Shown piece after piece: positions 1-64,000 of a stretch of 64,000 nucleotides of DNA. Under the pieces are notes generated by a model, which saw only the letters and a list, made by a program, of their open reading frames with translations, did not search any database and was not told the origin of the DNA. This DNA comes from Saprospira grandis DSM 2844. Lineage in GTDB: Bacteria > Bacteroidota > Bacteroidia > Chitinophagales > Saprospiraceae. The position numbers were made by a program, and so were the translations under genes. Every line of letters begins with the position of its first letter. The stretch's first letter is position 1. Where the stretch lies: contig NZ_JH719942.1 in assembly GCF_000275825.1 (NCBI RefSeq), positions 1,317,914 through 1,381,913 on the forward strand, given 5' to 3'.

Positions 1-3000
1 GACCCCGTTAGTGGACTCAACCCCTTCAATGACCAATTTATTGCGGTTTGGGCCTATGATCCCTCTGTAGATGAACCCTTGGAAAACCCTCCACCCAATG
101 ATATTCTTTGCCTTACATTACCTGACCCCTTCTATAAGATTCCCGTTCAGTTGATCGGGCAGCCTCCTCTCCCCTTTCAGGCGGTAGCAGGAAGTAACCA
201 ACGCGCCTGTATTGAGCGCTTGGCTGGAGAGCCCGTTTCTGACCCCAACCCTGCTAATCGCGCAGATCAGACGGTATGGCACTACTTTACTGTTCCGCCT
301 TCTGGGGTGGTAGAGATTCGCTTGAGAGCCTACACTAACCTCAACCGCTTGAACTACGCCATCTATCCTTTGCTCAATGGCACGGATTGTTATGGTGGTT
401 TGCAGCCCGCTACTTATACCACTACAGGGGCAGCCAATGGTGGCGCACTAACGCCAATTGCCTCTGGGCATACAGACTTTAACGGCTCTACGATTAGTCT
501 TTGCTGCCTAGAACCAGGTACCACTTACGCCCTTCAGTTGGATGGTGGTTCGCCTGGCGACCAAGGCCAATACATCATCGAATATATTGAAGAGATTGAG
601 GTTTATGCTGGCGACTCTCAGTATGAGACCGAGCAAGGCGACACCATTGCTTTTAATAGCATGGACACCGCTTATATTTGCTATGGCGATAGCATCTTCC
701 CTTCTGTTATGCTAGATCCTTTGGGCCAAACTACTTCTGTAGTGCCTGGCTGTTTGCATGTGGGCTTTATGCTACACAATACCTTCCCTATTCCCGATAC
801 GATTGCCAATATTGGCTTTATGTATATTGACTCGACCCGAGATAGCTCGGCTTACTTTGTCAATAATACCAACAACTCAGGCAGTATGGGCAACCCGCTT
901 TTCAACCAAGTATACTATGTATCGGCTGTAGCTGATGAGGATGTAAGTTGGGGAGATTTGACTTGTTCTAGTGCCAGTATGGAAAACGGAGCCCCTCTGG
1001 TCTTCCTACAGCCCTTGAACATTCTTACGGGCTACGATCCCAACAACTGTACAATTAGCCTAACGCTCTCTGGTGGTTTGCCCAGCTATGATGGTAGCAG
1101 CTATGACTATCTATTGGTCAATAGCTTTGGCGATACGATTCAGGGCCAGGCCTTGGCCAACCAAACCCTTAGCCTCCCTATTTTGGGCGCCGATATTTAT
1201 GATATCTATATCAATGATGGCGTAAATTGCACAGCCCAGTCTAGCGTTAATGCCAGCCCTTGTAATGACCCTTGTTTGAGCGACCCCATCCGCTTCTTGC
1301 CTAGCCCAATTGATAGCACCATCTATCAATGTCAGGCCGGAGGGAATGTAGCCACGGCCACGGTACTCATCAATGGTGGATATCCTGCCCAGAATGGATC
1401 GAACTATACTATTGTAGTAAATGGATCTTCTGTAGCAGGCCAAAACGGTAGCTATACCATAGCGGGTTCTGGAAACACCACCGCCATTTCCTTTAGCTTT
1501 GATGTAGCCGATGGCGATAGTTGGAGCTTAATTGTAAGTGATAGCGGTGCTTGTAGCGATACTACTAGCCATCTATTTACCTATGATCAGACCAACTGCC
1601 CTGATTTCTGTGTGGCGAATCCAGTAGTCGCTAGCTCTGGCTACAACTGTTTCCCTACAGGCAGTGCCTTGGTGGAAGTCACTTTGGGTGGTGGAGCGCC
1701 TTCTATCTTTGGCTCTAACTATACCGTTAGCGTTTCTGGCTCAACAGTATTTGGACAAAGCTACAGCAATGCTCAAATTCCAGGAACTATTGGTAGTACT
1801 AGCTACCTCTCTTTCTTGGTTAATGATGGCGACAACTGGACCGTTACGGTCATAGATGATAATGGTTGTACAGATACCCTCAGCAATACCTATATCTTTA
1901 ATAGTACCAACTGTCCGATTAGCTGCGATTCAGTGCCTTTGGCCATTACGCCTTCTAGCTACAACTGTAATCTAGATGGTACCGCAGAGGTCACTATTGA
2001 TATTACAGGCGGTACGCCTTTCTTTGATGGCTCTGATTATAGCTTAACCATTACAGGACTAAGCACTGGAGACAATGTCTTGAATACAGCAGTAGCAGGC
2101 AACATTGGTGGTTTGGCCACTTATAGCTTTACCGTAGCCGATGGCGACATCTGGCAGGTCTTTGTGGAAGATATCGAAGCTTGTCAGGAGACGCTTATCG
2201 ATACCTTTGCTTGGAATGCCACAAACTGCGGCAACATTTGTACAGCCGCAGGCTATACCCCCATCTTAATCAATGGCGGATCGGATTCGGTTAGCTATGA
2301 TTGTGATGGCCAAGGCAATGCGGTCTTGTTCTTAGAACTTACGGGCGGTCTGCCTGCAGCAGGAGGCCCCAATAACCTCTATACAGCAAGCATTACCATC
2401 AATGGCCAAACAACTAGCCAGCAGGCGCTCTATAGCGGCGGCTTTGCTAGCCTAGGGCTCAACTTGACTTCTGGCGACGACTGGAAGGTGGTTATTACAG
2501 ATGCTTTGGGCTGTTCTGCCGATAGTATTGAGGCGACTTTCCAAACCGTTACGGCTGTAGCCACTAGCGATGCTGGTTTTGAGATCTTGGTAGGAGAAGC
2601 CGTTACCCTAGATGGTACAAGCAGCCAAGGAAACATTACTTCTTACCTTTGGACGCCCATGACGGGCCTCAATGATCCAACTCAAGCCACTACCATCGGT
2701 TTCCCGATTGAGACCACCACTTATAGCTTGGAGGTACGAGATGACAATGATTGTGTAGACTACGATAGCGTGACCGTTAATGTGGGCGCTTGTGTGGCCC
2801 AGCATTCTGGCTTTACCCCCAATAATGATGGCGTCAATGACCTTTGGGAAATTCCTTGTTTAGGTTTGCTAGAAGGCGACCTAGAGGTCTATAACCGCTG
2901 GGGGCAATTAGTTTACCGCAAGGAGGCTTATGACAACAGCTGGGACGGTACCGACTTCCGTTCTGGGAGCAATTTAACTGATGCCACTTATTACTATGTG

Positions 3001-3069
3001 CTCAAGGTGAACTATCCCTCTCAGCCTAATCCTGTCCTCTTTAAAGGTACGGTAACCATTATCCGTTAA
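1..3069 (+). CDS. T9SS type B cargo protein, giant repetitive surface protein (5' end missing)
   Basis: Partial: the frame is open from base 1, so the start lies outside the window. Secreted or surface-attached protein exported by the type IX secretion system. Seen: about five tandem Cys-containing repeats of roughly 90-110 residues (near bases 1045-1260, 1327-1605, 1639-1915, 1960-2240, 2300-2560), each with GG(G/T)P and DGD(N/S/I)W-like motifs, then a PKD-like stretch, then a gliding-motility type B sorting domain (FTPNNDGVNDLW, VYNRWGQLVY, WDGT) ending at the stop. The domain matches the CHU_C/gliding_CTERM family. The next gene is a PorP/SprF protein, the usual partner for type B cargo. 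Role is probably adhesion or motility; ligand unknown. Confidence 0.88.
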   Translation, partial: DPVSGLNPFNDQFIAVWAYDPSVDEPLENPPPNDILCLTLPDPFYKIPVQLIGQPPLPFQAVAGSNQRACIERLAGEPVSDPNPANRADQTVWHYFTVPPSGVVEIRLRAYTNLNRLNYAIYPLLNGTDCYGGLQPATYTTTGAANGGALTPIASGHTDFNGSTISLCCLEPGTTYALQLDGGSPGDQGQYIIEYIEEIEVYAGDSQYETEQGDTIAFNSMDTAYICYGDSIFPSVMLDPLGQTTSVVPGCLHVGFMLHNTFPIPDTIANIGFMYIDSTRDSSAYFVNNTNNSGSMGNPLFNQVYYVSAVADEDVSWGDLTCSSASMENGAPLVFLQPLNILTGYDPNNCTISLTLSGGLPSYDGSSYDYLLVNSFGDTIQGQALANQTLSLPILGADIYDIYINDGVNCTAQSSVNASPCNDPCLSDPIRFLPSPIDSTIYQCQAGGNVATATVLINGGYPAQNGSNYTIVVNGSSVAGQNGSYTIAGSGNTTAISFSFDVADGDSWSLIVSDSGACSDTTSHLFTYDQTNCPDFCVANPVVASSGYNCFPTGSALVEVTLGGGAPSIFGSNYTVSVSGSTVFGQSYSNAQIPGTIGSTSYLSFLVNDGDNWTVTVIDDNGCTDTLSNTYIFNSTNCPISCDSVPLAITPSSYNCNLDGTAEVTIDITGGTPFFDGSDYSLTITGLSTGDNVLNTAVAGNIGGLATYSFTVADGDIWQVFVEDIEACQETLIDTFAWNATNCGNICTAAGYTPILINGGSDSVSYDCDGQGNAVLFLELTGGLPAAGGPNNLYTASITINGQTTSQQALYSGGFASLGLNLTSGDDWKVVITDALGCSADSIEATFQTVTAVATSDAGFEILVGEAVTLDGTSSQGNITSYLWTPMTGLNDPTQATTIGFPIETTTYSLEVRDDNDCVDYDSVTVNVGACVAQHSGFTPNNDGVNDLWEIPCLGLLEGDLEVYNRWGQLVYRKEAYDNSWDGTDFRSGSNLTDATYYYVLKVNYPSQPNPVLFKGTVTIIR

Positions 3070-3081
3070 TAGTTTAAGTGT

Positions 3082-3099
3082 GGCGCCCTTCGGGGCGCC
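3082..3099. terminator. Strong GC hairpin between cargo gene and sprF-like gene
   Basis: A perfect 7-bp stem GGCGCCC/GGGCGCC closes a TTCG tetraloop in the 50-bp gap between the two genes. No T-tract follows, so it is more likely an mRNA-stabilising or processing hairpin, or a weak attenuator, than a full terminator. Confidence 0.5.
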
Positions 3100-3119
3100 C
3101 GCTACTAAATTCATAGCTT

Positions 3120-4106
3120 ATGAAACGTTTTTTCTTTACGCTATCGCTACTGCTGCTTTTTGGCTGGCAGGCAGAGGCCCAACAAGAGCCTCTTTTTGCG
3201 CAATACAATAATAATAGCTACCTCATCAATCCTGCCGTGGCGGGCTCTAGAGGAATTCACTCTATACAGGTCTTTCATCGCTGGCAATGGGTGGCTTTTC
3301 CTGGGGCGCCCCAAACTTTTGGGGTCAATTATCAGGGGCTCATTGGCCAATCGCATGGCATAGGTGGTCTTATTTTCTCTGATGTGACGGGCCCCTCTCA
3401 TCGTTTCGGCATGAAGGGTTCTTATGCTTTTCATTTGCCTGTAGGCGATGATATGCGCCTATCTATGGGCCTAGCAGGCCGCATTGTTCGACAAAGGGTA
3501 AATACCAGCGAGATTACTTTTGTCGATGATAATGACAATGCCATCAATAACGGTGGTGAGGCCGTTACCACTGGCGATGCCGAATTTGGCATTTACTTTT
3601 ATGCCCGCAACTTTTTTGTTGGGGCCTCGGCGCCCAATTTGATCCAATCTAAATTGGATTTTGCAGGCAGCAATGCCACGGGCCGCGACCCCATTGGCTA
3701 TAATTATCGCCATTATTTTGTAACCGCAGGCTATAAGTTTTTCTTTGAGGACCAAGAGATGAGCCTAGAGCCTTCTATTATGGTTCGCTATACCCAAGGG
3801 CCCCGCCCACAGATTGATGGCGGAATTAAGGCCACTTTCTTGGGCGACCAATTGGGCTTTGGCGTTTTTTATCGCTCGCCGGGCTTTTTGTCTTTCCAAG
3901 CTCGCTTTGTTTTTGACAAGCAGATGCCGCTTTTGCTCTCCTTTGATGTGGCCACCAATAATTTCCAGAATTATAGTGTTGGCGCTACGGAGGTCAATTT
4001 TGGCTACGACTTTGGCGGCCAACCATTTTATGGGCCCGCGGGCCAGGCTGGTCCAGATATCCCCTCTCTTCCCTCTTCTTCTGAAGATCGAAAAGGAACG
4101 CTTTAA
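3120..4106 (+). CDS. PorP/SprF family type IX secretion membrane protein
   Basis: 328-residue outer-membrane protein with a signal peptide (hydrophobic residues 4-16, cleavage near AEA-QQ) followed by QQEPLFAQYNNNSYLINPA, the hallmark start of PorP/SprF proteins, and a predicted beta-barrel body rich in alternating aromatic strands. Family role: accessory outer-membrane component that helps T9SS cargo reach or stay on the surface, as SprF does for SprB. It starts 50 bp after a type B cargo gene on the same strand, so the pair is probably one operon. Repeat element 4147-4309 begins 40 bp after its stop. The partnership is inferred from context. Confidence 0.92.
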   Translation: MKRFFFTLSLLLLFGWQAEAQQEPLFAQYNNNSYLINPAVAGSRGIHSIQVFHRWQWVAFPGAPQTFGVNYQGLIGQSHGIGGLIFSDVTGPSHRFGMKGSYAFHLPVGDDMRLSMGLAGRIVRQRVNTSEITFVDDNDNAINNGGEAVTTGDAEFGIYFYARNFFVGASAPNLIQSKLDFAGSNATGRDPIGYNYRHYFVTAGYKFFFEDQEMSLEPSIMVRYTQGPRPQIDGGIKATFLGDQLGFGVFYRSPGFLSFQARFVFDKQMPLLLSFDVATNNFQNYSVGATEVNFGYDFGGQPFYGPAGQAGPDIPSLPSSSEDRKGTL

Positions 4107-4146
4107 TTGTTTTAAAGGTCGCTGCTTTGCAGGGGCCTTTTTTTTT

Positions 4147-4309
4147 GGGGCCTCCGCAGCAAAGCTGCGGCGCTACGCTTTGGGGCTCGCTGTTCGCTCG
4201 GCCCTTCGGCGCTTGCAGCGCCTCGGTCTGGCCTGCGGCCACCCCGCCGCATCGCTAGGCCTGCGGCGGCTTTGCCGCCTGTCTGCTGCAAATGGACCAA
4301 AATGGCCCA
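4147..4309 (+). repeat. Stem-variable intergenic element E1a (type A end)
   Basis: Framework in order: T-tract, GGGGCCTCC, hairpin CCGCAGC-AAA-GCTGCGG, CGCTACG, GGGCTCGC-type block, CTCGGCCC, hairpin GGCGCT-TGC-AGCGCC, TCGGTCTG, GGCC-TGC-GGCC, CATCGCTAGGCC, hairpin GGCGGC-TTT-GCCGCC. Begins 40 bp after the sprF-like stop and faces inverted copy E1b. Confidence 0.88.
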
Positions 4310-4415
4310 GCCCCCCCCAAGGGATTCCTTAGGGAATCCCGCAGAGGGGTGGGTGGGCGGGGACCTATTAGCGAATGAGGAGCGAAGCGACGAATACCAC
4401 TTATACGGTTCTACA
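4310..4415. other. Spacer between convergent elements E1a and E1b
   Basis: No gene seen. It holds hairpin GGGATTCC-TTAG-GGAATCCC at 4321-4340 and a GAGCGAAGCGACGAA string also present in other family members, so it may be decayed element sequence. Confidence 0.5.
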
Positions 4416-4550
4416 GGCCCAACGGGCCGCAGGCTGAGGGGCTGTAGCAGGGCCGCCAAAGGCGGCAGACCGAGGCGCTTTGCGCCGAAGGGCCGAGCGA
4501 GCAGCGAGCTGCGCAATGGCCCGACCCGAGCGCAGCGAGGGGCAGCCCCA
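4416..4550 (-). repeat. Stem-variable intergenic element E1b (type B end)
   Basis: Read on the minus strand: GGGGCTGCCCC, a CGCTGCG-type hairpin, GTCGGGC, GCTCGC, CTCGGCCC, hairpin GGCGC-AAA-GCGCC, TCGGTCTG, hairpin CCGCC-TTT-GGCGG, CCTCAGCC, then GGCCC-GTT-GGGCC. Forms a convergent pair with E1a. Confidence 0.87.
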
Positions 4551-4605
4551 ATAAATTCTAAAAAAGGAGCTCCTTCAGTTTAAGGAGAAGAGCGCTGCGT
4601 TTTAG

Positions 4606-4613
4606 TATCTTTG
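4606..4613 (+). promoter_or_regulatory. Bacteroidota -7 promoter element for the Gfo/Idh/MocA gene
   Basis: TATCTTTG matches TAnnTTTG and lies 24 bp before the ATG at 4638. A TTTA at 4579-4582 is a weak -33 candidate. An in-frame TTG start at 4611 would overlap this motif, which argues for the ATG at 4638. Confidence 0.7.
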
Positions 4614-4637
4614 CGCCAAACTATAAATACTAAAAGG

Positions 4638-5642
4638 ATGCAAAAGTTAAAAATTGGCCTCTTAGGTGCAGGCCATCTCGGAAAAATACACCTCAAATGT
4701 TTGCAACTACTGCCCAATGTCTATGAGCTTGTCGGTTTTTACGAACCCCAATCCGAACGAGCCGCCAGCATTGCCAAAGAACTAGGCCTAAAGGCCTATA
4801 GCGATTTAGATGAACTGATTGCAGCCGTAGATGTAGTGGATATTGTAACGCCCACCAGCAGCCACTTTGAGATGGCCCAAAAGGCCATTGCAGCAGGCAA
4901 ACACATCTTTGTAGAAAAACCCATTACCCAAACACTAGAAGAGGGCAAAGCCCTTTTGGCCCTAGCTCAAGAAGCCGGCATCAAGGGACAAGTAGGTTTT
5001 GTAGAGCGGTTTAATCCCGCCTTTTTGGCCATGGCCGAGCAGGATATTTCGCCCATGTTTATTGAGGCCCACCGATTGGCCCCCTTCAACCCCAGAGGCA
5101 ATGATGTTTCTGTTGTTTTGGACCTGATGATTCACGATCTGGACATTTTGCTCAAGTTGGTCAATTCTCCCGTGCGTTCGGTGCAAGCCAGCGGCGTGGC
5201 CATTGTCAGCCCAGCCGAAGACATTGCCAATGCTCGGATAGAATTTGAGAACCAAGCAGTAGCCAATATTACCGCCAGCCGCATCTCTATGAAAAGCATG
5301 CGTAAGTTTCGCCTTTTCCAGTCAGATGCCTACATCAGTATGGACTTTTTGGAGAAGAAGAGCGAGCTCATCCGCCTATACGATAGCCCTGAGGGGGTAG
5401 AAGAGGCCGACCGCCTCATGGCCCTAGAGACCCCTCAGGGAGAGCGCTATTTGTTGGTGGACCAGCCCGAGACGCAGGCCGTTAATGCCATCAAAACCGA
5501 ATTGGAGCTCTTTGCCAAAAGCATTATTGAGGATACAGAGCCAACGGTTAGTTTAGAAGATGGCGTTAAAGCATTAGAGCTAGCCTACCAAATATTGGCG
5601 GCTATCTCGGCACATCGCCAAGCCATACAAGAACAATTTTAG
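4638..5642 (+). CDS. Gfo/Idh/MocA family NAD(P)-dependent oxidoreductase
   Basis: 334 residues from ATG 4638. N-terminal Rossmann fold with IGLLGAGHLGKIH (GxGxxG-type dinucleotide loop), the EKPITQT motif that carries the family's conserved Lys-Pro, and VLDLMIHDLDIL, matching the conserved His-containing active-site helix. The C-terminal half is the usual alpha/beta substrate domain. Such enzymes oxidise or reduce sugars, nucleotide sugars or inositols in the cytoplasm; the substrate cannot be told from sequence. It is followed after 4 bp by a lipoprotein gene and then a polyprenyl sugar transferase, so a role in surface polysaccharide precursor synthesis is plausible inference. Confidence 0.9.
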   Translation: MQKLKIGLLGAGHLGKIHLKCLQLLPNVYELVGFYEPQSERAASIAKELGLKAYSDLDELIAAVDVVDIVTPTSSHFEMAQKAIAAGKHIFVEKPITQTLEEGKALLALAQEAGIKGQVGFVERFNPAFLAMAEQDISPMFIEAHRLAPFNPRGNDVSVVLDLMIHDLDILLKLVNSPVRSVQASGVAIVSPAEDIANARIEFENQAVANITASRISMKSMRKFRLFQSDAYISMDFLEKKSELIRLYDSPEGVEEADRLMALETPQGERYLLVDQPETQAVNAIKTELELFAKSIIEDTEPTVSLEDGVKALELAYQILAAISAHRQAIQEQF

Positions 5643-5646
5643 AAAA

Positions 5647-6528
5647 ATGATGAAACAACTGAGTCTATTCCTTTTTAGCCTTCTTCTTTTTAGTGCCTGC
5701 AGCAAAGACCGCCAGGTAGCCGTACCCGCCTATGTTTGTGTACCCAGTATACAACATAGCCCAGGCGACCCTTTTGTAGAGGGCAGCAGCCAGCACAACT
5801 TTGAGGATGCCTGGATTGCCGTTGATGGTCAAATTATAGGGGCCAATAACCTCCCCACTACCCTAGCGGCCATTTTGGGCGAAGGGCCCAACTATAATCT
5901 AAGCATTTATGCAGGCGTTCCTAGCGATGGGATTTCAACCCACCGCATCATCTACCCCTTCTTTGATCCCTATGAAATAAATATGGAGCTAGAAGCAGGC
6001 AGAATAGATACCGTCTACCCCAACTTCCAATACAATGATGAGGTTGAGTTTTTCATTGTAGAAGATTTTGAAAATGCAGGCGTAGCCTTTGGCGAAGACC
6101 GCGACGACTTTGCTGACAGCTATCTAGAAAAACAAACCGATGATGTTTTTGAGGGCGATTACTCGGGGCAAATGCTCTTAGATACGGCCCATTGGGAATG
6201 TTATGTAGGGACCTCCTTTCGCATTTCTGATTTGCAGCGGCCCAATACGGCTACCTCTGTGTTTCTAGAAATGCACTACAAAACCGAGGAAGTGATTTCG
6301 GTGGGCCTTATTGCTCATTATGATAATGGCTTGCCCGATGAGATCTTCATCAAAGGAGGGGTTAACCCTAGCGATGGCTGGAAGAAAATCTACTTTGACC
6401 TCACCGAAGATATTTTCACCTTAAATGCAGCCCGCTACACCCTTATTTTGCGTGCTGCAGTCAGTGATTTTGAGGAAAATGTCAGCCCCAAGGTCTACCT
6501 AGACAATATTAAGATTCTACATTTTTAA
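5647..6528 (+). CDS. Putative lipoprotein, unknown function
   Basis: 293 residues with a lipoprotein signal: MMKQL start, hydrophobic stretch and lipobox LFSAC-SKD (lipidated Cys near residue 18). The second half (DFENAG onward) looks like a beta-sandwich, galactose-binding-like fold with a final DNIKILHF strand; this is a guess from pattern only. Starts 4 bp after the oxidoreductase stop, so it is probably co-transcribed. Most Bacteroidota lipoproteins of this type face the periplasm or surface. I do not recognise a named family. Confidence 0.8.
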   Translation: MMKQLSLFLFSLLLFSACSKDRQVAVPAYVCVPSIQHSPGDPFVEGSSQHNFEDAWIAVDGQIIGANNLPTTLAAILGEGPNYNLSIYAGVPSDGISTHRIIYPFFDPYEINMELEAGRIDTVYPNFQYNDEVEFFIVEDFENAGVAFGEDRDDFADSYLEKQTDDVFEGDYSGQMLLDTAHWECYVGTSFRISDLQRPNTATSVFLEMHYKTEEVISVGLIAHYDNGLPDEIFIKGGVNPSDGWKKIYFDLTEDIFTLNAARYTLILRAAVSDFEENVSPKVYLDNIKILHF

Positions 6529-6557
6529 GGGAGGTTTTCCTTTTATAAGTTTGCCAC

Positions 6558-7976
6558 ATGAAAAAGCAAGCCCTAGGGCTCTGGCTCTATATTTTACTAG
6601 ACTACTTAACAGCTACATTGGCTTGGTGTCTATTTTTTATCTTTAGAAAAATAGCCCTAGAGCAAATTGCTCCTTTTCATTGGGATTGGTTGTGGAAAGA
6701 CCCCAACTTTATTTTTGGGTTCTTGGCTATTCCGCCCGCTTGGCTGCTTCTTTATGCCCTAACCGATAGCTATCGCAATATTTATCGGATGTCTAGAACC
6801 ACGGAGTTTCTCCGTAGTCTGGCCAGTATTTTCTTAGGGAGCCTGATTCTCTTTTTTAGTATTCTGCTCAATGATCTACCCAATTATAGCGAAGGCTATC
6901 GGGCCTATTATGCCTCTTTTGGGGCCTTATTTGCGCTGCAGTTTGTCCTGACCTTTTTGGCCCGTCTGTTTTTATTGGGCCGAGCGCATGCTCGGGTGCA
7001 AAAAGGCGAAATTCGCTTCAAGACGCTGCTCATTGGAAGCCGAGAACGAGCCGCCCAGCTCTATGCAGAAATTGAGGAAGGGCAAACGGCAGGCTATTAT
7101 GAGTTTGTAGGCGCCCTGGCCCTTAATGAACAGCCCTTAAACTATGGCTTGCCCTATTTGGGCCAAATAGAAGAGCTAGAAAAAGTATTGCAAGAACAGG
7201 AAATTCAGGAGGTAATTTTGGCCCTAGAGGCCGATGAGCAACAACAACTCAGCTTTTTGCTCAATGCCTTGGCGGGGCGGCCACTACTCATCAAGGTGAG
7301 TCCAGAAATGTATGAAATCCTCTTGGGTAAGGTCAAAATGAGCAATGTCTATGATGCGGCCCTCATTGAGATTTCGCCCAAGTTTATGCCGCTTTGGTTT
7401 GCCCTACTCAAAAGAGCAATCGATCTAGTCAGTTCTAGCCTTTTTCTGCTCATTTTTGCCCCGCTCTATGCCTATATTTCACTGCGGGTACGGCTTTCTT
7501 CTGCTGGTCCAATTTTCTATTTGCAAGAGCGAGTGGGCCGAGGCGGACAGCCCTTTTTTATCTATAAGTTTCGCTCTATGTATACCGATGCCGAACAAAA
7601 TGGGCCACAGCTATCTAAGGATGCCGACGACCGCTGTACGCCCTGGGGCCGCATCATGCGCAAATACCGCCTAGATGAATTGCCGCAGTTTTGGAACGTC
7701 CTCAAGGGAGATATGTCTTTGGTGGGCCCTCGACCCGAACGGCAATTTTATATTGACCAAATTGCCAAAAAAGCCCCGCATGTCCGCCACCTCCAAAGAG
7801 TACGGCCAGGCATTACCTCCTGGGGCCAAGTAAAATATGGCTATGCCTCTAATGTAGAGGAAATGATTCAGCGCCTAAAATATGATATTCTCTATATCGA
7901 AAATATCTCTTTGGCCCTCGATATTAAGATTCTTTTTCATACCGTACTGGTTATCCTAAAAGGAGAAGGCAAGTAA
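6558..7976 (+). CDS. Polyprenyl glycosylphosphotransferase (bacterial sugar transferase)
   Basis: 472 residues. Four or five N-terminal membrane helices (about residues 8-135), a CoA-binding-like middle domain beginning FKTLLIGSRERA, another membrane helix near 275-300, and a C-terminal sugar-transferase catalytic domain with YKFRSMYTDAE, RKYRLDELPQFWNVLKG and MSLVGPRPER. These are the signatures of the WbaP/WcaJ-like family, which loads a sugar phosphate onto undecaprenyl phosphate at the inner membrane to start exopolysaccharide, capsule or O-antigen synthesis. It sits 29 bp after the lipoprotein gene, and its transcript ends at hairpin 7986-8017. No other glycosyltransferases are nearby, so the polysaccharide locus must be elsewhere. 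Confidence 0.93.
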   Translation: MKKQALGLWLYILLDYLTATLAWCLFFIFRKIALEQIAPFHWDWLWKDPNFIFGFLAIPPAWLLLYALTDSYRNIYRMSRTTEFLRSLASIFLGSLILFFSILLNDLPNYSEGYRAYYASFGALFALQFVLTFLARLFLLGRAHARVQKGEIRFKTLLIGSRERAAQLYAEIEEGQTAGYYEFVGALALNEQPLNYGLPYLGQIEELEKVLQEQEIQEVILALEADEQQQLSFLLNALAGRPLLIKVSPEMYEILLGKVKMSNVYDAALIEISPKFMPLWFALLKRAIDLVSSSLFLLIFAPLYAYISLRVRLSSAGPIFYLQERVGRGGQPFFIYKFRSMYTDAEQNGPQLSKDADDRCTPWGRIMRKYRLDELPQFWNVLKGDMSLVGPRPERQFYIDQIAKKAPHVRHLQRVRPGITSWGQVKYGYASNVEEMIQRLKYDILYIENISLALDIKILFHTVLVILKGEGK

Positions 7977-7985
7977 GGACATAAA

Positions 7986-8017
7986 AAAAGAGGATGATCA
8001 AATGATCATCCTCTTTT
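7986..8017. terminator. Bidirectional intrinsic terminator
   Basis: A 15-bp stem AAAAGAGGATGATCA/TGATCATCCTCTTTT with a 2-nt loop, flanked by A- and T-tracts, lies between the converging sugar transferase and cystathionine beta-synthase genes and can serve both. Confidence 0.9.
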
Positions 8018-8037
8018 CATTTTCAGACTAGCCAGAA

Positions 8038-9405
8038 TTAGCCAATCGTCTGAATCATATCATATTTGGTAATGATATGCGGAATCCCCGCCTTATCAAT
8101 AGCGATAACCGCAGGCGTTTTATGGTTAAAATAACCGCCTACCTTCTTTACCGATAGTTCCAAGTCTACAAGAGGGAAAGGCGCACACATGATTTCGCTC
8201 AAGGGGCGCTCACTGTTGCTCATCGGGTTTTCAAGCAAGCAGCTAAGGACCAAATTTTCTGTAATGGCCCCTACAATTTCACCCGCCTCATCAACCAAAG
8301 GCAGCTGAGAAAGGTCATGGGCCTTCATAAATTGCAAAGCTTCCTTAACGGTTTGGCTGCTCTTGAGGGTAAAGAAATCTGTATTGTCTTTTTTAGCAAT
8401 CAGGTCTTTTACCTTGAGCTCATCTTCCAAAAAGCCACGCTCGCGCATCCACTCATCATTAAACATTTTGCCCACATAACGGCTGCCATGATCATGAAAA
8501 AGCACCACCACCAGGTCGTCTTCTTTGAGCTCACTAGCCAATTGCTTAACGCCCATAATAGCCGAACCCGCAGAATTCCCCACCATAATACCTTCTTGCC
8601 GAGCCAATTCTCTGGTCGCAATAGCAGCATCCTTATCCGTCACTTTCTCAAAGTGATCAATGATGTCAAAGTCTACATTTTTAGGCAAAATATCCTCCCC
8701 AATCCCTTCCGTTACATAAGGGTAAATCTCTTTCTCATCAAATTCGCCTGTTTCATGGTACTTCTTAAAGACAGAACCATAGGGGTCAATTCCCCAAATT
8801 TTGATATTGGGATTTTGCTCCTTGAGGTAGCGACCAACGCCAGAAATCGTTCCGCCGGTCCCTACACCTACTACAAAGTGCGTAATTTTTCCTTCTGTTT
8901 GTTCCCAAATTTCAGGTCCCGTACTCTCATAATGCGCTAGGCGATTAGAGAGGTTGTCATATTGGTTGCACCAAAAAGAGTTGGGAATTTCCTTGCTCAA
9001 TCGCTCGGCTACAGAGTAGTAAGAACGAGGGTCTTCTGGACCCACATTAGTGGGGCAAACAATCACCTCGGCCCCCACGGCCCGCAAAATATCTACCTTC
9101 TCCTTAGATTGCTTATCTGTTGTGGTAAAAATACATTTATACCCTTTTACAACTGCCGCAATGGCAATGCCCATACCCGTGTTTCCAGAGGTACATTCAA
9201 TAATGGTCCCTCCAGGCTTGATCAAACCCGCCTTTTCCGCATCTTCCACCATTTTTAGGGCCATACGATCCTTTACCGAGTTACCGGGGTTGGTGGTTTC
9301 TACCTTCGCCAAAACTGTGGCGGGAACCTCTTTGACAATTTTGTTGAGCTTGACCAATGGCGTGTTGCCAATGGTTTCTAGAATGTTGTTATAGTAGCCT
9401 GCCAT
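8038..9405 (-). CDS. Cystathionine beta-synthase
   Basis: 455 residues. PLP-dependent fold II enzyme: NPGNSVKDRMA with the PLP lysine at K45, substrate loop TSGNTGMG, and the phosphate-binding GVGTGGTISG. Residues from about 330 form a tandem CBS-domain (Bateman) module, as in full-length cystathionine beta-synthases rather than the shorter cysteine synthases. It condenses serine (or O-acetylserine) with homocysteine in the cytoplasm for transsulfuration; the CBS pair often binds an adenosyl ligand for control. Monocistronic: own promoter (9443-9450) and terminator (7986-8017). Substrate preference between homocysteine and sulfide cannot be settled from sequence. Confidence 0.92.
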   Translation of the reverse strand: MAGYYNNILETIGNTPLVKLNKIVKEVPATVLAKVETTNPGNSVKDRMALKMVEDAEKAGLIKPGGTIIECTSGNTGMGIAIAAVVKGYKCIFTTTDKQSKEKVDILRAVGAEVIVCPTNVGPEDPRSYYSVAERLSKEIPNSFWCNQYDNLSNRLAHYESTGPEIWEQTEGKITHFVVGVGTGGTISGVGRYLKEQNPNIKIWGIDPYGSVFKKYHETGEFDEKEIYPYVTEGIGEDILPKNVDFDIIDHFEKVTDKDAAIATRELARQEGIMVGNSAGSAIMGVKQLASELKEDDLVVVLFHDHGSRYVGKMFNDEWMRERGFLEDELKVKDLIAKKDNTDFFTLKSSQTVKEALQFMKAHDLSQLPLVDEAGEIVGAITENLVLSCLLENPMSNSERPLSEIMCAPFPLVDLELSVKKVGGYFNHKTPAVIAIDKAGIPHIITKYDMIQTIG

Positions 9406-9442
9406 TTTCTTTTTTTTGATTAAAATGAACGCTTTAAGGGCG

Positions 9443-9450
9443 CAAAATTA
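9443..9450 (-). promoter_or_regulatory. -7 promoter element for cystathionine beta-synthase
   Basis: On the minus strand TAATTTTG matches TAnnTTTG, 37 bp before the ATG. No clear -33 box was found. Confidence 0.6.
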
Positions 9451-9508
9451 GGCTTTTATATGCAGAATGCAGACTTTTAAGGCCTTAGAATTCTTTTCTC
9501 TTCCCTTT

Positions 9509-9647
9509 GGGGCCTCCGCAGCAAAGCTGCGGCGCTACGTTGCGGGGCTCGCTATTCGCTCGGCCCTTCGGCAGCAAGCTGCCTCGGTCTGCGGCTGCGC
9601 CGCCCCCCTCCACATCGCTAGGCCAAGAAAAAGGCCCCTTGGGCCTT
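9509..9647 (+). repeat. Stem-variable intergenic element E2 (type A end)
   Basis: GGGGCCTCC, hairpin CCGCAGC-AAA-GCTGCGG (same as E1a), CGCTACG, CTCGGCCC, slot-2 hairpin with arms CAGC/GCTG, TCGGTCTG, hairpin CGGC-TGC-GCCG, CATCGCTAGGCC, terminal hairpin AAGGCCC/GGGCCTT at 9631-9647. Lies between divergent genes; its distal flank supplies the -33 box of the next promoter. Confidence 0.87.
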
Positions 9648-9688
9648 GCGCTCGAAAAAGAAGAAAGTCTAGCTCCAAAGGCAAAAGC

Positions 9689-9720
9689 TTTGGGCCTAGC
9701 CTGATAAAAAACTATCTTTG
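9689..9720 (+). promoter_or_regulatory. Complete Bacteroidota promoter for the TPR protein gene
   Basis: TTTG (9689-9692), 20-nt spacer, TATCTTTG (9713-9720), then ATG at 9741. The -33 box lies in the tail just beyond element E2, so the promoter directly abuts the repeat. Confidence 0.78.
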
Positions 9721-9740
9721 CGCAAAAATTAGGATTTGCC

Positions 9741-10061
9741 ATGTCAAAACGACTAGAACAACTTCAACAGCTGCTGGGCCAAAAACCCCAAGATGCTTTC
9801 CTCCGATTTGCCCTTGCCAAAGAATATGAAAAACAAGAAGAAACAGAATTGGCCCTGCAACAATATGCGGCCCTATATAAAGATAGCCCCCAATATATAG
9901 GCCTCTATTACCATTATGCCGCTCTGCTCATAGAACATGAAAAAGAGGAAATGGCCATGCGCATCTATGAAGAAGGGATCGCCCTAGCCCAAAAAACTGG
10001 AGACGCCCACAGCCTCTCCGAACTCAAAAATGCCAAGACCAACCTAGAAATGGGCCTCTAA
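9741..10061 (+). CDS. Small TPR-repeat protein
   Basis: 106 residues, cytoplasmic, no signal peptide. All-helical with about two and a half tetratricopeptide units (FLRFALAKEYEKQEETELAL, IGLYYHYAALLIEHEKEEMA, and a partial third ending NAKTNLEM). TPRs bind partner proteins; the partner is unknown. Transcribed from its own promoter at 9689-9720 and separated from bamD by about 100 bp with a second promoter. Small stand-alone TPR proteins at this position occur in other Bacteroidota, but I cannot name this one. Confidence 0.82.
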   Translation: MSKRLEQLQQLLGQKPQDAFLRFALAKEYEKQEETELALQQYAALYKDSPQYIGLYYHYAALLIEHEKEEMAMRIYEEGIALAQKTGDAHSLSELKNAKTNLEMGL

Positions 10062-10129
10062 ACCCTGCCTTTTGACCTTTAGACTCGTTCTTTAGGCTGT
10101 AGTTGCCCAAAATAAATAATCCTAGGGCC

Positions 10130-10158
10130 TTGATAATCTTAGAAAAAGCTTATATTTG
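10130..10158 (+). promoter_or_regulatory. Promoter for bamD-rpoZ
   Basis: TTG (10130-10132), 18-nt spacer, TATATTTG (10151-10158), ATG at 10164. The transcription start would fall nearly at the start codon, so the leader is very short or absent. Confidence 0.65.
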
Positions 10159-10163
10159 CAGTT

Positions 10164-10976
10164 ATGTTAAAACTAAAAGTAGGCCTTTATAGCCTCCTCT
10201 TCATCCTCCTCAGTTTTGCCTGCCAAAGGGAAAACATTGATAAGATTCGGATGAACCCCGACCTCGACTATCGCTATGAGAAAGCCCTAGCCTTTTACGA
10301 AGCCGGAGATTACCAAAAAGCGCAATACCTCTTAGAGGACCTCATGGGGCTGGTGCGCGGAAGTGAGAAGTCGGAAAAAGTGTATTACTACTATGCTAGT
10401 ACACACCACCGAATGAGAAATTACAGCTTCTCTTCTTATTATTTCCGCCAATTTTACAACACCTACCCCAATTCTGAATTTGCAGAAGAAGCCCTCTTTT
10501 TGGCCGCAGAATCTAGCCGAAAGTTATCACCTAATTTTCGACTCACTCAGGAGGATACCGAAGAAGCCATAGAAGGCTATCAGTTCTTTGTCAATATGTA
10601 CCCCCTTAGCGATAGAGTTAGTTTGTGTAACGAACAAATTGATTTGCTTCGGGCCAAATTAGAGACCAAAGCCCTAGAAGCCGCCAAAGGCTACTATAAA
10701 CGCAGCCACTACCAAGCGGCAGTGCATAGTTTTAACAACCTCCTACTGGATTTTCCAGATACCCAAGAGGCGCCTTATATCCGCTACATGATTATTAAGT
10801 CTTCTTTTGGCTATGCCGAAAAAAGTATCTTATCTAAACAAGTGGAACGCTTTGAAGAGGTCATCGGAAAAGCAAAAACCTTTGAGCGCAAACATAGCGA
10901 TAGCCGCTATGGCTCGGAGGTAGAAAACATGATTAACATTAGTAAGCAGCGAATAAAAAGATTGCAAAATGAGTGA
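10164..10976 (+). CDS. bamD: Outer membrane protein assembly factor BamD
   Basis: 270-residue lipoprotein: signal peptide with lipobox LSFAC-QRE (Cys near residue 20), then five TPR-like helical pairs starting YEKALAFYEAGDYQKAQYLLED, the standard BamD architecture. BamD docks on BamA on the periplasmic face of the outer membrane and delivers beta-barrel proteins for insertion, which suits a genome rich in barrel and T9SS proteins. Its last eight bases overlap the start of rpoZ (10969), indicating translational coupling. The order bamD-rpoZ-coaBC-DUF4835 is conserved in Bacteroidota and supports the call. Confidence 0.93.
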   Translation: MLKLKVGLYSLLFILLSFACQRENIDKIRMNPDLDYRYEKALAFYEAGDYQKAQYLLEDLMGLVRGSEKSEKVYYYYASTHHRMRNYSFSSYYFRQFYNTYPNSEFAEEALFLAAESSRKLSPNFRLTQEDTEEAIEGYQFFVNMYPLSDRVSLCNEQIDLLRAKLETKALEAAKGYYKRSHYQAAVHSFNNLLLDFPDTQEAPYIRYMIIKSSFGYAEKSILSKQVERFEEVIGKAKTFERKHSDSRYGSEVENMINISKQRIKRLQNE

Positions 10977-11310
10977 AATTAAAGAGCGCGCACAAGGAAT
11001 CAATCCTTACATCGAAGCCCGTAACGTTTTTGCGATGTCCGCAAAAAGTGGCGGCAATATTTATGAGTCTCTAAATGTAATTGGTAGCCGTTCGCGCCAA
11101 ATTTCTGTAGAACTCAAAAGAGAGCTCCACTCTAAACTAGAGGAGTTTGCTTCTGCTACAGATACCTTGGAAGAGGTGCACGAAAACAAAGAGCAGATTG
11201 AAATCTCTAAGTTTTATGAGCGCCTGCCCAATCCCGCCATCATTGCTCTTAATGAGTTTATGAATGATGAATTGGAGTATCGCCTACGTGAAGATGAAGA
11301 AGAAGCATAA
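10969..11310 (+). CDS. rpoZ: DNA-directed RNA polymerase subunit omega (Bacteroidota type)
   Basis: 113 residues. The N-terminal half carries the Rpb6/omega pattern: a short helix (PYIEARNVFAMSAK), then NIYESLNVIGSRSRQIS, where the conserved A/S-R-R/Q-I helix packs on the beta-prime subunit, and an acidic C-terminal tail (DDELEYRLREDEEEA-like). Longer than Proteobacterial omega, as usual in this phylum. It helps assemble RNA polymerase. The start codon lies inside bamD (8-bp overlap). Confidence 0.88.
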   Translation: MSEIKERAQGINPYIEARNVFAMSAKSGGNIYESLNVIGSRSRQISVELKRELHSKLEEFASATDTLEEVHENKEQIEISKFYERLPNPAIIALNEFMNDELEYRLREDEEEA

Positions 11311-11434
11311 TTATATGCCTAATTTCTGGCCTCTAAGATAGGGGCAACAACAGTTGGAAAAGTCTATTATTTTGATTAGCCTATGGCTTAGACTTTTTCA
11401 GCTGTTTTTTTATGCCCCTAGGGCAAGCCTTTTT

Positions 11435-11598
11435 GGACCTAGCAGGCGGCGAAGCCGCCGCAGGCTGAGGGATGGAAAAGGGGGCGGCGAAGCCGCAGAC
11501 CGAGCTTTTGAGCCTAGCGAAAAAGCGAAGGGCCGAGCAGACCTGCGAGCCCTGACACAGCCCGACCCGAAGGCCCAAAGGGCCGTAGGGGCAGCCCC
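11435..11598 (-). repeat. Stem-variable intergenic element E3 (type B end)
   Basis: Minus-strand reading: GGGGCTGCCCC, hairpin GGCCC-TTT-GGGCC, GGTCGGGCTGTG, GGGCTCGCAGGTCTG, CTCGGCCC, slot-2 hairpin with GCTTTT/AAAAGC arms, TCGGTCTG, hairpin CGGC-TTC-GCCG, CATCCCTCAGCC, hairpin GGCGGC-TTC-GCCGCC. It separates rpoZ from coaBC inside an otherwise conserved cluster. Confidence 0.88.
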
Positions 11599-11687
11599 AA
11601 AAAAAGCTCCCCTTAGCCCCGCTATTTATTCCTTAATTTTCGACTGAGCGCATACAGACAGAAACTTGCGCTCCAAAATGCTTTTTT

Positions 11688-12929
11688 ATGTTAAAAGGGA
11701 AAAAAATACTTTTGGCCGTAACGGGTAGCATTGCCGCCTACAAAACGGCAAGCCTAACAAGATTACTCATTAAGGCCGGCGCCGAGGTACAGATTGTCAT
11801 GACCAATGCCGCCACCAAATTTATTACTCCTCTTACACTTTCGACCCTATCAAAACGTTCTGTCTATAGTTCGGTGACCTCTGAAGAAGGTTGGAACAAC
11901 CATGTAGAACTAGGGCTTTGGGCCGATGCCATGTTGGTGGCCCCGGCTACGGCCAACACCCTAGCCGCTATGGCTAATGGCTTTTGTAATAATATGGTGC
12001 TAGCCACCTACCTCTCTAGCCGTTGCCCCGTTTTCTTTGCTCCTGCCATGGACCTCGATATGTTTACCCATCCGGCTACCTTGGCCAATATTGATAAGCT
12101 CAAGAGCTATGGCAACATTTTGATTGATGCCGAAGAAGGCGAGCTAGCTAGTGGTTTGGTAGGTAAAGGCCGCATGGCCGAGCCCGAGCATATTCTAGCG
12201 GCCTTGGAGCTGCATTTTATGCAACAAGGACCACAACCGCTCAAGGGATTAAAAGCTATTTTGACCTCTGGCCCCACCGTTGAAGCCATTGACCCCGTTC
12301 GGTATATTACGAACCACTCTACCGGGAAAATGGGCACCGCCATTGCCGACACCTTGGCCAAATTGGGCGCAGAAGTGACCCTGATTTCTGGTCCAGTTAA
12401 GGTAAAACCCAAGCATCCCGCCGTTAAAATCATTGATGTAAAATCGGCCCAAGAGATGTATGAGGCAGCCATCTCGGCTTTTCCGCAGGCCCAGATTGCC
12501 GTTTTGGCGGCAGCTGTAGCCGACTACAGCCCAGAAAACGTAGCCTGTGAAAAGATCAAGAAAAAAGATGGGGACCCCATGCGCATTGACCTTTGTCGCA
12601 CCAAAGATATTGCCCAAGAACTAGGAAAAATCAAGACCGAGCAGCAATGTATGGTTGGTTTTGCCCTAGAAACCCAGAACTTTAGAAAAAACGCTAGCAA
12701 AAAACTAGAGAAAAAGAACTTTGACTTTATCGTCCTCAATAGCCTCCGTGACAAAGGTGCTGGTTTTGGCCATGATACCAATAAGGTTACCTTTATTGAC
12801 CGACAGCTAGAGATTGAAGAGCATGAACTAAAATCTAAGCTGGAAGTCGCAGAAGATATTGCGGCAAAAATCTGCAAGATGCTCCAAAAAAAAGCTAAAA
12901 ATGCCCTGGAGCTAACTGCTCAACTTTAG
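11688..12929 (+). CDS. coaBC: Bifunctional phosphopantothenoylcysteine decarboxylase / phosphopantothenate-cysteine ligase
   Basis: 413 residues. N-terminal flavoprotein decarboxylase (about 1-185): LLAVTGSIAAYKTASLTRLL, the conserved active-site His region NNHVELG, the FMN-site motif APATANTLA, and PAMDLDMF. C-terminal ligase (about 190-400): ILTSGPTVEAIDPVRYITNHSTGKMG and AAVADYSP. Together these make 4'-phosphopantetheine in coenzyme A synthesis. Full family length. It is followed after 6 bp by the DUF4835 gene on the same strand (operon). Element E3 inserted upstream probably gives this pair a separate promoter from bamD-rpoZ. Confidence 0.95.
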   Translation: MLKGKKILLAVTGSIAAYKTASLTRLLIKAGAEVQIVMTNAATKFITPLTLSTLSKRSVYSSVTSEEGWNNHVELGLWADAMLVAPATANTLAAMANGFCNNMVLATYLSSRCPVFFAPAMDLDMFTHPATLANIDKLKSYGNILIDAEEGELASGLVGKGRMAEPEHILAALELHFMQQGPQPLKGLKAILTSGPTVEAIDPVRYITNHSTGKMGTAIADTLAKLGAEVTLISGPVKVKPKHPAVKIIDVKSAQEMYEAAISAFPQAQIAVLAAAVADYSPENVACEKIKKKDGDPMRIDLCRTKDIAQELGKIKTEQQCMVGFALETQNFRKNASKKLEKKNFDFIVLNSLRDKGAGFGHDTNKVTFIDRQLEIEEHELKSKLEVAEDIAAKICKMLQKKAKNALELTAQL

Positions 12930-12935
12930 TCTAAT

Positions 12936-13841
12936 ATGATGCGAAAATTATTGCTTTCTTTGGCCTTGGTTTTTGGGCTGACACAAGCCTGGAGCCAAGA
13001 AATCCGAAGCTCGGTGACCATTAACACCCCCAAGCTACAAACCGCCGACCCCAAGGTCTTTAAGAGTTTGAAAACCGCCTTGGAGGAATTTGTCAATAAC
13101 CGAAAGTGGACCGATCAAGAATACGAGCCGGAAGAACGAATCGAGATGAATATCATCTTAACCGTAGATGAGGAAATCTCGCAAACTAGTTTTAAGGCCC
13201 AATTGACGGTGCAGGCCAGCCGCCCAATTTATAAGAGTGGCTATAATTCGGTGCTTTTTCAATACCTCGATAAGGACTTCTACTTTAATTATGGAGAGTT
13301 TGAGGTGCTTGATTTTACGGAGGGGAGCTTTACCTCCAACCTGACCTCTACCATTGCCTTTTATGCCTATATTGTTTTGGGTATGGACCATGACTCTTTT
13401 GAGGAATTGGGCGGAGAGCAGTACCTCAATAAGGCCCAAGACATTCTGAATGCCGTGCCTAGAGGTACCGCCAAGGGCTGGACCGTAAACGACGGCAACC
13501 AGAGCCGCTACTGGCTGATTGAAAACTTGCTCAATGTGCGGGTAAAACCGATGCGCCGAGCAATGTACAAATATTACCTTTTGGGCCTAGATCGCCTAAG
13601 CCAAGAAGATAGCCGAGCGGATGGCATTAAGGCCATGGAAGAAGCTCTACTCAGTATCAAGGCCGTTAATGCGGCTTATCCGAGTATGCTGCTGATGCAA
13701 ATTTTCACGAATAGCAAAAGAGAGGAGATTCTCAATGTCTTTGAGGTGGCCGATTTTAGGACCAAGCGAAAAATCTACGACTGTATGGTCAAATTAGATG
13801 GTACGCATGCCTCCGATTATCAAGTGCTGACCCAACCCTAG
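12936..13841 (+). CDS. DUF4835 family secreted protein
   Basis: 301 residues with a signal peptide (MMRKLLLSLALVFGLTQAWS-QE). The body has an N-terminal beta-rich part (RSSVTINTPKLQ..., RIEMNIILTV) and a helical C-terminal half. This matches the DUF4835 family, which in Bacteroidota follows coaBC and often precedes recN. No recN follows here: terminator 13853-13887 and an opposing gene come next. The function is unknown; periplasmic or outer-membrane location is inferred. Spacing of 6 bp from coaBC indicates co-transcription. Confidence 0.85.
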   Translation: MMRKLLLSLALVFGLTQAWSQEIRSSVTINTPKLQTADPKVFKSLKTALEEFVNNRKWTDQEYEPEERIEMNIILTVDEEISQTSFKAQLTVQASRPIYKSGYNSVLFQYLDKDFYFNYGEFEVLDFTEGSFTSNLTSTIAFYAYIVLGMDHDSFEELGGEQYLNKAQDILNAVPRGTAKGWTVNDGNQSRYWLIENLLNVRVKPMRRAMYKYYLLGLDRLSQEDSRADGIKAMEEALLSIKAVNAAYPSMLLMQIFTNSKREEILNVFEVADFRTKRKIYDCMVKLDGTHASDYQVLTQP

Positions 13842-13852
13842 GGCTAAAATGC

Positions 13853-13887
13853 AAAAAGGGCTGCCGAAGATTCGGCAGCCCTTTTTT
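13853..13887. terminator. Intrinsic terminator after DUF4835 gene
   Basis: Stem AAAAAGGGCTGCCGAA / TTCGGCAGCCCTTTTT with a GA loop and T-tract. A- and T-runs on both sides let it end both this operon and the opposing lipoprotein gene. Confidence 0.92.
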
Positions 13888-13897
13888 TTGGCCCAAA

Positions 13898-14287
13898 TTA
13901 GTTCAGCTTCTTAAACTGATACTCTTTACCATTATTGTAGATAAAAATACTACGTTCGTTTTCAAAACGGAGCTTTAACTTATCATCAAAGGGGAGGCTA
14001 TCGGCCTTGAGTTGGAGATAGCTACCATCTTGGGCAACCTCCCATTGGCCCTTATTCTCCAATTGGTCAATTTTGCTCTCATAGCTGCCATTTGCATTAA
14101 ACTTGAGGTAGCCCGCATTGAGGGCTTCAAAATCGTAGTTGCCCCCATAGCCCGCTTTGAGAATAGCACTCACATTGCTCAATTCCCATTTTCCTTCTAG
14201 TTTTTCTGCATAATTGATGCTATCGCCACTACAGGCCACAAAAAGTGCAAGGGCCAAGAGCAATAGACTTGATTTGAGGTAGTTCAT
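13898..14287 (-). CDS. Lipocalin-like small lipoprotein
   Basis: 129 residues. Lipoprotein signal with lipobox ALFVAC-SGD (Cys near residue 19). The mature part begins EKLEGKWELSNVSA and shows alternating short beta strands with G.W motifs (YLKFNANGSYES, NKGQWEVAQDGSYLQL), typical of the small lipocalin-like lipoproteins common in Bacteroidota. Ligand unknown. Shares terminator 13853-13887 with the converging DUF4835 operon. It starts 114 bp downstream of pdhB behind that gene's own terminator, so it is probably transcribed independently. Confidence 0.78.
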   Translation of the reverse strand: MNYLKSSLLLLALALFVACSGDSINYAEKLEGKWELSNVSAILKAGYGGNYDFEALNAGYLKFNANGSYESKIDQLENKGQWEVAQDGSYLQLKADSLPFDDKLKLRFENERSIFIYNNGKEYQFKKLN

Positions 14288-14349
14288 AGCTAGTGTATTT
14301 TCTAGAAAGTTAGGGAAGCTTTTGATGAAAGCGAAAACTTCAGCAAAAA

Positions 14350-14372
14350 AAAGGCTCCATCAAGGAGCCTTT
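14350..14372 (-). terminator. Intrinsic terminator after pdhB
   Basis: Stem AAAGGCTCC/GGAGCCTTT, 5-nt loop; on the minus strand it is followed by a T-run. It lies about 30 bp after the pdhB stop. Confidence 0.85.
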
Positions 14373-14400
14373 CTATCTTTTGTCCACTTATGTACGCCTT

Positions 14401-15387
14401 TTAGAGCTTGTACATAACAGCTTTGACCGCTTTTACCACTTTAGTAGGATTGGGCATATACTCATCTACATATACAGAAGAATAGCCCAAAGAAGTATCG
14501 GCAGAATTGACGCGCATAACGGGCGCATCTAGATAGTCAAAAGCATGACGCTGGATGACATAAGCAATTTCTGAAGATACAGAAGCATAGGGCCAAGACT
14601 CATCAACCACCACAAGGCGGTTGGTCTTTTTGACCGAAGCGACAATGCTGTCAATATCCAAAGGACGAATGGTTCTCAGGTCAATTACCTCCGCAGAGAT
14701 GCCCTCTTTGGCCAATTCATCGGCAGCGGCTTGAGCCACCAACATCATTTTATTATAAGAAACGATTGTTACATCTGTTCCTTCTCTTTTGACAGCCGCC
14801 TTACCGATGGGGAGAATATACTCCTCCTCGGGGACTTCGCCCATATTAGAATAAGCCACCTCCGACTCCATAAAACAAATGGGGTCCTCATCGCGGATAG
14901 CCGCTTTTAGAAGGCCCTTAGCATCATAGGGATCTATAGTAGAAATCACCTTGAGGCCAGGGACCTGCCCCATCCAGCTCTCAAAGGTTTGAGAGTGCTG
15001 CTGCGCCAATTGTCCGGCCGCACCAGAAGGGCCACGAAAAACAATAGGACATTTAATTTGTCCGCCAGACATATGCAAAATCTTGGCGGCATGGTTTACG
15101 ATTTGGTCAAAAGCCAAAACCGCAAAGTTCCAAGTCATAAATTCTACAATTGGACGCAAGCCCGCCATAGCCGCACCAGTACCAATAGCCGCAAAGCCGA
15201 GCTCGGCAATGGGGGTATCAATAACTCGCTTTGCCCCAAATTCATCGAGCATGCCTTGGCTGACCTTATAGGCTCCATTATATTGAGCGACTTCCTCGCC
15301 CATCAAGAATACATTTTCATCTCGGCGCATTTCTTCTACCATTGCTTCTCGCAAGGCTTCGCGCAAACGAATCTGTCTTGTTGCCAT
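14401..15387 (-). CDS. pdhB: Pyruvate dehydrogenase E1 component subunit beta
   Basis: 328 residues, the usual length for the beta chain of heterotetrameric E1. Landmarks: REALREAMVEEM, the acidic LMGEEVAQYNGAYKVSQG near the thiamine diphosphate site, DTPIAELGFAAIGTGAA, the arginine-rich DLRTIRPLD and VVDESWPYASVSSEI. With E1 alpha it decarboxylates pyruvate and passes the acetyl group to E2 lipoate. The alpha subunit and E2 are not in the window, so the complex is encoded in pieces. No E1 alpha fusion is seen. Branched-chain or acetoin specificity is possible but the sequence best fits pyruvate. Confidence 0.92.
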   Translation of the reverse strand: MATRQIRLREALREAMVEEMRRDENVFLMGEEVAQYNGAYKVSQGMLDEFGAKRVIDTPIAELGFAAIGTGAAMAGLRPIVEFMTWNFAVLAFDQIVNHAAKILHMSGGQIKCPIVFRGPSGAAGQLAQQHSQTFESWMGQVPGLKVISTIDPYDAKGLLKAAIRDEDPICFMESEVAYSNMGEVPEEEYILPIGKAAVKREGTDVTIVSYNKMMLVAQAAADELAKEGISAEVIDLRTIRPLDIDSIVASVKKTNRLVVVDESWPYASVSSEIAYVIQRHAFDYLDAPVMRVNSADTSLGYSSVYVDEYMPNPTKVVKAVKAVMYKL

Positions 15388-15518
15388 AGTTGCTGTTTCT
15401 GTTTATAGCCTAACTCTGTTGGGCTGCGTTAAAAACTGGGCTCAAAATACAAAGCTCTATTTGATTGTACAATTTTTTTATCGCTACTATTCATCTTTTT
15501 GTAGTTTTTGGCCCTTCT

Positions 15519-15665
15519 GCGTCTAGCAGGCGGCAAAGCCGCCGCAGGCTGAGGGATGGATAGCAGTGGCCCGCAGGGCCAGACCAAAGCGCTGAAAGCG
15601 CTGCAGGGCCGAGCGAACAGCGAGCTGCGACACAGCCCGACCCGCCCAAAGGGCGGGGCAGCCCC
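15519..15665 (-). repeat. Stem-variable intergenic element E4 (type B end)
   Basis: Minus-strand reading: GGGGCTGCCCC, CGCCC-TTT-GGGCG, GGTCGGGCTGTG, CTCGGCCC, slot-2 hairpin AGCGCT-TTC-AGCGCT, TGGTCTG, hairpin GGCCC-TGC-GGGCC, CATCCCTCAGCC, GGCGGC-TTT-GCCGCC, and a distal end CTAGACGC. One of the clearest complete copies. Confidence 0.9.
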
Positions 15666-15705
15666 AAAAAAAAGACCCAGCCAATCCGCTAGGTCTCTTC
15701 TTATA

Positions 15706-16071
15706 TTAAAAGGGCAAATCATCTTCATAATCATTGCCTACGGCGTCCTCTTCGGGGGGAGGGGGAAGGTCGCCAACGGGGGCTTCATTGGCGGCGGGAG
15801 CGCCTACACGCTCTAGGCGCCAGGCATTGAGGTTGGTAAAATAGCGGCCATTCCACTCGCGGCCACGGATATTAAAGTGTACCCGCACCTTATCGCCTAC
15901 TTTGTAGTCATCAATCAGGCTACATTTATCTTGAGTGAGTTCGGCCTGAATGAGCTGCGAGTAGTTCTCGTCGGTTTCTACAACAAAGGCACGCTTTTTA
16001 AAGCGGTCTGTGACTTGTTGAGTATCTTCAATTTTGATAATCTTCCCTTCATAGATCAGATTGGCATCCAT
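15706..16071 (-). CDS. DUF3127 family protein with SSB-like acidic tail
   Basis: 121 residues. Residues about 5-90 form a single OB-fold-like domain (YEGKIIKIEDTQQVTD, FKKRAFVVETDE, KVRVHFNIRGREWNG) of the DUF3127 family. A flexible Pro/Ala/Glu linker follows and the protein ends DYEDDLPF. That tail resembles the DDDIPF tip with which single-stranded DNA-binding protein recruits repair and replication enzymes. A role in DNA binding or as an SSB-like hub is inference. It has a -7 promoter at 16151-16158; element E4 lies 40 bp after the stop. Confidence 0.85.
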   Translation of the reverse strand: MDANLIYEGKIIKIEDTQQVTDRFKKRAFVVETDENYSQLIQAELTQDKCSLIDDYKVGDKVRVHFNIRGREWNGRYFTNLNAWRLERVGAPAANEAPVGDLPPPPEEDAVGNDYEDDLPF

Positions 16072-16150
16072 AGTATTTCAATTCAATTGTTACGCTAAAA
16101 AGTAAGTGCTCAATAACGGCATTTTCCGTAATTTGGGCAAGCCGCTGCCC

Positions 16151-16158
16151 CAAAGATA
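16151..16158 (-). promoter_or_regulatory. -7 promoter element for the DUF3127 gene
   Basis: TATCTTTG on the minus strand, an exact TAnnTTTG match, 80 bp before the ATG. No convincing -33 box at the right distance. Confidence 0.6.
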
Positions 16159-16180
16159 CGTCCATAAAAACAATTAATCT

Positions 16181-18121
16181 ATGCGTTATTTATTTTTGTC
16201 CCTTTTTTTTCTCTTTTTTTTGCCCTTGATGGCCCAAAAAATAGATCAGTTTCCTACAGAAGACCCCAAACTGCTCCTATTAAGGGCTGAGGCCAGTCCT
16301 TTGCAATCTGTTCGGATGGGGCAAAGCTCCGTTTATTGTAGTGAAATTGATTGGGAGGCCCTAATTCATGCTGGCGCTTCTATGCTTGAGTTAGAGCGGA
16401 TGGAGCTGAGCGATAAAAGGTTGTTGAGCTCGGCGGCTTTATCGATTCGCTTGCTTTCTGATTTTGAGTCTTCGGTCTGTTATCATCGGCCAAAAACCTA
16501 TGCAAAGTACCTCAAACAATGGTTGAGCAAAGAAGAACAGGACGATTTGGATGCGGAGCTGTTGCGGATGTTGCAATGGGATAAAAAAACGCTACTATGG
16601 CATTGGGAGGCCTATCTACAGCGCTTTCCGAGCATCAAAAACTTTAATGTGTATGGCGATAGCCTGCTGCGTTGGGCCAAGGAGGTCCCCGAACTAGATG
16701 CCCTAGATTATGAGGCGAGCATTCGAGCCCATTGGGGCCTTGCCCTCTACGATGCCGATTATCTGGAGGAGGCCGTGCATCATTTTGAGCGCTGTTTTGA
16801 GATCAGGATGCAGCGCAAGGATCCGCTTTATTATGTAGAGTGGCGACTGGCCGATATTTACGATAGCCTAGAGGAGGATGTCCAGCTGGCGCAGTTTTAT
16901 AAGCGCATTTTGGAAGTTGGCCGAAGCGATTTGGACCGCCTGCGGCCCGTGCAGCTTTGGCGCGCTATGGAAACCCTGATCCAATTGAAGGACCCCGAAC
17001 CCGCCCTGGCTTTTTATGAGGAAATTTATCTGCCCAATGCCGATTTACCCCAGCTTTGGGAGGATGCTAACCGCTCGCCCTACCGCTGGGCCATGATGGA
17101 GTCGCATTCTTGGGCCCAGGCCAAGCCCTATGCGGTTCGTTGGTACAAAAATCTCAAAAAGTATTGCCCCAAACCCCGCTGGAGAGAGGCCAGTAGCTAT
17201 TTGCTCCGTACTTGCCGCCTCTATCAAGAAGAGGCCGATGCCCGCGACTTTATGCAAACTTGCTTTGAGGAACTGGTTTTTACGCATCTGCAGAGCTGGG
17301 GCCAAGATGAGTTTTACTTTAAGTGGGAGCACTATCTGCCCTATGCCTATCAGCTCAAATATGCCCCCAGCCAGGCGGATTCTCTGCTCGTTTTGGACCA
17401 CTGGACCGAGCAGGCCCTACGCACAAAAGATACGGCCACCATCCAAAGTATGGGCCTCAGCCTCTCGGGCAAATATCGCAATATGGGCCAATGGGAAAAA
17501 GCCGATCAGTATTTTGAGGATTATTATTGCCGCTACCTCCCCCCCTATCTCCAAAATCCAGCCGATGAACTGCTCTACGACAGCTACATTCCCTGGTACC
17601 ACCAAGCCCCCTACTATTATGCCCTTGCTCAAGATCAAGACTATGATCGCTGGGCCAGTCGATGGGTCCAATTGGCCGACCAATACGGCTTTCAAAAGCT
17701 CCGCAATTGGTGCCGCCTCAGCCGTGCTGGCCTAGCCTGCCAAGCCGGAAATTTTGCCCAAGGTCTCGCCTATTACGAGCAAAATGTAAACGAATTAGCC
17801 GCCTTAGGCGATACCGCTGCGGTGATCCATCAATGCTATTATTGGCTGGGCCAAAGCCGCGCTAGCCAAGATGTTTTGGCCATCTGGAAGGCCGCCAGCC
17901 AAAGCTATGCCCTAGAATGGCAATACTACAAAGAAGACCATAGCGAACATCTAGAAGCCGCCATCTCTACAATTGTTCAACTCCCCTATCAACGAAAAAT
18001 CAAACGCAAATTGCTCCGAAATATGAATAAATGGCGCAAAGAACAAAAGAAAGCTGGAGAATTTGGCGCTGCCGCTCATGCCAAACGATTAAGGCAGTTT
18101 ATTAAGAAAAATTGGCGATAA
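16181..18121 (+). CDS. Secreted helical-repeat protein, unknown function
   Basis: 646 residues with a signal peptide (MRYLFLSLFFLFFLPLMA-QK). The mature protein is predicted almost wholly alpha-helical, rich in Trp, Tyr and Leu, with TPR-like helix pairs (for example YEASIRAHWGLALYDADYLE at about residues 180-200, and a CQAGNFAQGLAYYEQ unit near 525). A basic C-terminus (KRKLLRNMNKWRKEQKK) closes it. No catalytic motif seen and no T9SS sorting domain, so it is probably periplasmic. I do not recognise a family beyond TPR-like. Monocistronic; element E5 starts 12 bp after the stop. Confidence 0.8.
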   Translation: MRYLFLSLFFLFFLPLMAQKIDQFPTEDPKLLLLRAEASPLQSVRMGQSSVYCSEIDWEALIHAGASMLELERMELSDKRLLSSAALSIRLLSDFESSVCYHRPKTYAKYLKQWLSKEEQDDLDAELLRMLQWDKKTLLWHWEAYLQRFPSIKNFNVYGDSLLRWAKEVPELDALDYEASIRAHWGLALYDADYLEEAVHHFERCFEIRMQRKDPLYYVEWRLADIYDSLEEDVQLAQFYKRILEVGRSDLDRLRPVQLWRAMETLIQLKDPEPALAFYEEIYLPNADLPQLWEDANRSPYRWAMMESHSWAQAKPYAVRWYKNLKKYCPKPRWREASSYLLRTCRLYQEEADARDFMQTCFEELVFTHLQSWGQDEFYFKWEHYLPYAYQLKYAPSQADSLLVLDHWTEQALRTKDTATIQSMGLSLSGKYRNMGQWEKADQYFEDYYCRYLPPYLQNPADELLYDSYIPWYHQAPYYYALAQDQDYDRWASRWVQLADQYGFQKLRNWCRLSRAGLACQAGNFAQGLAYYEQNVNELAALGDTAAVIHQCYYWLGQSRASQDVLAIWKAASQSYALEWQYYKEDHSEHLEAAISTIVQLPYQRKIKRKLLRNMNKWRKEQKKAGEFGAAAHAKRLRQFIKKNWR

Positions 18122-18133
18122 TACTGCTGTTTT

Positions 18134-18310
18134 GGGGCCTCCCGCCTTCGGCGGGCGCTACGCTTCAGGGCTCGCAGGTCTGCTCGGCCCTGCGTCGCCT
18201 TCGGCTCCTTGGTCTGCGGCTTCGCCGCCCCCTTTCGCATCGCTAGGCCTTTGGCCTTCGGCCATGGGCTGCGCCGCACTGCTGCACATCGGTTAGTCGA
18301 AGACGCTAGA
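18134..18310 (+). repeat. Stem-variable intergenic element E5 (type A end)
   Basis: GGGGCCT, hairpin CCCGCC-TTC-GGCGGG, CGCTACG, CAGGGCTCGCAGGTCTG, CTCGGCCCTG, CGCCTTCGGCTCC slot, TTGGTCTG, CGGC-TTC-GCCG, CATCGCTAGGCC, then GGCC-TTC-GGCC and a distal AGACGCTAG. An accessory hairpin module follows at 18322-18360. Confidence 0.87.
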
Positions 18311-18321
18311 AGTAGAAAAGC

Positions 18322-18467
18322 GAACAAGGACTTTAGTCCGTCAGTTCGGTCAGTCAATAACCCTGGGCTTCAGCCCAGGGCTATACCCCATCAAAACCTT
18401 TACGCCCTATTCTGCAGATGCAAAACGGCCCATTCCAGTTGGAGAAAGCTATTCTGCAGAAACAAAA
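18322..18467 (+). other. Hairpin-rich intergenic stretch after E5
   Basis: No gene seen. It contains a module GAACAAGGAC-TTTA-GTCC (18322-18339) shared in altered form with E6, a stem CCCTGGGCT/AGCCCAGGG at 18361-18380, and a 12-bp direct repeat CTATTCTGCAGA at 18407-18418 and 18449-18460. Confidence 0.6.
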
Positions 18468-18497
18468 AGCGGCAGTCGATTTAAATCGACTGCCGCT
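18468..18497 (-). terminator. Terminator for the Asp-box protein gene
   Basis: A perfect 30-bp palindrome (arm AGCGGCAGTCGATTT) lies 46 bp past the stop of the minus-strand gene. On that strand it is followed by TTTTTGTTT. Confidence 0.82.
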
Positions 18498-18542
18498 AGG
18501 CAGGACCAGTACTTGGCCCATAAAATTTAGTGATTGACTAGA

Positions 18543-21500
18543 TTAGGGCGCCGCCTTAATAAAGGGCTTAGAATAACTAAAGTCATCTGTTTTGATCGTT
18601 AGAATATAGGCCCCATTGGCTTGATTGCCCAGATGAATTTGGCGTTGGAGCTCAGCTTGGGGCTGGTCCACTTCCTCCCAATAGAGCAACTGCCCCAAAG
18701 CATTATGGATAAAGATTTCCATCTTATCTTGTTGTTTGGGCAGCTCGAGCGTAAACTGCAAGTTAGTTTGAACGGGATGTGGGAACAGCTCTAAAGCTAG
18801 GGCGGGCTTAGCCGATTGGCTGATTGCATTAGTGAGGTCTACCGTTACCAAAAGGCTATCTTGATCGCTACAATTATCTCGTAGGGCGGTAAGGACCACC
18901 CAAAACTGCCCAGCTTGGCTATAGTTATGGCTGAGGCTAGCCAAGCCGCTAGTATTGCCATCGCCTAGGGTCCATTGGTAGCTAGCGGCATTGGTAGAGA
19001 GCACCGACTGTAAATTGAGGCTTGCCCCTTGGTCCAAATACAACTGTGTATTACTGCTACTAATTTGGGCCATAGGAGCTTGCTGTTCTGTAATTTGGAT
19101 GGTCGTGCTACTTTGTTGGCCTTGCCCATCTTGCACATAGACCGTATAATTGCCTGCAGCCAAATTATTAAAGACTGCATTGGCTTGAAAAGAGTTGCCA
19201 TCTAAGCTATAGCTATAGTTTCCGTCTCCACCAGAGGCCGAAGCGGTTAGGCTAGCATTAGTTTGGCCACAGCCCGCCACCGTAGCCTGTGGAGTTCCAG
19301 CCAGCAAAGGAGCGGTTTGGTTGAGGCAAAAGGCATTACTTTCTTGGGTAGTAAACTGCCCTGTACTATTGACTAAAATATTGCCTTGGGCATCTAGGAG
19401 TTGGTAGCTTCCGCTGCCGTAGCTACAGCAGATCCCATCGCCATAGCTATCATAGACATTTAGGGTAAAGCAACCGTCTCCTAGGCAGACATTTTCAATT
19501 TGGCTATTGGCCCCATTGGCATAGCTTCCGCCGCTGGCCAAGACTTGGCCATTTTGGTCCAGGACCTCCCAAGAAGTTTCTGAAGCATAATTATCAAAAT
19601 CGAGGACGAGGTTTAGTTCATTGGGTGCATAATTAAGCTGAACTTGTTGCTGTATGGTATCGGCTCCATGTTGGTTTTGGACAATCAGGCTAGCGGTATA
19701 GCTACCCGAGGCTGGATAATGCACCTTGGGGTTGGCCAAAGTAGAGCTAGCGGGACTACCGCCGGGGAAGCTCCATTGCCAGCCGGGGCTAGCATTACTA
19801 GAGAGGTCGGTAAACTGTAGCGAATCTGAAGCACAAAGCAACTGACTATTATACATAAAGCTAGCTGTAGGAGGGCTGGGGATACTCCCAAATAGATCGG
19901 ACTCCCAAACGCCACGGCCATAAGTAGCTGCTCTAATTTTATCAATCCCATCATGGATTTCCAGTTCATAGACCGGGACATTGGGCAGGTCCGTCATATA
20001 AGACTGCCAATTGCTGAGGGTAGAATCGGTATAATAAACCCCCACGTCGGTCCCCACATAAATGCCATTATGCGAGTTATTCTGGTAGACAATACAATTG
20101 ATGGGCAGATTGGGTAGATTCCCAGATACATTGGACCAAGTTTGTCCCCCATCGCTAGTGCTCACTACTTTTTCGCCAGCATTATAGCCAGAGAGGGCCA
20201 GCCAAATTTGGTCGGGATTATTGGGGTGGATCGCCACATACTTAATTGCTGAATTATTGGGCAGGTTTGGGGTAATGGTAGACCAATTTTGGCCGCCATC
20301 GCTTGTGCGGTAGAGGGTGCTATAGGTCCCGGTATAAATATAATTTGCATTAGAGGGGGCAATATGTAGATAGCGAAGATTAGAGCCCGTTCCAAAATTT
20401 GATATTTGGGTCCAGTTATCACCACGGTCGGTAGTTTTCCAGACCTCCTCATAGCCGGCAAAGAGTTCGTTGGGGGCTAGGGTGTTAATTTGGTAGGGGG
20501 TAATCCAGGCGCCACCATTGGCATTAGCGGGTTTGATGCTGGACCAGTTTTGGCCGCCATTAGTTGTTCTTCTGAGGGCTCCATTTTGGATACAGCCGTA
20601 CATAATCTGGCTATTGCTAGGGTCTATAGCCGCCTCCATGCCATCGCCACCTAGGGCGTGCAACCAAGTTCCGTTTTCTAGATAATTGGTTCCATTATCT
20701 TGGGCCCCGCCAATTATGCGGTAGGCACTTTGGGCCGAAACGCCAATGCGGTAAAACTGTGTAATTTCCATCCCTGCCGAGCGGAAGGTCCAAGTAGCCC
20801 CCGTATCGGCAGAAGTAGAAAAACCGCCATCGCTACCGCAGTGCAAAACAGCCCCAAAGAAATCTAGGGTATGGATATCGGCATGTACATAGCCGAGGTT
20901 ATTGGGGTGGACCCAATGCGTTTGGCAGCGCCAGTTGGCTCCCCCATCATTAGATTTCCAGACATTGATCCCGCCAGCATAGACCTCATTGGCATCGCTG
21001 GGCGATACCGCTAGGGCCATATCATACCAGCTTTGGCCGCCGGTTCCGCTACCATCGGTTTCATAGGTAAAGATATTGGGCGAATTAGATTGCAGGCTAA
21101 AGCTTTGGCCGCTATTGGTAGAGCGATAAATGCCATAATAACCGGCGTCGCTACTTGCGCCAAAGAGGATATAGAGATAATTGGGATTGGCGGCAGAGAC
21201 GGCAATAGAGGCTCTATTGACATCGGCGGCGGCGGGTAGGCCCACCGTAATCTTGCTAAAAGTTTGGCCACCATCGGTAGACTTATACAGCTCGTCGGTG
21301 CAGGCATAAACGGTATTGGGGTCTCCGGGTTTAAACTCTACATCTCGCATGCTGCCTGTTTGGGTTCGGCTCCAGTTGGTCCCTCCATCTGTTGTGCGAT
21401 AGATCCCATTATTGGTAGCGGCAAAAATAATTTGATTATTTGTGGGGTGCATAATCATTCTGCGGATCAGGCGGTTGCGGCCTGTAAAGCTCAGGCCTGT

Positions 21501-22148
21501 AGTGGACCAGTTGGCTCCTCCGTCTACTGACTCTAGGACGCCAATACTGTAGGTATCGGAGCCATCGCCATCGCCGGTGCCGATATAGAGGTGATTAGAA
21601 TTATTGGGATCGATAAGGATAGCGGAAACGCCTAGTACGGGCAGATGGTCCGTTAGGCAGCTCCAAGACTGGCCGCTATTTGTGCTTTTCCAGAGGCCAC
21701 CGGAGGGGGCGCCGGCATAAAGGACATTTGAATTATTGGGGTCGGTGGCGGTACAATTGATACGGCCATTTCCGGGGTTCCAGCCCGTTTGGTTGGTCCA
21801 ATTATTTGGGCCAAGGGGCTGCCAGTTAGCGGAGCGGCTGCCCCAATTTTGGCCTTGGCGGTATTTATTTTTGAAGGCGAGATGTTCCTCCCAGGCCTTA
21901 TTGGGTCGGGGGCGTTTGCCATGCGGGAAAGAGCGGTCCTCCATAAAGAACTCCCAGCGTTTGTACTGTTTCCAGCCTTTTCCTCTTTCGTATGGGCGGT
22001 TCCCCCATTGGTTTTCAAAGGCTTGTTGGACCTGATTAAAATTCACTTCGGGCTCTTCTAATAACTCGACCCAAGTTTGGGCAAAGAGCGAGTTGCCCCA
22101 GCTGCATAGGCAGAGCAGCAGTAGAGTTGTTTTGATAGTTTGATTCAT
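18543..22148 (-). CDS. T9SS type A secreted protein with Asp-box propeller repeats and PKD domains
   Basis: 1201 residues. Signal peptide to about residue 24 (SLFAQ). Residues about 110-770 carry many Asp-box/BNR units of the form (S/T)xDGGxxW (STDGGQTF, TTDGGTNW, TSDGGQTW), predicting one or two large beta-propellers of the sortilin/sialidase-like type. A PKD-like domain follows (TASFMYNS...FTDLSSNASPGWQWSFPGGSP), then DSYGDGICCSYGSGSY, then a second PKD-like unit near 1050-1110. The end (ALALELFPHPVQTNLQFTLELP) is a type A sorting domain. Exported by T9SS, outer surface or medium. No sialidase catalytic residues were identified, so substrate binding is as likely as hydrolysis. Confidence 0.9.
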   Translation of the reverse strand: MNQTIKTTLLLLCLCSWGNSLFAQTWVELLEEPEVNFNQVQQAFENQWGNRPYERGKGWKQYKRWEFFMEDRSFPHGKRPRPNKAWEEHLAFKNKYRQGQNWGSRSANWQPLGPNNWTNQTGWNPGNGRINCTATDPNNSNVLYAGAPSGGLWKSTNSGQSWSCLTDHLPVLGVSAILIDPNNSNHLYIGTGDGDGSDTYSIGVLESVDGGANWSTTGLSFTGRNRLIRRMIMHPTNNQIIFAATNNGIYRTTDGGTNWSRTQTGSMRDVEFKPGDPNTVYACTDELYKSTDGGQTFSKITVGLPAAADVNRASIAVSAANPNYLYILFGASSDAGYYGIYRSTNSGQSFSLQSNSPNIFTYETDGSGTGGQSWYDMALAVSPSDANEVYAGGINVWKSNDGGANWRCQTHWVHPNNLGYVHADIHTLDFFGAVLHCGSDGGFSTSADTGATWTFRSAGMEITQFYRIGVSAQSAYRIIGGAQDNGTNYLENGTWLHALGGDGMEAAIDPSNSQIMYGCIQNGALRRTTNGGQNWSSIKPANANGGAWITPYQINTLAPNELFAGYEEVWKTTDRGDNWTQISNFGTGSNLRYLHIAPSNANYIYTGTYSTLYRTSDGGQNWSTITPNLPNNSAIKYVAIHPNNPDQIWLALSGYNAGEKVVSTSDGGQTWSNVSGNLPNLPINCIVYQNNSHNGIYVGTDVGVYYTDSTLSNWQSYMTDLPNVPVYELEIHDGIDKIRAATYGRGVWESDLFGSIPSPPTASFMYNSQLLCASDSLQFTDLSSNASPGWQWSFPGGSPASSTLANPKVHYPASGSYTASLIVQNQHGADTIQQQVQLNYAPNELNLVLDFDNYASETSWEVLDQNGQVLASGGSYANGANSQIENVCLGDGCFTLNVYDSYGDGICCSYGSGSYQLLDAQGNILVNSTGQFTTQESNAFCLNQTAPLLAGTPQATVAGCGQTNASLTASASGGDGNYSYSLDGNSFQANAVFNNLAAGNYTVYVQDGQGQQSSTTIQITEQQAPMAQISSSNTQLYLDQGASLNLQSVLSTNAASYQWTLGDGNTSGLASLSHNYSQAGQFWVVLTALRDNCSDQDSLLVTVDLTNAISQSAKPALALELFPHPVQTNLQFTLELPKQQDKMEIFIHNALGQLLYWEEVDQPQAELQRQIHLGNQANGAYILTIKTDDFSYSKPFIKAAP

Positions 22149-22410
22149 AAGCTTTGTTTTGGCGGAAAGAATGCTCTAAAATAACTTATAAAGGAGAAAG
22201 AACGGCTAGCAGCCTGTCCAAAAGACATATATATTTGGCCTTAAACTGATAGGCAGCTAGCGATTTAGCGAGCTGGGGGGCTGACTAAGGGGATAGTATA
22301 GCGCTAACATTTTGGCTTTAGTGGTAAAATATGAGTATTGCGTATTTATTTGGCCAAACAAAAGCGGAGTCTGACAGAACTGCCTCAATTGGCAGGCTAG
22401 AAAGAGTAGG

Positions 22411-22598
22411 TCGAATGGCCGAAGGCCATACTGGCCTAGCGATGTGCAGGGGTGGCCGTCAGGCCAGACCGAGGCGGCAAAGCCGCCGAAGGGCCGAGCA
22501 GACCTGCGAGCCCCGAAACGACAACAAGAACTTTAGTTCGCAGTTCGACGACCGAAGGGAGTAACCGCCGCAAGGCCGCAGGCCGCAGCGGAGGCCCC
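22411..22598 (-). repeat. Stem-variable intergenic element E6 (type A end, with insertion)
   Basis: Minus-strand reading: GGGGCCTCCGC, nested GCGGCC-TGC-GGCC hairpins, an inserted module holding GAAC-TAAA-GTTC (22528-22539), GGGCTCGCAGGTCTG, CTCGGCCC, GGCGGC-TTT-GCCGCC, TCGGTCTG, CATCGCTAGGCC, GGCC-TTC-GGCC. The longest copy. The 262 bp between 22148 and here hold no gene. Confidence 0.86.
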
Positions 22599-22620
22599 AA
22601 AAAACAGATAAATCAAAAGA

Positions 22621-22653
22621 AAAGCCCTAACTGCGCAGCGGCAATTAGGGCTT
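22621..22653 (-). terminator. Terminator for the minus-strand T9SS cargo gene
   Basis: Stem AAGCCCTAA/TTAGGGCTT with a 14-nt loop, followed on the minus strand by TTTCTTTT; 25 bp after the stop. Confidence 0.75.
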
Positions 22654-22677
22654 CATTATGATGGCTAGTTTTATATT

Positions 22678-24732
22678 CTATTTTTGGACCAGAAAGCGTT
22701 TCATGCTAGTATTTTGGCCGGCGGAGAAGCGCAGCACATAAATGCCATTGGGCAAATCGTTAATATCGACTTGTTTGAGGTGGTAGCCGGCCTCGAACTG
22801 TTGGCTTTGCAAAACATTCTTAACTAGGCGGCCATTCATATCATAGAGTTGGATTGTAATTTTGTCGGAGGAGACGGTATGGAAAGGGATATTGATGGCA
22901 TCTCGGGCGGGGTTGGGGTAGAGTTCTTGGAGTAGAGATACGCCAGACTCTTGGACGGGTGTAATAGACTTAATATTGGTATGTCGGTAGCTGCCATCGG
23001 TCATTTCTTGGCGGAAGCGATAATAAAGCACCTGAGCTTGGGGGAGGTCTTGGTCGATATACTCATATTGGCTATCTAATTCGGCAGTGCCATAGGCGGG
23101 GATAAAATCGATATCTTCAAAGTCGATAGCATCAAAAGAGCGTTGGACAAGGAAGCCTTCTTGATCTTCCTCATACTCTAGTTCCCAGTTCAGTTTTGCG
23201 CTATTGCTTGCCTCTTTATACTCCAGATCAAACTCCTTGAGTTGGATAGGGAGTAGAGGGCCATTGATGGCTTCGCGGAAGACCCAATCGCATTGAGCAC
23301 CGGCATTGCCGTCTACTACCAATACATAGCTACCTGGGGGTAAGGAAGCGATACTCAATTGGACGGCGCCAACGCCTACTGCGCAGCCATATCCGGTTTC
23401 GCTGGCGAGGTTGCAGCTGGGAGAAGCGGCGGTACCTGAATTGGAAAACACCCCTAATTGAGCAGCGGCGGCGCCACCAGTACAGATCATATTATCTACG
23501 GCAATATTGAAAGGGCCTCCGGTATGGTCAAAAGTATACCAGACCATATTTTCGTTGGAGGACCAGACTGCATTTGTTCCTGAATTGCCATCGCCATCTT
23601 GGCAGAGGCCACCGGGGTGGGCGCCTGCGGTCCAGGAGCTGATATCGGGTTCGGCATAGGGGCCAGAATCATCAGAAGTTGCTTGATAGTTGCAGCCTAA
23701 AGTAGAGAGTGGCATAGCGGTATAGCAGCGATCTGCGGGAGCGATAGGTTGAATTTGGTTAATGGTAATATCAAAACCTTGGTCATCTTCTTCCCAGATG
23801 CGGACCCAGACCTCTTCATTGGCTCGGCCATCCACACGGATTTCGCCATCGCTACAGCCGATAAAGCAAGAAACGGCATCGCAGCCTCTATACTGTAGGC
23901 CCGAGCAGCTTCCGTTGGAGCTAGTATACCAAGCGTAGGCAATATTGGTATAACAGGCAAAGCCAGAGCAGCCTCCATTATTTTCAAACTGGATAATCAC
24001 TCCTCCAGAAGAATCGGGGATAGTCGTACGAACCCAAACATCTTCGGGAGAGCTACCATCGATATCGCAAGAAATTCCTGCGGTGCTATAGCTATTTTGA
24101 GAAGCGTCGGCGGGTTCGCGGGCGCGGATAGGCACATTTAAAGACATGGTAGATTGTGTACCATTGCATTCATATTCGGGGGCGGTGGGCAAGACATAAG
24201 GATCGCTACATTCGTCCTTACATAAATCGCCGCCAGTAATTCGGTATTGGAGGGTAATGCGCCAAGTGACCGTACTTCCACTACCACAGGGGTCGCCGCT
24301 AGCGGTTGCCGTATAGGTGTTGATTGTGGTGAAGCTAGTTTGGTTAAGGTTCAGGCTAGCGACGGGAATACTAATTGTTCTATAGCCGGTATTGGCATCA
24401 GAGCCAAAGCCATCATCCTCAAAGCCTCGCCAAACGAAGGTAAAAGAGGGAATTTCGCAATCATAGGTTTCTGAAAAGAACGTATTGTTAATTGTTCTCC
24501 AACCAGGACAGTCGGTATCTCCAAACTCTCGGTCATCATCATCGCTGGTTCCAAAAGCGTCTGTAATTTCAAAGTCCCATTGTGGGTCAGAGTCGCCGGC
24601 ACCCCAGCCATCCATATCATCTACATTAGAGTAGACCTGCGAGATGCGAAACTGCACCGTTTTCTGAGCCATTAGCGGCGAAAAAAAGAGGCAAAAGGCC
24701 CCTAATAAAGATAATGTATTTGTCCAATTCAT
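22678..24732 (-). CDS. T9SS type A sorting domain-containing secreted protein
   Basis: 684 residues, signal peptide ending SPLMA-QK. The N-terminal region is acidic and aromatic (FRISQVYSNVDDMDGWGAGD, DPQWDFEITDAFG) with beta-sandwich-like repeats. Residues about 160-480 have many Cys and Gly and two related modules opening CSDPYVLPTAP and DRCYTAMPLSTLG. From about 495 a fibronectin-like linker (PIQLKEFDLEYKEASNSAKLNWELE) leads to the type A sorting domain (LLQELYPNPARDAINIPF, VQLYDMNGRLVKNVL, PNGIYVLRFSAG). Exported by T9SS. Function unknown; no enzyme motif seen. Confidence 0.88.
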   Translation of the reverse strand: MNWTNTLSLLGAFCLFFSPLMAQKTVQFRISQVYSNVDDMDGWGAGDSDPQWDFEITDAFGTSDDDDREFGDTDCPGWRTINNTFFSETYDCEIPSFTFVWRGFEDDGFGSDANTGYRTISIPVASLNLNQTSFTTINTYTATASGDPCGSGSTVTWRITLQYRITGGDLCKDECSDPYVLPTAPEYECNGTQSTMSLNVPIRAREPADASQNSYSTAGISCDIDGSSPEDVWVRTTIPDSSGGVIIQFENNGGCSGFACYTNIAYAWYTSSNGSCSGLQYRGCDAVSCFIGCSDGEIRVDGRANEEVWVRIWEEDDQGFDITINQIQPIAPADRCYTAMPLSTLGCNYQATSDDSGPYAEPDISSWTAGAHPGGLCQDGDGNSGTNAVWSSNENMVWYTFDHTGGPFNIAVDNMICTGGAAAAQLGVFSNSGTAASPSCNLASETGYGCAVGVGAVQLSIASLPPGSYVLVVDGNAGAQCDWVFREAINGPLLPIQLKEFDLEYKEASNSAKLNWELEYEEDQEGFLVQRSFDAIDFEDIDFIPAYGTAELDSQYEYIDQDLPQAQVLYYRFRQEMTDGSYRHTNIKSITPVQESGVSLLQELYPNPARDAINIPFHTVSSDKITIQLYDMNGRLVKNVLQSQQFEAGYHLKQVDINDLPNGIYVLRFSAGQNTSMKRFLVQK

Positions 24733-25036
24733 AAGCTTATTTATTTTTAAGTTAGGCGATACATTATATAGAGGAGGAAAGCCTAACTTTGGTAAATTAT
24801 GGTTGATCTTGAATAGCTCATTTCAGCTAAAAAACTATCCAAATTATTTAAACTAGTAGAACAAATTTAGTCTTTTCTTGAATAGTTCGTCTATTTTTTA
24901 ACAAAAACTTAGACATAGTGCCCCCTATATACAACTGACATCCAGCATCATAGGTACAAAACAGTCAAATTCTAACAGCCCTAAACAGCCTTCTTCTTTA
25001 CAACAATTTTGCAAAAGCAGCTAATTATCCCGCTCC
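24733..25036. other. AT-rich divergent intergenic region
   Basis: 304 bp between the divergent T9SS cargo and M1 peptidase genes. No ORF or strong hairpin. A CAATTTTG at 25004-25011, resembling a -7 box, lies 26 bp before the peptidase ATG. Presumably holds promoters for both genes. Confidence 0.5.
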
Positions 25037-26674
25037 ATGAAAAACGTTCTCTCCATATTATTTTTATTTGTGACTATCTTTTTTGCAAAAGGGCAGTTTT
25101 CTGCAGCGGATAGTCTGCGAGGTGGGCTCAGTCCCCTGCGTTCTTGTTATGATGTAGAATTTTATGATCTCTATTTGCAGATAGATTTTAATCAAAAGTC
25201 GATTCGGGGCCTCAATAGCATTCGTTATAAGGTCTTGCAAGGCTTCAATATGATTCAGCTAGACCTTTTTGAGAATATGAAGATTGATAGCATTCTGCAT
25301 GGGAGTCAACAACTTGATTTTCATCGGAAGGGGAATGCCTTTTTTGTTGATTTTGGCAATATGCAGCCTGCTGGCATCACCGATGTCATCACGGTCTATT
25401 ATCATGGCCACCCTATTGAAGCCCAAAACCCACCTTGGGATGGGGGCTTTATTTGGCGTAAGGACGAGGCGGGCAATCCCTGGCTGGCCGTTTCTTGCGA
25501 GGGTATTGGCGCTAGCCTTTGGTGGCCCAATAAGGATCATTTATCCGATGAGCCCGATAGTATGCGGATCAGAACGATTGTGCCCCCCAACCTAATGTCG
25601 GTCTCTAATGGCCAACTCCGCTCGGTCTTCAAAAATCAATATGTGGCCAATTATACTTGGGTGGTCACCTACCCCATCAATAATTATAATGTGACCCTCA
25701 ATGTGGGCAATTATACGCATTTCGAGGACCGCTACACCTCCCCTACCGACAGCAGCCAGCTGGCCATGGATTATTATGTCTTGCCCGAGCATCTGGAGCA
25801 GGCCAAAACCCAATTTAAGCAGGCCCATGAGGTCCTGGCTACTTTTGAGCAATACCTCGGCAAATATCCCTTCTGGAACGATGGCTACGCCTTGGTCGAA
25901 ACGCCCTATTTGGGCATGGAACATCAGTCGGCCATTGCCTATGGCAACCAGTTTAAAGCGGGCTACCTTGGCCGCCACCCCGAGGGTATGCCCGAGGATT
26001 TTATTATCCTTCATGAAACAGGGCACGAATGGTGGGGCAATAGCGTCAGCTGCCGAGACCATGGCGAGATGTGGCTGCACGAAAGCTTTTGTACCTATAT
26101 GGAATCCGTTTTTATGGAGGAAAAATATGGTCCCCAAGCCGCCGAACGCTACCTAAAATTCCAATACCATTATATTGAGAACAAACAACCCCTACTCGGC
26201 CCCCTACATGTCAATTTCCTAGGCAATGATTCCGATATTTATTATAAAGGCGCCCAAATGCTCCACAGCCTCCGCCAATGTTTCCAAAATGATAGCCTTT
26301 GGTGGGCCAGCCTCAAGGGGTTTTACCAAAAGTACAAAATCAATTCGGTCAATACCCAAGATTATATTCAGTTTGTCCAAGAGTTTACGGGCCAAAATTA
26401 TGGCTATTTTTTTAAGCAGTATCTAGAGGAAACCCAAATCCCTAAACTCGAATATGAGGTCTACAAAAAAGGCCGAAAACGCTTTATCCGCTACCGCTGG
26501 ACCAACTGCCGCCCAGATTTTAAAATGCCCGTTTTCTTAATCAATGAGCAAAATGAACGCCTAGCCCTTTATCCAAAAACAGAGGAATGGCAGAGCCAAG
26601 CTATCAGCAAAAAGAGAGCTAAAAATATCCAGTTTGCCTATGCCCTTTTCTTGCTCCAAGATCTTAATGATTAA
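25037..26674 (+). CDS. M1 family metallopeptidase
   Basis: 545 residues with a signal peptide (SILFLFVTIFFAKG-QF). Zinc site HETGHEWWG gives H326, catalytic E327 and H330; third ligand E349 in LHESFCTYME. The upstream exopeptidase loop reads GMEHQSAIAY in place of the classical GAMEN. The N-terminal beta saddle domain is present (ADSLRGGLSPLRSCYDVEFYDLYLQIDF). The long helical C-terminal domain of aminopeptidase N is missing, so this is the short form common in Bacteroidota. It is predicted to trim N-terminal residues from peptides in the periplasm or outside, fitting a protein-degrading or predatory lifestyle (inference). Confidence 0.93.
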   Translation: MKNVLSILFLFVTIFFAKGQFSAADSLRGGLSPLRSCYDVEFYDLYLQIDFNQKSIRGLNSIRYKVLQGFNMIQLDLFENMKIDSILHGSQQLDFHRKGNAFFVDFGNMQPAGITDVITVYYHGHPIEAQNPPWDGGFIWRKDEAGNPWLAVSCEGIGASLWWPNKDHLSDEPDSMRIRTIVPPNLMSVSNGQLRSVFKNQYVANYTWVVTYPINNYNVTLNVGNYTHFEDRYTSPTDSSQLAMDYYVLPEHLEQAKTQFKQAHEVLATFEQYLGKYPFWNDGYALVETPYLGMEHQSAIAYGNQFKAGYLGRHPEGMPEDFIILHETGHEWWGNSVSCRDHGEMWLHESFCTYMESVFMEEKYGPQAAERYLKFQYHYIENKQPLLGPLHVNFLGNDSDIYYKGAQMLHSLRQCFQNDSLWWASLKGFYQKYKINSVNTQDYIQFVQEFTGQNYGYFFKQYLEETQIPKLEYEVYKKGRKRFIRYRWTNCRPDFKMPVFLINEQNERLALYPKTEEWQSQAISKKRAKNIQFAYALFLLQDLND

Positions 26675-26691
26675 GATAAATAAGGTGTTTT

Positions 26692-26840
26692 GGGGCCTCC
26701 GCCTCCCTTCGGTCGTCGGCGCTACGCTTCAGGGCTCGCAGGTCTGCTCGGCCCTTCGTCGCTTCGCTCCTTGGTCTGCGGCTGCGCCGCCCCCTTTCGC
26801 ATCGCTAGGCCAAATGCAAGTCTTGCGCTTCGGCCATTTT
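26692..26840 (+). repeat. Stem-variable intergenic element E7 (type A end)
   Basis: Starts 17 bp after the peptidase stop. TTTTGGGGCCTCCGCC, slot-1 loop CCTTCGG, CGGCGCTACG, AGGGCTCGCAGGTCTG, CTCGGCCC, GTCGC-TTC-GCTCC slot, TTGGTCTG, CGGC-TGC-GCCG, CATCGCTAGGCC, tail with TGCGCTTCGGCC. Confidence 0.87.
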
Positions 26841-26880
26841 GGACCAACTTCTTTGCGCTTATAGGCGGCCCCATAAAAAA

Positions 26881-26908
26881 GCGCCCTGTTTCCATAGAAA
26901 CAGGGCGC
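26881..26908 (-). terminator. Intrinsic terminator after pnp
   Basis: Perfect 12-bp stem GCGCCCTGTTTC/GAAACAGGGCGC, CATA loop, followed on the minus strand by TTTTTT. 24 bp past the pnp stop. Confidence 0.92.
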
Positions 26909-26931
26909 TCACTTTATCGGCTAACTAGAAG

Positions 26932-29154
26932 TTATCGGCGATTATTTCGGCCACCGCGATCTCCACCACGGCCTCCGCCACGACGATCATCATTGCGATC
27001 ACGCTTTTCGCGAGGAGGACGCTCTACATAGCCCTCGGGCTTTTCAAGCAACACCTTGCGAGACAAACGGAATTTTCCAGAACGAGGATCAATTTCAAGT
27101 AGTTTCACTTGGATCGCCTCTCCTTCTGTCAATACTTCTTCTACATTTTCAATGCGTTCCCAAGCCAATTCAGAAACGTGAAGGAGCCCCTCACGGCCAG
27201 GCAAAAACTCGATAAAGGCGCCATAAGGCATCAACTTAACGATTTTTGCATCATAGACTTCTCCTACTTCAGGCTCGGTAGTAATTCCCTGAATAAAGGC
27301 AGCGGCTTTTTCTACATTGGGTTTTTCACCAGAAATGCGAACATAACCTTTGCCCTCTTCTTCAGTTACAGTAACCACTGTACTGGTCTCTTTTTGTAGC
27401 CCTTGAATCACCTTACCACCAGAACCAATCACGGCACCAATATAATCGGCATCAATGATGATCAGCTCCATACGAGGCGTTTGAGGCTTGAGATCTTCCC
27501 GAGCTTCAGACATGGTTTCATTCATTACGCCAAGGATGTGTAGTCGTCCCTCACGAGCTTGTAGCAAGGCCGTGCGAAGCAACTCATAATCCAAACCGTC
27601 AATCTTGATATCCATTTGTACGGCACAGATACCATCTTCGGTACCCGTTACTTTAAAGTCCATATCGCCCAAATGGTCCTCATCACCAAGGATATCGGTA
27701 AGAACAACAGAGCGGCCTTTACCGTCGGTAATCAAACCCATAGCAATACCAGAAACGGGCTTGCGGATAGGTACACCAGCATCCATAAGGCCCAAAGAAC
27801 CTGCGCAAACGGTCGCCATAGAAGAAGAACCGTTAGACTCTAGAATGTCTGAGACAATACGTACAGTATAAGGATAATCTTCGGGCATTACACGGGCCAA
27901 AGAACGGCGAGCCAAGTGACCGTGGCCTACTTCCCGGCGGCTAGTCCCTCTTGGACGTCCCACCTCATTTACAGAGAAAGGAGGAAAGTTATAGTGCAGC
28001 AAAAAGTTGTCATTGTGCAATGACAGAGCAGTGTCAATCAAGGCCTCATCCATTTTAGACCCCAAAGTGACGGTGGTCAAGGATTGAGTTTCTCCACGAG
28101 TAAAAAGGGCAGAACCGTGAGGAGCGGGTAGGTAATCTACTTCACACCAGATGTTACGCACCTCTGTGGGGGTACGGCCATCTAGGCGTTGTTGCTTACT
28201 CAAGACCACCTCACGAGCACACTCTTTCTTGAGGGCATCAAAGTAGCCACTGAAGAGATGAGACATTTCGCCCCAAGCTTCTTCGCCAAACTGTTCTGTT
28301 AGGGCGGCTTTGGTTTCGTCTTTTAGTGCTTTAAACGCATTTTTGCGGACCTTCTTATCAGAAGGAGTGCCTGCAATATCCATGAGTTTTTCGCGGCAAG
28401 CGCTATCTACAGCGGCTTTTAGCGTTTCGTTCTCTTCTTTTTCCGCTACGGGGCGGTTTTCTGTTACGCCTTTTAGCTGGCGAAGTTCGAGCTGCATTTT
28501 GCATTGCTCTTTGATGGCTTCATGGGCCACTTTGATTGCCTCGATGAGTTCCTCCTCTTGGCATTCATCGGCTTCCCCTTCTACCATAACGATATTATCC
28601 ATGCTACCGGCAATGATAAACTCCATATCGGCAGTTTCTAGCTCTGAGCGAGAAGGGTTCACGATAAACTCGCCATTGATACGAGCAATGCGCACCTCTG
28701 AGATAGGTCCAGCAAAGGGAATATCAGAAACCATAAGGGCAGCAGAAGCGGCAAAGGCGGCAAAAGCGTCGGGTAGGGTTTCTCCATCGGCAGAGATGAG
28801 GAAGATAAAGATTTGCGTCTCGTTGAGGAAGTGATCGGGGAAGAGCGGGCGGATGGCACGGTCTACCAAACGAGAAGTAAGGATTTCATATTCTGAAGGG
28901 CGGGCCTCTCTACGGAAGAAGTTGCCGGGAATACGACCTGCAGAAGCAAATTTTTCGCGATAATCTACTGAAAGAGGAAAAAAGCTCTGATCAGGGCGGG
29001 CTTCTTCAGCGGCTACGGCAGTAGCCAAAAGCATAGTGTCACCATAGCGCAGTACAACTGAACCATCGGTAAGGGCGGCAAGTTTGCCAGTTTCTAGTGT
29101 GAACTCCTTACCTGCAATAACTGCAGAGGTGCTCAAAGGGATTTGTTTACCCAT
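26932..29154 (-). CDS. pnp: Polyribonucleotide nucleotidyltransferase (PNPase)
   Basis: 740 residues. Two RNase PH-like domains (first about 10-150, second about 330-540, with the phosphate-site region GRPRGTSRREVGHGHLA), the intervening helical domain, a KH domain (DADYIGAVIGSGGKVIQG, GxxG loop) and an S1 domain (EVYDAKIVKLMPYGAFIEF). It degrades RNA 3' to 5' with phosphate and can add tails. The C-terminus after S1 is a short Arg/Gly-rich tail (RRGGGRGGDRGGRNNRR), a likely extra RNA-binding segment. Lies downstream of rpsO as in many bacteria, but element E8 and two hairpins separate them. Confidence 0.97.
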   Translation of the reverse strand: MGKQIPLSTSAVIAGKEFTLETGKLAALTDGSVVLRYGDTMLLATAVAAEEARPDQSFFPLSVDYREKFASAGRIPGNFFRREARPSEYEILTSRLVDRAIRPLFPDHFLNETQIFIFLISADGETLPDAFAAFAASAALMVSDIPFAGPISEVRIARINGEFIVNPSRSELETADMEFIIAGSMDNIVMVEGEADECQEEELIEAIKVAHEAIKEQCKMQLELRQLKGVTENRPVAEKEENETLKAAVDSACREKLMDIAGTPSDKKVRKNAFKALKDETKAALTEQFGEEAWGEMSHLFSGYFDALKKECAREVVLSKQQRLDGRTPTEVRNIWCEVDYLPAPHGSALFTRGETQSLTTVTLGSKMDEALIDTALSLHNDNFLLHYNFPPFSVNEVGRPRGTSRREVGHGHLARRSLARVMPEDYPYTVRIVSDILESNGSSSMATVCAGSLGLMDAGVPIRKPVSGIAMGLITDGKGRSVVLTDILGDEDHLGDMDFKVTGTEDGICAVQMDIKIDGLDYELLRTALLQAREGRLHILGVMNETMSEAREDLKPQTPRMELIIIDADYIGAVIGSGGKVIQGLQKETSTVVTVTEEEGKGYVRISGEKPNVEKAAAFIQGITTEPEVGEVYDAKIVKLMPYGAFIEFLPGREGLLHVSELAWERIENVEEVLTEGEAIQVKLLEIDPRSGKFRLSRKVLLEKPEGYVERPPREKRDRNDDRRGGGRGGDRGGRNNRR

Positions 29155-29248
29155 TTCTAATAATTGTTTAAGATAACGTCTGACAGCAGACCTCCTTAGC
29201 CTGCTGCTAAAAATGCAATTTGTTGTATTGCGGACAAGAACTGTGGCT

Positions 29249-29279
29249 AAAACAGAAAGGCTTGCGGGCTCTCTGTTTT
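29249..29279. terminator. Hairpin upstream of pnp
   Basis: Stem AAAACAGA/TCTGTTTT around a 15-nt GC-rich loop, between E8 and pnp. It could be a second terminator for rpsO readthrough or a processing site in the pnp leader; the sequence does not decide. Confidence 0.5.
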
Positions 29280-29286
29280 ATTTATT

Positions 29287-29427
29287 GCGTGTAGAAGGCG
29301 CGAAGCGCCTGGACTAGCGATGCGAAAGGGGGCGGCGAAGCCGCAGACCAAGGAGCGAAGCGACGAAGGGCCGAGCAGACCTGCGAGCCCTGAAGCGTAG
29401 CGCCCGCAGCTTGCTGCGGGAGGCCCC
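29287..29427 (-). repeat. Stem-variable intergenic element E8 (type A end)
   Basis: Minus-strand reading: GGGGCCT, hairpin CCCGCAGC-AA-GCTGCGGG (identical to E14), CGCTACG, AGGGCTCGCAGGTCTG, CTCGGCCC, GTCGC-TTC-GCTCC slot (as E7), TTGGTCTG, CGGC-TTC-GCCG, CATCGCTAGTCC, GGCGC-TTC-GCGCC, distal CTACACGC. Splits rpsO from pnp. Confidence 0.88.
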
Positions 29428-29439
29428 TAAAAAACAAAA

Positions 29440-29467
29440 GGGCCTCTACTAAAAATAGCAGAAGCCC
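29440..29467 (-). terminator. Intrinsic terminator after rpsO
   Basis: Minus strand: 12-bp stem GGGCTTCTGCTA/TAGTAGAGGCCC (two G-U pairs), TTTT loop, then TTTTGTTTT. Just past the rpsO stop. Confidence 0.82.
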
Positions 29468-29477
29468 CAATGGTTTC

Positions 29478-29771
29478 TTATTGATTGCGGCCCAAAGTAT
29501 CGCGGATACCTAGTTTAGCGATCAACTCACGATATTTGAGAATATCTTTCTTTGCCAAGTACTTGAGCAAAGACTTACGGTGACCAACCATTTTGAGCAA
29601 AGAACGACGAGTTGCGTGATCTTTGTGGTTGGCTTTTAGGTGCTCAGACAAGTTTTTGATGCGGAAAGATAGCAAAGCTACCTGGCCTTCTACTGAACCT
29701 GTGTTGCTGGCGCTGCCTGCGTAAGTTTCAAAAATTTCGTTTTTGGTCTCTTTAGAGAGGTAAGTTGCCAT
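29478..29771 (-). CDS. rpsO: 30S ribosomal protein S15
   Basis: 97 residues, slightly longer than the usual 89. All-helical with the S15 signature: TGSVEGQVALLSFRIKNLSEHLKAN-type helix, KDHATRRSLLKMVGHRKSLLKYL (rRNA-binding loop and helix), ending LIAKLGIRDTLGRNQ. It binds the 16S rRNA three-way junction early in small-subunit assembly. Promoter at 29832-29839; the 60-bp leader could host the autoregulation known for S15, but no specific fold is evident. Confidence 0.96.
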   Translation of the reverse strand: MATYLSKETKNEIFETYAGSASNTGSVEGQVALLSFRIKNLSEHLKANHKDHATRRSLLKMVGHRKSLLKYLAKKDILKYRELIAKLGIRDTLGRNQ

Positions 29772-29831
29772 TGTTTAAAATTTTAAATGGTTTACTAATC
29801 AAGATTGCTGAGAATCATATCTTAGCTGGGG

Positions 29832-29839
29832 CAAAAATA
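29832..29839 (-). promoter_or_regulatory. -7 promoter element for rpsO
   Basis: TATTTTTG on the minus strand matches TAnnTTTG, 60 bp before the ATG. No clear -33 box. Confidence 0.6.
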
Positions 29840-29981
29840 CGATAAATAGGGGGATAAGGAATTTTTTTTTAGGCCTTTTTCAATTTTTCAGGCATTTTCG
29901 ACTATCTTCCTTTGTCTTTGAGGCAATATTGGCCTCTAAAGGCCCTATCCCTGCACCAAAAAACGAAAATTAAAGCCAGTC

Positions 29982-31457
29982 ATGGGCAAAAAAAAGTATC
30001 AGAACTCTGTAGAGAAGACCTTGCTCGAGTGCGAAGCGATGATTGACCACGCTTTGGCCGAGGGCAAGAAGCTTCCCCCCGGTCTCTTGGCCAGCCTCAA
30101 AAAATTTAAGCTCTACCAAGATTATGTAGAAAATGGGCCTGTTTCGGATGGCAGCCGAAATGCCAATGGAACTCACCCTTTTCTGGAGTATAGCCGCCGC
30201 CAAACCCTTGGCGGGATGGCCCATCGCTCGGCCCAGGCCGAGGAGCTGCACGTTCCTTCTCAGGAAGATATGATTAACCAATTGAGTATGGTGCATGAGG
30301 ATTTGACCGCTGCGGTTTATCCGGCTCAACCTAGCTCTATTGTGTTGTTGGAAGAGCAAAAGAAGAGTGCTTTTCGCTTTTTGGGGCCTATTCCCCTCAT
30401 TCAGCGGATGACCTTTGTGGCCATTATTGCCTTATTGACCTTCTTGGGGCTATTTATGTTTGAGGAGGTAGATGCTCGCTCTGTCAATGGAAATATCCTG
30501 GATTATCAGGATCCTATGAAGTTTTTGCTCAACCAGCTATTTATTTTGGCCATTGCAGCCGCTGGTGCCTCTTTTTATGCCCTCTTTGAGGCCTATAAGT
30601 ATATATCTAATGCCTCTTTTGATGCCAAATACGAGTCTATGTACTGGATTCGCTTTATTCTAGGTATCGTTTCTGGGGTGATTTTGGCCCAGTTTATCTT
30701 TATTGACCCTACGGTTTATGGTGGCGATGCCTCTGAGGTGGCCAATCCCGCCCAGAGCCTAGGTGGCTTTATTACCTATAAGCCTATTTTGGCCTTTTTG
30801 GGCGGGTTCTCGGCTAGAGTGGTGCACAAAATCCTTACTTCTTTGATTGAAAGTTTGGAGACCTTTATTAGTGGCTCTGCCCGCGATATGGTTCGCGCCC
30901 GTGAAGAAGCCGCCAAATTGCAAATGGAAGAGCGCCTCGCCAATGTCAAAAGAGAAAATTCAGTTAATCAGGCTAGCCAACGCTTTGAGGCCGCCCTCAA
31001 GCTGCTAGAACTACAACGCAAACTGGAAAAAACTGGCGATGCCCAACAAGTTAATAGCCAACTGCAAGCCATGATTAACGATGAGCTGGCCAATGTGCAA
31101 TCGGCTACCGGCGCCAATGTTCCCAATAGCTTTGTGGCCCCTACAGAAGACCCTTTTGCCAATAATACAAATGGCGAAAATGAAACCTATGGCTTCAATC
31201 CAGAAGATATGCCCGCCGATTTGACGGTCATGCCCGGCGATATTCCCGTTCCTGTGGCTACAGAGGAAAGCAGAGATGAGTTTCCCGCTATGCCCGAAGA
31301 GCTGCCCGAAATTCCCGAATATCCCGAGAACTTTGGCGAGGAGCTTCCGCCCCTAGACCTAAATCAGGAGGAGGAATTTAAGGAGCTCGATATTCCCGAG
31401 GGCTTCAATGAGATCGATCAGGATATTCCCCTCGATCCGCCTCCCTTTAAAGACTAA
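29982..31457 (+). CDS. Multi-pass membrane protein with coiled coil and acidic tail, unknown function
   Basis: 491 residues. Cytoplasm-like N-terminus (about 1-130), then about four hydrophobic segments: FVAIIALLTFLGLFMF (~145-160), LFILAIAAAGASFYALF (~185-205), IRFILGIVSGVILAQFIF (~225-243) and a weaker ILAFLGGFSARVV (~275). A coiled coil spans about 300-375 (AREEAAKLQMEERLANVKRENSVNQ...). The last 110 residues are Pro/Glu/Asp-rich and disordered (PEELPEIPEYPENFGEELPPL). No family recognised. Followed by terminator 31477-31509. Could be a membrane scaffold; no enzyme motif seen. Confidence 0.8.
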   Translation: MGKKKYQNSVEKTLLECEAMIDHALAEGKKLPPGLLASLKKFKLYQDYVENGPVSDGSRNANGTHPFLEYSRRQTLGGMAHRSAQAEELHVPSQEDMINQLSMVHEDLTAAVYPAQPSSIVLLEEQKKSAFRFLGPIPLIQRMTFVAIIALLTFLGLFMFEEVDARSVNGNILDYQDPMKFLLNQLFILAIAAAGASFYALFEAYKYISNASFDAKYESMYWIRFILGIVSGVILAQFIFIDPTVYGGDASEVANPAQSLGGFITYKPILAFLGGFSARVVHKILTSLIESLETFISGSARDMVRAREEAAKLQMEERLANVKRENSVNQASQRFEAALKLLELQRKLEKTGDAQQVNSQLQAMINDELANVQSATGANVPNSFVAPTEDPFANNTNGENETYGFNPEDMPADLTVMPGDIPVPVATEESRDEFPAMPEELPEIPEYPENFGEELPPLDLNQEEEFKELDIPEGFNEIDQDIPLDPPPFKD

Positions 31458-31476
31458 TTTTATAGTACCTATACCC

Positions 31477-31509
31477 AAAGGCTGTTAGATAATTGAACTA
31501 ACAGCCTTT
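31477..31509 (+). terminator. Intrinsic terminator
   Basis: Stem AAAGGCTGTTAG/CTAACAGCCTTT, 9-nt loop, T-tract. It ends the preceding membrane protein transcript, 15 bp before the next gene. Confidence 0.88.
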
Positions 31510-31524
31510 TTCTTTTCTTGCACT

Positions 31525-32484
31525 ATGAGCCGCAAAAATATACTCATCCTTATTCTGGCCATGCTGTTTTTTGCTATCTGGCTGTCTCTAGCCCAGAAGT
31601 ATTACTATTGTGTCATCTTAGCGCAATGTGGCCCCCCGCCCCCCCCTGTCGATAGTAGCCAATTGGCCCATATTCCCAACGACCTTAGTGTCTCGGCAGA
31701 GGGCTTTCCCCTCTGGGAAAATTATCCAGAATTTGAGTTTGATTATGGCAGTACCGCCCCGCTCTACCTCCCCAAACAATTGGCCCTGCTCGAAGAGATG
31801 GCCCTGCTGCTCAAAAGCCAACCCCAAGCCAAACTGAAGATTATTGGCCGCTATAAAAAGGAGGAAACCCTGCCCGAACAAGCCAAACGCTACGGCAATT
31901 TGGGCCGAGCCCGCGCCCTGAGCATCGCCGATAAATTGATGGCCGAATACCAGTTGCCCAGCCAACAAATCTATATTCTAGGCGATACCATGCCCCTAAA
32001 TAAAAAGGCCTTTTATATCGATTTAGAGATTATTGGCTATCTGCCTAGCGGCCCAGAACAAGAAAAAAAGGAGGCCGAACGCTTCCGCCAAGCTTATCTG
32101 CAAGATATTAAGCGCCTGACTTATGATGGCCGCATGGCTTTTTTTCGATCGCCCGATCAACGCTTTAAGTTAGCGCCCCCCGTTTTTGGCGAGTATCTCG
32201 ATAGCTTGCAAAATTATTTGGCCCAAAATCCACAAGCCCAACTGATTGTTATTGGGCATACCGACTCTAAACTAAATGGCCAAGCCGCCCAGGAGGAAGC
32301 CCTCAGTTTTGCCCTGCAAACCAAGGCCTATCTAGAAAATAAGGGGATCAGCTGCCCCATCCAGACCCAAAGCCGCTCCAATCAAGAGCTCTTGCAAATG
32401 GATACCTTAGCCGATGGCAGCCGCGCTTTGTATAAGGCGGCCCAAAACCGCCGTGTAGAAATTTTAATCGAAGAGGTTCCTTAG
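31525..32484 (+). CDS. Membrane-anchored protein with two OmpA-like domains
   Basis: 319 residues. N-terminal hydrophobic anchor (ILILILAMLFFAIWLSLA), a proline run (GPPPPPVDSS), then two OmpA/MotB-like units: a divergent one at about 85-170 (LLKSQPQAKLKIIGRY..., NLGRARALSIADKL) and a better one at about 220-319 (YLAQNPQAQLIVIGHTDSK, QNRRVEILI). Such domains bind peptidoglycan in the periplasm, so it probably links membrane and cell wall. The start lies 15 bp after a terminator, so its promoter must overlap that hairpin, or it depends on readthrough. Confidence 0.85.
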   Translation: MSRKNILILILAMLFFAIWLSLAQKYYYCVILAQCGPPPPPVDSSQLAHIPNDLSVSAEGFPLWENYPEFEFDYGSTAPLYLPKQLALLEEMALLLKSQPQAKLKIIGRYKKEETLPEQAKRYGNLGRARALSIADKLMAEYQLPSQQIYILGDTMPLNKKAFYIDLEIIGYLPSGPEQEKKEAERFRQAYLQDIKRLTYDGRMAFFRSPDQRFKLAPPVFGEYLDSLQNYLAQNPQAQLIVIGHTDSKLNGQAAQEEALSFALQTKAYLENKGISCPIQTQSRSNQELLQMDTLADGSRALYKAAQNRRVEILIEEVP

Positions 32485-32498
32485 TAGGAGGATGTTTT

Positions 32499-32630
32499 GG
32501 GGCCTCCGCCTCGCTTCGCTCGTCGGCGCTACGCTACAGGGCTCGCTGTTCGCTCGGCCCTTCGCCGCTTTCAGCGGCTCGGTCTGGCCTTCGGCCCCCC
32601 TTTCGCATCGCTAGGCCAGCAATTGCGCTG
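32499..32630 (+). repeat. Stem-variable intergenic element E9 (type A end)
   Basis: Starts 14 bp after the OmpA-like stop. TTTTGGGGCCTCCGCC, GCTTCGC loop, CGGCGCTACG, AGGGCTCGC, CTCGGCCC, GCCGC-TTT-CAGCGGC-type slot, TCGGTCTG, GGCC-TTC-GGCC, CATCGCTAGGCC, short tail AGC-AATT-GCGCT. Confidence 0.87.
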
Positions 32631-32672
32631 ATGAAAAATAGAATAATAGTGCCTACATCCAGTTTGGACCAA

Positions 32673-33464
32673 CTACTTCCTAAACTCCATTCCTTTGCGC
32701 TCATACATCTGTTGCCAGAGCTTAATCCCATAGCGGTCGGTCTCTAGCCAATACTGAAACCAATTGAGCAAAGAGGGGCTATGCCACCAGCAGGCGGCCT
32801 CCCAATCTTCATCTGGACCTAATAGTTCGGGATCAAAGGCCCAGACAGGGGCCTCAGGGTTTCGGCTATCAAAGAGGGAGTAGACCCCAGTGCCCCAATG
32901 CAAAAAGGGGATGAGATGTGGGTAATGCTGCCAAAAGGCCCTCTGTTTTGGCTTGGCCTCTAAACTTTTGCGAGCGGCCAACAAAGCGGGGCGGCCCAAA
33001 TTGGGCAATAAGGCCAACAGGCCGCTATCTGGTCCCCAGCCCCCGGCCAAGCCATTATATAAATAGAGTTGTTGGAGCAAAGGGGGCAGGGCAAAGGGCA
33101 GGCGCTCTTCTGCGGCTTGAATATCCTGCCAATGCTGCTGCAGCTCCCAAACCCCAAAACTGGGCCGTTGCGGAAGCAATTGGGCCAATTTGCGCCAATC
33201 GCTCCAGAGCTCGGTTTGGGGGCGCCAGGCTCCCGCTTGCCAAGCTAGGCGGAACTGCGGGTAGAGCTGTCGCCAGCCCGATTTGAGGGCCAATTCTAGG
33301 GCAGCGGATAGTGTTTTGGGGTCGAGTTTATCGCTGCCTTTGGCCTGTTCTATCCGCAACTGTTGTTCGGGCAGGAGAATGGGCCAAATGCGCCATTCGA
33401 AGCGTTGCGGTCGAAAAGCTTCTTGAAGTTCGTAAGCGTAATTTTCGCCAAAGGCCCAAAGCAT
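32673..33464 (-). CDS. SMI1/KNR4 (SUKH-like) family protein
   Basis: 263 residues, cytoplasmic, very rich in Trp, Leu and Gln. The stretch LPFALPPLLQQLYLYNGLAGGWGPDSGLLAL fits the SUKH pattern (LPxxYxxFL..NG), and HLIPFLHWGTGVYSLFDSRNPEAPVWAFDPE fits its later FaddgsGd.y.lD core. SUKH proteins are often immunity proteins for contact-dependent toxins or poly-immunity members; others are housekeeping. No toxin gene is adjacent, so immunity is unsupported here. Codon use resembles host genes. Family assignment is moderately sure, function unknown. Confidence 0.68.
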   Translation of the reverse strand: MLWAFGENYAYELQEAFRPQRFEWRIWPILLPEQQLRIEQAKGSDKLDPKTLSAALELALKSGWRQLYPQFRLAWQAGAWRPQTELWSDWRKLAQLLPQRPSFGVWELQQHWQDIQAAEERLPFALPPLLQQLYLYNGLAGGWGPDSGLLALLPNLGRPALLAARKSLEAKPKQRAFWQHYPHLIPFLHWGTGVYSLFDSRNPEAPVWAFDPELLGPDEDWEAACWWHSPSLLNWFQYWLETDRYGIKLWQQMYERKGMEFRK

Positions 33465-33558
33465 AATATAAAGGGATTAAAGTGGTCAAAGTCTTGGGTT
33501 GAAGATACAAAATTCCTATTTTGCCAATGCTTCTTCCATCTAAAAAAAGCCTTAATTT

Positions 33559-34218
33559 ATGCCTGCTCCTATTCATAATTTGTCCTTAGAAAACTCTATT
33601 GCCAATCAATATGTAGCCGAATTGCGCTCCGTTGATATTCAGCAAGACCCCATGCGCTTTCGCCAAAACTTACAACGTTTGGGTGAAGTTATGGCCTATG
33701 AGATTAGCAAAACCATGGCCTATCAGGCAAAAACCGTAGAAACGCCCTTAGGCGAAGCCGAAGTGGCCCTGCCTATTGAGCAGCCCGTTTTGGCCACCAT
33801 TCTGCGGGCGGGTTTGCCCATGCACCAAGGCTTGTTACATATTTTTGATCGGGCGGATAACGCCTTTGTTTCGGCCTATCGTCGTCATCATAAGGATGGC
33901 AGTTTTGAGATCAACCTAGAGTACGTTTCTTGTCCAGAACTAGAAGACCGCACCCTTATTATTGCCGACCCCATGTTGGCCACCGGTGCCTCTATGGCCA
34001 TGACCATAGAAGCTCTATCGGTTTATGGGCAAGCTAGAGATATTCATGTTGTGGTGGCTATTGCGGCGGCGGATGGCATTGAGCACATTCAGCGGATGCA
34101 CCCTAGAGTTCATATTTGGGCTGCTGCTATTGATGATGAACTAACGGCCAAATCCTATATTGTTCCGGGTTTGGGTGATGCGGGGGATTTAGCCTACGGC
34201 TCTAAGATTCAGGATTAG
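33559..34218 (+). CDS. upp: Uracil phosphoribosyltransferase
   Basis: 219 residues. Type I phosphoribosyltransferase fold with PRPP loop LIIADPMLATGASMAMTIEAL, the RAGLPMHQG stretch near the pyrophosphate site, and a C-terminal YIVPGLGDAGDLAYG, which carries the uracil-recognition loop of this family. It converts uracil plus PRPP to UMP in pyrimidine salvage. Length and motifs are normal for Bacteroidota Upp. Divergent from the SUKH-like gene; element E10 begins 13 bp after the stop. Confidence 0.94.
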   Translation: MPAPIHNLSLENSIANQYVAELRSVDIQQDPMRFRQNLQRLGEVMAYEISKTMAYQAKTVETPLGEAEVALPIEQPVLATILRAGLPMHQGLLHIFDRADNAFVSAYRRHHKDGSFEINLEYVSCPELEDRTLIIADPMLATGASMAMTIEALSVYGQARDIHVVVAIAAADGIEHIQRMHPRVHIWAAAIDDELTAKSYIVPGLGDAGDLAYGSKIQD

Positions 34219-34230
34219 GAAAAGATTTTT

Positions 34231-34376
34231 GCGTCTAGAAGCTGGCGGAGCCAGCTGGCCTAGCGATGTGCAGGGGTGGCCGTAGGCCAGACCGAGGCGG
34301 CTTTGCCGCCGAAGGGCCGAGCGAACAGCGAGCCCCGAAACGTAGCGCCGCAAGGCGAAGCCGCCGCGGAGGCCCC
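34231..34376 (-). repeat. Stem-variable intergenic element E10 (type A end)
   Basis: Minus-strand reading: GGGGCCTCCGCGGCGGC-TTCGCC..., CGCTACG, GGGGCTCGC, CTCGGCCC, GGCGGC-AAA-GCCGCC, TCGGTCTG, GGCC-TAC-GGCC, CATCGCTAGGCC, AGCTGGC-TCC-GCCAGCT, distal TCTAGACGC. Its GGGGC end lies 37 bp before the pyk start. Confidence 0.89.
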
Positions 34377-34412
34377 AAAAATAAACAGCAGAACAATAAA
34401 AAAAACCATTTT

Positions 34413-35846
34413 ATGGAAATTTCTAAGTTTCAGAAGACCAAGATTTTGGCCACTATTGGCCCGGCCTCCAATGATTATCAGAGCCTATTGGGTTTGGTCA
34501 AAGCGGGTGTGGATGCCATTCGGCTAAATTTTTCGCATGGGCAGCATGAGGACCATAAAAAGGTCTTTGACTATGTGCAATATATTAACAAAAAATACGG
34601 GACCAACATTAGTCTTTTGGCCGATTTGCAGGGGCCCAAACTGCGTGTAGGCCAGATGGAAAACGGTAAAATTCCTTTGAGTAAGGGGCAGATTTTGACC
34701 TTTACGGCTGAGGAGTGCCTAGGCAGCGCCGAGAAGGTGTATATGAGCTATACCGACTTTGCCAAGGATGTGAAAGTGGGGGAAAAAGTGCTGGTAGATG
34801 ATGGAAAAGTGGAGTTGCTCGTCAAGAGTAGCAATGGCAAAGATGAGGTCCAATTGGAGGTCTTATATGGCGACTTTCTGTCTTCTCGGAAGGGGGTAAA
34901 TTTGCCGGACACCAATATCTCGCAGCCTTCTTTGACCGAAAAGGACCTACGTGATTTGGACTTTATTTTGGGTTTGCCCTTTAACTGGATAGCCCTTTCC
35001 TTTGTGCGTAAGGCCCAAGATATTGAGGATTTGCGCAAGCGGCTCAAAAAGGCCAATCATCCGGGGCGGATCATTGCCAAAATTGAAAAGCCCGATGCCA
35101 TTACCAACATTGACGAAATCATTGCGGCCTCGGATGGGGTTATGGTGGCTCGGGGTGATTTAGGCGTAGAAGTGCCTATGGAGCGTCTGCCGATGTTGCA
35201 AAAAATGATCATTCGCAAATGTATTGAGCAGGCTTGTCCCGTTATTGTGGCCACCCAGATGATGGACAGTATGATCAAGAGCCCCACTCCTACTCGGGCC
35301 GAAATCATTGATGTGGCCAATGCCGTTTTGGATGGGGCCGACACCGTGATGTTGAGTAATGAGACCGCTATGGGCCTACATCCTGCCAAGGTGGTAGAGG
35401 CGATGAATAGAATTATTGCTGAGGCCGAGCAAATGCCCACGGTTTATAATAGAGAGCTCACCCCTTCTGATGATTCGGAGTCCTTTTTATCTGATGCGAT
35501 TTGCTACAATGCTTGTAGAATTGCCAAGCAGGTCAAGGCCAAAATGATTATTGGCATGACCAAATCGGGTTATACGGGTTTTATGGTGTCTAGCTATCGG
35601 CCAGAAGCCGATGTGGTGGTCTTCTCTTCGGATGAGCATTTGATTAAGACCCTCAACTTGGTTTGGGGCACTCGCTGCTACTATTATGATAAGTTTACCA
35701 GCACCGATGATACGATTCAAGATGTAACAAACATTCTCAAGGAAAAAGGCCTGCTCGAGGCTGGAGATGTGATTATCAATACGGGCTCTATGCCGCTACA
35801 TGAGCGGAAAAAGACCAATATGTTGAAAGTGACTTTGGTGCAGTAA
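34413..35846 (+). CDS. pyk: Pyruvate kinase
   Basis: 477 residues from ATG 34413; the open frame upstream runs through element E10 and is not coding. Landmarks: TKILATIGPAS, IRLNFSHG, the active-site IAKIEKPDAI (catalytic Lys), VMVARGDLGVEVPMERLP, ATQMMDSMIKSPTPTRAE and GADTVMLSNETAMG. It makes pyruvate and ATP in the last glycolytic step. Normal length with the C-terminal allosteric-type domain. An AT-rich DUF262 gene follows after only 32 bp, with no terminator seen between them, so readthrough into that cassette is possible. Confidence 0.96.
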   Translation: MEISKFQKTKILATIGPASNDYQSLLGLVKAGVDAIRLNFSHGQHEDHKKVFDYVQYINKKYGTNISLLADLQGPKLRVGQMENGKIPLSKGQILTFTAEECLGSAEKVYMSYTDFAKDVKVGEKVLVDDGKVELLVKSSNGKDEVQLEVLYGDFLSSRKGVNLPDTNISQPSLTEKDLRDLDFILGLPFNWIALSFVRKAQDIEDLRKRLKKANHPGRIIAKIEKPDAITNIDEIIAASDGVMVARGDLGVEVPMERLPMLQKMIIRKCIEQACPVIVATQMMDSMIKSPTPTRAEIIDVANAVLDGADTVMLSNETAMGLHPAKVVEAMNRIIAEAEQMPTVYNRELTPSDDSESFLSDAICYNACRIAKQVKAKMIIGMTKSGYTGFMVSSYRPEADVVVFSSDEHLIKTLNLVWGTRCYYYDKFTSTDDTIQDVTNILKEKGLLEAGDVIINTGSMPLHERKKTNMLKVTLVQ

Positions 35847-35849
35847 AAG

Positions 35850-35879
35850 TAAATAATTAACCCTTTAAATAAATAATTA
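35850..35879 (+). repeat. 10-bp direct repeat upstream of the DUF262 gene
   Basis: TAAATAATTA occurs at 35850-35859 and 35870-35879, two helical turns apart, the second touching the ATG. It could be an operator, a remnant of integration, or chance in an AT-rich gap. Confidence 0.45.
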
Positions 35880-37570
35880 TGGCAAACTTAAGTGCGGAGA
35901 GTAAATCGCTTAATGAAGTATTTGGACTTACTTACAAATACGTTATTCCTGCTTACCAAAGGGACTATCAATGGGATTACGATCGTTGCTACACATTATA
36001 TAATGACTTGATAGAAGCCTATTATAAAAGTAAGGATGATTCTGAAGCGCCAAATTACTTTATTGGAAATATAGTTCTTTCAAAAGATAAGTCTCATAAA
36101 GGTTTATATAGAATAATTGATGGTCAACAAAGAATGACAACTATTCTTTTAATGGTGAAATCTATCTATGTTTTAGATCAAGAACTTGAAGGCTTAAAAG
36201 ACTTTTATTTGGTCAATGCTGGAGGCCTTAAAAAAAATAAAAAGGCTCCTCGCTTCACTTATGAAGCAAATCAGAATCAAAGCCTTTTATATGATGTACT
36301 AGAATCTAATGCTACAGATTTTAAAGCTCGTTATGAAGAATGTATAGATGGAAGTAAAAACTCAAGAGAACGAACAAACAACCTAGAACAAAGGTGTACT
36401 AATATTTTTGAAAAAAATTGTTTTCTATTCTATAGTTGGTTTTCTTTCTTAAAAGAAGAGAAAAAAGAAGACTTATCTGAAGTAACTAATTTCATTGTAG
36501 ATCAAGTCATTCTTCTACCTATTTACGTAGACGACAAGGATGCCGAGGATGCAGAACAAAGTGCTATAACCATCTTTGAAACGATTAATAATAGAGGTAT
36601 GAGTCTGCGTGATGCAGATATCTTTCATGCCAAGTTATATGAAAAGGCAAAAAAAATAGGCGAAGAAGATGACTATATGGCAAGATGGGAGAATCTAAAA
36701 CAAGACTGTGAAGAACTTGATATAACTATTGATGACCTTTTTAGATACTACAGTCAAGTCATTCGAGGAAAAGCAAACAATTTTGGTTCAGAAACAGGGC
36801 TACGAGACTTTTTCATAAAAACAAAAAATTCCCCTTTATATAAGACCCCTTACTCAGAAACTGTTGATGCCCTAGAGAAAATTGTTCAGATTATTTTTGC
36901 TCTCAATAAAGCAACGACCCTTGCTGATTCCAGTATAACTCCTTGGCTACAAATAATTGGAGAGTATAGTAACAAATACCCTCAAAATGCTATTGTTGTT
37001 TACTGCTATACCTACGACCTAAAAGATTCTAAAACAATGAGCGATAATGAGAACTTTAAACTCTTTTTACAGGAGCTCATTCGTCGAGTGTTTCGATATG
37101 GTCCTAGCTCAAGTGTAAAACGTGAAATTTATAAAATCGTAGCCACTATTGCTAATGGGAAAAAGCTAGATTACTATTCTGGAGGCACTTTAGAAAAAGA
37201 GGAATTGTTATATCAAGGGAAGTTTTCTAAAACATGGGCCCTTTTAGCCTACTACCTTAACAGTAATAACAGCCTAGTCTTAGAGTATAAACTCGAAAGT
37301 ATTATTGGTAATAAAGATGTGGGATCAAATGGCTGGACTTCTGAGGATGTCCAAGCTGCCAAGGACACTATTGGTAACTATGTTCTAATTACAGGGTCAA
37401 GAAGCTATGCTAACTTCGAAACAAAGTCTAAACGATATTTGAATAAGAAAAACCTCCCCCAAGAGACCCTAGAAGTTTTTCAAAAACCTCTTTTTAAGAA
37501 AAAAGACTTAGAGCAAAGAGATCAAGAACTAAAAACAAGAATCATCAACTTTTATACTAAGCCAAAATAG
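35879..37570 (+). CDS. DUF262 (GmrSD-like) protein with degenerate HNH region
   Basis: 563 residues. The N-terminal DUF262 domain (ParB-like, nucleotide-binding) has YVIPAYQRDYQW at about 19-30, the hallmark IIDGQQRMTT with D81-G82-Q83-Q84-R85, and FETINNRGMSLRDADIFHAKLY. The C-terminal part matches DUF1524 in outline (IGNYVLI, FETKSKRYL, final RDQELKTRIINFY), but where active relatives have a His in E/D-H-I-x-P this protein reads LESIIGN near residue 473, so the nuclease site looks lost. Strongly AT-rich against its neighbours, suggesting transfer. It lies 11 bp before an ATPase gene. GmrSD relatives restrict modified phage DNA; a defence role here is inference. Confidence 0.85.
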   Translation: MANLSAESKSLNEVFGLTYKYVIPAYQRDYQWDYDRCYTLYNDLIEAYYKSKDDSEAPNYFIGNIVLSKDKSHKGLYRIIDGQQRMTTILLMVKSIYVLDQELEGLKDFYLVNAGGLKKNKKAPRFTYEANQNQSLLYDVLESNATDFKARYEECIDGSKNSRERTNNLEQRCTNIFEKNCFLFYSWFSFLKEEKKEDLSEVTNFIVDQVILLPIYVDDKDAEDAEQSAITIFETINNRGMSLRDADIFHAKLYEKAKKIGEEDDYMARWENLKQDCEELDITIDDLFRYYSQVIRGKANNFGSETGLRDFFIKTKNSPLYKTPYSETVDALEKIVQIIFALNKATTLADSSITPWLQIIGEYSNKYPQNAIVVYCYTYDLKDSKTMSDNENFKLFLQELIRRVFRYGPSSSVKREIYKIVATIANGKKLDYYSGGTLEKEELLYQGKFSKTWALLAYYLNSNNSLVLEYKLESIIGNKDVGSNGWTSEDVQAAKDTIGNYVLITGSRSYANFETKSKRYLNKKNLPQETLEVFQKPLFKKKDLEQRDQELKTRIINFYTKPK

Positions 37571-37581
37571 ACCAACACAGC

Positions 37582-39093
37582 ATGTCAACGAATAACTACA
37601 TATCAAAGATAAAAATATGCAACTTTAAGGGGTATAAGGAAAATCCCGAAGACGACAATTATTTCACTTTAGCAATCCCCTATGATGAAAAACCCCACGC
37701 ACTCATTTACGGAGCTAATGGAGCGGGAAAAAGCTCTCTTTATCAAGCAATTAACTACTTCTTCAACTATCAGTCTTTAGCTGACCTATACATGGCCAAC
37801 CAGCCTTCTTTTTCTGAGGAAGAAAAAGAAGCAAGAGACGAAGAGTTTCGACGCAACTTAGTTAATTCAGCTAGTGATAGTACAGAGTTCAACATAGTAC
37901 TTAATGACACGATTGAAAATGCTCATGAATTAGACATTCAAGCATTTTGTTTTGCTCCTTTTGACTTTGAGCTATTTGATTATATTGCCTTCACAGATTT
38001 TGTACAACAGAGCTACCTTCCTCATGATAATGATTTAGATGAATTTTCAAAGGAGCATGCTCCCACTGTTGCAGAAAAAGTAACAGAAGTCCTAAATAAT
38101 CAGTTTCAAGAAAAATCATTAAGTATCAGCTTCAACATTGAGGGAGATTACAACCTAATCGTTAAAGACGCTGATCGATTTCCAAGTGGTATAACCAAAG
38201 ATTTTAAAAACTTTCTTAACGAAGGGAAGCTTAATTTGATTAAGACGCTCTGCATGTTTGAGATTTTTAAAATTTTAAAAAGCAGAGAGAAAACCAACCT
38301 CATTGTCCTTGATGATTTTGTTTCTAGTCTTGACGACATTAACAGAACTGAGTTGCTTCGGTATTTATTTGAACAGGTTCTTGAAGGTAGCCCCGTGATA
38401 CGTTATCAACTTATTATCCTTACTCATCACACTCACTTCTATAATCGAATCAAATTTGCCATCAGTGAGACTTATCCAGAGCATAAATCGAAATGGTCTT
38501 TTTTTAGATTATATGAACACGATAACTACATTAACGCCTTTTCAGAGGACACTATAGATTTTAATAAAGAATTCAACGAATTAAATAAGCGCTTAGAGAG
38601 TCAAGATGCTAATCAATGTCTACCGTCTATTGGAAATGATATTCGAAAACTATCAGAAATAATGGGCTACTTGGTGGCTGAAACGCTTCAGTTATCCCCA
38701 AAAACATCAATAGAAGATATACTACAGCTAAGTAATATTGGTAAAAACCCTTTTTATTTCAAAAGAGAAAGAGTAAACAAAAAAATAGTAACAAAATTAG
38801 CTGTACACTTACTAGAAGACATAAAAGAGCTACTAGAAGACTCAAATCAAAATGAGCTAAAAACTCAACTAGAAGCTAAAATAGCTGAATATCAATCAAC
38901 AGAAAATCTAGAAATAATAGATACTATATTGCAGCAATTTAGACTCATAAAGCTATACAGAAAAGCCGCGCTCCATTCATTATCTCATGGTCAAGTAGAA
39001 GAAGTTAACTATAGTGTATCTAATCTAAAAGCCTCTATAAAAATTTTGAAGGAAGTTAACATTCTTAGAAAAAAGGTAAATAAAAGCAACTAA
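37582..39093 (+). CDS. Compact RecF/SMC-like AAA ATPase, probable defence partner
   Basis: 503 residues. N-terminal IKICNFKGY strand and Walker A GANGAGKSS (residues 44-52), an ABC-like signature FLNEGKLNLIKT (about 211-222), Walker B LIVLDDFVSSLD (about 240-252) and a switch-like LIILTHHTHFYNR. The long coiled-coil arm of SMC/RecN proteins is missing. Residues about 320-503 are helical, with RKAALH (R460, H465), an R-x4-H arrangement as in HEPN RNases but also possible by chance. AT-rich, 11 bp after the DUF262 gene, shares terminator 39102-39139. Likely a two-gene operon; I do not recognise this exact pair as a named system. Confidence 0.85.
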   Translation: MSTNNYISKIKICNFKGYKENPEDDNYFTLAIPYDEKPHALIYGANGAGKSSLYQAINYFFNYQSLADLYMANQPSFSEEEKEARDEEFRRNLVNSASDSTEFNIVLNDTIENAHELDIQAFCFAPFDFELFDYIAFTDFVQQSYLPHDNDLDEFSKEHAPTVAEKVTEVLNNQFQEKSLSISFNIEGDYNLIVKDADRFPSGITKDFKNFLNEGKLNLIKTLCMFEIFKILKSREKTNLIVLDDFVSSLDDINRTELLRYLFEQVLEGSPVIRYQLIILTHHTHFYNRIKFAISETYPEHKSKWSFFRLYEHDNYINAFSEDTIDFNKEFNELNKRLESQDANQCLPSIGNDIRKLSEIMGYLVAETLQLSPKTSIEDILQLSNIGKNPFYFKRERVNKKIVTKLAVHLLEDIKELLEDSNQNELKTQLEAKIAEYQSTENLEIIDTILQQFRLIKLYRKAALHSLSHGQVEEVNYSVSNLKASIKILKEVNILRKKVNKSN

Positions 39094-39101
39094 ACAACCC
39101 C

Positions 39102-39139
39102 AAAACGGCCAGCACGCAAATTTGCGTACTGGCCGTTTT
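39102..39139. terminator. Bidirectional intrinsic terminator closing the DUF262/ATPase cassette
   Basis: An 18-bp stem with one mismatched pair: AAAACGGCCAG, then ACGCAAA/TTTGCGT, then CTGGCCGTTTT. It serves both the cassette and the opposing FKBP gene. Confidence 0.92.
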
Positions 39140-39160
39140 CTTTTCCTGCTCTAGCTGTTC

Positions 39161-39610
39161 CTACTGCACCTCAATCACTTCCACATCAAAAATGAGGACG
39201 CTATTGGCGGGAATGCTACTTGTGCCCGTAGCTCCATAGCCCAAAGCCGAGGGAATCAGCAATTTGCCACTGCCGCCTTCCTTAAATTTGGGAATCCCCA
39301 GCTGCCAGCCCTTGATCACATTGGCTAGGGGAAAAGTAGCGGGAGTACCCCGATCTATAGAAGAGTCAAATTTGTCTCCATTGAGCAAAAAGCCCTCATA
39401 ATGCACCTTAACATCATCGGCAATAGTGGCGGTATCTCCAGTTCCCTCTACCTCAATGACATAAAAGAGGCCATCCTCCCCTTCTTGGGCATTCAGATTA
39501 TTATCTTCAATGTAGTCGAGGATCTTCTCCCGGTCTTTCTCCGATTGCTTTTCGCAGGAGGTCAAAAAAGGAAGGGCCAAAAGACAAAAGATAAAAAATT
39601 TGTAGTTCAT
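39161..39610 (-). CDS. FKBP-type peptidyl-prolyl cis-trans isomerase, lipoprotein
   Basis: 149 residues. Lipoprotein signal with lipobox PFLTSC-EKQ (Cys near residue 19), a short charged helix (SEKDREKILDYIEDNN), then an FKBP domain: VKVHYEGFLLNGDKFDSSIDRG, the VIKGWQLGIPKFKEGGSGKLLIP core, GYGATG and IPANSVLIFDVEVIEV. It speeds proline isomerisation in folding of exported proteins, anchored to a membrane in the periplasm. The catalytic-pocket aromatic residues (Y, F, W) are present. Host-like codon use. Confidence 0.94.
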   Translation of the reverse strand: MNYKFFIFCLLALPFLTSCEKQSEKDREKILDYIEDNNLNAQEGEDGLFYVIEVEGTGDTATIADDVKVHYEGFLLNGDKFDSSIDRGTPATFPLANVIKGWQLGIPKFKEGGSGKLLIPSALGYGATGTSSIPANSVLIFDVEVIEVQ

Positions 39611-39640
39611 AAGTCGTTCTATTTTTTGAAAAGATGCAAT

Positions 39641-40141
39641 TTACTGCCAAGTGGTGGGCAAAATATAGCGGATGGTCAAGGCGCCACGCAATAAAGAGCT
39701 GCGGGGGCTCCCCAAAACAGGCTTCCAATCTAAAGCAATATTAACGGGCGTAAAATTAAAGGTATACTCCGCCCCCAAGGCAATGGCCAAACCCGCCCCA
39801 AAGCGTCGTTTTTCGCCCACCGGGGTATAAACCCCCATATGCAAGCCCGCAGCCCCATAAGCCGAGAAGTTGGTGTTAAAACCAATATCTCGATGATAGT
39901 ACCACATTCCCTCTACCACATAACCATTGGTAAAAGAGCGGCGACGCTCATCGATATGTACCCCCACCAAAACCTCCCAAGCCATTTGAGGCGAGGGATA
40001 ATAGGAAAAGAATTCTTTATAACTGAGCTGAAAAGAGGTCCCTCCACGCAAACCAATAGCCTGATCGTAATGCTGGGCCGACAAGCTAGAGAAGCCCATG
40101 AATAAACAAAAACAGATAGATAGAAATCGAGCAACTGACAT
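39641..40141 (-). CDS. Small outer-membrane beta-barrel protein
   Basis: 166 residues with a signal peptide (ARFLSICFCLFMGFSSLSA-QH). The mature part alternates short amphipathic strands with aromatic ends and Gly turns (AIGLRGGTSFQLSYKEFF, YVVEGMWYYHRDIG, FGAGLAIALGAEYTF) and ends with a hydrophobic strand GALTIRYILPTTW, a pattern of an eight-stranded barrel. No named family recognised. It lies 30 bp upstream of the FKBP gene on the same strand, so the two may be co-transcribed. Confidence 0.78.
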   Translation of the reverse strand: MSVARFLSICFCLFMGFSSLSAQHYDQAIGLRGGTSFQLSYKEFFSYYPSPQMAWEVLVGVHIDERRRSFTNGYVVEGMWYYHRDIGFNTNFSAYGAAGLHMGVYTPVGEKRRFGAGLAIALGAEYTFNFTPVNIALDWKPVLGSPRSSLLRGALTIRYILPTTWQ

Positions 40142-40229
40142 AAGTAGAGTTTGATGGTGTTTTCCAAAAAAAGCAATAGTCGCAAAACGACAAAACGCTT
40201 GCGACTATTTTATACAGACTGCTTTTCCT

Positions 40230-41141
40230 CTATGCTTCACAAAGTTGCTTTCTATAAAAGCCCTTTTCATTGTAGGGCCTAGCAAAGTCAGATGCTTTAC
40301 ATTGAATCGAACAGGCTCCCGCCAATTCTTGGCTACAGGCTTCACACTGTACAATATGATCATTGCAATGTGAGTTGCAGCAGTTAACCATTCTCGTGGT
40401 CTTTTTGCCACAGTTGTAGCAACGGCTAATCACCGAAGGATTTACCGTATTGACAGGTACATGCACTCGGCCATCAAAAACATAACAATCGCCCTCAAAA
40501 TCTTCTCCTCCAACCTCTTTGCCATAGTTAATGATGCCCCCATGTAGCTGGTAAACCTCCTCAAAACCCTGCTGGATCAAATAAGCCGAGGCTTTTTCGC
40601 ATTTGATGCCGCCCGTGCAATAGGTCAATACTTTTTTATCTTTCAAATGGTCCATTTCCTTGATCTTCTCCGGAAACTCCCGAAAGTTGTCAATGTCCAT
40701 CGTAATCGCCCCCTTAAAACGCCCCAGCTTATGCTCATAATTAGATCGCATATCAATCACCACCACATCTTCTTGGTCCTTTAGGGCCTTAAACTCTGCT
40801 GGCTGCAAATGCTTGCCGGTCTCTTTTGTTGGGTCTACGCTATCATAAAGGCCAGAGTTTACAATTTCTGGCTTGTAGCGAACGTGCATCTTAACAAAAG
40901 AAAGCTCCTCCACCTCGTCAATTTTCCAATGAATGCCCTGCAGACGCGGATCAGATGCTACATAATCCATATATGCCTGGCATTGCTCTGGCGTTCCCGA
41001 GATCGTTCCATTCAATCCCTCATTGGCAATAATAATGCGGCCAAAAATGCCTAAATCCTTACAAAATTCCAGATGTTTAGGCGCCATTTCTTCCGCATCT
41101 TCTAGATGGGCGTACTTGTAGTACAACAAAGTTTGATACAT
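40230..41141 (-). CDS. trhO: tRNA uridine(34) hydroxylase, rhodanese-related (TrhO/YceA)
   Basis: 303 residues from ATG 41141; the frame extends upstream through element E11, but a promoter at 41179-41186 excludes that. The N-terminal UPF0176 domain (FGRIIIANEGLNGTISG) precedes a rhodanese domain with active-site Cys in LTYCTGGIKCEKAS. A Cys-rich C-terminus (CYNCGKKTT, CCNSHCNDHIVQCEAC) probably binds zinc. TrhO adds oxygen to wobble uridine to start 5-carboxymethoxy- or 5-methoxyuridine formation. Monocistronic. Confidence 0.93.
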   Translation of the reverse strand: MYQTLLYYKYAHLEDAEEMAPKHLEFCKDLGIFGRIIIANEGLNGTISGTPEQCQAYMDYVASDPRLQGIHWKIDEVEELSFVKMHVRYKPEIVNSGLYDSVDPTKETGKHLQPAEFKALKDQEDVVVIDMRSNYEHKLGRFKGAITMDIDNFREFPEKIKEMDHLKDKKVLTYCTGGIKCEKASAYLIQQGFEEVYQLHGGIINYGKEVGGEDFEGDCYVFDGRVHVPVNTVNPSVISRCYNCGKKTTRMVNCCNSHCNDHIVQCEACSQELAGACSIQCKASDFARPYNEKGFYRKQLCEA

Positions 41142-41178
41142 GATTGTCAGTGTTATATTATGCAAAAATATAAGACTG

Positions 41179-41186
41179 CAAAGATA
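41179..41186 (-). promoter_or_regulatory. -7 promoter element for trhO
   Basis: TATCTTTG followed by C on the minus strand, 38 bp before ATG 41141. Exact TAnnTTTG match; it decides the start choice. Confidence 0.68.
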
Positions 41187-41237
41187 AAGGATTTTTTTGT
41201 CTTTTTTTATTGCTGCTGTTTTTCTTCTGCTGTTTTT

Positions 41238-41400
41238 GGGGCTGCCCCTCCCTACGGTCGGGTCGGGCTGTGTCAGGGCTCGCAGGTCTGCTCGGCCCTG
41301 CAGTTTTTTTCGCTTCGCTTCAAAAAACTTGGGTCTGGCCCTGCGGGCCACCCTTATCCATCCCTCAGCCGAGGCTGCGGCCTGGCTGTAGCGCAAGGCC
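41238..41400 (+). repeat. Stem-variable intergenic element E11 (type B end)
   Basis: GTTTTTGGGGCTGCCCC, CCCTACGGTCGGG slot, GTCGGGCTGTG, CAGGGCTCGCAGGTCTG, CTCGGCCCTG, a slot-2 hairpin AGTTTTTT/AAAAAACT, GGGTCTG, GGCCC-TGC-GGGCC, CATCCCTCAGCC, tail GAGGCTGCGGCC. The 429-bp gap from 41142 to 41570 holds this element, the trhO promoter and no other gene. Confidence 0.88.
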
Positions 41401-41627
41401 TTTTACTCTTCTCGAGAAAGGGGCTGCACCGCCAAAAAGCGATATAAATGCAGCAAAAGCAGGCTCGAAAATAGCCCCAAAAATGGCCGCAAAAAAAATT
41501 AAAAATAATTTGCAACTCCCTGATAAACAAGCTAATAAAATGCAAGTAATTTAAGCAAAAAAGTAACAAAATGCAATTCTGTACGTATAATAATTATACA
41601 TTGTTCACAACAAAACAGGCTAATCTT

Positions 41628-41945
41628 ATGAAATCGAACAGCGCATTGCATCTCAATCTACACCACGCTATTGCTCAACAACTTTTAGTGGCTTTTCGCT
41701 ACAAGGACCAAGACGATTGGCGGGTGGTAGAACCTTTTTGTTTGGGCCTTAGCTCGGCCAATAATTGGAGCCTAAGAGCTTTTCAACGCTCGGGACCCGC
41801 TGGCTCCAAAACCGACTGGAAACTTTTCAATTTGGATAAGGCCCAGGACCTTCGGGTACTTAGCCAGCAATTCACTGCCGATTTGCGCAAAAAATATCGC
41901 ATTGGCGATAAGCATATGCAAACCATTTTCCGACAGCTTTACTAA
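41628..41945 (+). CDS. Stand-alone WYL-domain protein
   Basis: 105 residues from ATG 41628; an in-frame ATG at 41571 would add 19 unconserved residues. The body matches the WYL domain: LLVAFRYKDQDDWRVVEPFCLGLS, then WSLRAFQRSG, then WKLFNLDKAQDLRVLSQQF. WYL domains bind ligands, including nucleic acids or nucleotides, and usually sit behind a helix-turn-helix in regulators, among them regulators of defence loci. Here no DNA-binding domain is present. It lies just upstream of the restriction-modification gene, which runs the other way; a shared terminator separates them. A regulatory role is possible inference. Confidence 0.8.
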   Translation: MKSNSALHLNLHHAIAQQLLVAFRYKDQDDWRVVEPFCLGLSSANNWSLRAFQRSGPAGSKTDWKLFNLDKAQDLRVLSQQFTADLRKKYRIGDKHMQTIFRQLY

Positions 41946-41969
41946 GATTTTTTATAGATTATCCAACTT

Positions 41970-42000
41970 GGCCAGGGCGCTCTTGCGCCCTGGCCTTTTT
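41970..42000. terminator. Intrinsic terminator after the WYL gene
   Basis: Perfect 11-bp stem GGCCAGGGCGC/GCGCCCTGGCC, TCTT loop, then TTTTTT. It faces the converging restriction-modification gene. Confidence 0.92.
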
Positions 42001-42030
42001 TGCGGCTATAAATAGTTATCAGGAAAAATA

Positions 42031-45000
42031 CTATAAAGCTTCCTCAACTATTGCAATCTCTTCCTCGGTTAAACCATATAACTCATAAACCATTTGGTCG
42101 ATCTCATTATCTATTATGGTGATTTTGCTTTGAATAGCTTGAGCTTTTTGCTTCTGTTCCTCAAAATATTGCATCCACTCCGCTTCTTCTCCTAAGCCTA
42201 ATTTTTTGTAGGCTTCACCTTTATCTTTTGCAACTTTTTTTCGGGCTTTTTCTAGTTCTTTCCAGAATTCTGCAAACTCTAATTCATTCCAATGTTGAAG
42301 CTTTTTTGACCCTAGTATTTTAAATTTAGATTCTATTAGGCAAACAAGTCTTTCTTGAATTTCAGACAAAAAGCTTTCTTCTTGTAAGATACTCTCTACA
42401 CTTGTCTTCAGCTCCTTATTTTGAAAACTTTTAGGAATTGGAATATTTAAAATATATTGGCTTTTCAACCTTAAATATCCTCCCCTAGCTTTAACACAAG
42501 TAGTATTAAGAAATACCGTAATTAACTTTGAATTTAAGACTCCTAGTAAGGATTCTGAGTCAGAAGGCAACCCAAAACATGTCATATCATAGTATATTTC
42601 CTTAGCAAAGGTAAAATTGACCGATAAAGATATATCTGGATAAACAATATACTTAGCATGATAAGGAAAGTCCGTTTTTATTTGCTGAAACTCATACCAA
42701 GTTTTTGTCCCTTTCAATATACCTTTATCTATAACAGCCCTTTTAGATAACTTATCTCTATTTTCTTCTAGAAATCTATATTCTTTTTCAAAGACTTTAA
42801 TATTCACTAATTCTAAATTACGACCTCCACTTGTATATGGGATTAAAATTTTATTCTTAGCTATTGCAGGTTTATATCTTTTGACCTCTCTTCCTATCAA
42901 ATAGTTTTGGATTAAAGGAGAACCATCCAAAACTTTAGGTACATCATTAGAAGGAAAAATATAACTTGAATTTGACCCTGTCTTTATACCGACCTGGGGC
43001 TTTGCTACGATTTCAGATAGTGGATTAAAATTCTCTTGAATTCTTTTTAGTAAATTGAATAGCCCTTCATCTGTAGCTCCTGAAGTCCAAGAACCAAGCC
43101 TATCAAATAATTCTGATTGATTAACTTTCAAAGCACCTGAAAATAAATTATCAACCTCTCTATAATTATCATTTGAAACAACAAGAAGTAAAGTTTCTTT
43201 ATTTTTAGAACCCTTCCTCTTGTTATACACAATAACTGACGGATAGGCTATAGCACCATTAAATACATCTAAATCTTGAAAATCAATAAATACAGAAATT
43301 GAAGTTTTCTTTTGTAAAAAGTCGATTAACACTTTTCCATACTTTGTTTTTGTGTATTTACTAGATACAATATACCCACATTCCCCCGAAGAGTTTAATA
43401 TATTAAAAGCATGTTCAAAAAAATACACATATAAATCCGATTTTCCAGTATATACCGAGTATTTAGAATTAAATGCCTGCTTATCCTTTTCAGAAATAAA
43501 TTCATTTCTAACATAAGGCGGGTTCCCGATCACCACATCAAAACCTCCTTGAGCAAAGACTTCGGGAAATTCTTTTTCCCAATTAAATGCTTTATCTCCT
43601 GCAACCTCAGGGTCATCGATTAAGGAGTTTCCACATTTAATATTGTTGTTTAAGCTAGTTAATTTCCGGCCTTTTTGAGCAGTACGCAACCAAAGCGAGA
43701 GTTTGGCAATTTCTACAGATTCATTGTTAATATCTACACCGTATAGATTTTTTTCCAAGATAGAGTTGGCCACATCCGACAGCATCAGCGTTCCTCCTAA
43801 GAGCTTATTTTGGAGTTCATCTACATAATGATGCTCTTCAATCAAAAACTCTAAAGCTTGATTTAAGAAGGCTCCACTTCCACAGGCGGGGTCACAGATA
43901 GTCAAGTCTAGCAACCAATTTCTGTAATCATCCAATTGCTTTTGTAATCGTTCAAGGGTTGCTTTTCGTCTTCCTTTTCTATTTTTCTCAAATTCAGACT
44001 CATCAAGCCCTATAGCTTTCTTTTGCTCTTCGCAAAGTGCGCCTACTGTATTATCTACTATATATTTGGTAATGTATTTGGGCGTATAAAAAACGCCATC
44101 TTTCTTACGCTTCGTCTTAGTTCTATCTATATCTTCGCCTTCTATTTCTGCGGAAATCTCCTCTATTTCATTCAAGGAGTTTTCAAAAATATGGCCTAAG
44201 ATATTAACATCTACATCCGAGTCAAAGTCATAATCACTTAGCTGTTTTGTATGAAAATAAAGTAGATCATCATCTATTTTGATACTGTCTAGAAGCTCAT
44301 CTGGCTTAAATAAGCCTCCGTTATACGCAAATATATCATACTGCCGTCCCTTATGCCCTTTATCTAAATAGCCAAAATACTTTTTGAACCTACTATATAA
44401 TGGAAAATACGCATCTAGTTCATCTTTAAGCATTTTCCATTGATTCAATATTTCATAAGTAGAATTTGGAGGCAGCAAGAGGCGATCTTCAGCAAAGAAG
44501 ATAAACAAAAAGCGATCTAAGAGCTTTTGTGTTTTTTTGAACAGCGTTAGCTTGTCATACTGGGGGTTTAACTCCACAATATTGTTAAAGAGCTTCTGTC
44601 TAAAAGTAGAGTAGTCTTTGTATAGCTTTTTAGTAATTTGTTCCTCTTCCGTCAAAGAGTCATTCTTAATTTGCTTCCCAAGATCTTTAAAGATGTTGTC
44701 CTTGGCTAAAAGCAGCCATAACAAAGCAAAACGTTCAAAGCTTAGGTCAAACAAATAGAATTCTTCAAAATCAATAGCATTATCTATATACAGACGAAGT
44801 TTCTCAAAATTTGAAGTAATAATATATGTTACTCCCTCATGATTATTTTTATATCCAAAAGCTTGGTTCTCTATTTTATTTAAATCAGTTGTCGAAGTTC
44901 CCTTTAGCTCAATAACTCCAATTGGCTTTCCTGCTGACAAAATAGCTCCATCGGCTTTTTTTGCATCTTTTACATTTTTAAGCTCTGTAGTTAAATTATA

Positions 45001-45216
45001 GTTAGGCTCAGGGTTAATGGTATAGCCTAATACTTTTACAAACAATTCCCGAAGAAATCCTTCTTGGAACTGTTCTTCCTTGGACTTTCTAATATTTTCT
45101 TGTCTTTCTACATTGTGGAAGTAAGTTGTAAACTTCTCATAAGCAACTTTGACTTCCTCCTTGCTTTCAATGCTTTTTAGGTACTTCTTTAGTACAGATG
45201 TTTGGAATAAGGGCAT
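42031..45216 (-). CDS. Type IIG restriction enzyme / N6-adenine methyltransferase
   Basis: 1061 residues, Eco57I-like single-chain architecture. The N-terminal nuclease region carries D89 and ELK (E103-x-K105), fitting a PD-(D/E)xK site. A helical linker follows, then the methyltransferase with DPACGSGAFLNQAL (about 438-450, SAM binding) and VIGNPPYVRNEF (NPPY near 562, base flipping and catalysis). The last 350 residues resemble a TaqI-type target-recognition domain (LRLKSQYILNIPIPKSF) plus a terminal coiled coil. It should both modify and cut one asymmetric site; specificity not predictable. AT-rich, so probably acquired. An IS lies 9 bp before the ATG and has replaced its native upstream region. 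Confidence 0.92.
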   Translation of the reverse strand: MPLFQTSVLKKYLKSIESKEEVKVAYEKFTTYFHNVERQENIRKSKEEQFQEGFLRELFVKVLGYTINPEPNYNLTTELKNVKDAKKADGAILSAGKPIGVIELKGTSTTDLNKIENQAFGYKNNHEGVTYIITSNFEKLRLYIDNAIDFEEFYLFDLSFERFALLWLLLAKDNIFKDLGKQIKNDSLTEEEQITKKLYKDYSTFRQKLFNNIVELNPQYDKLTLFKKTQKLLDRFLFIFFAEDRLLLPPNSTYEILNQWKMLKDELDAYFPLYSRFKKYFGYLDKGHKGRQYDIFAYNGGLFKPDELLDSIKIDDDLLYFHTKQLSDYDFDSDVDVNILGHIFENSLNEIEEISAEIEGEDIDRTKTKRKKDGVFYTPKYITKYIVDNTVGALCEEQKKAIGLDESEFEKNRKGRRKATLERLQKQLDDYRNWLLDLTICDPACGSGAFLNQALEFLIEEHHYVDELQNKLLGGTLMLSDVANSILEKNLYGVDINNESVEIAKLSLWLRTAQKGRKLTSLNNNIKCGNSLIDDPEVAGDKAFNWEKEFPEVFAQGGFDVVIGNPPYVRNEFISEKDKQAFNSKYSVYTGKSDLYVYFFEHAFNILNSSGECGYIVSSKYTKTKYGKVLIDFLQKKTSISVFIDFQDLDVFNGAIAYPSVIVYNKRKGSKNKETLLLVVSNDNYREVDNLFSGALKVNQSELFDRLGSWTSGATDEGLFNLLKRIQENFNPLSEIVAKPQVGIKTGSNSSYIFPSNDVPKVLDGSPLIQNYLIGREVKRYKPAIAKNKILIPYTSGGRNLELVNIKVFEKEYRFLEENRDKLSKRAVIDKGILKGTKTWYEFQQIKTDFPYHAKYIVYPDISLSVNFTFAKEIYYDMTCFGLPSDSESLLGVLNSKLITVFLNTTCVKARGGYLRLKSQYILNIPIPKSFQNKELKTSVESILQEESFLSEIQERLVCLIESKFKILGSKKLQHWNELEFAEFWKELEKARKKVAKDKGEAYKKLGLGEEAEWMQYFEEQKQKAQAIQSKITIIDNEIDQMVYELYGLTEEEIAIVEEAL

Positions 45217-45225
45217 AATTTTATT

Positions 45226-46155
45226 GAGTTTGTTTAAAAATTTCGTTTTAGGAAAATAAGTATAAAGGCTAAATAGTGTAGACTCGCCCAGTTGTCGGCT
45301 TTTCTTTCAAAACGAATGAGTAAAATTTTGAATGCGTCAATCCATGCGTTAGTTCGCTCAACAGAAAAGCGTTCTTTGTAAAGTTCCTCATCTATAATAT
45401 CTTGATAATAAGCTTTTTTTCTATTTCTTTTGTTGTGGTCAATATTAGGGATAATGCCCATTTTTTGGCAGTTTTCTCTAAGTTTTTTGCTATCAAACCC
45501 TGCATCAGCATTCATAAATAAACCATCAGGAGAGATGTCTGAAAGCTGCAGATCGGCAAGCATTTTTTGGAAATGACTCTCGATTTCAAACAAATCATTA
45601 TGGTTTCCCGCAAAAGGCGGAGACATAGCGATTGGCAGCCCATTTTTATCTGTGAGAAAGAGAGCATTTGTGGTTTTGGACTTTTTTCGGCCCTGATAAC
45701 CCACAGCTTCGCCCCCTCTTTTCGCTGGGGTATGACTTCCGTCAAGCTGTATACTAGATAAATCTAAACAAGATTTTTCATGGGCTAGAAATTGGATCCA
45801 CACTTTTTGCCAAATACCAGACTCGGACCAGCTATTGAAGTAGTAATATACTGTTTGCCAGCAAATTAGAACTTCGTCAAAAAAAGATTGTATCGGTAAT
45901 TCTCTCCACTGACAACCTGTTTTAAGCCTATAAATTATCGCTTTAACAATTTGCCACAGAGGCGCTTTGGTTTTTCGAGCCAATTTTTTTTCGGGAAAAA
46001 ATGCTAATATTTTTTCCGTAATAAATTCTTTTGATAAATTCACAACCATGTTGCAAAGCCTTTTTTTGTTTTTGTCGTAATCAACAATAATAAGCGCTTT
46101 GCAGCATTTTTTTTTGCCTTAGTCTAGCTGCTGACTAAAAAATTTAAACAAGCTC
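45226..46155 (-). mobile_element. Complete IS5-type insertion sequence
   Basis: About 930 bp, bounded by imperfect terminal inverted repeats: left end GAGTTTGTTTAAA and right end, reverse complemented, GAGCTTGTTTAAA. Flanking ATT at 45223-45225 and ATT at 46156-46158 may be a 3-bp target duplication, which would suit the ISL2-like subgroup. It carries one intact transposase gene and looks recent. The left repeat contains the transposase stop codon. The ends were set by eye and could be off by one or two bases. Confidence 0.85.
45234..46049 (-). CDS. IS5 family DDE transposase
   Basis: 271 residues in a single uninterrupted frame. N-terminal helical DNA-binding domain of the DUF4096 type (LWQIVKAIIYRLKTGCQWRELP), then a DDE catalytic core: first Asp in SSIQLDGSHTPAKRGGEAVGYQ, second in MNADAGFDSKKLRENC, and Glu in ERFSVERTNAWIDAFKILLIRFER (the Y/F-x-x-E-R-x form). 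It cuts and joins the IS ends. No frameshift or truncation, so the element is probably still active. The only mobile-element gene in the window, and unrelated in sequence to the 19 intergenic repeats. Confidence 0.93.
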   Translation of the reverse strand: MVVNLSKEFITEKILAFFPEKKLARKTKAPLWQIVKAIIYRLKTGCQWRELPIQSFFDEVLICWQTVYYYFNSWSESGIWQKVWIQFLAHEKSCLDLSSIQLDGSHTPAKRGGEAVGYQGRKKSKTTNALFLTDKNGLPIAMSPPFAGNHNDLFEIESHFQKMLADLQLSDISPDGLFMNADAGFDSKKLRENCQKMGIIPNIDHNKRNRKKAYYQDIIDEELYKERFSVERTNAWIDAFKILLIRFERKADNWASLHYLAFILIFLKRNF

Positions 46156-46292
46156 ATTTTAATAGTTACTATCCTAGCAGCTGAAAATACATTTTTTTTG
46201 ATTCCTTAGCCTATGATTTAATTCAAAAAAATGAGCCCGCAAACCAAATTTTAAATCTTGGCCAGCCGCAGTTTCTGCGCCCTGGCCTTTTT

Positions 46293-46441
46293 GCGGCCTT
46301 TGGCCGCCTTTTCTGGCTGAGGGATAGTAGCGGGTGGCCCACAGGGCCAGACCCAGCTTTTGAGCATAGCGAAAAAGCGCAGGGCCGAGCGAACAGCGAG
46401 CCCGCGCATAGCCCGACCCGCCCGCAGGGCGGGGCAGCCCC
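46293..46441 (-). repeat. Stem-variable intergenic element E12 (type B end)
   Basis: Minus-strand reading: GGGGCTGCCCC, CGCCC-TGC-GGGCG, GGTCGGGCTATG, GGGCTCGC, CTCGGCCCTG, GCTTTT/AAAAGC slot-2 hairpin, GGGTCTG, GGCCC-TGT-GGGCC, CTATCCCTCAGCC, terminal GCGGCC-AAA-GGCCGC. Lies between the IS and the fatty-acid oxidation gene; the rest of 46156-46532 has no gene. Confidence 0.88.
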
Positions 46442-46448
46442 AAAAAAG

Positions 46449-46496
46449 AAAAGCCCTTAAAGAAAATTCTAGTAGATAGGAGCATTAAAGGCTTTT
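46449..46496. terminator. Terminator-like hairpin before the fatty-acid oxidation gene
   Basis: AAAAGCC-C-TTAA pairs with TTAA-A-GGCTTTT across a 24-nt loop and is followed by TTTT, 37 bp before the ATG. It could shield the gene from readthrough. Confidence 0.5.
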
Positions 46497-46532
46497 TTTG
46501 CTAGTTTGCCTATTCAATTCAGAAACTAGGCT

Positions 46533-48647
46533 ATGATATATTATAAGAAAGATAGTGAGGGGATTGTTAGCCTCACCTTAGATAAAAGCGGCGAGCGAGT
46601 CAATACGATTAACCCACAGATTGCTAAGGCTTTTTTGCCTGTATTGGAGCATCTGGAAGCGGACAAAAGCTTGAAGGGGGTGATTATCCTATCGGCCAAA
46701 CGCTCTTTTTTGGCGGGTGGCGACCTCGATTTTTTGCACCGAGCCGAGGAACCCGCTAAAATCTTTGAACATACGGCCCTCTTGGGAGAGATTTACAGAC
46801 GTTTTGAACGCTTGAAAGTGCCCGTGGTGGCCGCCATTAACGGCGCAGCTTTGGGCAGTGGTTTTGAGTTGGTACTGGCCTGTCATTATCGCATTGCGCT
46901 AGACCACCCCAGGACCTTATTGGGCTTACCCGAGCTATCGCTGGGGATGATTCCGGGCGGCGGGGGCATTATTCGCCTGATGTGGATGCTGGGCCTAGAA
47001 GAAGCCTATAAATTTATTAGTAACAGCCGACTCATACACGTTAAAGAGGCCTTGCAAAAAGGCATTATTGATGAGGCCGTAGAGCGGCCCGAGGAGCTTA
47101 TCCGCAACGCTAAGCGCTGGATCCTCTCTTCGCCTTGTATAGAAAAACCCTGGGATGCCGAAGACCGCATTGCCAAGGAAAGTAACCCCAAACATCCAAA
47201 AACGGCCCAGCGCATTGCCAAATTGAGCACAGAGCTGATTGCCAAAACCCGAAACAACTACCCTGCCCTGCTGTCTCTACTCAACTGCATGGCCGAAGGG
47301 GCCTCTGTTGATTTTGATGCGGCCACCCGAATCAATGCCCGCTATTTTACGGCCATGATTATGAGTAAAAATTGCCGCAACCAGACCAAAGCCTTTTGGT
47401 ATGATTTGAATAAAATCAAGCAAGGGATGAGTCGCCCTAAGGGCTTTGGCCGCTTTAGAGCCCGAAAGATCGGCGTGATTGGGGCTGGGCAAATGGGATC
47501 GGGCATTGCCTATGTGGCCGCTATGCAGGGCATAGAAGTATTGCTTCGAGATGTGAGCAAACGCCTAGCCGAGCAAGGAAAAAACAACGCCAGAGAGAAG
47601 CTCAGCCGCCTAGAGAAAAGTGGAAAAATGACGACAGAGCAGGCCCAGGAGATTCTGAACCGCATACAAACCACTAGTGATTTGCGGGAGATGGAAGATT
47701 GCGATTTGGTCATTGAAGCCGTCTTTGAAAATATGGCCTTAAAGCAGCGCATCATTAAAGAAGTGGAGCTGGAAATGCAGCAACACAGCTTTTTGGCCAC
47801 CAATACGGCTTCCTTACAAGTGTCGGATTTGGCCCAGGCCAGCATACAGCCCGAGAATTATATTGGGATGCACTTTTTTTCGCCCCTCAATCGCATTCCC
47901 TTAGTCGAAATTATTGTGGGCAAGAAAACGGCAGATGAAACCGTAGCTCGGGCCTTCGACTTTGTATTGCAATTGCGCAAAACGCCCATTATTGTGCAGG
48001 ACCGTCCCGCCTTTTTTGTATCTAGGGTGGCTAGCACCTATTTTATGGAGGGCATTTTACTGCTCAAAGAGGGGCAAGGGCCTGCGGCCATAGAAAATGC
48101 GGGCTTGCAGGCGGGTATGCCCATGGGGCCACTAGCCTTTGCCGATAATTTGGGCTTTAAGTACATTATTTCGGCAGAAGAACAGGCCGCCCAGCAGCTA
48201 GAGAGCCGCTATCAGGCCTCGCCAGCGATTGCCGTTTTGCAAGAAATGCTGGCCCAAGAGCGCTATGGCAAAGCCCGCAATGGGGGATTTTATAACTATA
48301 AAGAAGAGCCCGCCCGTTTGTGGGGGCAGCTCAAAGAGAACTTTCCCTTGGCCCAAGAACAATTGTCGCCCAAAGACTTGCAAGACCGCCTGCTTTTTAT
48401 TCAGTGTCTAGAGGCCGTTCGCTGTTTAGAAGAAGGCGTCATTCAAAATAGCTATGATGCCAATTTAGGGAGTATTTACGGCTGGGGCTTTGCCCCTTTT
48501 AAGGGGGGCGTGATTCAGTTTATCAATGATTATGGTTTGCGGGAATTTGTGGCTAAGGCAGAGGTTTTGGCCCAGCGTTTTGGTCCCCGCTTCAAGCCTT
48601 CTGCCAGCTTATTAGAGATGGCCGAACAGGATACTAATTTTCTCTAA
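46533..48647 (+). CDS. Bifunctional enoyl-CoA hydratase / 3-hydroxyacyl-CoA dehydrogenase
   Basis: 704 residues. The N-terminal crotonase domain has FLAGGDLDFL (oxyanion hole), GAALGSGFELVLACHYRIA and LGLPELSLGMIPGGGG, keeping both catalytic Glu residues. The C-terminal dehydrogenase has IGVIGAGQMGSGIAYVAA (NAD-binding), ATNTASLQVSDLA and MHFFSPLNRIPLVEII. This is the FadB/FadJ-type alpha chain for two successive beta-oxidation steps in the cytoplasm. The thiolase partner is not adjacent. An ABC permease gene follows after 18 bp on the same strand; whether they share an operon is unclear. Confidence 0.93.
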   Translation: MIYYKKDSEGIVSLTLDKSGERVNTINPQIAKAFLPVLEHLEADKSLKGVIILSAKRSFLAGGDLDFLHRAEEPAKIFEHTALLGEIYRRFERLKVPVVAAINGAALGSGFELVLACHYRIALDHPRTLLGLPELSLGMIPGGGGIIRLMWMLGLEEAYKFISNSRLIHVKEALQKGIIDEAVERPEELIRNAKRWILSSPCIEKPWDAEDRIAKESNPKHPKTAQRIAKLSTELIAKTRNNYPALLSLLNCMAEGASVDFDAATRINARYFTAMIMSKNCRNQTKAFWYDLNKIKQGMSRPKGFGRFRARKIGVIGAGQMGSGIAYVAAMQGIEVLLRDVSKRLAEQGKNNAREKLSRLEKSGKMTTEQAQEILNRIQTTSDLREMEDCDLVIEAVFENMALKQRIIKEVELEMQQHSFLATNTASLQVSDLAQASIQPENYIGMHFFSPLNRIPLVEIIVGKKTADETVARAFDFVLQLRKTPIIVQDRPAFFVSRVASTYFMEGILLLKEGQGPAAIENAGLQAGMPMGPLAFADNLGFKYIISAEEQAAQQLESRYQASPAIAVLQEMLAQERYGKARNGGFYNYKEEPARLWGQLKENFPLAQEQLSPKDLQDRLLFIQCLEAVRCLEEGVIQNSYDANLGSIYGWGFAPFKGGVIQFINDYGLREFVAKAEVLAQRFGPRFKPSASLLEMAEQDTNFL

Positions 48648-48665
48648 GCTCTAGTTTTTTACAGC

Positions 48666-50765
48666 ATGTTCTTATACACGATTAAGCGGCTCTTGCTGTT
48701 TATTCCCAGCTTTTTCTTGGTCTCTTTACTGGTCTTTGGCCTGAGTCGATTAGTAGAAGGAGACCCCGTAGATATGGTCCTCAATAAGGGGGGCGAAGAA
48801 AGTCCCTTTGCCTCGGCCCAAGCCTATCGGCAGAAAGCCAGGGAGCTGGGCTTAGACCGGCCCGCCTTTTATTTTAGATTGAGCTCGCAGGCTTATCCTA
48901 AAGATTTGTATCAGTTGCAACCGCAGCAGCACAGCACCCTATTGTCTCGCTTGATGGACCAATATGGGGCGGCAGAGCATTGTATGGCTTACTACCAACA
49001 ACTAAAAAATTGGGAGCAGTTATATTATGAACAAAAGGCGGCCTTTAGTTATGAAGAAAAGGGCCAATTGGATCAGCTCAAGGAGGAGCTCTGGCAGCGC
49101 TATGAAGAAAGGCCTTTAGATGTTTTGCTAGACAGTCTAGCGGCCAAAACGGCCAAGGTAGCGCCCTTGGCCTTGGGCCTAGATAGTGTTCGGCGAGCTT
49201 TGCATCAGCTGCGTAGAGAAGCTCGGCCCTATGAAACCCTGATTCCCCAGCTCTATTTTTATGGGCTCAACAATCAGTATCATGTCTGGATGTTTGGCGA
49301 CTATCCTTATTTTCAGACGCCCGATAGCAGCATTCATCATCGTTTGGATAGCTGTTATGCGCAGTTGGGGCGGCTCAATTTGGTTCAGGATAGTTTGGAT
49401 CGTTTGGCCCGAAGGCTACAGTTTCAGTTGGAGCAGCTCGACAGCCAGGCGCAGGCGCCTTTATTGGCCCAAATTGGGCAGTTGGAGCAGCAGCAAAAGC
49501 AGTTTAACGAAAACTATCGGCAATTGGCGGCAGAGCGAGACCGTTTGTTGCCGCTGCGGGAGGTCTATGCGAGTCGGGGCTTAATTCGGGGCGATTTGGG
49601 CATTTCTTATCAGGACCAGCAGCCTGTTTTGCAGAAGATTTGGGCGGCCTTGCGCTGGACCCTCCTCATGAATTTATTGGCCATTTTGATCTCTTATGGG
49701 GTTTCGGTGCCTTTGGGGGTAGAAATGGCCAGTTGGCGCTATCGGCCCACGGCTTATTACTCCTTTTTATCGCCTTTGCAGCTCATTTTTGGGGCACTTT
49801 TGGCCCTTTGCTTCTTTTTGCAATTGATGGAGCTGGTTTCGGGGGCGCTTTGGGCGGTCATTCCCTTGCAGCTGGCTTTTATCGGCTTAAATTACCGGGC
49901 ATTTTTAAAGCAATGGGGCCGTTCTTTTGGTCCAGAAATTCGGCGTTTTGCCAAGGCCCTTCTTCGGGGGCGAATGTTGGATATTAGTGAATATAGCCTG
50001 CTCTTTCTGCAGATCGTCTACCTTTGGTTTTGGGTCCTTTTGTTTTTGAGTTGGGGCCTACAGCCGCTTTGGCTAAAGCTTGGTTTTTTGGTTTTGCCCC
50101 TCTTCTTTTTCTTGGGCCCTTGGCGGGGACAATGGCGTTTGTCTAAACAAAAAGGGCTAGAGCTGGTTGGAGACCAGAGAGATAAACTGAGTAGTAATTT
50201 TCTCTTTTTGCTTTACTCTTTGCCTTCTTTTTGGCTGGCCAGTTTGTTGGTTGTCTTTTTGACCACCGCCACCTATGGTGCGCATTACGATTGGTTTCCG
50301 ACCCAGGGCTTACCCAATAGTCAAGTTTTTTCTTGGGGGCTGCTAGGCGACTACCTCTATCATTTGTTCTTGCCCATTTTTGCCATCACCTACGGCTCCT
50401 TTGCCTATCTTTCTCGGCAGATGCGTTCGGCCATGTTGCAGGTATTGGCGCAGGATTATATTCGGACCGCTAGGGCCAAGGGTTTGCGTCGGCAGGAGGT
50501 CTACTGGGGGCATGCCTTTCGCAATGCCTTATTTCCCTTGATTACCTTATTTAGTGCGGTATTTCCTCGGGCTTTGGCGGGGGCCATTGCCATAGAATTG
50601 ATTTTCGACATCAATGGGATGGGGCTTTTGGTCATTGAGGCCATTCGGGCCTATGATTGGCCTTTGGTATTTGGGGTGACCTTAATGGCTGCCTTGCTCA
50701 CTATTTTGGGCAATTTGGTCGCTGATTTACTTTATGCTTGGGTAGATCCTCGACTAAAGTATTAG
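48666..50765 (+). CDS. DppB-type ABC transporter permease with large insert
   Basis: 699 residues, about twice the usual 310-340. The N-terminus (IKRLLLFIPSFFLVSLLVFGLSRLVEGDP) and C-terminus (TYGSFAYLSRQMRSAMLQVLAQDYIRTARAKGLRRQEVYWGHAFRN, the EAA loop that docks the ATPase) are typical of oligopeptide permeases. Between the first helix and RGLIRGDLGISYQ (near residue 300) lies an approximately 240-residue hydrophilic coiled-coil-prone insert on the periplasmic side, then a further helix cluster at about 355-500. The second permease, ATPase and binding protein are absent, so partners must be encoded elsewhere. Substrate is probably peptide-like, by family. Confidence 0.88.
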   Translation: MFLYTIKRLLLFIPSFFLVSLLVFGLSRLVEGDPVDMVLNKGGEESPFASAQAYRQKARELGLDRPAFYFRLSSQAYPKDLYQLQPQQHSTLLSRLMDQYGAAEHCMAYYQQLKNWEQLYYEQKAAFSYEEKGQLDQLKEELWQRYEERPLDVLLDSLAAKTAKVAPLALGLDSVRRALHQLRREARPYETLIPQLYFYGLNNQYHVWMFGDYPYFQTPDSSIHHRLDSCYAQLGRLNLVQDSLDRLARRLQFQLEQLDSQAQAPLLAQIGQLEQQQKQFNENYRQLAAERDRLLPLREVYASRGLIRGDLGISYQDQQPVLQKIWAALRWTLLMNLLAILISYGVSVPLGVEMASWRYRPTAYYSFLSPLQLIFGALLALCFFLQLMELVSGALWAVIPLQLAFIGLNYRAFLKQWGRSFGPEIRRFAKALLRGRMLDISEYSLLFLQIVYLWFWVLLFLSWGLQPLWLKLGFLVLPLFFFLGPWRGQWRLSKQKGLELVGDQRDKLSSNFLFLLYSLPSFWLASLLVVFLTTATYGAHYDWFPTQGLPNSQVFSWGLLGDYLYHLFLPIFAITYGSFAYLSRQMRSAMLQVLAQDYIRTARAKGLRRQEVYWGHAFRNALFPLITLFSAVFPRALAGAIAIELIFDINGMGLLVIEAIRAYDWPLVFGVTLMAALLTILGNLVADLLYAWVDPRLKY

Positions 50766-50771
50766 TTTTTT

Positions 50772-50918
50772 GGGGGCTGCCCCTTCGCTACGCTCGGGTC
50801 GGGCTCTGTCGTGGCTCGCAGGTCTGCTCGGCCCTTCGGCGCTTGCAGCGCCTTGGTCTGCGGCTGCGCCGCACCACTATCCATCCCTCAGCCGATGCGC
50901 TGGGCTGCGCCCAGCGCA
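50772..50918 (+). repeat. Stem-variable intergenic element E13a (type B end)
   Basis: Begins 6 bp after the permease stop: TTTTTTGGGGGCTGCCCC, CGCTACGCTCGGG slot, GTCGGGCTCTG, GGCTCGCAGGTCTG, CTCGGCCC, GGCGCT-TGC-AGCGCC (same as E1a), TTGGTCTG, CGGC-TGC-GCCG, CATCCCTCAGCC, 10-bp hairpin TGCGCTGGGC/GCCCAGCGCA. Convergent with E13b. Confidence 0.89.
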
Positions 50919-50974
50919 AAGCGGTCTCGCTTCGCGAGCGTTGTTTTATTGTTTTGGACCAAGAAGCGAGCGCA

Positions 50975-51111
50975 GCGAGCTGGCTGAGGGATAGTAGGGG
51001 GTGGCCGAAGGCCAGACCTAGGGCTTTTGAAGCGCAGCGAAAAAGCCCGCAGGGCCGAGCGAACAGCGAGCCCCCGCATAGCCCGACCCGGCCAAAGGCC
51101 GGGGCAGCCCC
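50975..51111 (-). repeat. Stem-variable intergenic element E13b (type B end)
   Basis: Minus-strand reading: GGGGCTGCCCC, GGCC-TTT-GGCC, GGTCGGGCTATG, GGGCTCGC, CTCGGCCC, GGGCTTTTTC/AAAAGCCC slot, AGGTCTG, GGCC-TTC-GGCC, CTATCCCTCAGCC. Together with E13a it makes the 439-bp gap between the permease and TlpA-like genes almost wholly inverted-repeat sequence; no gene seen. Confidence 0.88.
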
Positions 51112-51174
51112 AAAAAAGCAATCAGAACGGAAAAGAGAACAACCTAAATCACGCTTTATTCTATTTGGAAAGCT

Positions 51175-51182
51175 TAATTTTG
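51175..51182 (+). promoter_or_regulatory. -7 promoter element for the TlpA-like gene
   Basis: TAATTTTG followed by C matches TAnnTTTG, 22 bp before the ATG. The -33 region is weak. Confidence 0.6.
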
Positions 51183-51204
51183 CCCCTCATCAAAATAGAT
51201 TGCC

Positions 51205-51747
51205 ATGAATATTAAATTATCAGAGCTTATTATCATCCCCATTGTAATTGCCCTTGTTTGGGTGGGCTTTCGTTGGTATCGTCAGCCGGGAGTGACCTCT
51301 GGAACGCCTGCCCCAGAGTTTGCGGGCCAATTGGCCAGTGGCGACAGTCTGCGCCTATCTGATTTGCGGGGGCAATGGGTTTTATTAGACTTTTGGGGGA
51401 GCTGGTGTGCGCCTTGCCGCCAATCTAATCCGCAATTGCGCCGCCTTTATGACAGATATCATGGGGCCAAATTTACCAAAGGGGAGGACTTTACGATTTT
51501 GAGCGTGGGCATTGAGAGCAGTAAAGAAGCTTGGTTGGCCGCCATAGAAAAAGATGGTTTAATTTGGCCCCATCATGTGTCGGACCTCAGTAGATTTAAT
51601 GACCATGTGGCCGCCCTTTATGGGATCAAGGAAGTGCCCACCACCATTTTGGTCAATCCTGATGGCCACATCTTGGGGATCAATATGGACTATGACAATG
51701 TGAATGCCCAGCTCTCTCGTTTTTTGCTAAAAGAAGAGGTTCAGTAG
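51205..51747 (+). CDS. TlpA-like thioredoxin-fold protein
   Basis: 180 residues. One N-terminal membrane anchor (LIIIPIVIALVWVGFRW), then a thioredoxin/AhpC-TSA fold on the periplasmic side: PAPEFAGQLASGDSLRLSDLRG, active site WCAPC (C68 and C71) and the cis-proline loop KEVPTTILVNPDG. Such proteins reduce or exchange disulfides in exported proteins, for example during cytochrome c maturation; the target is unknown. It precedes the DUF3078 gene by 66 bp on the same strand, so the two may form an operon. Confidence 0.92.
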   Translation: MNIKLSELIIIPIVIALVWVGFRWYRQPGVTSGTPAPEFAGQLASGDSLRLSDLRGQWVLLDFWGSWCAPCRQSNPQLRRLYDRYHGAKFTKGEDFTILSVGIESSKEAWLAAIEKDGLIWPHHVSDLSRFNDHVAALYGIKEVPTTILVNPDGHILGINMDYDNVNAQLSRFLLKEEVQ

Positions 51748-51813
51748 TGACCAAAATTACAAAATGGCCTCTATAGGAAGAATAACGCTTTTAGTAGACC
51801 AATAAAAACAAGC

Positions 51814-52884
51814 ATGAAAACTAAATTTTTGCTCCTCCTTGGGCTATTCGCCTTTGGGCCTCAGCTTTTTGCCCAAGATGACAAAAAACCTGAAGAAAAA
51901 AAAGAAGGCTGGACCTATGACGCTGGTATCGGTTTGGACTTTGCCCAACTGCTCCTGATTAACCCAAAAGTAGGGGCTGGAGAAAACAAAATAGCTTTTG
52001 GTGGGAGTACCACTATGGGCGCCGACTATAAAAAGGGCCGTCTAAAGTGGGAAAACAGCTTTAGTTTGAACTTTGGGGTACAGCGGCTAGGGGCCAGCTC
52101 CAACCCCTTTCAGAAAGCCCTAGATGAATTGCGTTTTAGCTCCTTTGCCGACTATAAAATTGTGAAGGACAAACCTTGGGGCTATGCCCTAGACTTTACC
52201 TTTTTGAGCCAACTGACGCCCACCTATGAGGGCAATGTCTTATCCTATAAGGAGGGGCTAAATAGTACAACCCCACGCTCTCAGTTTTTCTCTCCGGCCA
52301 CAATGACCATCTCGCCGAGTATCTCTTATAAGCCCGATGATCATTTGTCGGTTTTGGTTTCTCCGGCCTCCTTAAAAAGCATTATCGTTGCCGATGACTC
52401 TATTGCGGCCATTGCCAATGCCGATGCTAGTGCGGGGGTGCATGGTACACCTTATGGGGGAACAGATCGGGCGGCTTTTATTGACCGCTGGGGCGTTCGG
52501 CCCACAGGCATGACTGCTGATAGTGTACTCTATGCCAACCACAGTATGCAATTGGGGGCCACAATTAAGGTCTTGTATAAAAATAAGTTCTTCCTCAATG
52601 CCGAGAAAAAGCCTCGTTTGGGCGTGAAGACCTCCTTGACCTTATTCTCGGACTATCTGAACAATCCGCAAAATATAGATGTAGAATGGCTGACCACCAC
52701 CGACCTCTACATCTTCAAAGGACTATCCATTAGCCTGAATACAATTGTCTTTTATGACCATGATGTTCAAGTACAGCTAGACCGGGACAATGACCCCGAC
52801 ACTGGCGTAAATGGTTATGAAAGCACGGGCCGCCGTGTTTCTGTTACAGAAAGTTTACTAATCAAGTATAACTTTTTATTCTAA
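51814..52884 (+). CDS. DUF3078 family outer-membrane protein
   Basis: 356 residues with a signal peptide (FLLLLGLFAFGPQLFA-QD), a charged linker (DKKPEEKKEGW) and a predicted beta-barrel ending in a hydrophobic strand with terminal aromatic (VTESLLIKYNFLF), the usual outer-membrane insertion signal. Internal strands such as GGSTTMGADYKKGRLKWENS and KPWGYALDFTFLSQ fit the DUF3078 family of Bacteroidota. Its function is unknown. It follows the TlpA-like gene. A promoter followed by a terminator lies immediately after its stop. Confidence 0.85.
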   Translation: MKTKFLLLLGLFAFGPQLFAQDDKKPEEKKEGWTYDAGIGLDFAQLLLINPKVGAGENKIAFGGSTTMGADYKKGRLKWENSFSLNFGVQRLGASSNPFQKALDELRFSSFADYKIVKDKPWGYALDFTFLSQLTPTYEGNVLSYKEGLNSTTPRSQFFSPATMTISPSISYKPDDHLSVLVSPASLKSIIVADDSIAAIANADASAGVHGTPYGGTDRAAFIDRWGVRPTGMTADSVLYANHSMQLGATIKVLYKNKFFLNAEKKPRLGVKTSLTLFSDYLNNPQNIDVEWLTTTDLYIFKGLSISLNTIVFYDHDVQVQLDRDNDPDTGVNGYESTGRRVSVTESLLIKYNFLF

Positions 52885-52887
52885 ATG

Positions 52888-52919
52888 TTTGCATCTTCTT
52901 AAAAAGCTGTATATATTTG
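52888..52919 (+). promoter_or_regulatory. Complete promoter directly followed by a terminator
   Basis: TTTG (52888-52891), 20-nt spacer, TATATTTG (52912-52919), an ideal match. The next gene starts 157 bp later and a terminator intervenes at 52941-52974, so a short transcript or attenuated leader is predicted. Confidence 0.7.
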
Positions 52920-52940
52920 GGCTTTAATTGGGGTGACTTT

Positions 52941-52974
52941 AAGGTCGCATTGCTATGGCAATGTGGCCTTTTTT
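52941..52974 (+). terminator. Intrinsic terminator or attenuator upstream of the GSCFA gene
   Basis: Stem AAGGTCGCATTGC/GCAATGTGGCCTT (two G-U pairs), TATG loop, T-tract. About 20 bp after a strong -7 box, so a transcript of roughly 50 nt would end here. Confidence 0.78.
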
Positions 52975-53076
52975 CATGCCTAAACGGCTCTAAATCAGCC
53001 AATTTTAAAAAATAAAAGGAAAGAAAGCTTAGCCTAAAGCAAAAGTTTACTAAAAAATGCTATTTTAACTTAAAAG

Positions 53077-54057
53077 ATGAAGCCCTACAGTCCTTGGCCC
53101 TCTCCCCTAGCTCTTCCTCAGTGGTCTTTTTCCTTAAAATACAGGCATCGTTTAATGGCTTTGGGTTCTTGTTTTGCCCAAGAAATGGGTTTGCGTTTGG
53201 CCCGCCTAGCCTATAATATTGATTTACAGCCATTTGGTCAGATTTACAATCCATTATCCCTAGCTGATAATTTGGGTCGTTTATTAAGTATGCGTTCTCC
53301 CAAGCTAGAAGAATTATTTTTGCATCAGGGGCTCTATCGTCATTTTGCTTATCATACAGACTTTGCCCATCCTCAGAAAGAGCTGGCTTTGGCCTTGATG
53401 CAGCGGCGTTTTGAGGCGGCTAGGGCGCAGCTTTTGGGGGTAGATTATCTATTTTTGACCTTAGGGACGGCCTATTACTATAGGCATGAGGGAGAAATCG
53501 TCAATAACTGCCATAAATTGCCTCAGGGGCAATTTGAGCGGCAGCAAATGAGTATAGCGGAGGGTTTGGCGGCCTTAAGGCGAGTTTTGGGGGTTTTATG
53601 GGAAATCAATCCTAGTTGCCAGATCATCCTCACGGTCAGTCCGATTCGGCATTTGAAGGATGGGGCCCAGGGCAACCAAAGGAGCAAAGCTCGTTTATTA
53701 TTACTGGCTGAAGCTTTGGAGGAAGAATTTGCGCAGCTGCATTATTTTCCGGCCTATGAGATTTTATTAGATGAATTGCGGGATTATCGTTTTTATGCTT
53801 CTGATGGGGCGCATCCTAATCAATTGGCGGTAGATTACATCTACCAAGCGTTTGGGCAAAGTCTTTTGGCGGAAGAAGAGCGGGGGCTAAGAGAAAAAAT
53901 TACTAAATTGTATGCTGCTTTTCGGCATCGGCCCAACTGGCCTGATAGTCAGGCACATCAAGATTTTTTGCAGCGGCAAAATACAAAGCTCGCTGCTTTG
54001 AAACAGGCTCATCCGGCAATTTCATGGTCCCAGTGGGAGCAGCTATTGGGCCGCTAA
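53077..54057 (+). CDS. GSCFA domain protein
   Basis: 326 residues, no signal peptide. It contains the eponymous motif MALGSCFAQEMGLRLAR (Gly-Ser-Cys-Phe-Ala) at about residues 28-44, then DYLFLTLGTAYYY and a late DGAHPNQLAVDYIY. The GSCFA family is SGNH-hydrolase-like; Ser in GSCF would be the nucleophile and DGxHPN the Asp-His pair. It probably acts on an ester, perhaps of a polysaccharide or lipid; substrate unknown. The following AI-2E-type gene starts 13 bp after the stop, so co-transcription is likely. Expression may be attenuated by the upstream hairpin 52941-52974. Confidence 0.9.
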   Translation: MKPYSPWPSPLALPQWSFSLKYRHRLMALGSCFAQEMGLRLARLAYNIDLQPFGQIYNPLSLADNLGRLLSMRSPKLEELFLHQGLYRHFAYHTDFAHPQKELALALMQRRFEAARAQLLGVDYLFLTLGTAYYYRHEGEIVNNCHKLPQGQFERQQMSIAEGLAALRRVLGVLWEINPSCQIILTVSPIRHLKDGAQGNQRSKARLLLLAEALEEEFAQLHYFPAYEILLDELRDYRFYASDGAHPNQLAVDYIYQAFGQSLLAEEERGLREKITKLYAAFRHRPNWPDSQAHQDFLQRQNTKLAALKQAHPAISWSQWEQLLGR

Positions 54058-54070
54058 CCCCTCCAACAGT

Positions 54071-55462
54071 ATGGCAAAAATACGCTCCTATATTGGTTTT
54101 GGTCTTGGCATTTTGGCCGTGGCGACCATCTTCTATTACTTTAGTGACATCATCAGTTGGTTGGTCATTGCTTGGATTATCTCCTTGCTGGGTTCGCCTA
54201 TTATGGACCTTTTGGGTCGTTTGCGGATTGGCAAGTTTCGTTTGCCGGCTTCGGCGAGGGCCTTGATTACGCTTTCGTTATTTCTGACCGTTTTGGGTTT
54301 ATTTGTGGCCTTATTTGTACCAGTGATTGTACAGCAGGGCCGAAATTTGGCCACTGTGGATTATCAAGAGCTTTTAGAAAGCTTAGAAGACCCCATTAAC
54401 CATAGTTTTGAGCAGCTAGAAGAATGGGGTCTAGTGGCCGAAAATGATTTTTTTGTCACGGATAGCACGAAGTTACAGCAGGAGCCGGGGCCTTTGCCCG
54501 CTATTGTTTCTGTAGATTCTATGGTGCAGCAGCTAAGTGATAGTTTGAACGGCCCTAATATTGAGCTGCATATTACCATACAGGGCGAGGGAATAAATAA
54601 GGCGCCTCTTCCTCTTTTAGATTCTGTAGCTCCTGCGGCGCCTAGCAGTCGTTTGGTCCAATTGGAGCAGCAGGCCTTGCAGTACATCAATCCCGCCTCC
54701 TTGCTCAAAACTACCTTTTCGACCATGTTGGCTTGGCTAGGGAACATCTTTGTATTGATCACCTCGGTTAGTTTTATTGCCTTTTTCTTTTTGCAAGAAG
54801 AGGGATTATTTGCCAATTTGATCAAGGGGCCATTTCCAGAAAAGTATGATGCTCAGCTAGATAAGACCTTACAGCTGACTAAGAAAATGCTAATTCGCTA
54901 TTTTGAGGGAATTTTGGGGCAGGTCACTGCGGTTTCGGTCTATGTTTGGCTTTTGCTTTGGCTAGTGGGTGCGCCCAATGCCTTTCTGATTGCCTTTTTT
55001 GCGGCTATTATCAATGTGGTCCCTTATTTGGGTCCTTTTATGGGCTTAATTTTTGGCCTATTGGTGTGCATTTGCTCTAGTCTGAATGTTGATTTTTATG
55101 CCGAGACGGTGCCTTTGCTCATCAAGGTAGCCTTAGTTTTTGCCTCTATGCAGGCCCTAGACAATATGTTATTGCAGCCGCTTATTTTCTCTAAAAGTGT
55201 GAAAGCGCATCCGTTAGAGATCTTTTTGGTCATTATTGTGGGCTCTAAATTGGGGGGAATACTGGGTATGGTCATCGCGATACCGGCCTATACCGTAATT
55301 CGGGTGATTGCCTCTATTTTCTTATCGGAGTTTCGTTTGGTGCAGGGCCTTACGCAGCAGTTGGGCATTCGCAATACTTGGGGGGGCGAGCAAGAGGTAG
55401 CCCGGCCAGAGCAGGATGATCGGGAAAAGCATGATGACAGCATGGATGCCGACTGGGATTAG
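54071..55462 (+). CDS. AI-2E family transporter (PerM-like)
   Basis: 463 residues, polytopic inner-membrane protein. Hydrophobic segments at about 7-30, 31-50, 65-95, then a roughly 120-residue hydrophilic loop, then helices at about 215-245, 280-310, 315-345, 355-370 and 380-420. The conserved late region (FFAAIINVVPYLGPFMGLI, then LQPLIFSKSVKAHPLEIFLVI and GGILGMVIAIPAYTVIRV) is diagnostic of the PerM/AI-2E exporter family. Members move small molecules or ions; the autoinducer name does not prove the substrate. It follows GSCFA by 13 bp. Acidic disordered C-terminus (RPEQDDREKHDDSMDADWD). Confidence 0.92.
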   Translation: MAKIRSYIGFGLGILAVATIFYYFSDIISWLVIAWIISLLGSPIMDLLGRLRIGKFRLPASARALITLSLFLTVLGLFVALFVPVIVQQGRNLATVDYQELLESLEDPINHSFEQLEEWGLVAENDFFVTDSTKLQQEPGPLPAIVSVDSMVQQLSDSLNGPNIELHITIQGEGINKAPLPLLDSVAPAAPSSRLVQLEQQALQYINPASLLKTTFSTMLAWLGNIFVLITSVSFIAFFFLQEEGLFANLIKGPFPEKYDAQLDKTLQLTKKMLIRYFEGILGQVTAVSVYVWLLLWLVGAPNAFLIAFFAAIINVVPYLGPFMGLIFGLLVCICSSLNVDFYAETVPLLIKVALVFASMQALDNMLLQPLIFSKSVKAHPLEIFLVIIVGSKLGGILGMVIAIPAYTVIRVIASIFLSEFRLVQGLTQQLGIRNTWGGEQEVARPEQDDREKHDDSMDADWD

Positions 55463-55489
55463 GATTTGGGGCCTGCGATTTGGGCCAGT

Positions 55490-55631
55490 GGGTCTAGAAG
55501 GAGCGAAGCGACTGGCCTAGCGATGTGAAAGGGTGGCCGTCAGGCCAGACCGAGCCAGCAAAGCTGGCGAAGGGCCGAGCAGCCTTGCGAGCCCTGAAAC
55601 GTAGCGCCCGCAGCTTGCTGCGGGAGGCCCC
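55490..55631 (-). repeat. Stem-variable intergenic element E14 (type A end)
   Basis: Minus-strand reading: GGGGCCT, CCCGCAGC-AA-GCTGCGGG (identical to E8), CGCTACG, AGGGCTCGCAAGGCTG, CTCGGCCC, GCCAGC-TTT-GCTGGC, TCGGTCTG, GGCC-TGAC-GGCC, CATCGCTAGGCC, distal CTTCTAGACCC. Just beyond it, at 55466-55473, a lone TTGGGGCCT looks like the start of a lost second copy. Confidence 0.87.
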
Positions 55632-55666
55632 AAAATATTCAATTAGTATAATAAACAACAAATAAA

Positions 55667-56272
55667 ATGAAAGGACTTCGGATTCAATACAATGCCCCGG
55701 TGGTGGTTACTTTTGCCATTTTGTGCACCGCTATTTATATGATCAACTACATTACGGGAGGTGATGCGGTGGGTCGATCGGGGGGCTTAATCAATAACTA
55801 TTTTGTGCTTAGAGGCTTTAATTTTGCCAATCCTCTAGATTATTTTCGTTTGTTTAGTTATACCATTGGGCATGCGAATCGGGGGCATTTGGTGGGGAAT
55901 ATGTCAATATTTTTATTGATTGCGCCTATTATGGAAGAGAAATACGGTAGTCGGAACATTTTGATTATGATATTGCTCACGGCCTTTATTACGGCTATTT
56001 TCCAAGTTTTTTTGATTGGTGGAGGATTATTGGGGGCGAGTGGGATTGTCTTTATGTTTATCATTCTGGTATCTTTTGCCAATACGGGGGGAAAAGGCAT
56101 TCCGTTGACCTTTATTTTGGTCCTTATTTTCTTTTTGGGCAAAGAGGTACTTAATAGCTTAGATAACAATAATATTTCGGAGTACGCTCATATTGCTGGG
56201 GGAATTATGGGGGCTTTTTTTGGTTTCAATCTAAACAGAAGCAAAGCGCCCAGCCAAGAGCAAATTCTGTAA
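55667..56272 (+). CDS. Rhomboid family intramembrane serine protease
   Basis: 201 residues, six predicted membrane helices. The loop after helix 1 ends FSYTIGHANRGHLVGNMSIF (rhomboid HxxxxHxxxNM-like segment), the nucleophile Ser is in LLGASGIVFM (GASG, a variant of GxSG), and the catalytic His in SEYAHIAGGIMGAFFGF. Rhomboids cut transmembrane proteins within the inner membrane. Both catalytic residues are present, so it is probably active. Substrate unknown. Element E14 lies 36 bp upstream. Monocistronic as far as can be seen. Confidence 0.9.
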   Translation: MKGLRIQYNAPVVVTFAILCTAIYMINYITGGDAVGRSGGLINNYFVLRGFNFANPLDYFRLFSYTIGHANRGHLVGNMSIFLLIAPIMEEKYGSRNILIMILLTAFITAIFQVFLIGGGLLGASGIVFMFIILVSFANTGGKGIPLTFILVLIFFLGKEVLNSLDNNNISEYAHIAGGIMGAFFGFNLNRSKAPSQEQIL

Positions 56273-56334
56273 AAACAGGGGCTAAGGGGCATTTTGATTC
56301 AGTAGTTATACAAACAAAAAAGCCAATTAAAAAC

Positions 56335-56365
56335 TTTGTGAATCTGGATTAAATGAACATCTTTG
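56335..56365 (+). promoter_or_regulatory. Promoter for acpP
   Basis: TTTG (56335-56338), 19-nt spacer, CATCTTTG (56358-56365, one mismatch to TAnnTTTG). ATG of acpP is at 56427, leaving a leader of about 55 nt. Confidence 0.65.
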
Positions 56366-56426
56366 CAGCGATCAAAGCCCTTTGTGCTATAAGGGACCCT
56401 TTTATTCAAATGCAAAATTGACCATT

Positions 56427-56666
56427 ATGGCCACTGAAATCAAAGAGCGTGTATTCGCCATCATCGCTGAAAAGCTAGTTATTGAACTAACTGACGTTAC
56501 TAAAGAAGCCAACTTCCAGAAAGACCTGGGTGCAGACTCCATTGACCTTGTCGAGTTGATTATGGAACTAGAGCGCGAATTTGACATCTCTATTCCTGAT
56601 GAGAAAGCAGAAGAAATCAAAACTGTAGGTGATGCCATCTCTTTTTTGAGTGAGAACTTAGGTTAA
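56427..56666 (+). CDS. acpP: Acyl carrier protein
   Basis: 79 residues from ATG 56427. Acidic four-helix protein with the phosphopantetheine attachment site at S38 in [16 protein letters not shown]. It carries growing acyl chains for fatty-acid synthesis. Followed by fabF and rnc on the same strand, the conserved Bacteroidota order. The 148 bp before fabF hold a few small inverted repeats but no clear terminator. An upstream in-frame start would add 15 unconserved residues and was not used. Confidence 0.97.
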
Positions 56667-56814
56667 ACTTATTTGTTTCGATCTATATTCGGAGCAGCCA
56701 AAAGGGCGTCGAGCTAATTTATTGGGCTTCGGCGCCATCTTTTTAATACGAACCACGGAAAGTGCTTGGGGGCTTGGGCCAACTTGGGCATCTTTCTCTA
56801 AATAAATATTAGTT

Positions 56815-58065
56815 ATGAGTCAAAGACGTGTTGTTGTTACTGGTCTTGGAACCTTAAACCCCTTGGGGCATAACACGGAAGAGAGCTGGGCCAACCTCCT
56901 TGCCGGAAAAAGCGGGGCCGCTCCCATCCAACAATTTGATGCCAGCTTATTTAAAACTCAATTTGCCTGCGAAATTAAGGACTTTAATGGCGCAGATGTA
57001 TTTGGCCGAAAAGATGTTCGCCGACTAGACCCCGTTATGCAGTATGCCCTAGTGGCCAGCGATGAGGCCATTGCCGATGCCAAGCTCGAAGAGGTAGAAA
57101 ACAAAAAGCGAATTGGCGTATTTTGGGCCTCTGGTATTGGGGGAATCACCACCCTACAACAGGAGGTACAAAACTATGAAAGAGGTAGCGGAACTCCCCG
57201 CTTTAATCCCTTTTTGGTGCCCAAAATGATTGTAGACGCCTCTGCGGGTAATATCTCTATCCGCCATGGTTTCCGTGGCCCAACTGGAGCATTTGTTACC
57301 GCCTGTGCTTCTTCTACCCACTGTATTGGCCTAGCCTATGACCAAATTCGCCTCAGCAGAGCCGATATTATGGTGGTAGGTGGTGCCGAAGCAGCCATTA
57401 ACGTTGTTGGTGTGGGCGCATTTAATGCACTCAAAGCCCTTTCTACCCGCAATGAAGGGCCTAGCGTTGCCTCTCGCCCATTTGATAAAGACCGCGATGG
57501 CTTTGTGATCGGAGAAGGCGCAGCCTCACTCATTCTAGAAGATTATGAGCACGCAAAAGCCCGTGGCGCAAAAATCTATGCCGAAATTATTGGCGTAGCC
57601 CAAAATGCCGATGCCTACCATATTACGGCTCCAGATCCCGAGGGACATGGCGTTATCGATGTTATTCAGCTGGCCCTAGATGATGCCAATATTAAAGCAG
57701 AAGACCTCGATTATCTCAACCCACATAGTACCTCTACCACGCTAGGCGATATCGCAGAATCTAATGCCATCATTAAGGCCTTAGGCGATGCGGCCTTTAA
57801 GGTGAAAATGAGCGCCACCAAATCTATGACCGGCCATATGATTTCTGCCGCCGGCGCTATGGAATCCTTGATCTGTATCAAGACCCTTCAAACTGGAGAA
57901 ATTGCCCCCACCATCAACTTTGAAGAGTTTGACCCCCAAATTGACCCACGCCTGCAAATTACCCCCAATATCAAACAATCTGCAGATGTGCAAATTGCCA
58001 TGAATATGAACTACGGCTTTGGTGGACATAATTCTGCCGTGATTTTCAAGAAAATAACAGAATAG
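56815..58065 (+). CDS. fabF: 3-oxoacyl-[acyl-carrier-protein] synthase II
   Basis: 416 residues. Condensing-enzyme fold with nucleophile C164 in TACASSTHCIG, His in NPHSTSTTLGD and His in KSMTGHMISAAGA (C-H-H triad of the KAS I/II group), plus N-terminal RRVVVTGLGTLNPLG and the C-terminal NYGFGGHNSA loop. It elongates acyl-ACP by condensation with malonyl-ACP. Length and location after acpP are typical. Terminator 58086-58111 follows. Confidence 0.96.
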   Translation: MSQRRVVVTGLGTLNPLGHNTEESWANLLAGKSGAAPIQQFDASLFKTQFACEIKDFNGADVFGRKDVRRLDPVMQYALVASDEAIADAKLEEVENKKRIGVFWASGIGGITTLQQEVQNYERGSGTPRFNPFLVPKMIVDASAGNISIRHGFRGPTGAFVTACASSTHCIGLAYDQIRLSRADIMVVGGAEAAINVVGVGAFNALKALSTRNEGPSVASRPFDKDRDGFVIGEGAASLILEDYEHAKARGAKIYAEIIGVAQNADAYHITAPDPEGHGVIDVIQLALDDANIKAEDLDYLNPHSTSTTLGDIAESNAIIKALGDAAFKVKMSATKSMTGHMISAAGAMESLICIKTLQTGEIAPTINFEEFDPQIDPRLQITPNIKQSADVQIAMNMNYGFGGHNSAVIFKKITE

Positions 58066-58085
58066 TTAGTATATTTGAGCAACAG

Positions 58086-58111
58086 AGGGCCTTTATTGGC
58101 CCTTTTTTTTT
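58086..58111 (+). terminator. Intrinsic terminator after fabF
   Basis: Stem AGGGCC/GGCCCT, TTTATT loop, eight-T tract. It lies between fabF and rnc, so rnc may have its own promoter or rely on readthrough. Confidence 0.85.
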
Positions 58112-58154
58112 AGCTACTTTTCCCATCAATATCAGTCCCTTATATACTACTACT

Positions 58155-58916
58155 GTGCTGAAGTCCTATTATAATCTCTATTTCTCTAAGCAAAAAGCCT
58201 TTGCTCGCGAACTGAAAACAATCCTCGGTTTTCTGCCCAAGCATCTCCCTTTCTATGATAGAGCCTTTACACATAAATCTACGGCCAATAAACAAACAGA
58301 AGCCAAACACAGCTTTGATAACGAACGCCTAGAATATCTTGGCGACGCTATCCTAGATGCCGTCATTGCCGAGTACCTCTTCCGAAAATACCCCACAGAA
58401 GATGAAGGCTTTCTCACCCAAATGCGCTCCAAAATCGTTAGCCGAAAAACACTCAATAGAGTCGGCGCCGAAATGGGCCTAGATGACTTTCTCAAAGCCC
58501 GAGGACTCCAACGCATTAGCCCCACCGTTATGGGCAATTGCTTCGAGGCTTTCGTCGGCGCTATCTACCTAGATAAAGGCTATAAGGCCGCCCGAAAGTT
58601 TATTATCCACAAAATGCTGCAAAACCATGTGGATGTCCACCTGCTCGAACGCATCGATAATAACTTTAAAAGTATCTTGCTGGAGTTCTGCCAAAAGGAC
58701 CAAAAAAGCCTCAGCTACGAACTCATCGAACAACAAAAAAATGATGGGAAAAACAAGCATCACCGCCAGCACCGCTTCAAAGTAGCGGTCCTGATTGATG
58801 AAAAAGCCCTAGCAGAAGCTACCGGACCCAATAAAAAAACAGCCGAACAAAATGCCTCCAAACAAGCCCTGATTAAATTAGGGGTAGTCGATAAAGATGG
58901 CCATAAAAAAGAATAG
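58155..58916 (+). CDS. rnc: Ribonuclease III
   Basis: 253 residues, starting at GTG 58155; no ATG is suitably placed upstream, and the next in-frame methionine codon would remove conserved residues. Catalytic signature NERLEYLGDAILD (from N56), then TQMRSKIVSR and GNCFEAFVGAIYLDKG; a C-terminal double-stranded RNA-binding domain ends AEQNASKQALIKLGV. It cleaves double-stranded RNA in rRNA and mRNA processing. It would be the obvious nuclease to act on transcripts of the many hairpin elements in this genome; element E15 starts 6 bp after its stop. Confidence 0.95.
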   Translation: MLKSYYNLYFSKQKAFARELKTILGFLPKHLPFYDRAFTHKSTANKQTEAKHSFDNERLEYLGDAILDAVIAEYLFRKYPTEDEGFLTQMRSKIVSRKTLNRVGAEMGLDDFLKARGLQRISPTVMGNCFEAFVGAIYLDKGYKAARKFIIHKMLQNHVDVHLLERIDNNFKSILLEFCQKDQKSLSYELIEQQKNDGKNKHHRQHRFKVAVLIDEKALAEATGPNKKTAEQNASKQALIKLGVVDKDGHKKE

Positions 58917-58921
58917 GATTT

Positions 58922-59070
58922 GGGGCTGCCCCGCCCTGCGGGCGGGTCGGGCTGTGCCACAGCTCGCAAGGCTGCTCGGCCCATCGCTTTTTCGCTTTGC
59001 TCAAAAACTCGGTCTGGCCCTTCGGGCCACTGCTATCCATCCCTCAGCCTGCGGGGGCTTCGCCCCCTGC
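58922..59070 (+). repeat. Stem-variable intergenic element E15 (type B end)
   Basis: TTTGGGGCTGCCCC, CGCCC-TGC-GGGCG, GGTCGGGCTGTG, CAGCTCGCAAGGCTG, CTCGGCCC, slot-2 arms GAGTTTTT-like pairing around CGCTTTGC, TCGGTCTG, GGCCC-TTC-GGGCC, CTATCCCTCAGCC, GCGGGGGC-TTC-GCCCCCTGC. Sits immediately after rnc. Confidence 0.88.
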
Positions 59071-59083
59071 AAAACGCAAAAGG

Positions 59084-59116
59084 AAAAAGTCCATATAGCT
59101 TATATATGGACTTTTT
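59084..59116. terminator. Intrinsic terminator between rnc and mtnC
   Basis: Stem AAAAAGTCCATATA/TATATGGACTTTTT with a 5-nt loop and T-tract, 45 bp before mtnC. Confidence 0.88.
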
Positions 59117-59160
59117 TATTTATTTTTGCTCGCTTAAGTTAAGCGTCTAAACCTCTCATT

Positions 59161-59841
59161 TTGATTAAATACATTCTTTCTGACATTGAAGGGACCACCA
59201 CCTCTATCTCCTTTGTGGTCGACACACTCTTTCCCTATTTTTTAGAACAACTCCCTCTTTGGCGCAAAAAAATAGACCTTCCAGAGGTCAAAGCGCAAAT
59301 TGAAGCCACTCAAGCCCTAGTCTTAGCCGAAGAAGGAAAGACCATTGATGCCGAACAAGCCTTTGATTATCTAGAAACTTGGTGCAAAACAGACCGTAAA
59401 GCAGGCCCACTGAAAGCCCTACAAGGTATTGTCTGGAAAGCCGCCTACCTCAATGGCCAAATTAAAGGACACCTCTACCCAGAAGTAGCCAATTGCCTAA
59501 AGAACTGGAAAGAAAAAGGCCTACAACTAGGCATCTATTCTTCTGGCTCGGTAGCCGCCCAAAAACTCCTTTTTGGCTATTCAGAAGCTGGCAACTTAAC
59601 ACCTCTCTTTAGCCACTACTTTGACACCAACCTGGGCCATAAAAGAGAAAGCCAATCTTACCAAAATATCCAGCAAGCCATTGGCCTGCCCGCCCATGAA
59701 ATTCTCTTCCTCTCTGATGTGCCCGAAGAACTAGCCGCCGCCCAAGCCGCAGGCTTGCAAACAGGGCATCTGCTCCGAGCAGGAACCACGCCTAGCCAAT
59801 TTAAAGGCTATGCTAACTTTAACCAAATTCAAATCGACTAA
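59161..59841 (+). CDS. mtnC: Acireductone synthase (enolase-phosphatase E1)
   Basis: 226 residues. The start is TTG at 59161: the family's first residues (M-I-K-Y-I-L-S-DIEGTTT) begin exactly there and no ATG is near. HAD-type enzyme with DIEGTTTSISFV (nucleophile Asp), IYSSGSVAAQKLLFG and a late FLSDVPEELAAAQAAG. It converts 2,3-diketo-5-methylthiopentyl-1-phosphate to acireductone in methionine salvage. Next gene mtnA starts 3 bp after the stop, so the pair is an operon. The dehydratase (mtnB) and dioxygenase (mtnD) are not in the window. Confidence 0.93.
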   Translation: MIKYILSDIEGTTTSISFVVDTLFPYFLEQLPLWRKKIDLPEVKAQIEATQALVLAEEGKTIDAEQAFDYLETWCKTDRKAGPLKALQGIVWKAAYLNGQIKGHLYPEVANCLKNWKEKGLQLGIYSSGSVAAQKLLFGYSEAGNLTPLFSHYFDTNLGHKRESQSYQNIQQAIGLPAHEILFLSDVPEELAAAQAAGLQTGHLLRAGTTPSQFKGYANFNQIQID

Positions 59842-59844
59842 ACT

Positions 59845-60945
59845 ATGTCTGTTTTACCTCAGCCCTTGCGCACGCTCTGGCTTAATGCTCAGGAGGAACT
59901 GCAAGTCATTAACCAAATCGTTCTGCCTCATAAAGTGCAGATAGAAACCCTAAGCACTACCCAAGAGGTTTATTGGGCCATCAGAAATATGCTGGTCCGT
60001 GGCGCCCCCCTTATCGGCGCTACCGCGGCCTATGGCATCTGGCTAGCCGCCAAAGCCGCCCCCGAAAAGGATTGGAAAAATAGCCTAGCACTCGCCCATG
60101 CTTACTTAAGAGATGCTAGACCTACAGCTGTCAATCTCTCTACCTGCCTAGATCGTATGAGAGCAGCCTGGCAACCATGCTATAGCCGAGCCGAAGCCAT
60201 ACAAGCCTGCCGCTACCAAGCCGACGCCATTGTAGAAGAAGATATTGAGATCTGCTTTCAAATTGGCCAACATGGACTCAAGATTATAGAGGAAATTGCT
60301 GCTCGCAAAAATGGCCAGCCAGTCCAAATCCTAACCCATTGTAATGCCGGCATGATGGGCTGCATCCGCTGGGGCACCATTAGCGCCCCCATTTATCAAG
60401 CCCTTGCCAAAGGCATCAAATTGCATGTTTGGGTAGATGAAACCCGCCCCAGAAACCAAGGCTCTAAACTCACCGCCTGGGAGTTTGAACAACATGGGGT
60501 TCCACATAGCCTCATTGTAGATAATGCTGGAGGACACCTCATGCAACACCAACTGGTCGATATGGTCCTTGTGGGCACCGACCGCACCACAAGAAATGGA
60601 GATGTGGCCAATAAAATCGGAACCTACCTCAAGGCCCTTGCCGCCAAAGATAATAATATCCCCTTTTATGTGGCCCTCCCCTCTACCACTATAGATTGGA
60701 GCATCAATGATGGACTAAAAGAAATTCCCATTGAAGAAAGAGATAGCGAAGAGGTCCGATTTGTAGATGGCCTGACAGAAAATGGACAATACGAAAAAGT
60801 ACGCATCTGCCCAGAAAATACCCCCGCCCGCAACTATGGCTTTGATGTAACTCCCGCCCGCCTCATTACTGGACTTATTACCGAAAGAGGATATTGCGCC
60901 CCTAGCCAAAAAGGACTAGAAGGCCTTTTTCCTGAAAAAAAATAA
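59845..60945 (+). CDS. mtnA: S-methyl-5-thioribose-1-phosphate isomerase
   Basis: 366 residues. eIF2B-like isomerase with the N-terminal RNMLVRGAPLIGATAAYGIW, the catalytic-Cys stretch ILTHCNAGMMGCIRWGT, VWVDETRPRNQGSKLTAWE, the Asp region VLVGTDRTTRNGDVANKIGTY and C-terminal PARNYGFDVTPARLITGLITE. It turns methylthioribose-1-phosphate into methylthioribulose-1-phosphate. It starts 3 bp after mtnC. Homologous archaeal ribose-1,5-bisphosphate isomerases exist, but context with mtnC settles the call. Confidence 0.94.
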   Translation: MSVLPQPLRTLWLNAQEELQVINQIVLPHKVQIETLSTTQEVYWAIRNMLVRGAPLIGATAAYGIWLAAKAAPEKDWKNSLALAHAYLRDARPTAVNLSTCLDRMRAAWQPCYSRAEAIQACRYQADAIVEEDIEICFQIGQHGLKIIEEIAARKNGQPVQILTHCNAGMMGCIRWGTISAPIYQALAKGIKLHVWVDETRPRNQGSKLTAWEFEQHGVPHSLIVDNAGGHLMQHQLVDMVLVGTDRTTRNGDVANKIGTYLKALAAKDNNIPFYVALPSTTIDWSINDGLKEIPIEERDSEEVRFVDGLTENGQYEKVRICPENTPARNYGFDVTPARLITGLITERGYCAPSQKGLEGLFPEKK

Positions 60946-61013
60946 CCCATCCTCCCCTCCCCAAAATAGCAAAATTATACCACCGGGCCTTGGCCCTACA
61001 AAGCACTGACATT

Positions 61014-61373
61014 ATGATTTTTGAATTGAGCCATAAGGGCCCTTTTGAATTTAATCCGGAGACGGTAAAAAATGAGGTAGAGGCTGGGCAAATGGGCAAC
61101 TTCGCCCTAGGTAAACTAGATGCCGCCGACCGCTTCCATCCACTCAAAGTTGGACGCTCCGATACAGATCTCCAAAGAGAGTTATTGCGCTGGGCACACT
61201 TCCCTCAATACACTCACTTTTCTTATCAGTATGCCTACACCTTAAAACAGGCCTATGAGCTAGAATGTAAAAACTTTCATACGGCCGTTAGCCAACTCAA
61301 TAAACGAGCAGTGCACCCAGAACCCCCAGCAGGCCACGATTTTCGCTGCCCCAACCCCTGGTGCAACCGCTAA
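61014..61373 (+). CDS. Small protein with C-terminal CxxxxC knuckle, unknown
   Basis: 119 residues from ATG 61014; the open frame runs upstream from a TTG at 60990 but the ATG is a better start. Soluble, mixed helix and strand, rich in aromatic residues and His (RFHPLKVGRSDTDLQRELLRWAHFPQYTHFSYQYAYT). It ends in HDFRCPNPWCNR, two Cys four residues apart that could be half of a metal site. Follows mtnA by 68 bp on the same strand and has its own strong terminator. I do not recognise a family. Codon use is host-like, so it is probably a real gene. Confidence 0.7.
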   Translation: MIFELSHKGPFEFNPETVKNEVEAGQMGNFALGKLDAADRFHPLKVGRSDTDLQRELLRWAHFPQYTHFSYQYAYTLKQAYELECKNFHTAVSQLNKRAVHPEPPAGHDFRCPNPWCNR

Positions 61374-61375
61374 AC

Positions 61376-61409
61376 AAAAAGCCTTCTCTATACATAGAGA
61401 AGGCTTTTT
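61376..61409 (+). terminator. Intrinsic terminator
   Basis: Stem AAAAAGCCTTCTCTA/TAGAGAAGGCTTTTT, TACA loop, T-tract, directly after the small CxxxxC protein gene. Confidence 0.93.
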
Positions 61410-61481
61410 TTGGCCCTACAGAGCAATGCAAAATGACAGGCCCTTACAATAAAGCCATGTCCTATGACTTGGCGTTTTTTT

Positions 61482-61985
61482 TTATTTGAAAAAAATATTA
61501 CAGCGCACACTATATTCACTAGGGTCCATCGTAAACCTACCATCAGGATCATACTGAGTTGAAAATACAATACGTTCTATTCCATCAGATTCTAATTGAG
61601 ATAGCTCTTTAAAAGTCAAATAATATAGTGAAGAACTGACCTGTACACCGTCCCTTTTTTGACTATTTCTAATATTTCGTTCTCTACAAATAATACGATT
61701 TCCCTTATTAGTTATAATTACAATATTTCCAACTACGAAATCGACGGATCCACTTTCTCTAAGCTCAAGGATTAAATACCCACGACTCTTATTCCTCCCT
61801 AGTTTTGCATAAACTTTAGGAATCATCATATAACCACGACCATCTACTTTACTAATAAATACCGTATCTGTTTCTTGATAAGAATGCGCCCCAAAATAAC
61901 CACTATAACTATAGCTCTGCGCCCGCCCTTGCAATACAAAAAAGAACATGGCCAAAAAAACAGGTACAATAAGCTGCATCTTCAT
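61482..61985 (-). CDS. Small secreted protein, unknown
   Basis: 167 residues with a signal peptide (MKMQLIVPVFLAMFFFVLQGRA-QS). The mature part looks beta-rich (YMMIPKVYAKLG, GYLILELRESGSVDFVVGNIVIIT, IERIVFSTQYDPDG). No sorting domain or enzyme motif, so periplasmic or weakly secreted. Codons are more AT-rich than its neighbours, a hint of recent acquisition. Its 3' end is marked only by an AT-rich stretch; no terminator seen on its strand other than the reverse of 61376-61409. Confidence 0.7.
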   Translation of the reverse strand: MKMQLIVPVFLAMFFFVLQGRAQSYSYSGYFGAHSYQETDTVFISKVDGRGYMMIPKVYAKLGRNKSRGYLILELRESGSVDFVVGNIVIITNKGNRIICRERNIRNSQKRDGVQVSSSLYYLTFKELSQLESDGIERIVFSTQYDPDGRFTMDPSEYSVRCNIFFK

Positions 61986-62068
61986 AACTAATTTGCTTTA
62001 ATATTATTGAATAAAACAAAGAAAGCTAGCAACTGTCTACTCTAACTAGATAGTTATTTTTATTTTTT

Positions 62069-62207
62069 GGGGCTGCCCCGCCCTTGCGGGCGGGTCGGGC
62101 TGTGTCAGGGCTCGCAGGTTTGCTCGGCCCTGCGCGGGCTTTGCCCGCTTGGTCTGCGGCTTCGCCGCCCCCTTTTCCATCCCTCAGCCGACGGCCCTAC
62201 GGGCCTT
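62069..62207 (+). repeat. Stem-variable intergenic element E16 (type B end)
   Basis: TTTTTTGGGGCTGCCCC, CGCCC-TTGC-GGGCG, GGTCGGGCTGTG, CAGGGCTCGCAGGTTTG, CTCGGCCCTG, GCGGGC-TTT-GCCCGC, TTGGTCTG, CGGC-TTC-GCCG, CATCCCTCAGCC, GGCCC-TAC-GGGCC. Lies between two minus-strand genes. Confidence 0.89.
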
Positions 62208-62227
62208 TTGGGGCCAAAGTATAGCCC

Positions 62228-63109
62228 TTATTGCTTAATCAGCTTTTGGCTTTCTATGAGCTTGCCCCCCTGCCAAAACTGTAAAATATAGTGGCCAGCG
62301 GGCAATCCTTCTAGCGATAGTTGGGGACTAAACTCCTTTTGCCAAAGCAACTGGCCCAAGGCATTATAGAGCTGCAGCCGATCCACAGAGAGGCTGGCGT
62401 CCTTCTCAATTTGCAATTGTTCTGCTACCGGATTGGGATAAAGCACAAACTGCTGTTGGGCCAAATTGGCCAGCCCATGCGGTCCACCATTATAGACATT
62501 ACAGTAGCCATGAGTTTTATTTAGGTAGCTTTGCTGAGCATCCTGATAGGCACAGAGCAAATACTGAAACATCATCACCCCCGATTGCTTATAGAGGATG
62601 CCCAAATTTGGCCCAACACCTTCTATAAATGTAATCTTTTCACTCCCCCGAGCATTGGCCTTAAAGCGGATATGCTTGCGGCCCAATTCGGTATAGATGC
62701 TATCTACAAGCTGTAGGCTATCGGGAATAGCGCCCCAGGCCGGAGAAAGATCAAAGGTATCACCAACTTGTAGACGGAGGTCCATAATGAGGCGGCTGGC
62801 GGTATCATTAGGGTATTGGGGGTTGGCTATAGGGCGATACCAAAGCTGGCCCGTACTACTATCTTCAGATAGCCAGCCGCCGTTATACTGAAAACTATTG
62901 GGGATCTCAATTTTGGTCCATTGACGGCCCGCAAAGCTGCTATCGTAGCGGCTATAGAGCGTATCTTGTTGCGTACCGGGCAAATTGCTCCATTCAAAAA
63001 TCCATTGGGTAGAATCTTGGCCAAAAACAGAGGCATATTGTGCCTGAAGAGCCGAAAAAGAGAGAAATAGGCCAAAAAAAAGGAGGGAAAATCGATTCAT
63101 TTGCATCAT
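62228..63109 (-). CDS. T9SS type A sorting domain-containing secreted protein
   Basis: 293 residues if started at ATG 63109 (alternatives 63106 and 63100); the frame extends 33 codons further but the signal peptide MNRFSLLFFGLFLSFSALQA-QY fixes the start region. The mature N-terminal part is beta-rich with many Tyr and Trp (DSTQWIFEWSNLPGTQ, WLSEDSSTGQLWYRP, ITFIEGVGPNLGILY). The C-terminus is a type A sorting domain (FVLYPNPVAEQLQI, LQLYNALGQLLWQKE, LPAGHYILQFW). Exported by T9SS. Function unknown. Confidence 0.85.
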   Translation of the reverse strand: MMQMNRFSLLFFGLFLSFSALQAQYASVFGQDSTQWIFEWSNLPGTQQDTLYSRYDSSFAGRQWTKIEIPNSFQYNGGWLSEDSSTGQLWYRPIANPQYPNDTASRLIMDLRLQVGDTFDLSPAWGAIPDSLQLVDSIYTELGRKHIRFKANARGSEKITFIEGVGPNLGILYKQSGVMMFQYLLCAYQDAQQSYLNKTHGYCNVYNGGPHGLANLAQQQFVLYPNPVAEQLQIEKDASLSVDRLQLYNALGQLLWQKEFSPQLSLEGLPAGHYILQFWQGGKLIESQKLIKQ

Positions 63110-63369
63110 GCTTTTATTTAAAAAAATGAGGAATTTGGGCGCTAAGGCCCTATTTACAGGCATATAAGGAAAATTATAGCTAGAGGAAAAAAGATTTTTG
63201 TATTTCAACCCTTAGCCATCAATTTGCATCTTTGTAATGTACTCAGAGCGAGTATAGAGAAAGTTCTTAAGTTAAGTGAAGAAAATCTTCAAGGTTCGGT
63301 TCGGAAAAGTTGATCAGGCAAAGCGCAGGGTCAACCTTTCCGTATTTGTAGTTGGGCCAAGCGTTATTT

Positions 63370-63511
63370 GGCCCAGCGCTGCGCAGCCGTGGCCCGCAGG
63401 GCCAGACCAAGTTTTTTGAGCGTAGCGAAAAAACGAAGGGCCGAGCAGACTTGCGAGCGGCGAAGCATAGCGGCGGCCGACCTAGGCGCAGCCTAGCCGG
63501 CCGCGGGCCCC
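63370..63511 (-). repeat. Stem-variable intergenic element E17 (divergent end)
   Basis: Minus-strand reading: GGGGCCCGCGGCCGGC, CTAGGC-TGC-GCCTAG, GCCGGCCGCCGCTATG, CTCGCAAGTCTG, CTCGGCCC, GTTTTTT/AAAAAAC slot, TTGGTCTG, GGCCC-TGC-GGGCC, tail AGCGCTGCGCAGC-type. Lacks both usual CATC end blocks, so it is the most divergent copy. The 342 bp from 63209 to 63550 hold no other feature. Confidence 0.82.
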
Positions 63512-63550
63512 AAAATAAAAATAAGCCCTTCATCCAAAACCACCCCCAAT

Positions 63551-64000
63551 ATGAAATATATCCAGCCCTTAATTATTGCCTTTTTGAGCTTTCCGCTTCT
63601 TTTGTGGGCGCAAGATCCGCCTTCTGCGCAAGTTTGGATGCAGGCCAACCGCATCTCTGCACTTATAAAAAACGGAGGCGATTTATTTAACGACGGTCAA
63701 AATGCGGCTTTTCTGACCCCCAAAAAGGCAGATAGCAGTGAACATCTTGCGGCTATTGGGCTATTGGGCCTAAGTTTGGGCGGCCAAAATGCAGCTGGCG
63801 ATTTATATCTGGCGGCCCAAACCTATGGGCAGGGGGCGCCCGATTTTTGGCCGGGCCCAATAGACAGCCTCAGCCAGCAGGCCGACTCGCTGCTCTCTAG
63901 GCGCTTTAATTATATTTGGGCCGTAGAGTTGCTAGATATTTGGACGGTCCTAGAGGATTATCGGGATAATGGGCAGATAGATGGGCCCTTGCCCAGTAGT
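63551..64000 (+). CDS. Secreted protein, probable T9SS cargo (3' end missing)
   Basis: Open through the window edge: 150 codons seen from ATG 63551. Signal peptide IIAFLSFPLLLWA-QD. The mature start (QVWMQANRISALIKNGGDLFNDGQNAAF) followed by a LGLSLGGQNAAGDLYLAAQTYGQGAPDFWPGPID segment is a recognisable N-terminal module found on many large T9SS cargo proteins of Bacteroidota, where it precedes repeats and a C-terminal sorting domain. The full gene is probably several kilobases long. The type cannot be settled without its end. Element E17 ends 40 bp upstream. Confidence 0.8.
   Translation, partial: MKYIQPLIIAFLSFPLLLWAQDPPSAQVWMQANRISALIKNGGDLFNDGQNAAFLTPKKADSSEHLAAIGLLGLSLGGQNAAGDLYLAAQTYGQGAPDFWPGPIDSLSQQADSLLSRRFNYIWAVELLDIWTVLEDYRDNGQIDGPLPSS

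Follow-up and report, generated by a model that had tools for sequence, protein, structure and literature searches.

A conserved pair of a DUF262 protein with a degenerate HNH centre and an ABC ATPase with a PrrC/RloC-like triad: a candidate phage defence module in Saprospira grandis

What are two AT-rich genes doing side by side between pyk and an FKBP gene of Saprospira grandis DSM 2844, and do their products work together? Here we address this question in a stretch of 64,000 nucleotides from contig NZ_JH719942.1 (the window, from whose first letter positions are counted). The first gene (p1, 35879-37570, + strand) encodes a 563-aa DUF262/GmrSD_N protein with a degenerate, HNH-dead GmrSD_C domain, and the second (p2, 37582-39093, + strand) encodes a 503-aa RecF/Rad50-like ABC ATPase with a C-terminal triad domain; an 11 bp gap (37571-37581, + strand) separates them. 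A previous sequence-only reading had described two genes 11 bp apart and far richer in AT than their neighbours, and both points hold, with GC contents of 33.6% for p1 and 33.5% for p2, compared with 46.8% in pyk and 46.4% in the FKBP gene.

The cassette is an insert (35847-39101, ends approximate, no strand), since three genomes of the same genus (G001, G002 and G005, flanks 89-94% identical) lack it at the pyk/FKBP site, where ∼35 bp and the terminator are all that separates pyk from the FKBP gene. Insertion took place downstream of the pyk stop codon but ahead of the terminator that belongs to pyk. The terminator that the sequence-only reading assigned jointly to p1 and p2 is a real hairpin (39102-39139, + strand, −25.4 kcal/mol, z −6.2) but not the cassette's own; it is ancestral to the pyk locus, is found as the pyk/FKBP terminator in the three cassette-less relatives, and now closes the cassette because the latter landed upstream of it. 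As p1 starts 32 bp past the pyk stop, transcripts of pyk may read through into the cassette. Neither an integrase nor direct or terminal repeats were found at the insertion ends in the window. A second AT-rich island (42007-46255, 33% GC), 3 kb downstream of the cassette, holds genes for a 1061-aa Eco57I/TaqI_C-type methylase-nuclease (42031-45216) and an IS5-type transposase (45234-46049), and both islands are missing from the same three genomes. The IS5-type element has ∼20 near-identical copies across the genome (G000), and a ∼130-bp repeat (about 46313-46455) is repeated a great many times in those genomes of the genus that are well assembled.

The earlier description of p1 as a DUF262/GmrSD-type sensor is borne out as far as DUF262 goes, but it missed a degenerate HNH centre that is common to the p1 proteins of all modules. 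PF03235 (GmrSD_N) matches p1 with an E-value of 3e-32 and is present in all 14 module p1 proteins, i.e. that of the window and those of the 13 relatives introduced below; PF07510 (GmrSD_C) reaches only 17 bits in p1, below its cut-off, and gives no match at 1e-3 in any of the 14. The ParB-type NTPase motif D81-G-Q-Q-R85 (36119-36133, + strand) is invariant in 14/14, and the P-x-YQR-x-Y-x-W motif of p1 is intact. At the site of the lost HNH histidine, residues 470-477 (37286-37309, + strand) read YKLESIIG against a comparator consensus of xx[IV]EH[IV][LF]P. None of the 14 module proteins keeps this histidine, having S, K, R, Q or N instead, compared with 17 of 18 DUF262 comparators that do, and the second HNH asparagine is likewise lost in all 14. 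The sole degenerate comparator (His to Gln) is encoded on an Entomospira plasmid (L038, 445-2298); it is sister to the module p1 clade and has no adjacent p2 in the stretch seen.

The AlphaFold (AF2) model of p1 (pLDDT 79.8) matches SspE, DndI and BrxU in fold over its full length (Z 12-17), and DndI (9JFL) is also its best PDB sequence match (E 1.5e-16). Defence by DndI requires both the NTPase arginine and the HNH asparagine, and R87A, in the motif equivalent to DGQQR, abolishes ATPase activity and defence (PMC11662687). Because p1 has kept DGQQR and lost the HNH centre, both of which DndI needs, its sequence suggests that it should retain the NTPase switch yet no longer cut DNA.

The second protein had been read as a compact RecF-like ATPase. 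It is an ATPase, and the motifs IIDGQQR in p1 and GANGAGKSS and LNEGK in p2 are all present in the translations as claimed, but "compact RecF" is too narrow a description for a protein that carries a triad domain beyond its head. Profile matches of p2 are to SMC_N (1.6e-11) and AAA_13 (3.6e-10); an assignment to RecF itself was rejected on a TIGR00611 score of 37.7 bits against a cut-off of 172. In the AF2 model (38 sequences, pLDDT 83.8, pTM 0.81), residues 4-324 match a Rad50/SMC/RecF-type head (fold search, Z up to 18). Walker A, signature, Walker B and the H-loop region are invariant among p2 relatives: the + strand encodes Walker A GANGAGKSS at residues 44-52 (37711-37737), the signature region FLNEGK at 212-217 (38215-38232; N213 and E214 invariant in 38/38) and Walker B with the D-loop, VLDDFVSSLD, at 242-251 (38305-38334; D244, D245 and D251 invariant in 38/38). 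These counts refer to an alignment of the 14 module members and 24 wider relatives, in which, apart from ATPase residues, the sole invariant columns are T281, W305 and, further on, R355, E359 and H469.

The last three residues make up a putative RNase triad, encoded on the + strand as Arg355-x3-Glu359 (38644-38658) and His465-x-x-Ser468-His469 (38974-38988). S468 is present in most of the 38 sequences, and H465 in 13 of the 14 module members versus asparagine in all 24 wider relatives; the Glu-to-His spacer is 94-111 residues in modules and mostly 57-69, up to 98, in wider relatives. The anticodon nuclease triad of RloC, common to PrrC, is Arg-X3-Glu-X36-52-His, often with Ser before His, and alanine at any of its residues abolishes RloC activity (Davidov and Kaufmann 2008, PMC2610378). 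Aligned over its full length with 10 RloC-type proteins using hhalign, p2 scores Prob 99.2 (E 3e-18), with R-x3-E in register with RR[IL][IL]E of RloC. When only the C-terminal domains are compared, p2 and RloC show no significant match (Prob 0.1-1.0), and we thus regard the triad, at the level of sequence, as a strong motif match to the PrrC/RloC type rather than as proven domain homology. The fold search with whole p2 covered the ATPase head only, residues 325-503 being outside its reach, and lists no RNase fold. A candidate catalytic HEPN Rx4-6H motif (RKAALH in window p2) was dropped, its arginine not being conserved in module relatives.

To what extent do the two genes belong together? 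The family was reached from p2 via a weak Bacteroidota relative and needed alignment with methylase-linked ATPases; a scan of 84,980 species genomes, seeded with the ATPase only as an alignment of five family members (A1), then found 144 ATPase relatives, of which the best 80 were retained. The top 13 of these 80 range from E 1e-42 to 8e-13, with the following match at 4e-10, and belong to Bacteroidota, Campylobacterota-type MAGs and an Erysipelotrichaceae MAG. In every one of the 13 the gene immediately preceding the ATPase gene, in the same orientation, encodes a p1 relative, with −44 to +6 bp from p1 stop to p2 start, although two pairs of near-identical loci (L082/L084 and L075/L077) reduce the independent modules to ∼11. 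None of the 67 weaker loci among the best 80 of 144 has a p1-type DUF262 gene upstream; one of them, L096, has a canonical DUF262 gene downstream. As the 13 loci were retrieved with ATPase patterns only and adjacency was not selected for, the pairing is not due to chance. Conserved co-occurrence, the check that the sequence-only reading had proposed, is thus found in 13/13, and its converse, homologues never adjacent elsewhere, did not occur.

Identity to the window proteins is 27-38% for p1 relatives and 21-29% for p2 relatives, the module p1 and p2 clades are both monophyletic (support 0.99 and 1.0, respectively), and the p1 and p2 distances correlate in a mirror-tree comparison (r 0.90, reached by 0/5000 permutations). 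The module is present in one of 395 Bacteroidota genomes, that one being the window's own; a search with p2 alone found no close relatives on plasmids, phages, viral contigs or genome contigs, no module was among the matches on viral contigs, and lone DUF262 genes on plasmids had no p2 alongside. The evidence supports a horizontally acquired two-gene cassette that is conserved as a pair, and p1-p2 is a previously unnamed, strictly conserved gene pair.

The sequence-only reading named no system with exactly these two parts, and a check against PADLOC agrees: neither gene is fully covered by any of its models, and no system has models that match both genes full-length (HEC-06, Orf5, PDC-S06, Septu and PARIS compared), the listed p1 matches covering mainly residues 3-340 (HEC-06, Orf5) and the p2 matches being weak and partial (mad3, PDC-S06, AriA, PtuA). 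No Nsn model matches the p1 protein of L075 at E 1e-7, and NsnB matches window p2 weakly (2.9e-5). With DndI, SspE, BrxU and GmrSD, p1 has in common its predicted overall fold and the DGQQR and P-x-YQR motifs, but it differs in having lost the HNH His and second Asn and in always being paired with p2; the active DUF1524 HNH (xEH[IV]xP) that is the criterion for GmrSD type IV enzymes is absent from it. PrrC, which is linked to the type I R-M enzyme EcoprrI, is likewise an ABC ATPase with a C-terminal Arg-x3-Glu...His centre, encoded with a restriction-type protein that, in the case of p2 too, is probably its guard; here, however, the guard would be a nuclease-dead DUF262 protein in place of the HsdRMS complex, and with Glu-to-His spacers of 109 in p2 and 31 in PrrC the C-terminal likeness is at motif level. 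RloC (AAA_13 family) resembles p2 in its full-length profile, the register of R-x3-E and Ser before His, whereas p2 has neither a coiled coil nor a CXXC zinc hook (the RloC comparators carry a C[PR]FC hook, and p2 no such insert), is 503 rather than about 740 aa long, and is strictly paired with p1.

PD-T4-2 (DUF262 + HEPN) and Menshen (DUF262 + OLD nuclease; PMC10952713), the former tested as a defence system (PMC9519451), also combine a DUF262 protein lacking an active DUF1524 with a putative nuclease partner, and show that DUF262 proteins without DUF1524 do partner nucleases in proven defence systems. In our pair the putative effector instead combines an ABC ATPase and a triad domain in one protein. 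The p2 matches include no TOPRIM model. Septu and PtuAB of retron Eco7, which depletes tRNA-Tyr (PMC11555353), also consist of an ATPase and an HNH-fold partner, but in p1 the HNH is dead and forms part of a GmrSD-like protein, and the match of window p2 to the best PtuA model is limited to residues 6-62 (1.5e-5). SMC_N proteins were found enriched near GmrSD genes in a 2015 survey (PMC4619093); in the openly accessible literature we found no description of the pair, the dead HNH or the triad in p2. The loss of the HNH centre in all 14 p1 proteins and the Arg-x3-Glu...(Ser)His triad of p2 are new here.

Taken together, the protein families and gene neighbourhoods make a role in phage defence likely. 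In PrrC the linked R-M enzyme keeps the nuclease silent until a phage disables that enzyme (PMC3710099), and by analogy p1 would restrain p2 until infection sets it free. The sequences themselves show the conserved pairing, the intact NTPase and ATPase motifs, the lost HNH centre and the invariant triad; that p1 and p2 form a complex, what triggers it, that RNA is the substrate and that the pair defends the cell are inferred, as follows. In the uninfected cell p1 and p2 would form a complex in which p2 is silent; infection would alter a p1 ligand, candidates for which are DNA carrying modifications or phosphorothioate marks, the level of nucleotides and an anti-restriction protein; the p1 NTPase would then switch conformation, and p2 would engage as a dimer with ATP bound and use its C-terminal domain to cut RNA, most likely tRNA, such that translation halts and the phage is not propagated. 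By this analogy we give about even credence to an abortive-infection module with p1 as nuclease-dead sensor or guard and p2 as ATP-driven RNA-cutting effector. More tentatively, the pair may be a guarded anticodon nuclease in which a compact PrrC-like effector is guarded by a nuclease-dead GmrSD protein instead of the restriction enzyme; the R-E-H domain of this effector would also occur in the large methylase-linked ATPase family.

In favour of the abortive-infection reading we count the 13/13 pairing, the coupling of the genes, the mirror-tree correlation, the lost HNH, the invariant triad, the RloC profile match, the PD-T4-2 and Menshen precedents and several neighbours: modules L082 and L084 lie downstream of HsdM and HsdS genes, L079 adjoins Vsr and a cytosine methylase, and L074 adjoins a YhcG nuclease gene (L078 adjoins a gene for a DUF5131 protein). 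Against it stand the mismatch of the C-terminal domain with that of RloC, a spacer of 94-111 versus 36-52 residues, the non-conserved HEPN arginine, and the position of several modules (window, L076, L085) alone among housekeeping genes, outside defence islands.

The main rival is a type IV-like DNA restriction system in which p1 reads modified phage DNA and p2 clamps or cuts it as a DNase, the cell surviving. The nearest solved relatives of p1 (DndI, SspE and BrxU) all act on modified DNA, the p2 head is closest to Rad50/SMC, and the PT-sensing residues P23, Y25 and Q26 of DndI are conserved in p1 as P24, Y26 and Q27. However, the P-x-[YF]Q residues are shared by every DUF262 comparator and have no discriminating value, the DNA-cutting centre of p1 is lost in every member, and the p2 triad resembles an RNase centre and not a known DNase motif, so that we consider this explanation unlikely. 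A toxin-antitoxin or element-stability module, in which p1 neutralises a toxic p2 and any effect on phage is incidental, would fit the antitoxin-first gene order with translational coupling, the frequent occurrence as a lone insertion among core genes, and the toxicity of RloC when expressed alone (PMC2610378). It is nonetheless less likely still, as p1 is a large NTPase sensor of a family used for defence, and plasmids, phages and viral contigs, on which addiction modules tend to be frequent, yielded no copy of the module.

It is improbable that p1 serves as an alternative reader of host Dnd phosphorothioate (PT) modification, in place of DndI or DndFGH. Besides the match to DndI, DndC occurs in 4 of the 14 module genomes compared with 8 of 296 in a Bacteroidota sample (Fisher p 0.0007) and 2 of 34 genomes that encode the sister ATPases. 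On the other hand, defence genes co-accumulate in general, DndC was not seen in the remaining 10 module genomes (some being incomplete MAGs), the window has no dnd genes beside the pair, and dndD of its own genome appears broken by insertion sequences. In that locus (L184, 10328-16647; G000:C2 about 2798300-2804600) dndC is followed by an apparently split, partly duplicated dndD, the split surrounding a copy of the window's IS5-type transposase. With most module genomes lacking DndC and the host's dndD seemingly interrupted, PT is at best one candidate trigger. Finally, a RecF-like DNA repair or replication pair with no defence role, to which the weak TIGR00611 match could point, is very improbable for a strain-specific insert found in 1/395 Bacteroidota genomes with a DUF262 partner and an extra C-terminal triad domain.

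Returning to the abortive-infection reading, the p2 triad extends to a wider family of ABC ATPases of 480-660 aa (L087-L153, L050, L052-L054, L056 and L058). These share the ATPase with p2 and have an R-x3-E...[N]xx[S]H triad that does not vary among the 24 members aligned, but they differ from p2 in having N instead of H at −4 from the triad His and in mostly lying directly downstream of a large N6-methylase gene rather than of a DUF262 gene; an N6-methylase gene (NPPY motif) is upstream in 35/54. In Fusobacteriaceae locus L096 (2169-9127), a methylase, a triad ATPase and a DUF262 protein with an intact EHILP are encoded consecutively, a possible intermediate between the two types, and at L049 (2422-7086) a gene for an RloC-type protein with a CPFC hook precedes a canonical DUF262-HNH gene of the same orientation by ∼690 bp. 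In many defence loci built around methylases, the wider family may be an unrecognised RNase effector.

DUF262 proteins are common in defence islands, where their role is mostly unexplained. The p1-p2 pair offers a clean case in which sensing has been split from cutting, with the nuclease half dead and its task apparently taken over by a dedicated partner. If p2 cuts tRNA, the guarding of PrrC-type nucleases by restriction machinery would be a design that recurs rather than an isolated curiosity. The pair also suggests that the ATPases behind many large N6-methylases may carry a hidden suicide RNase.
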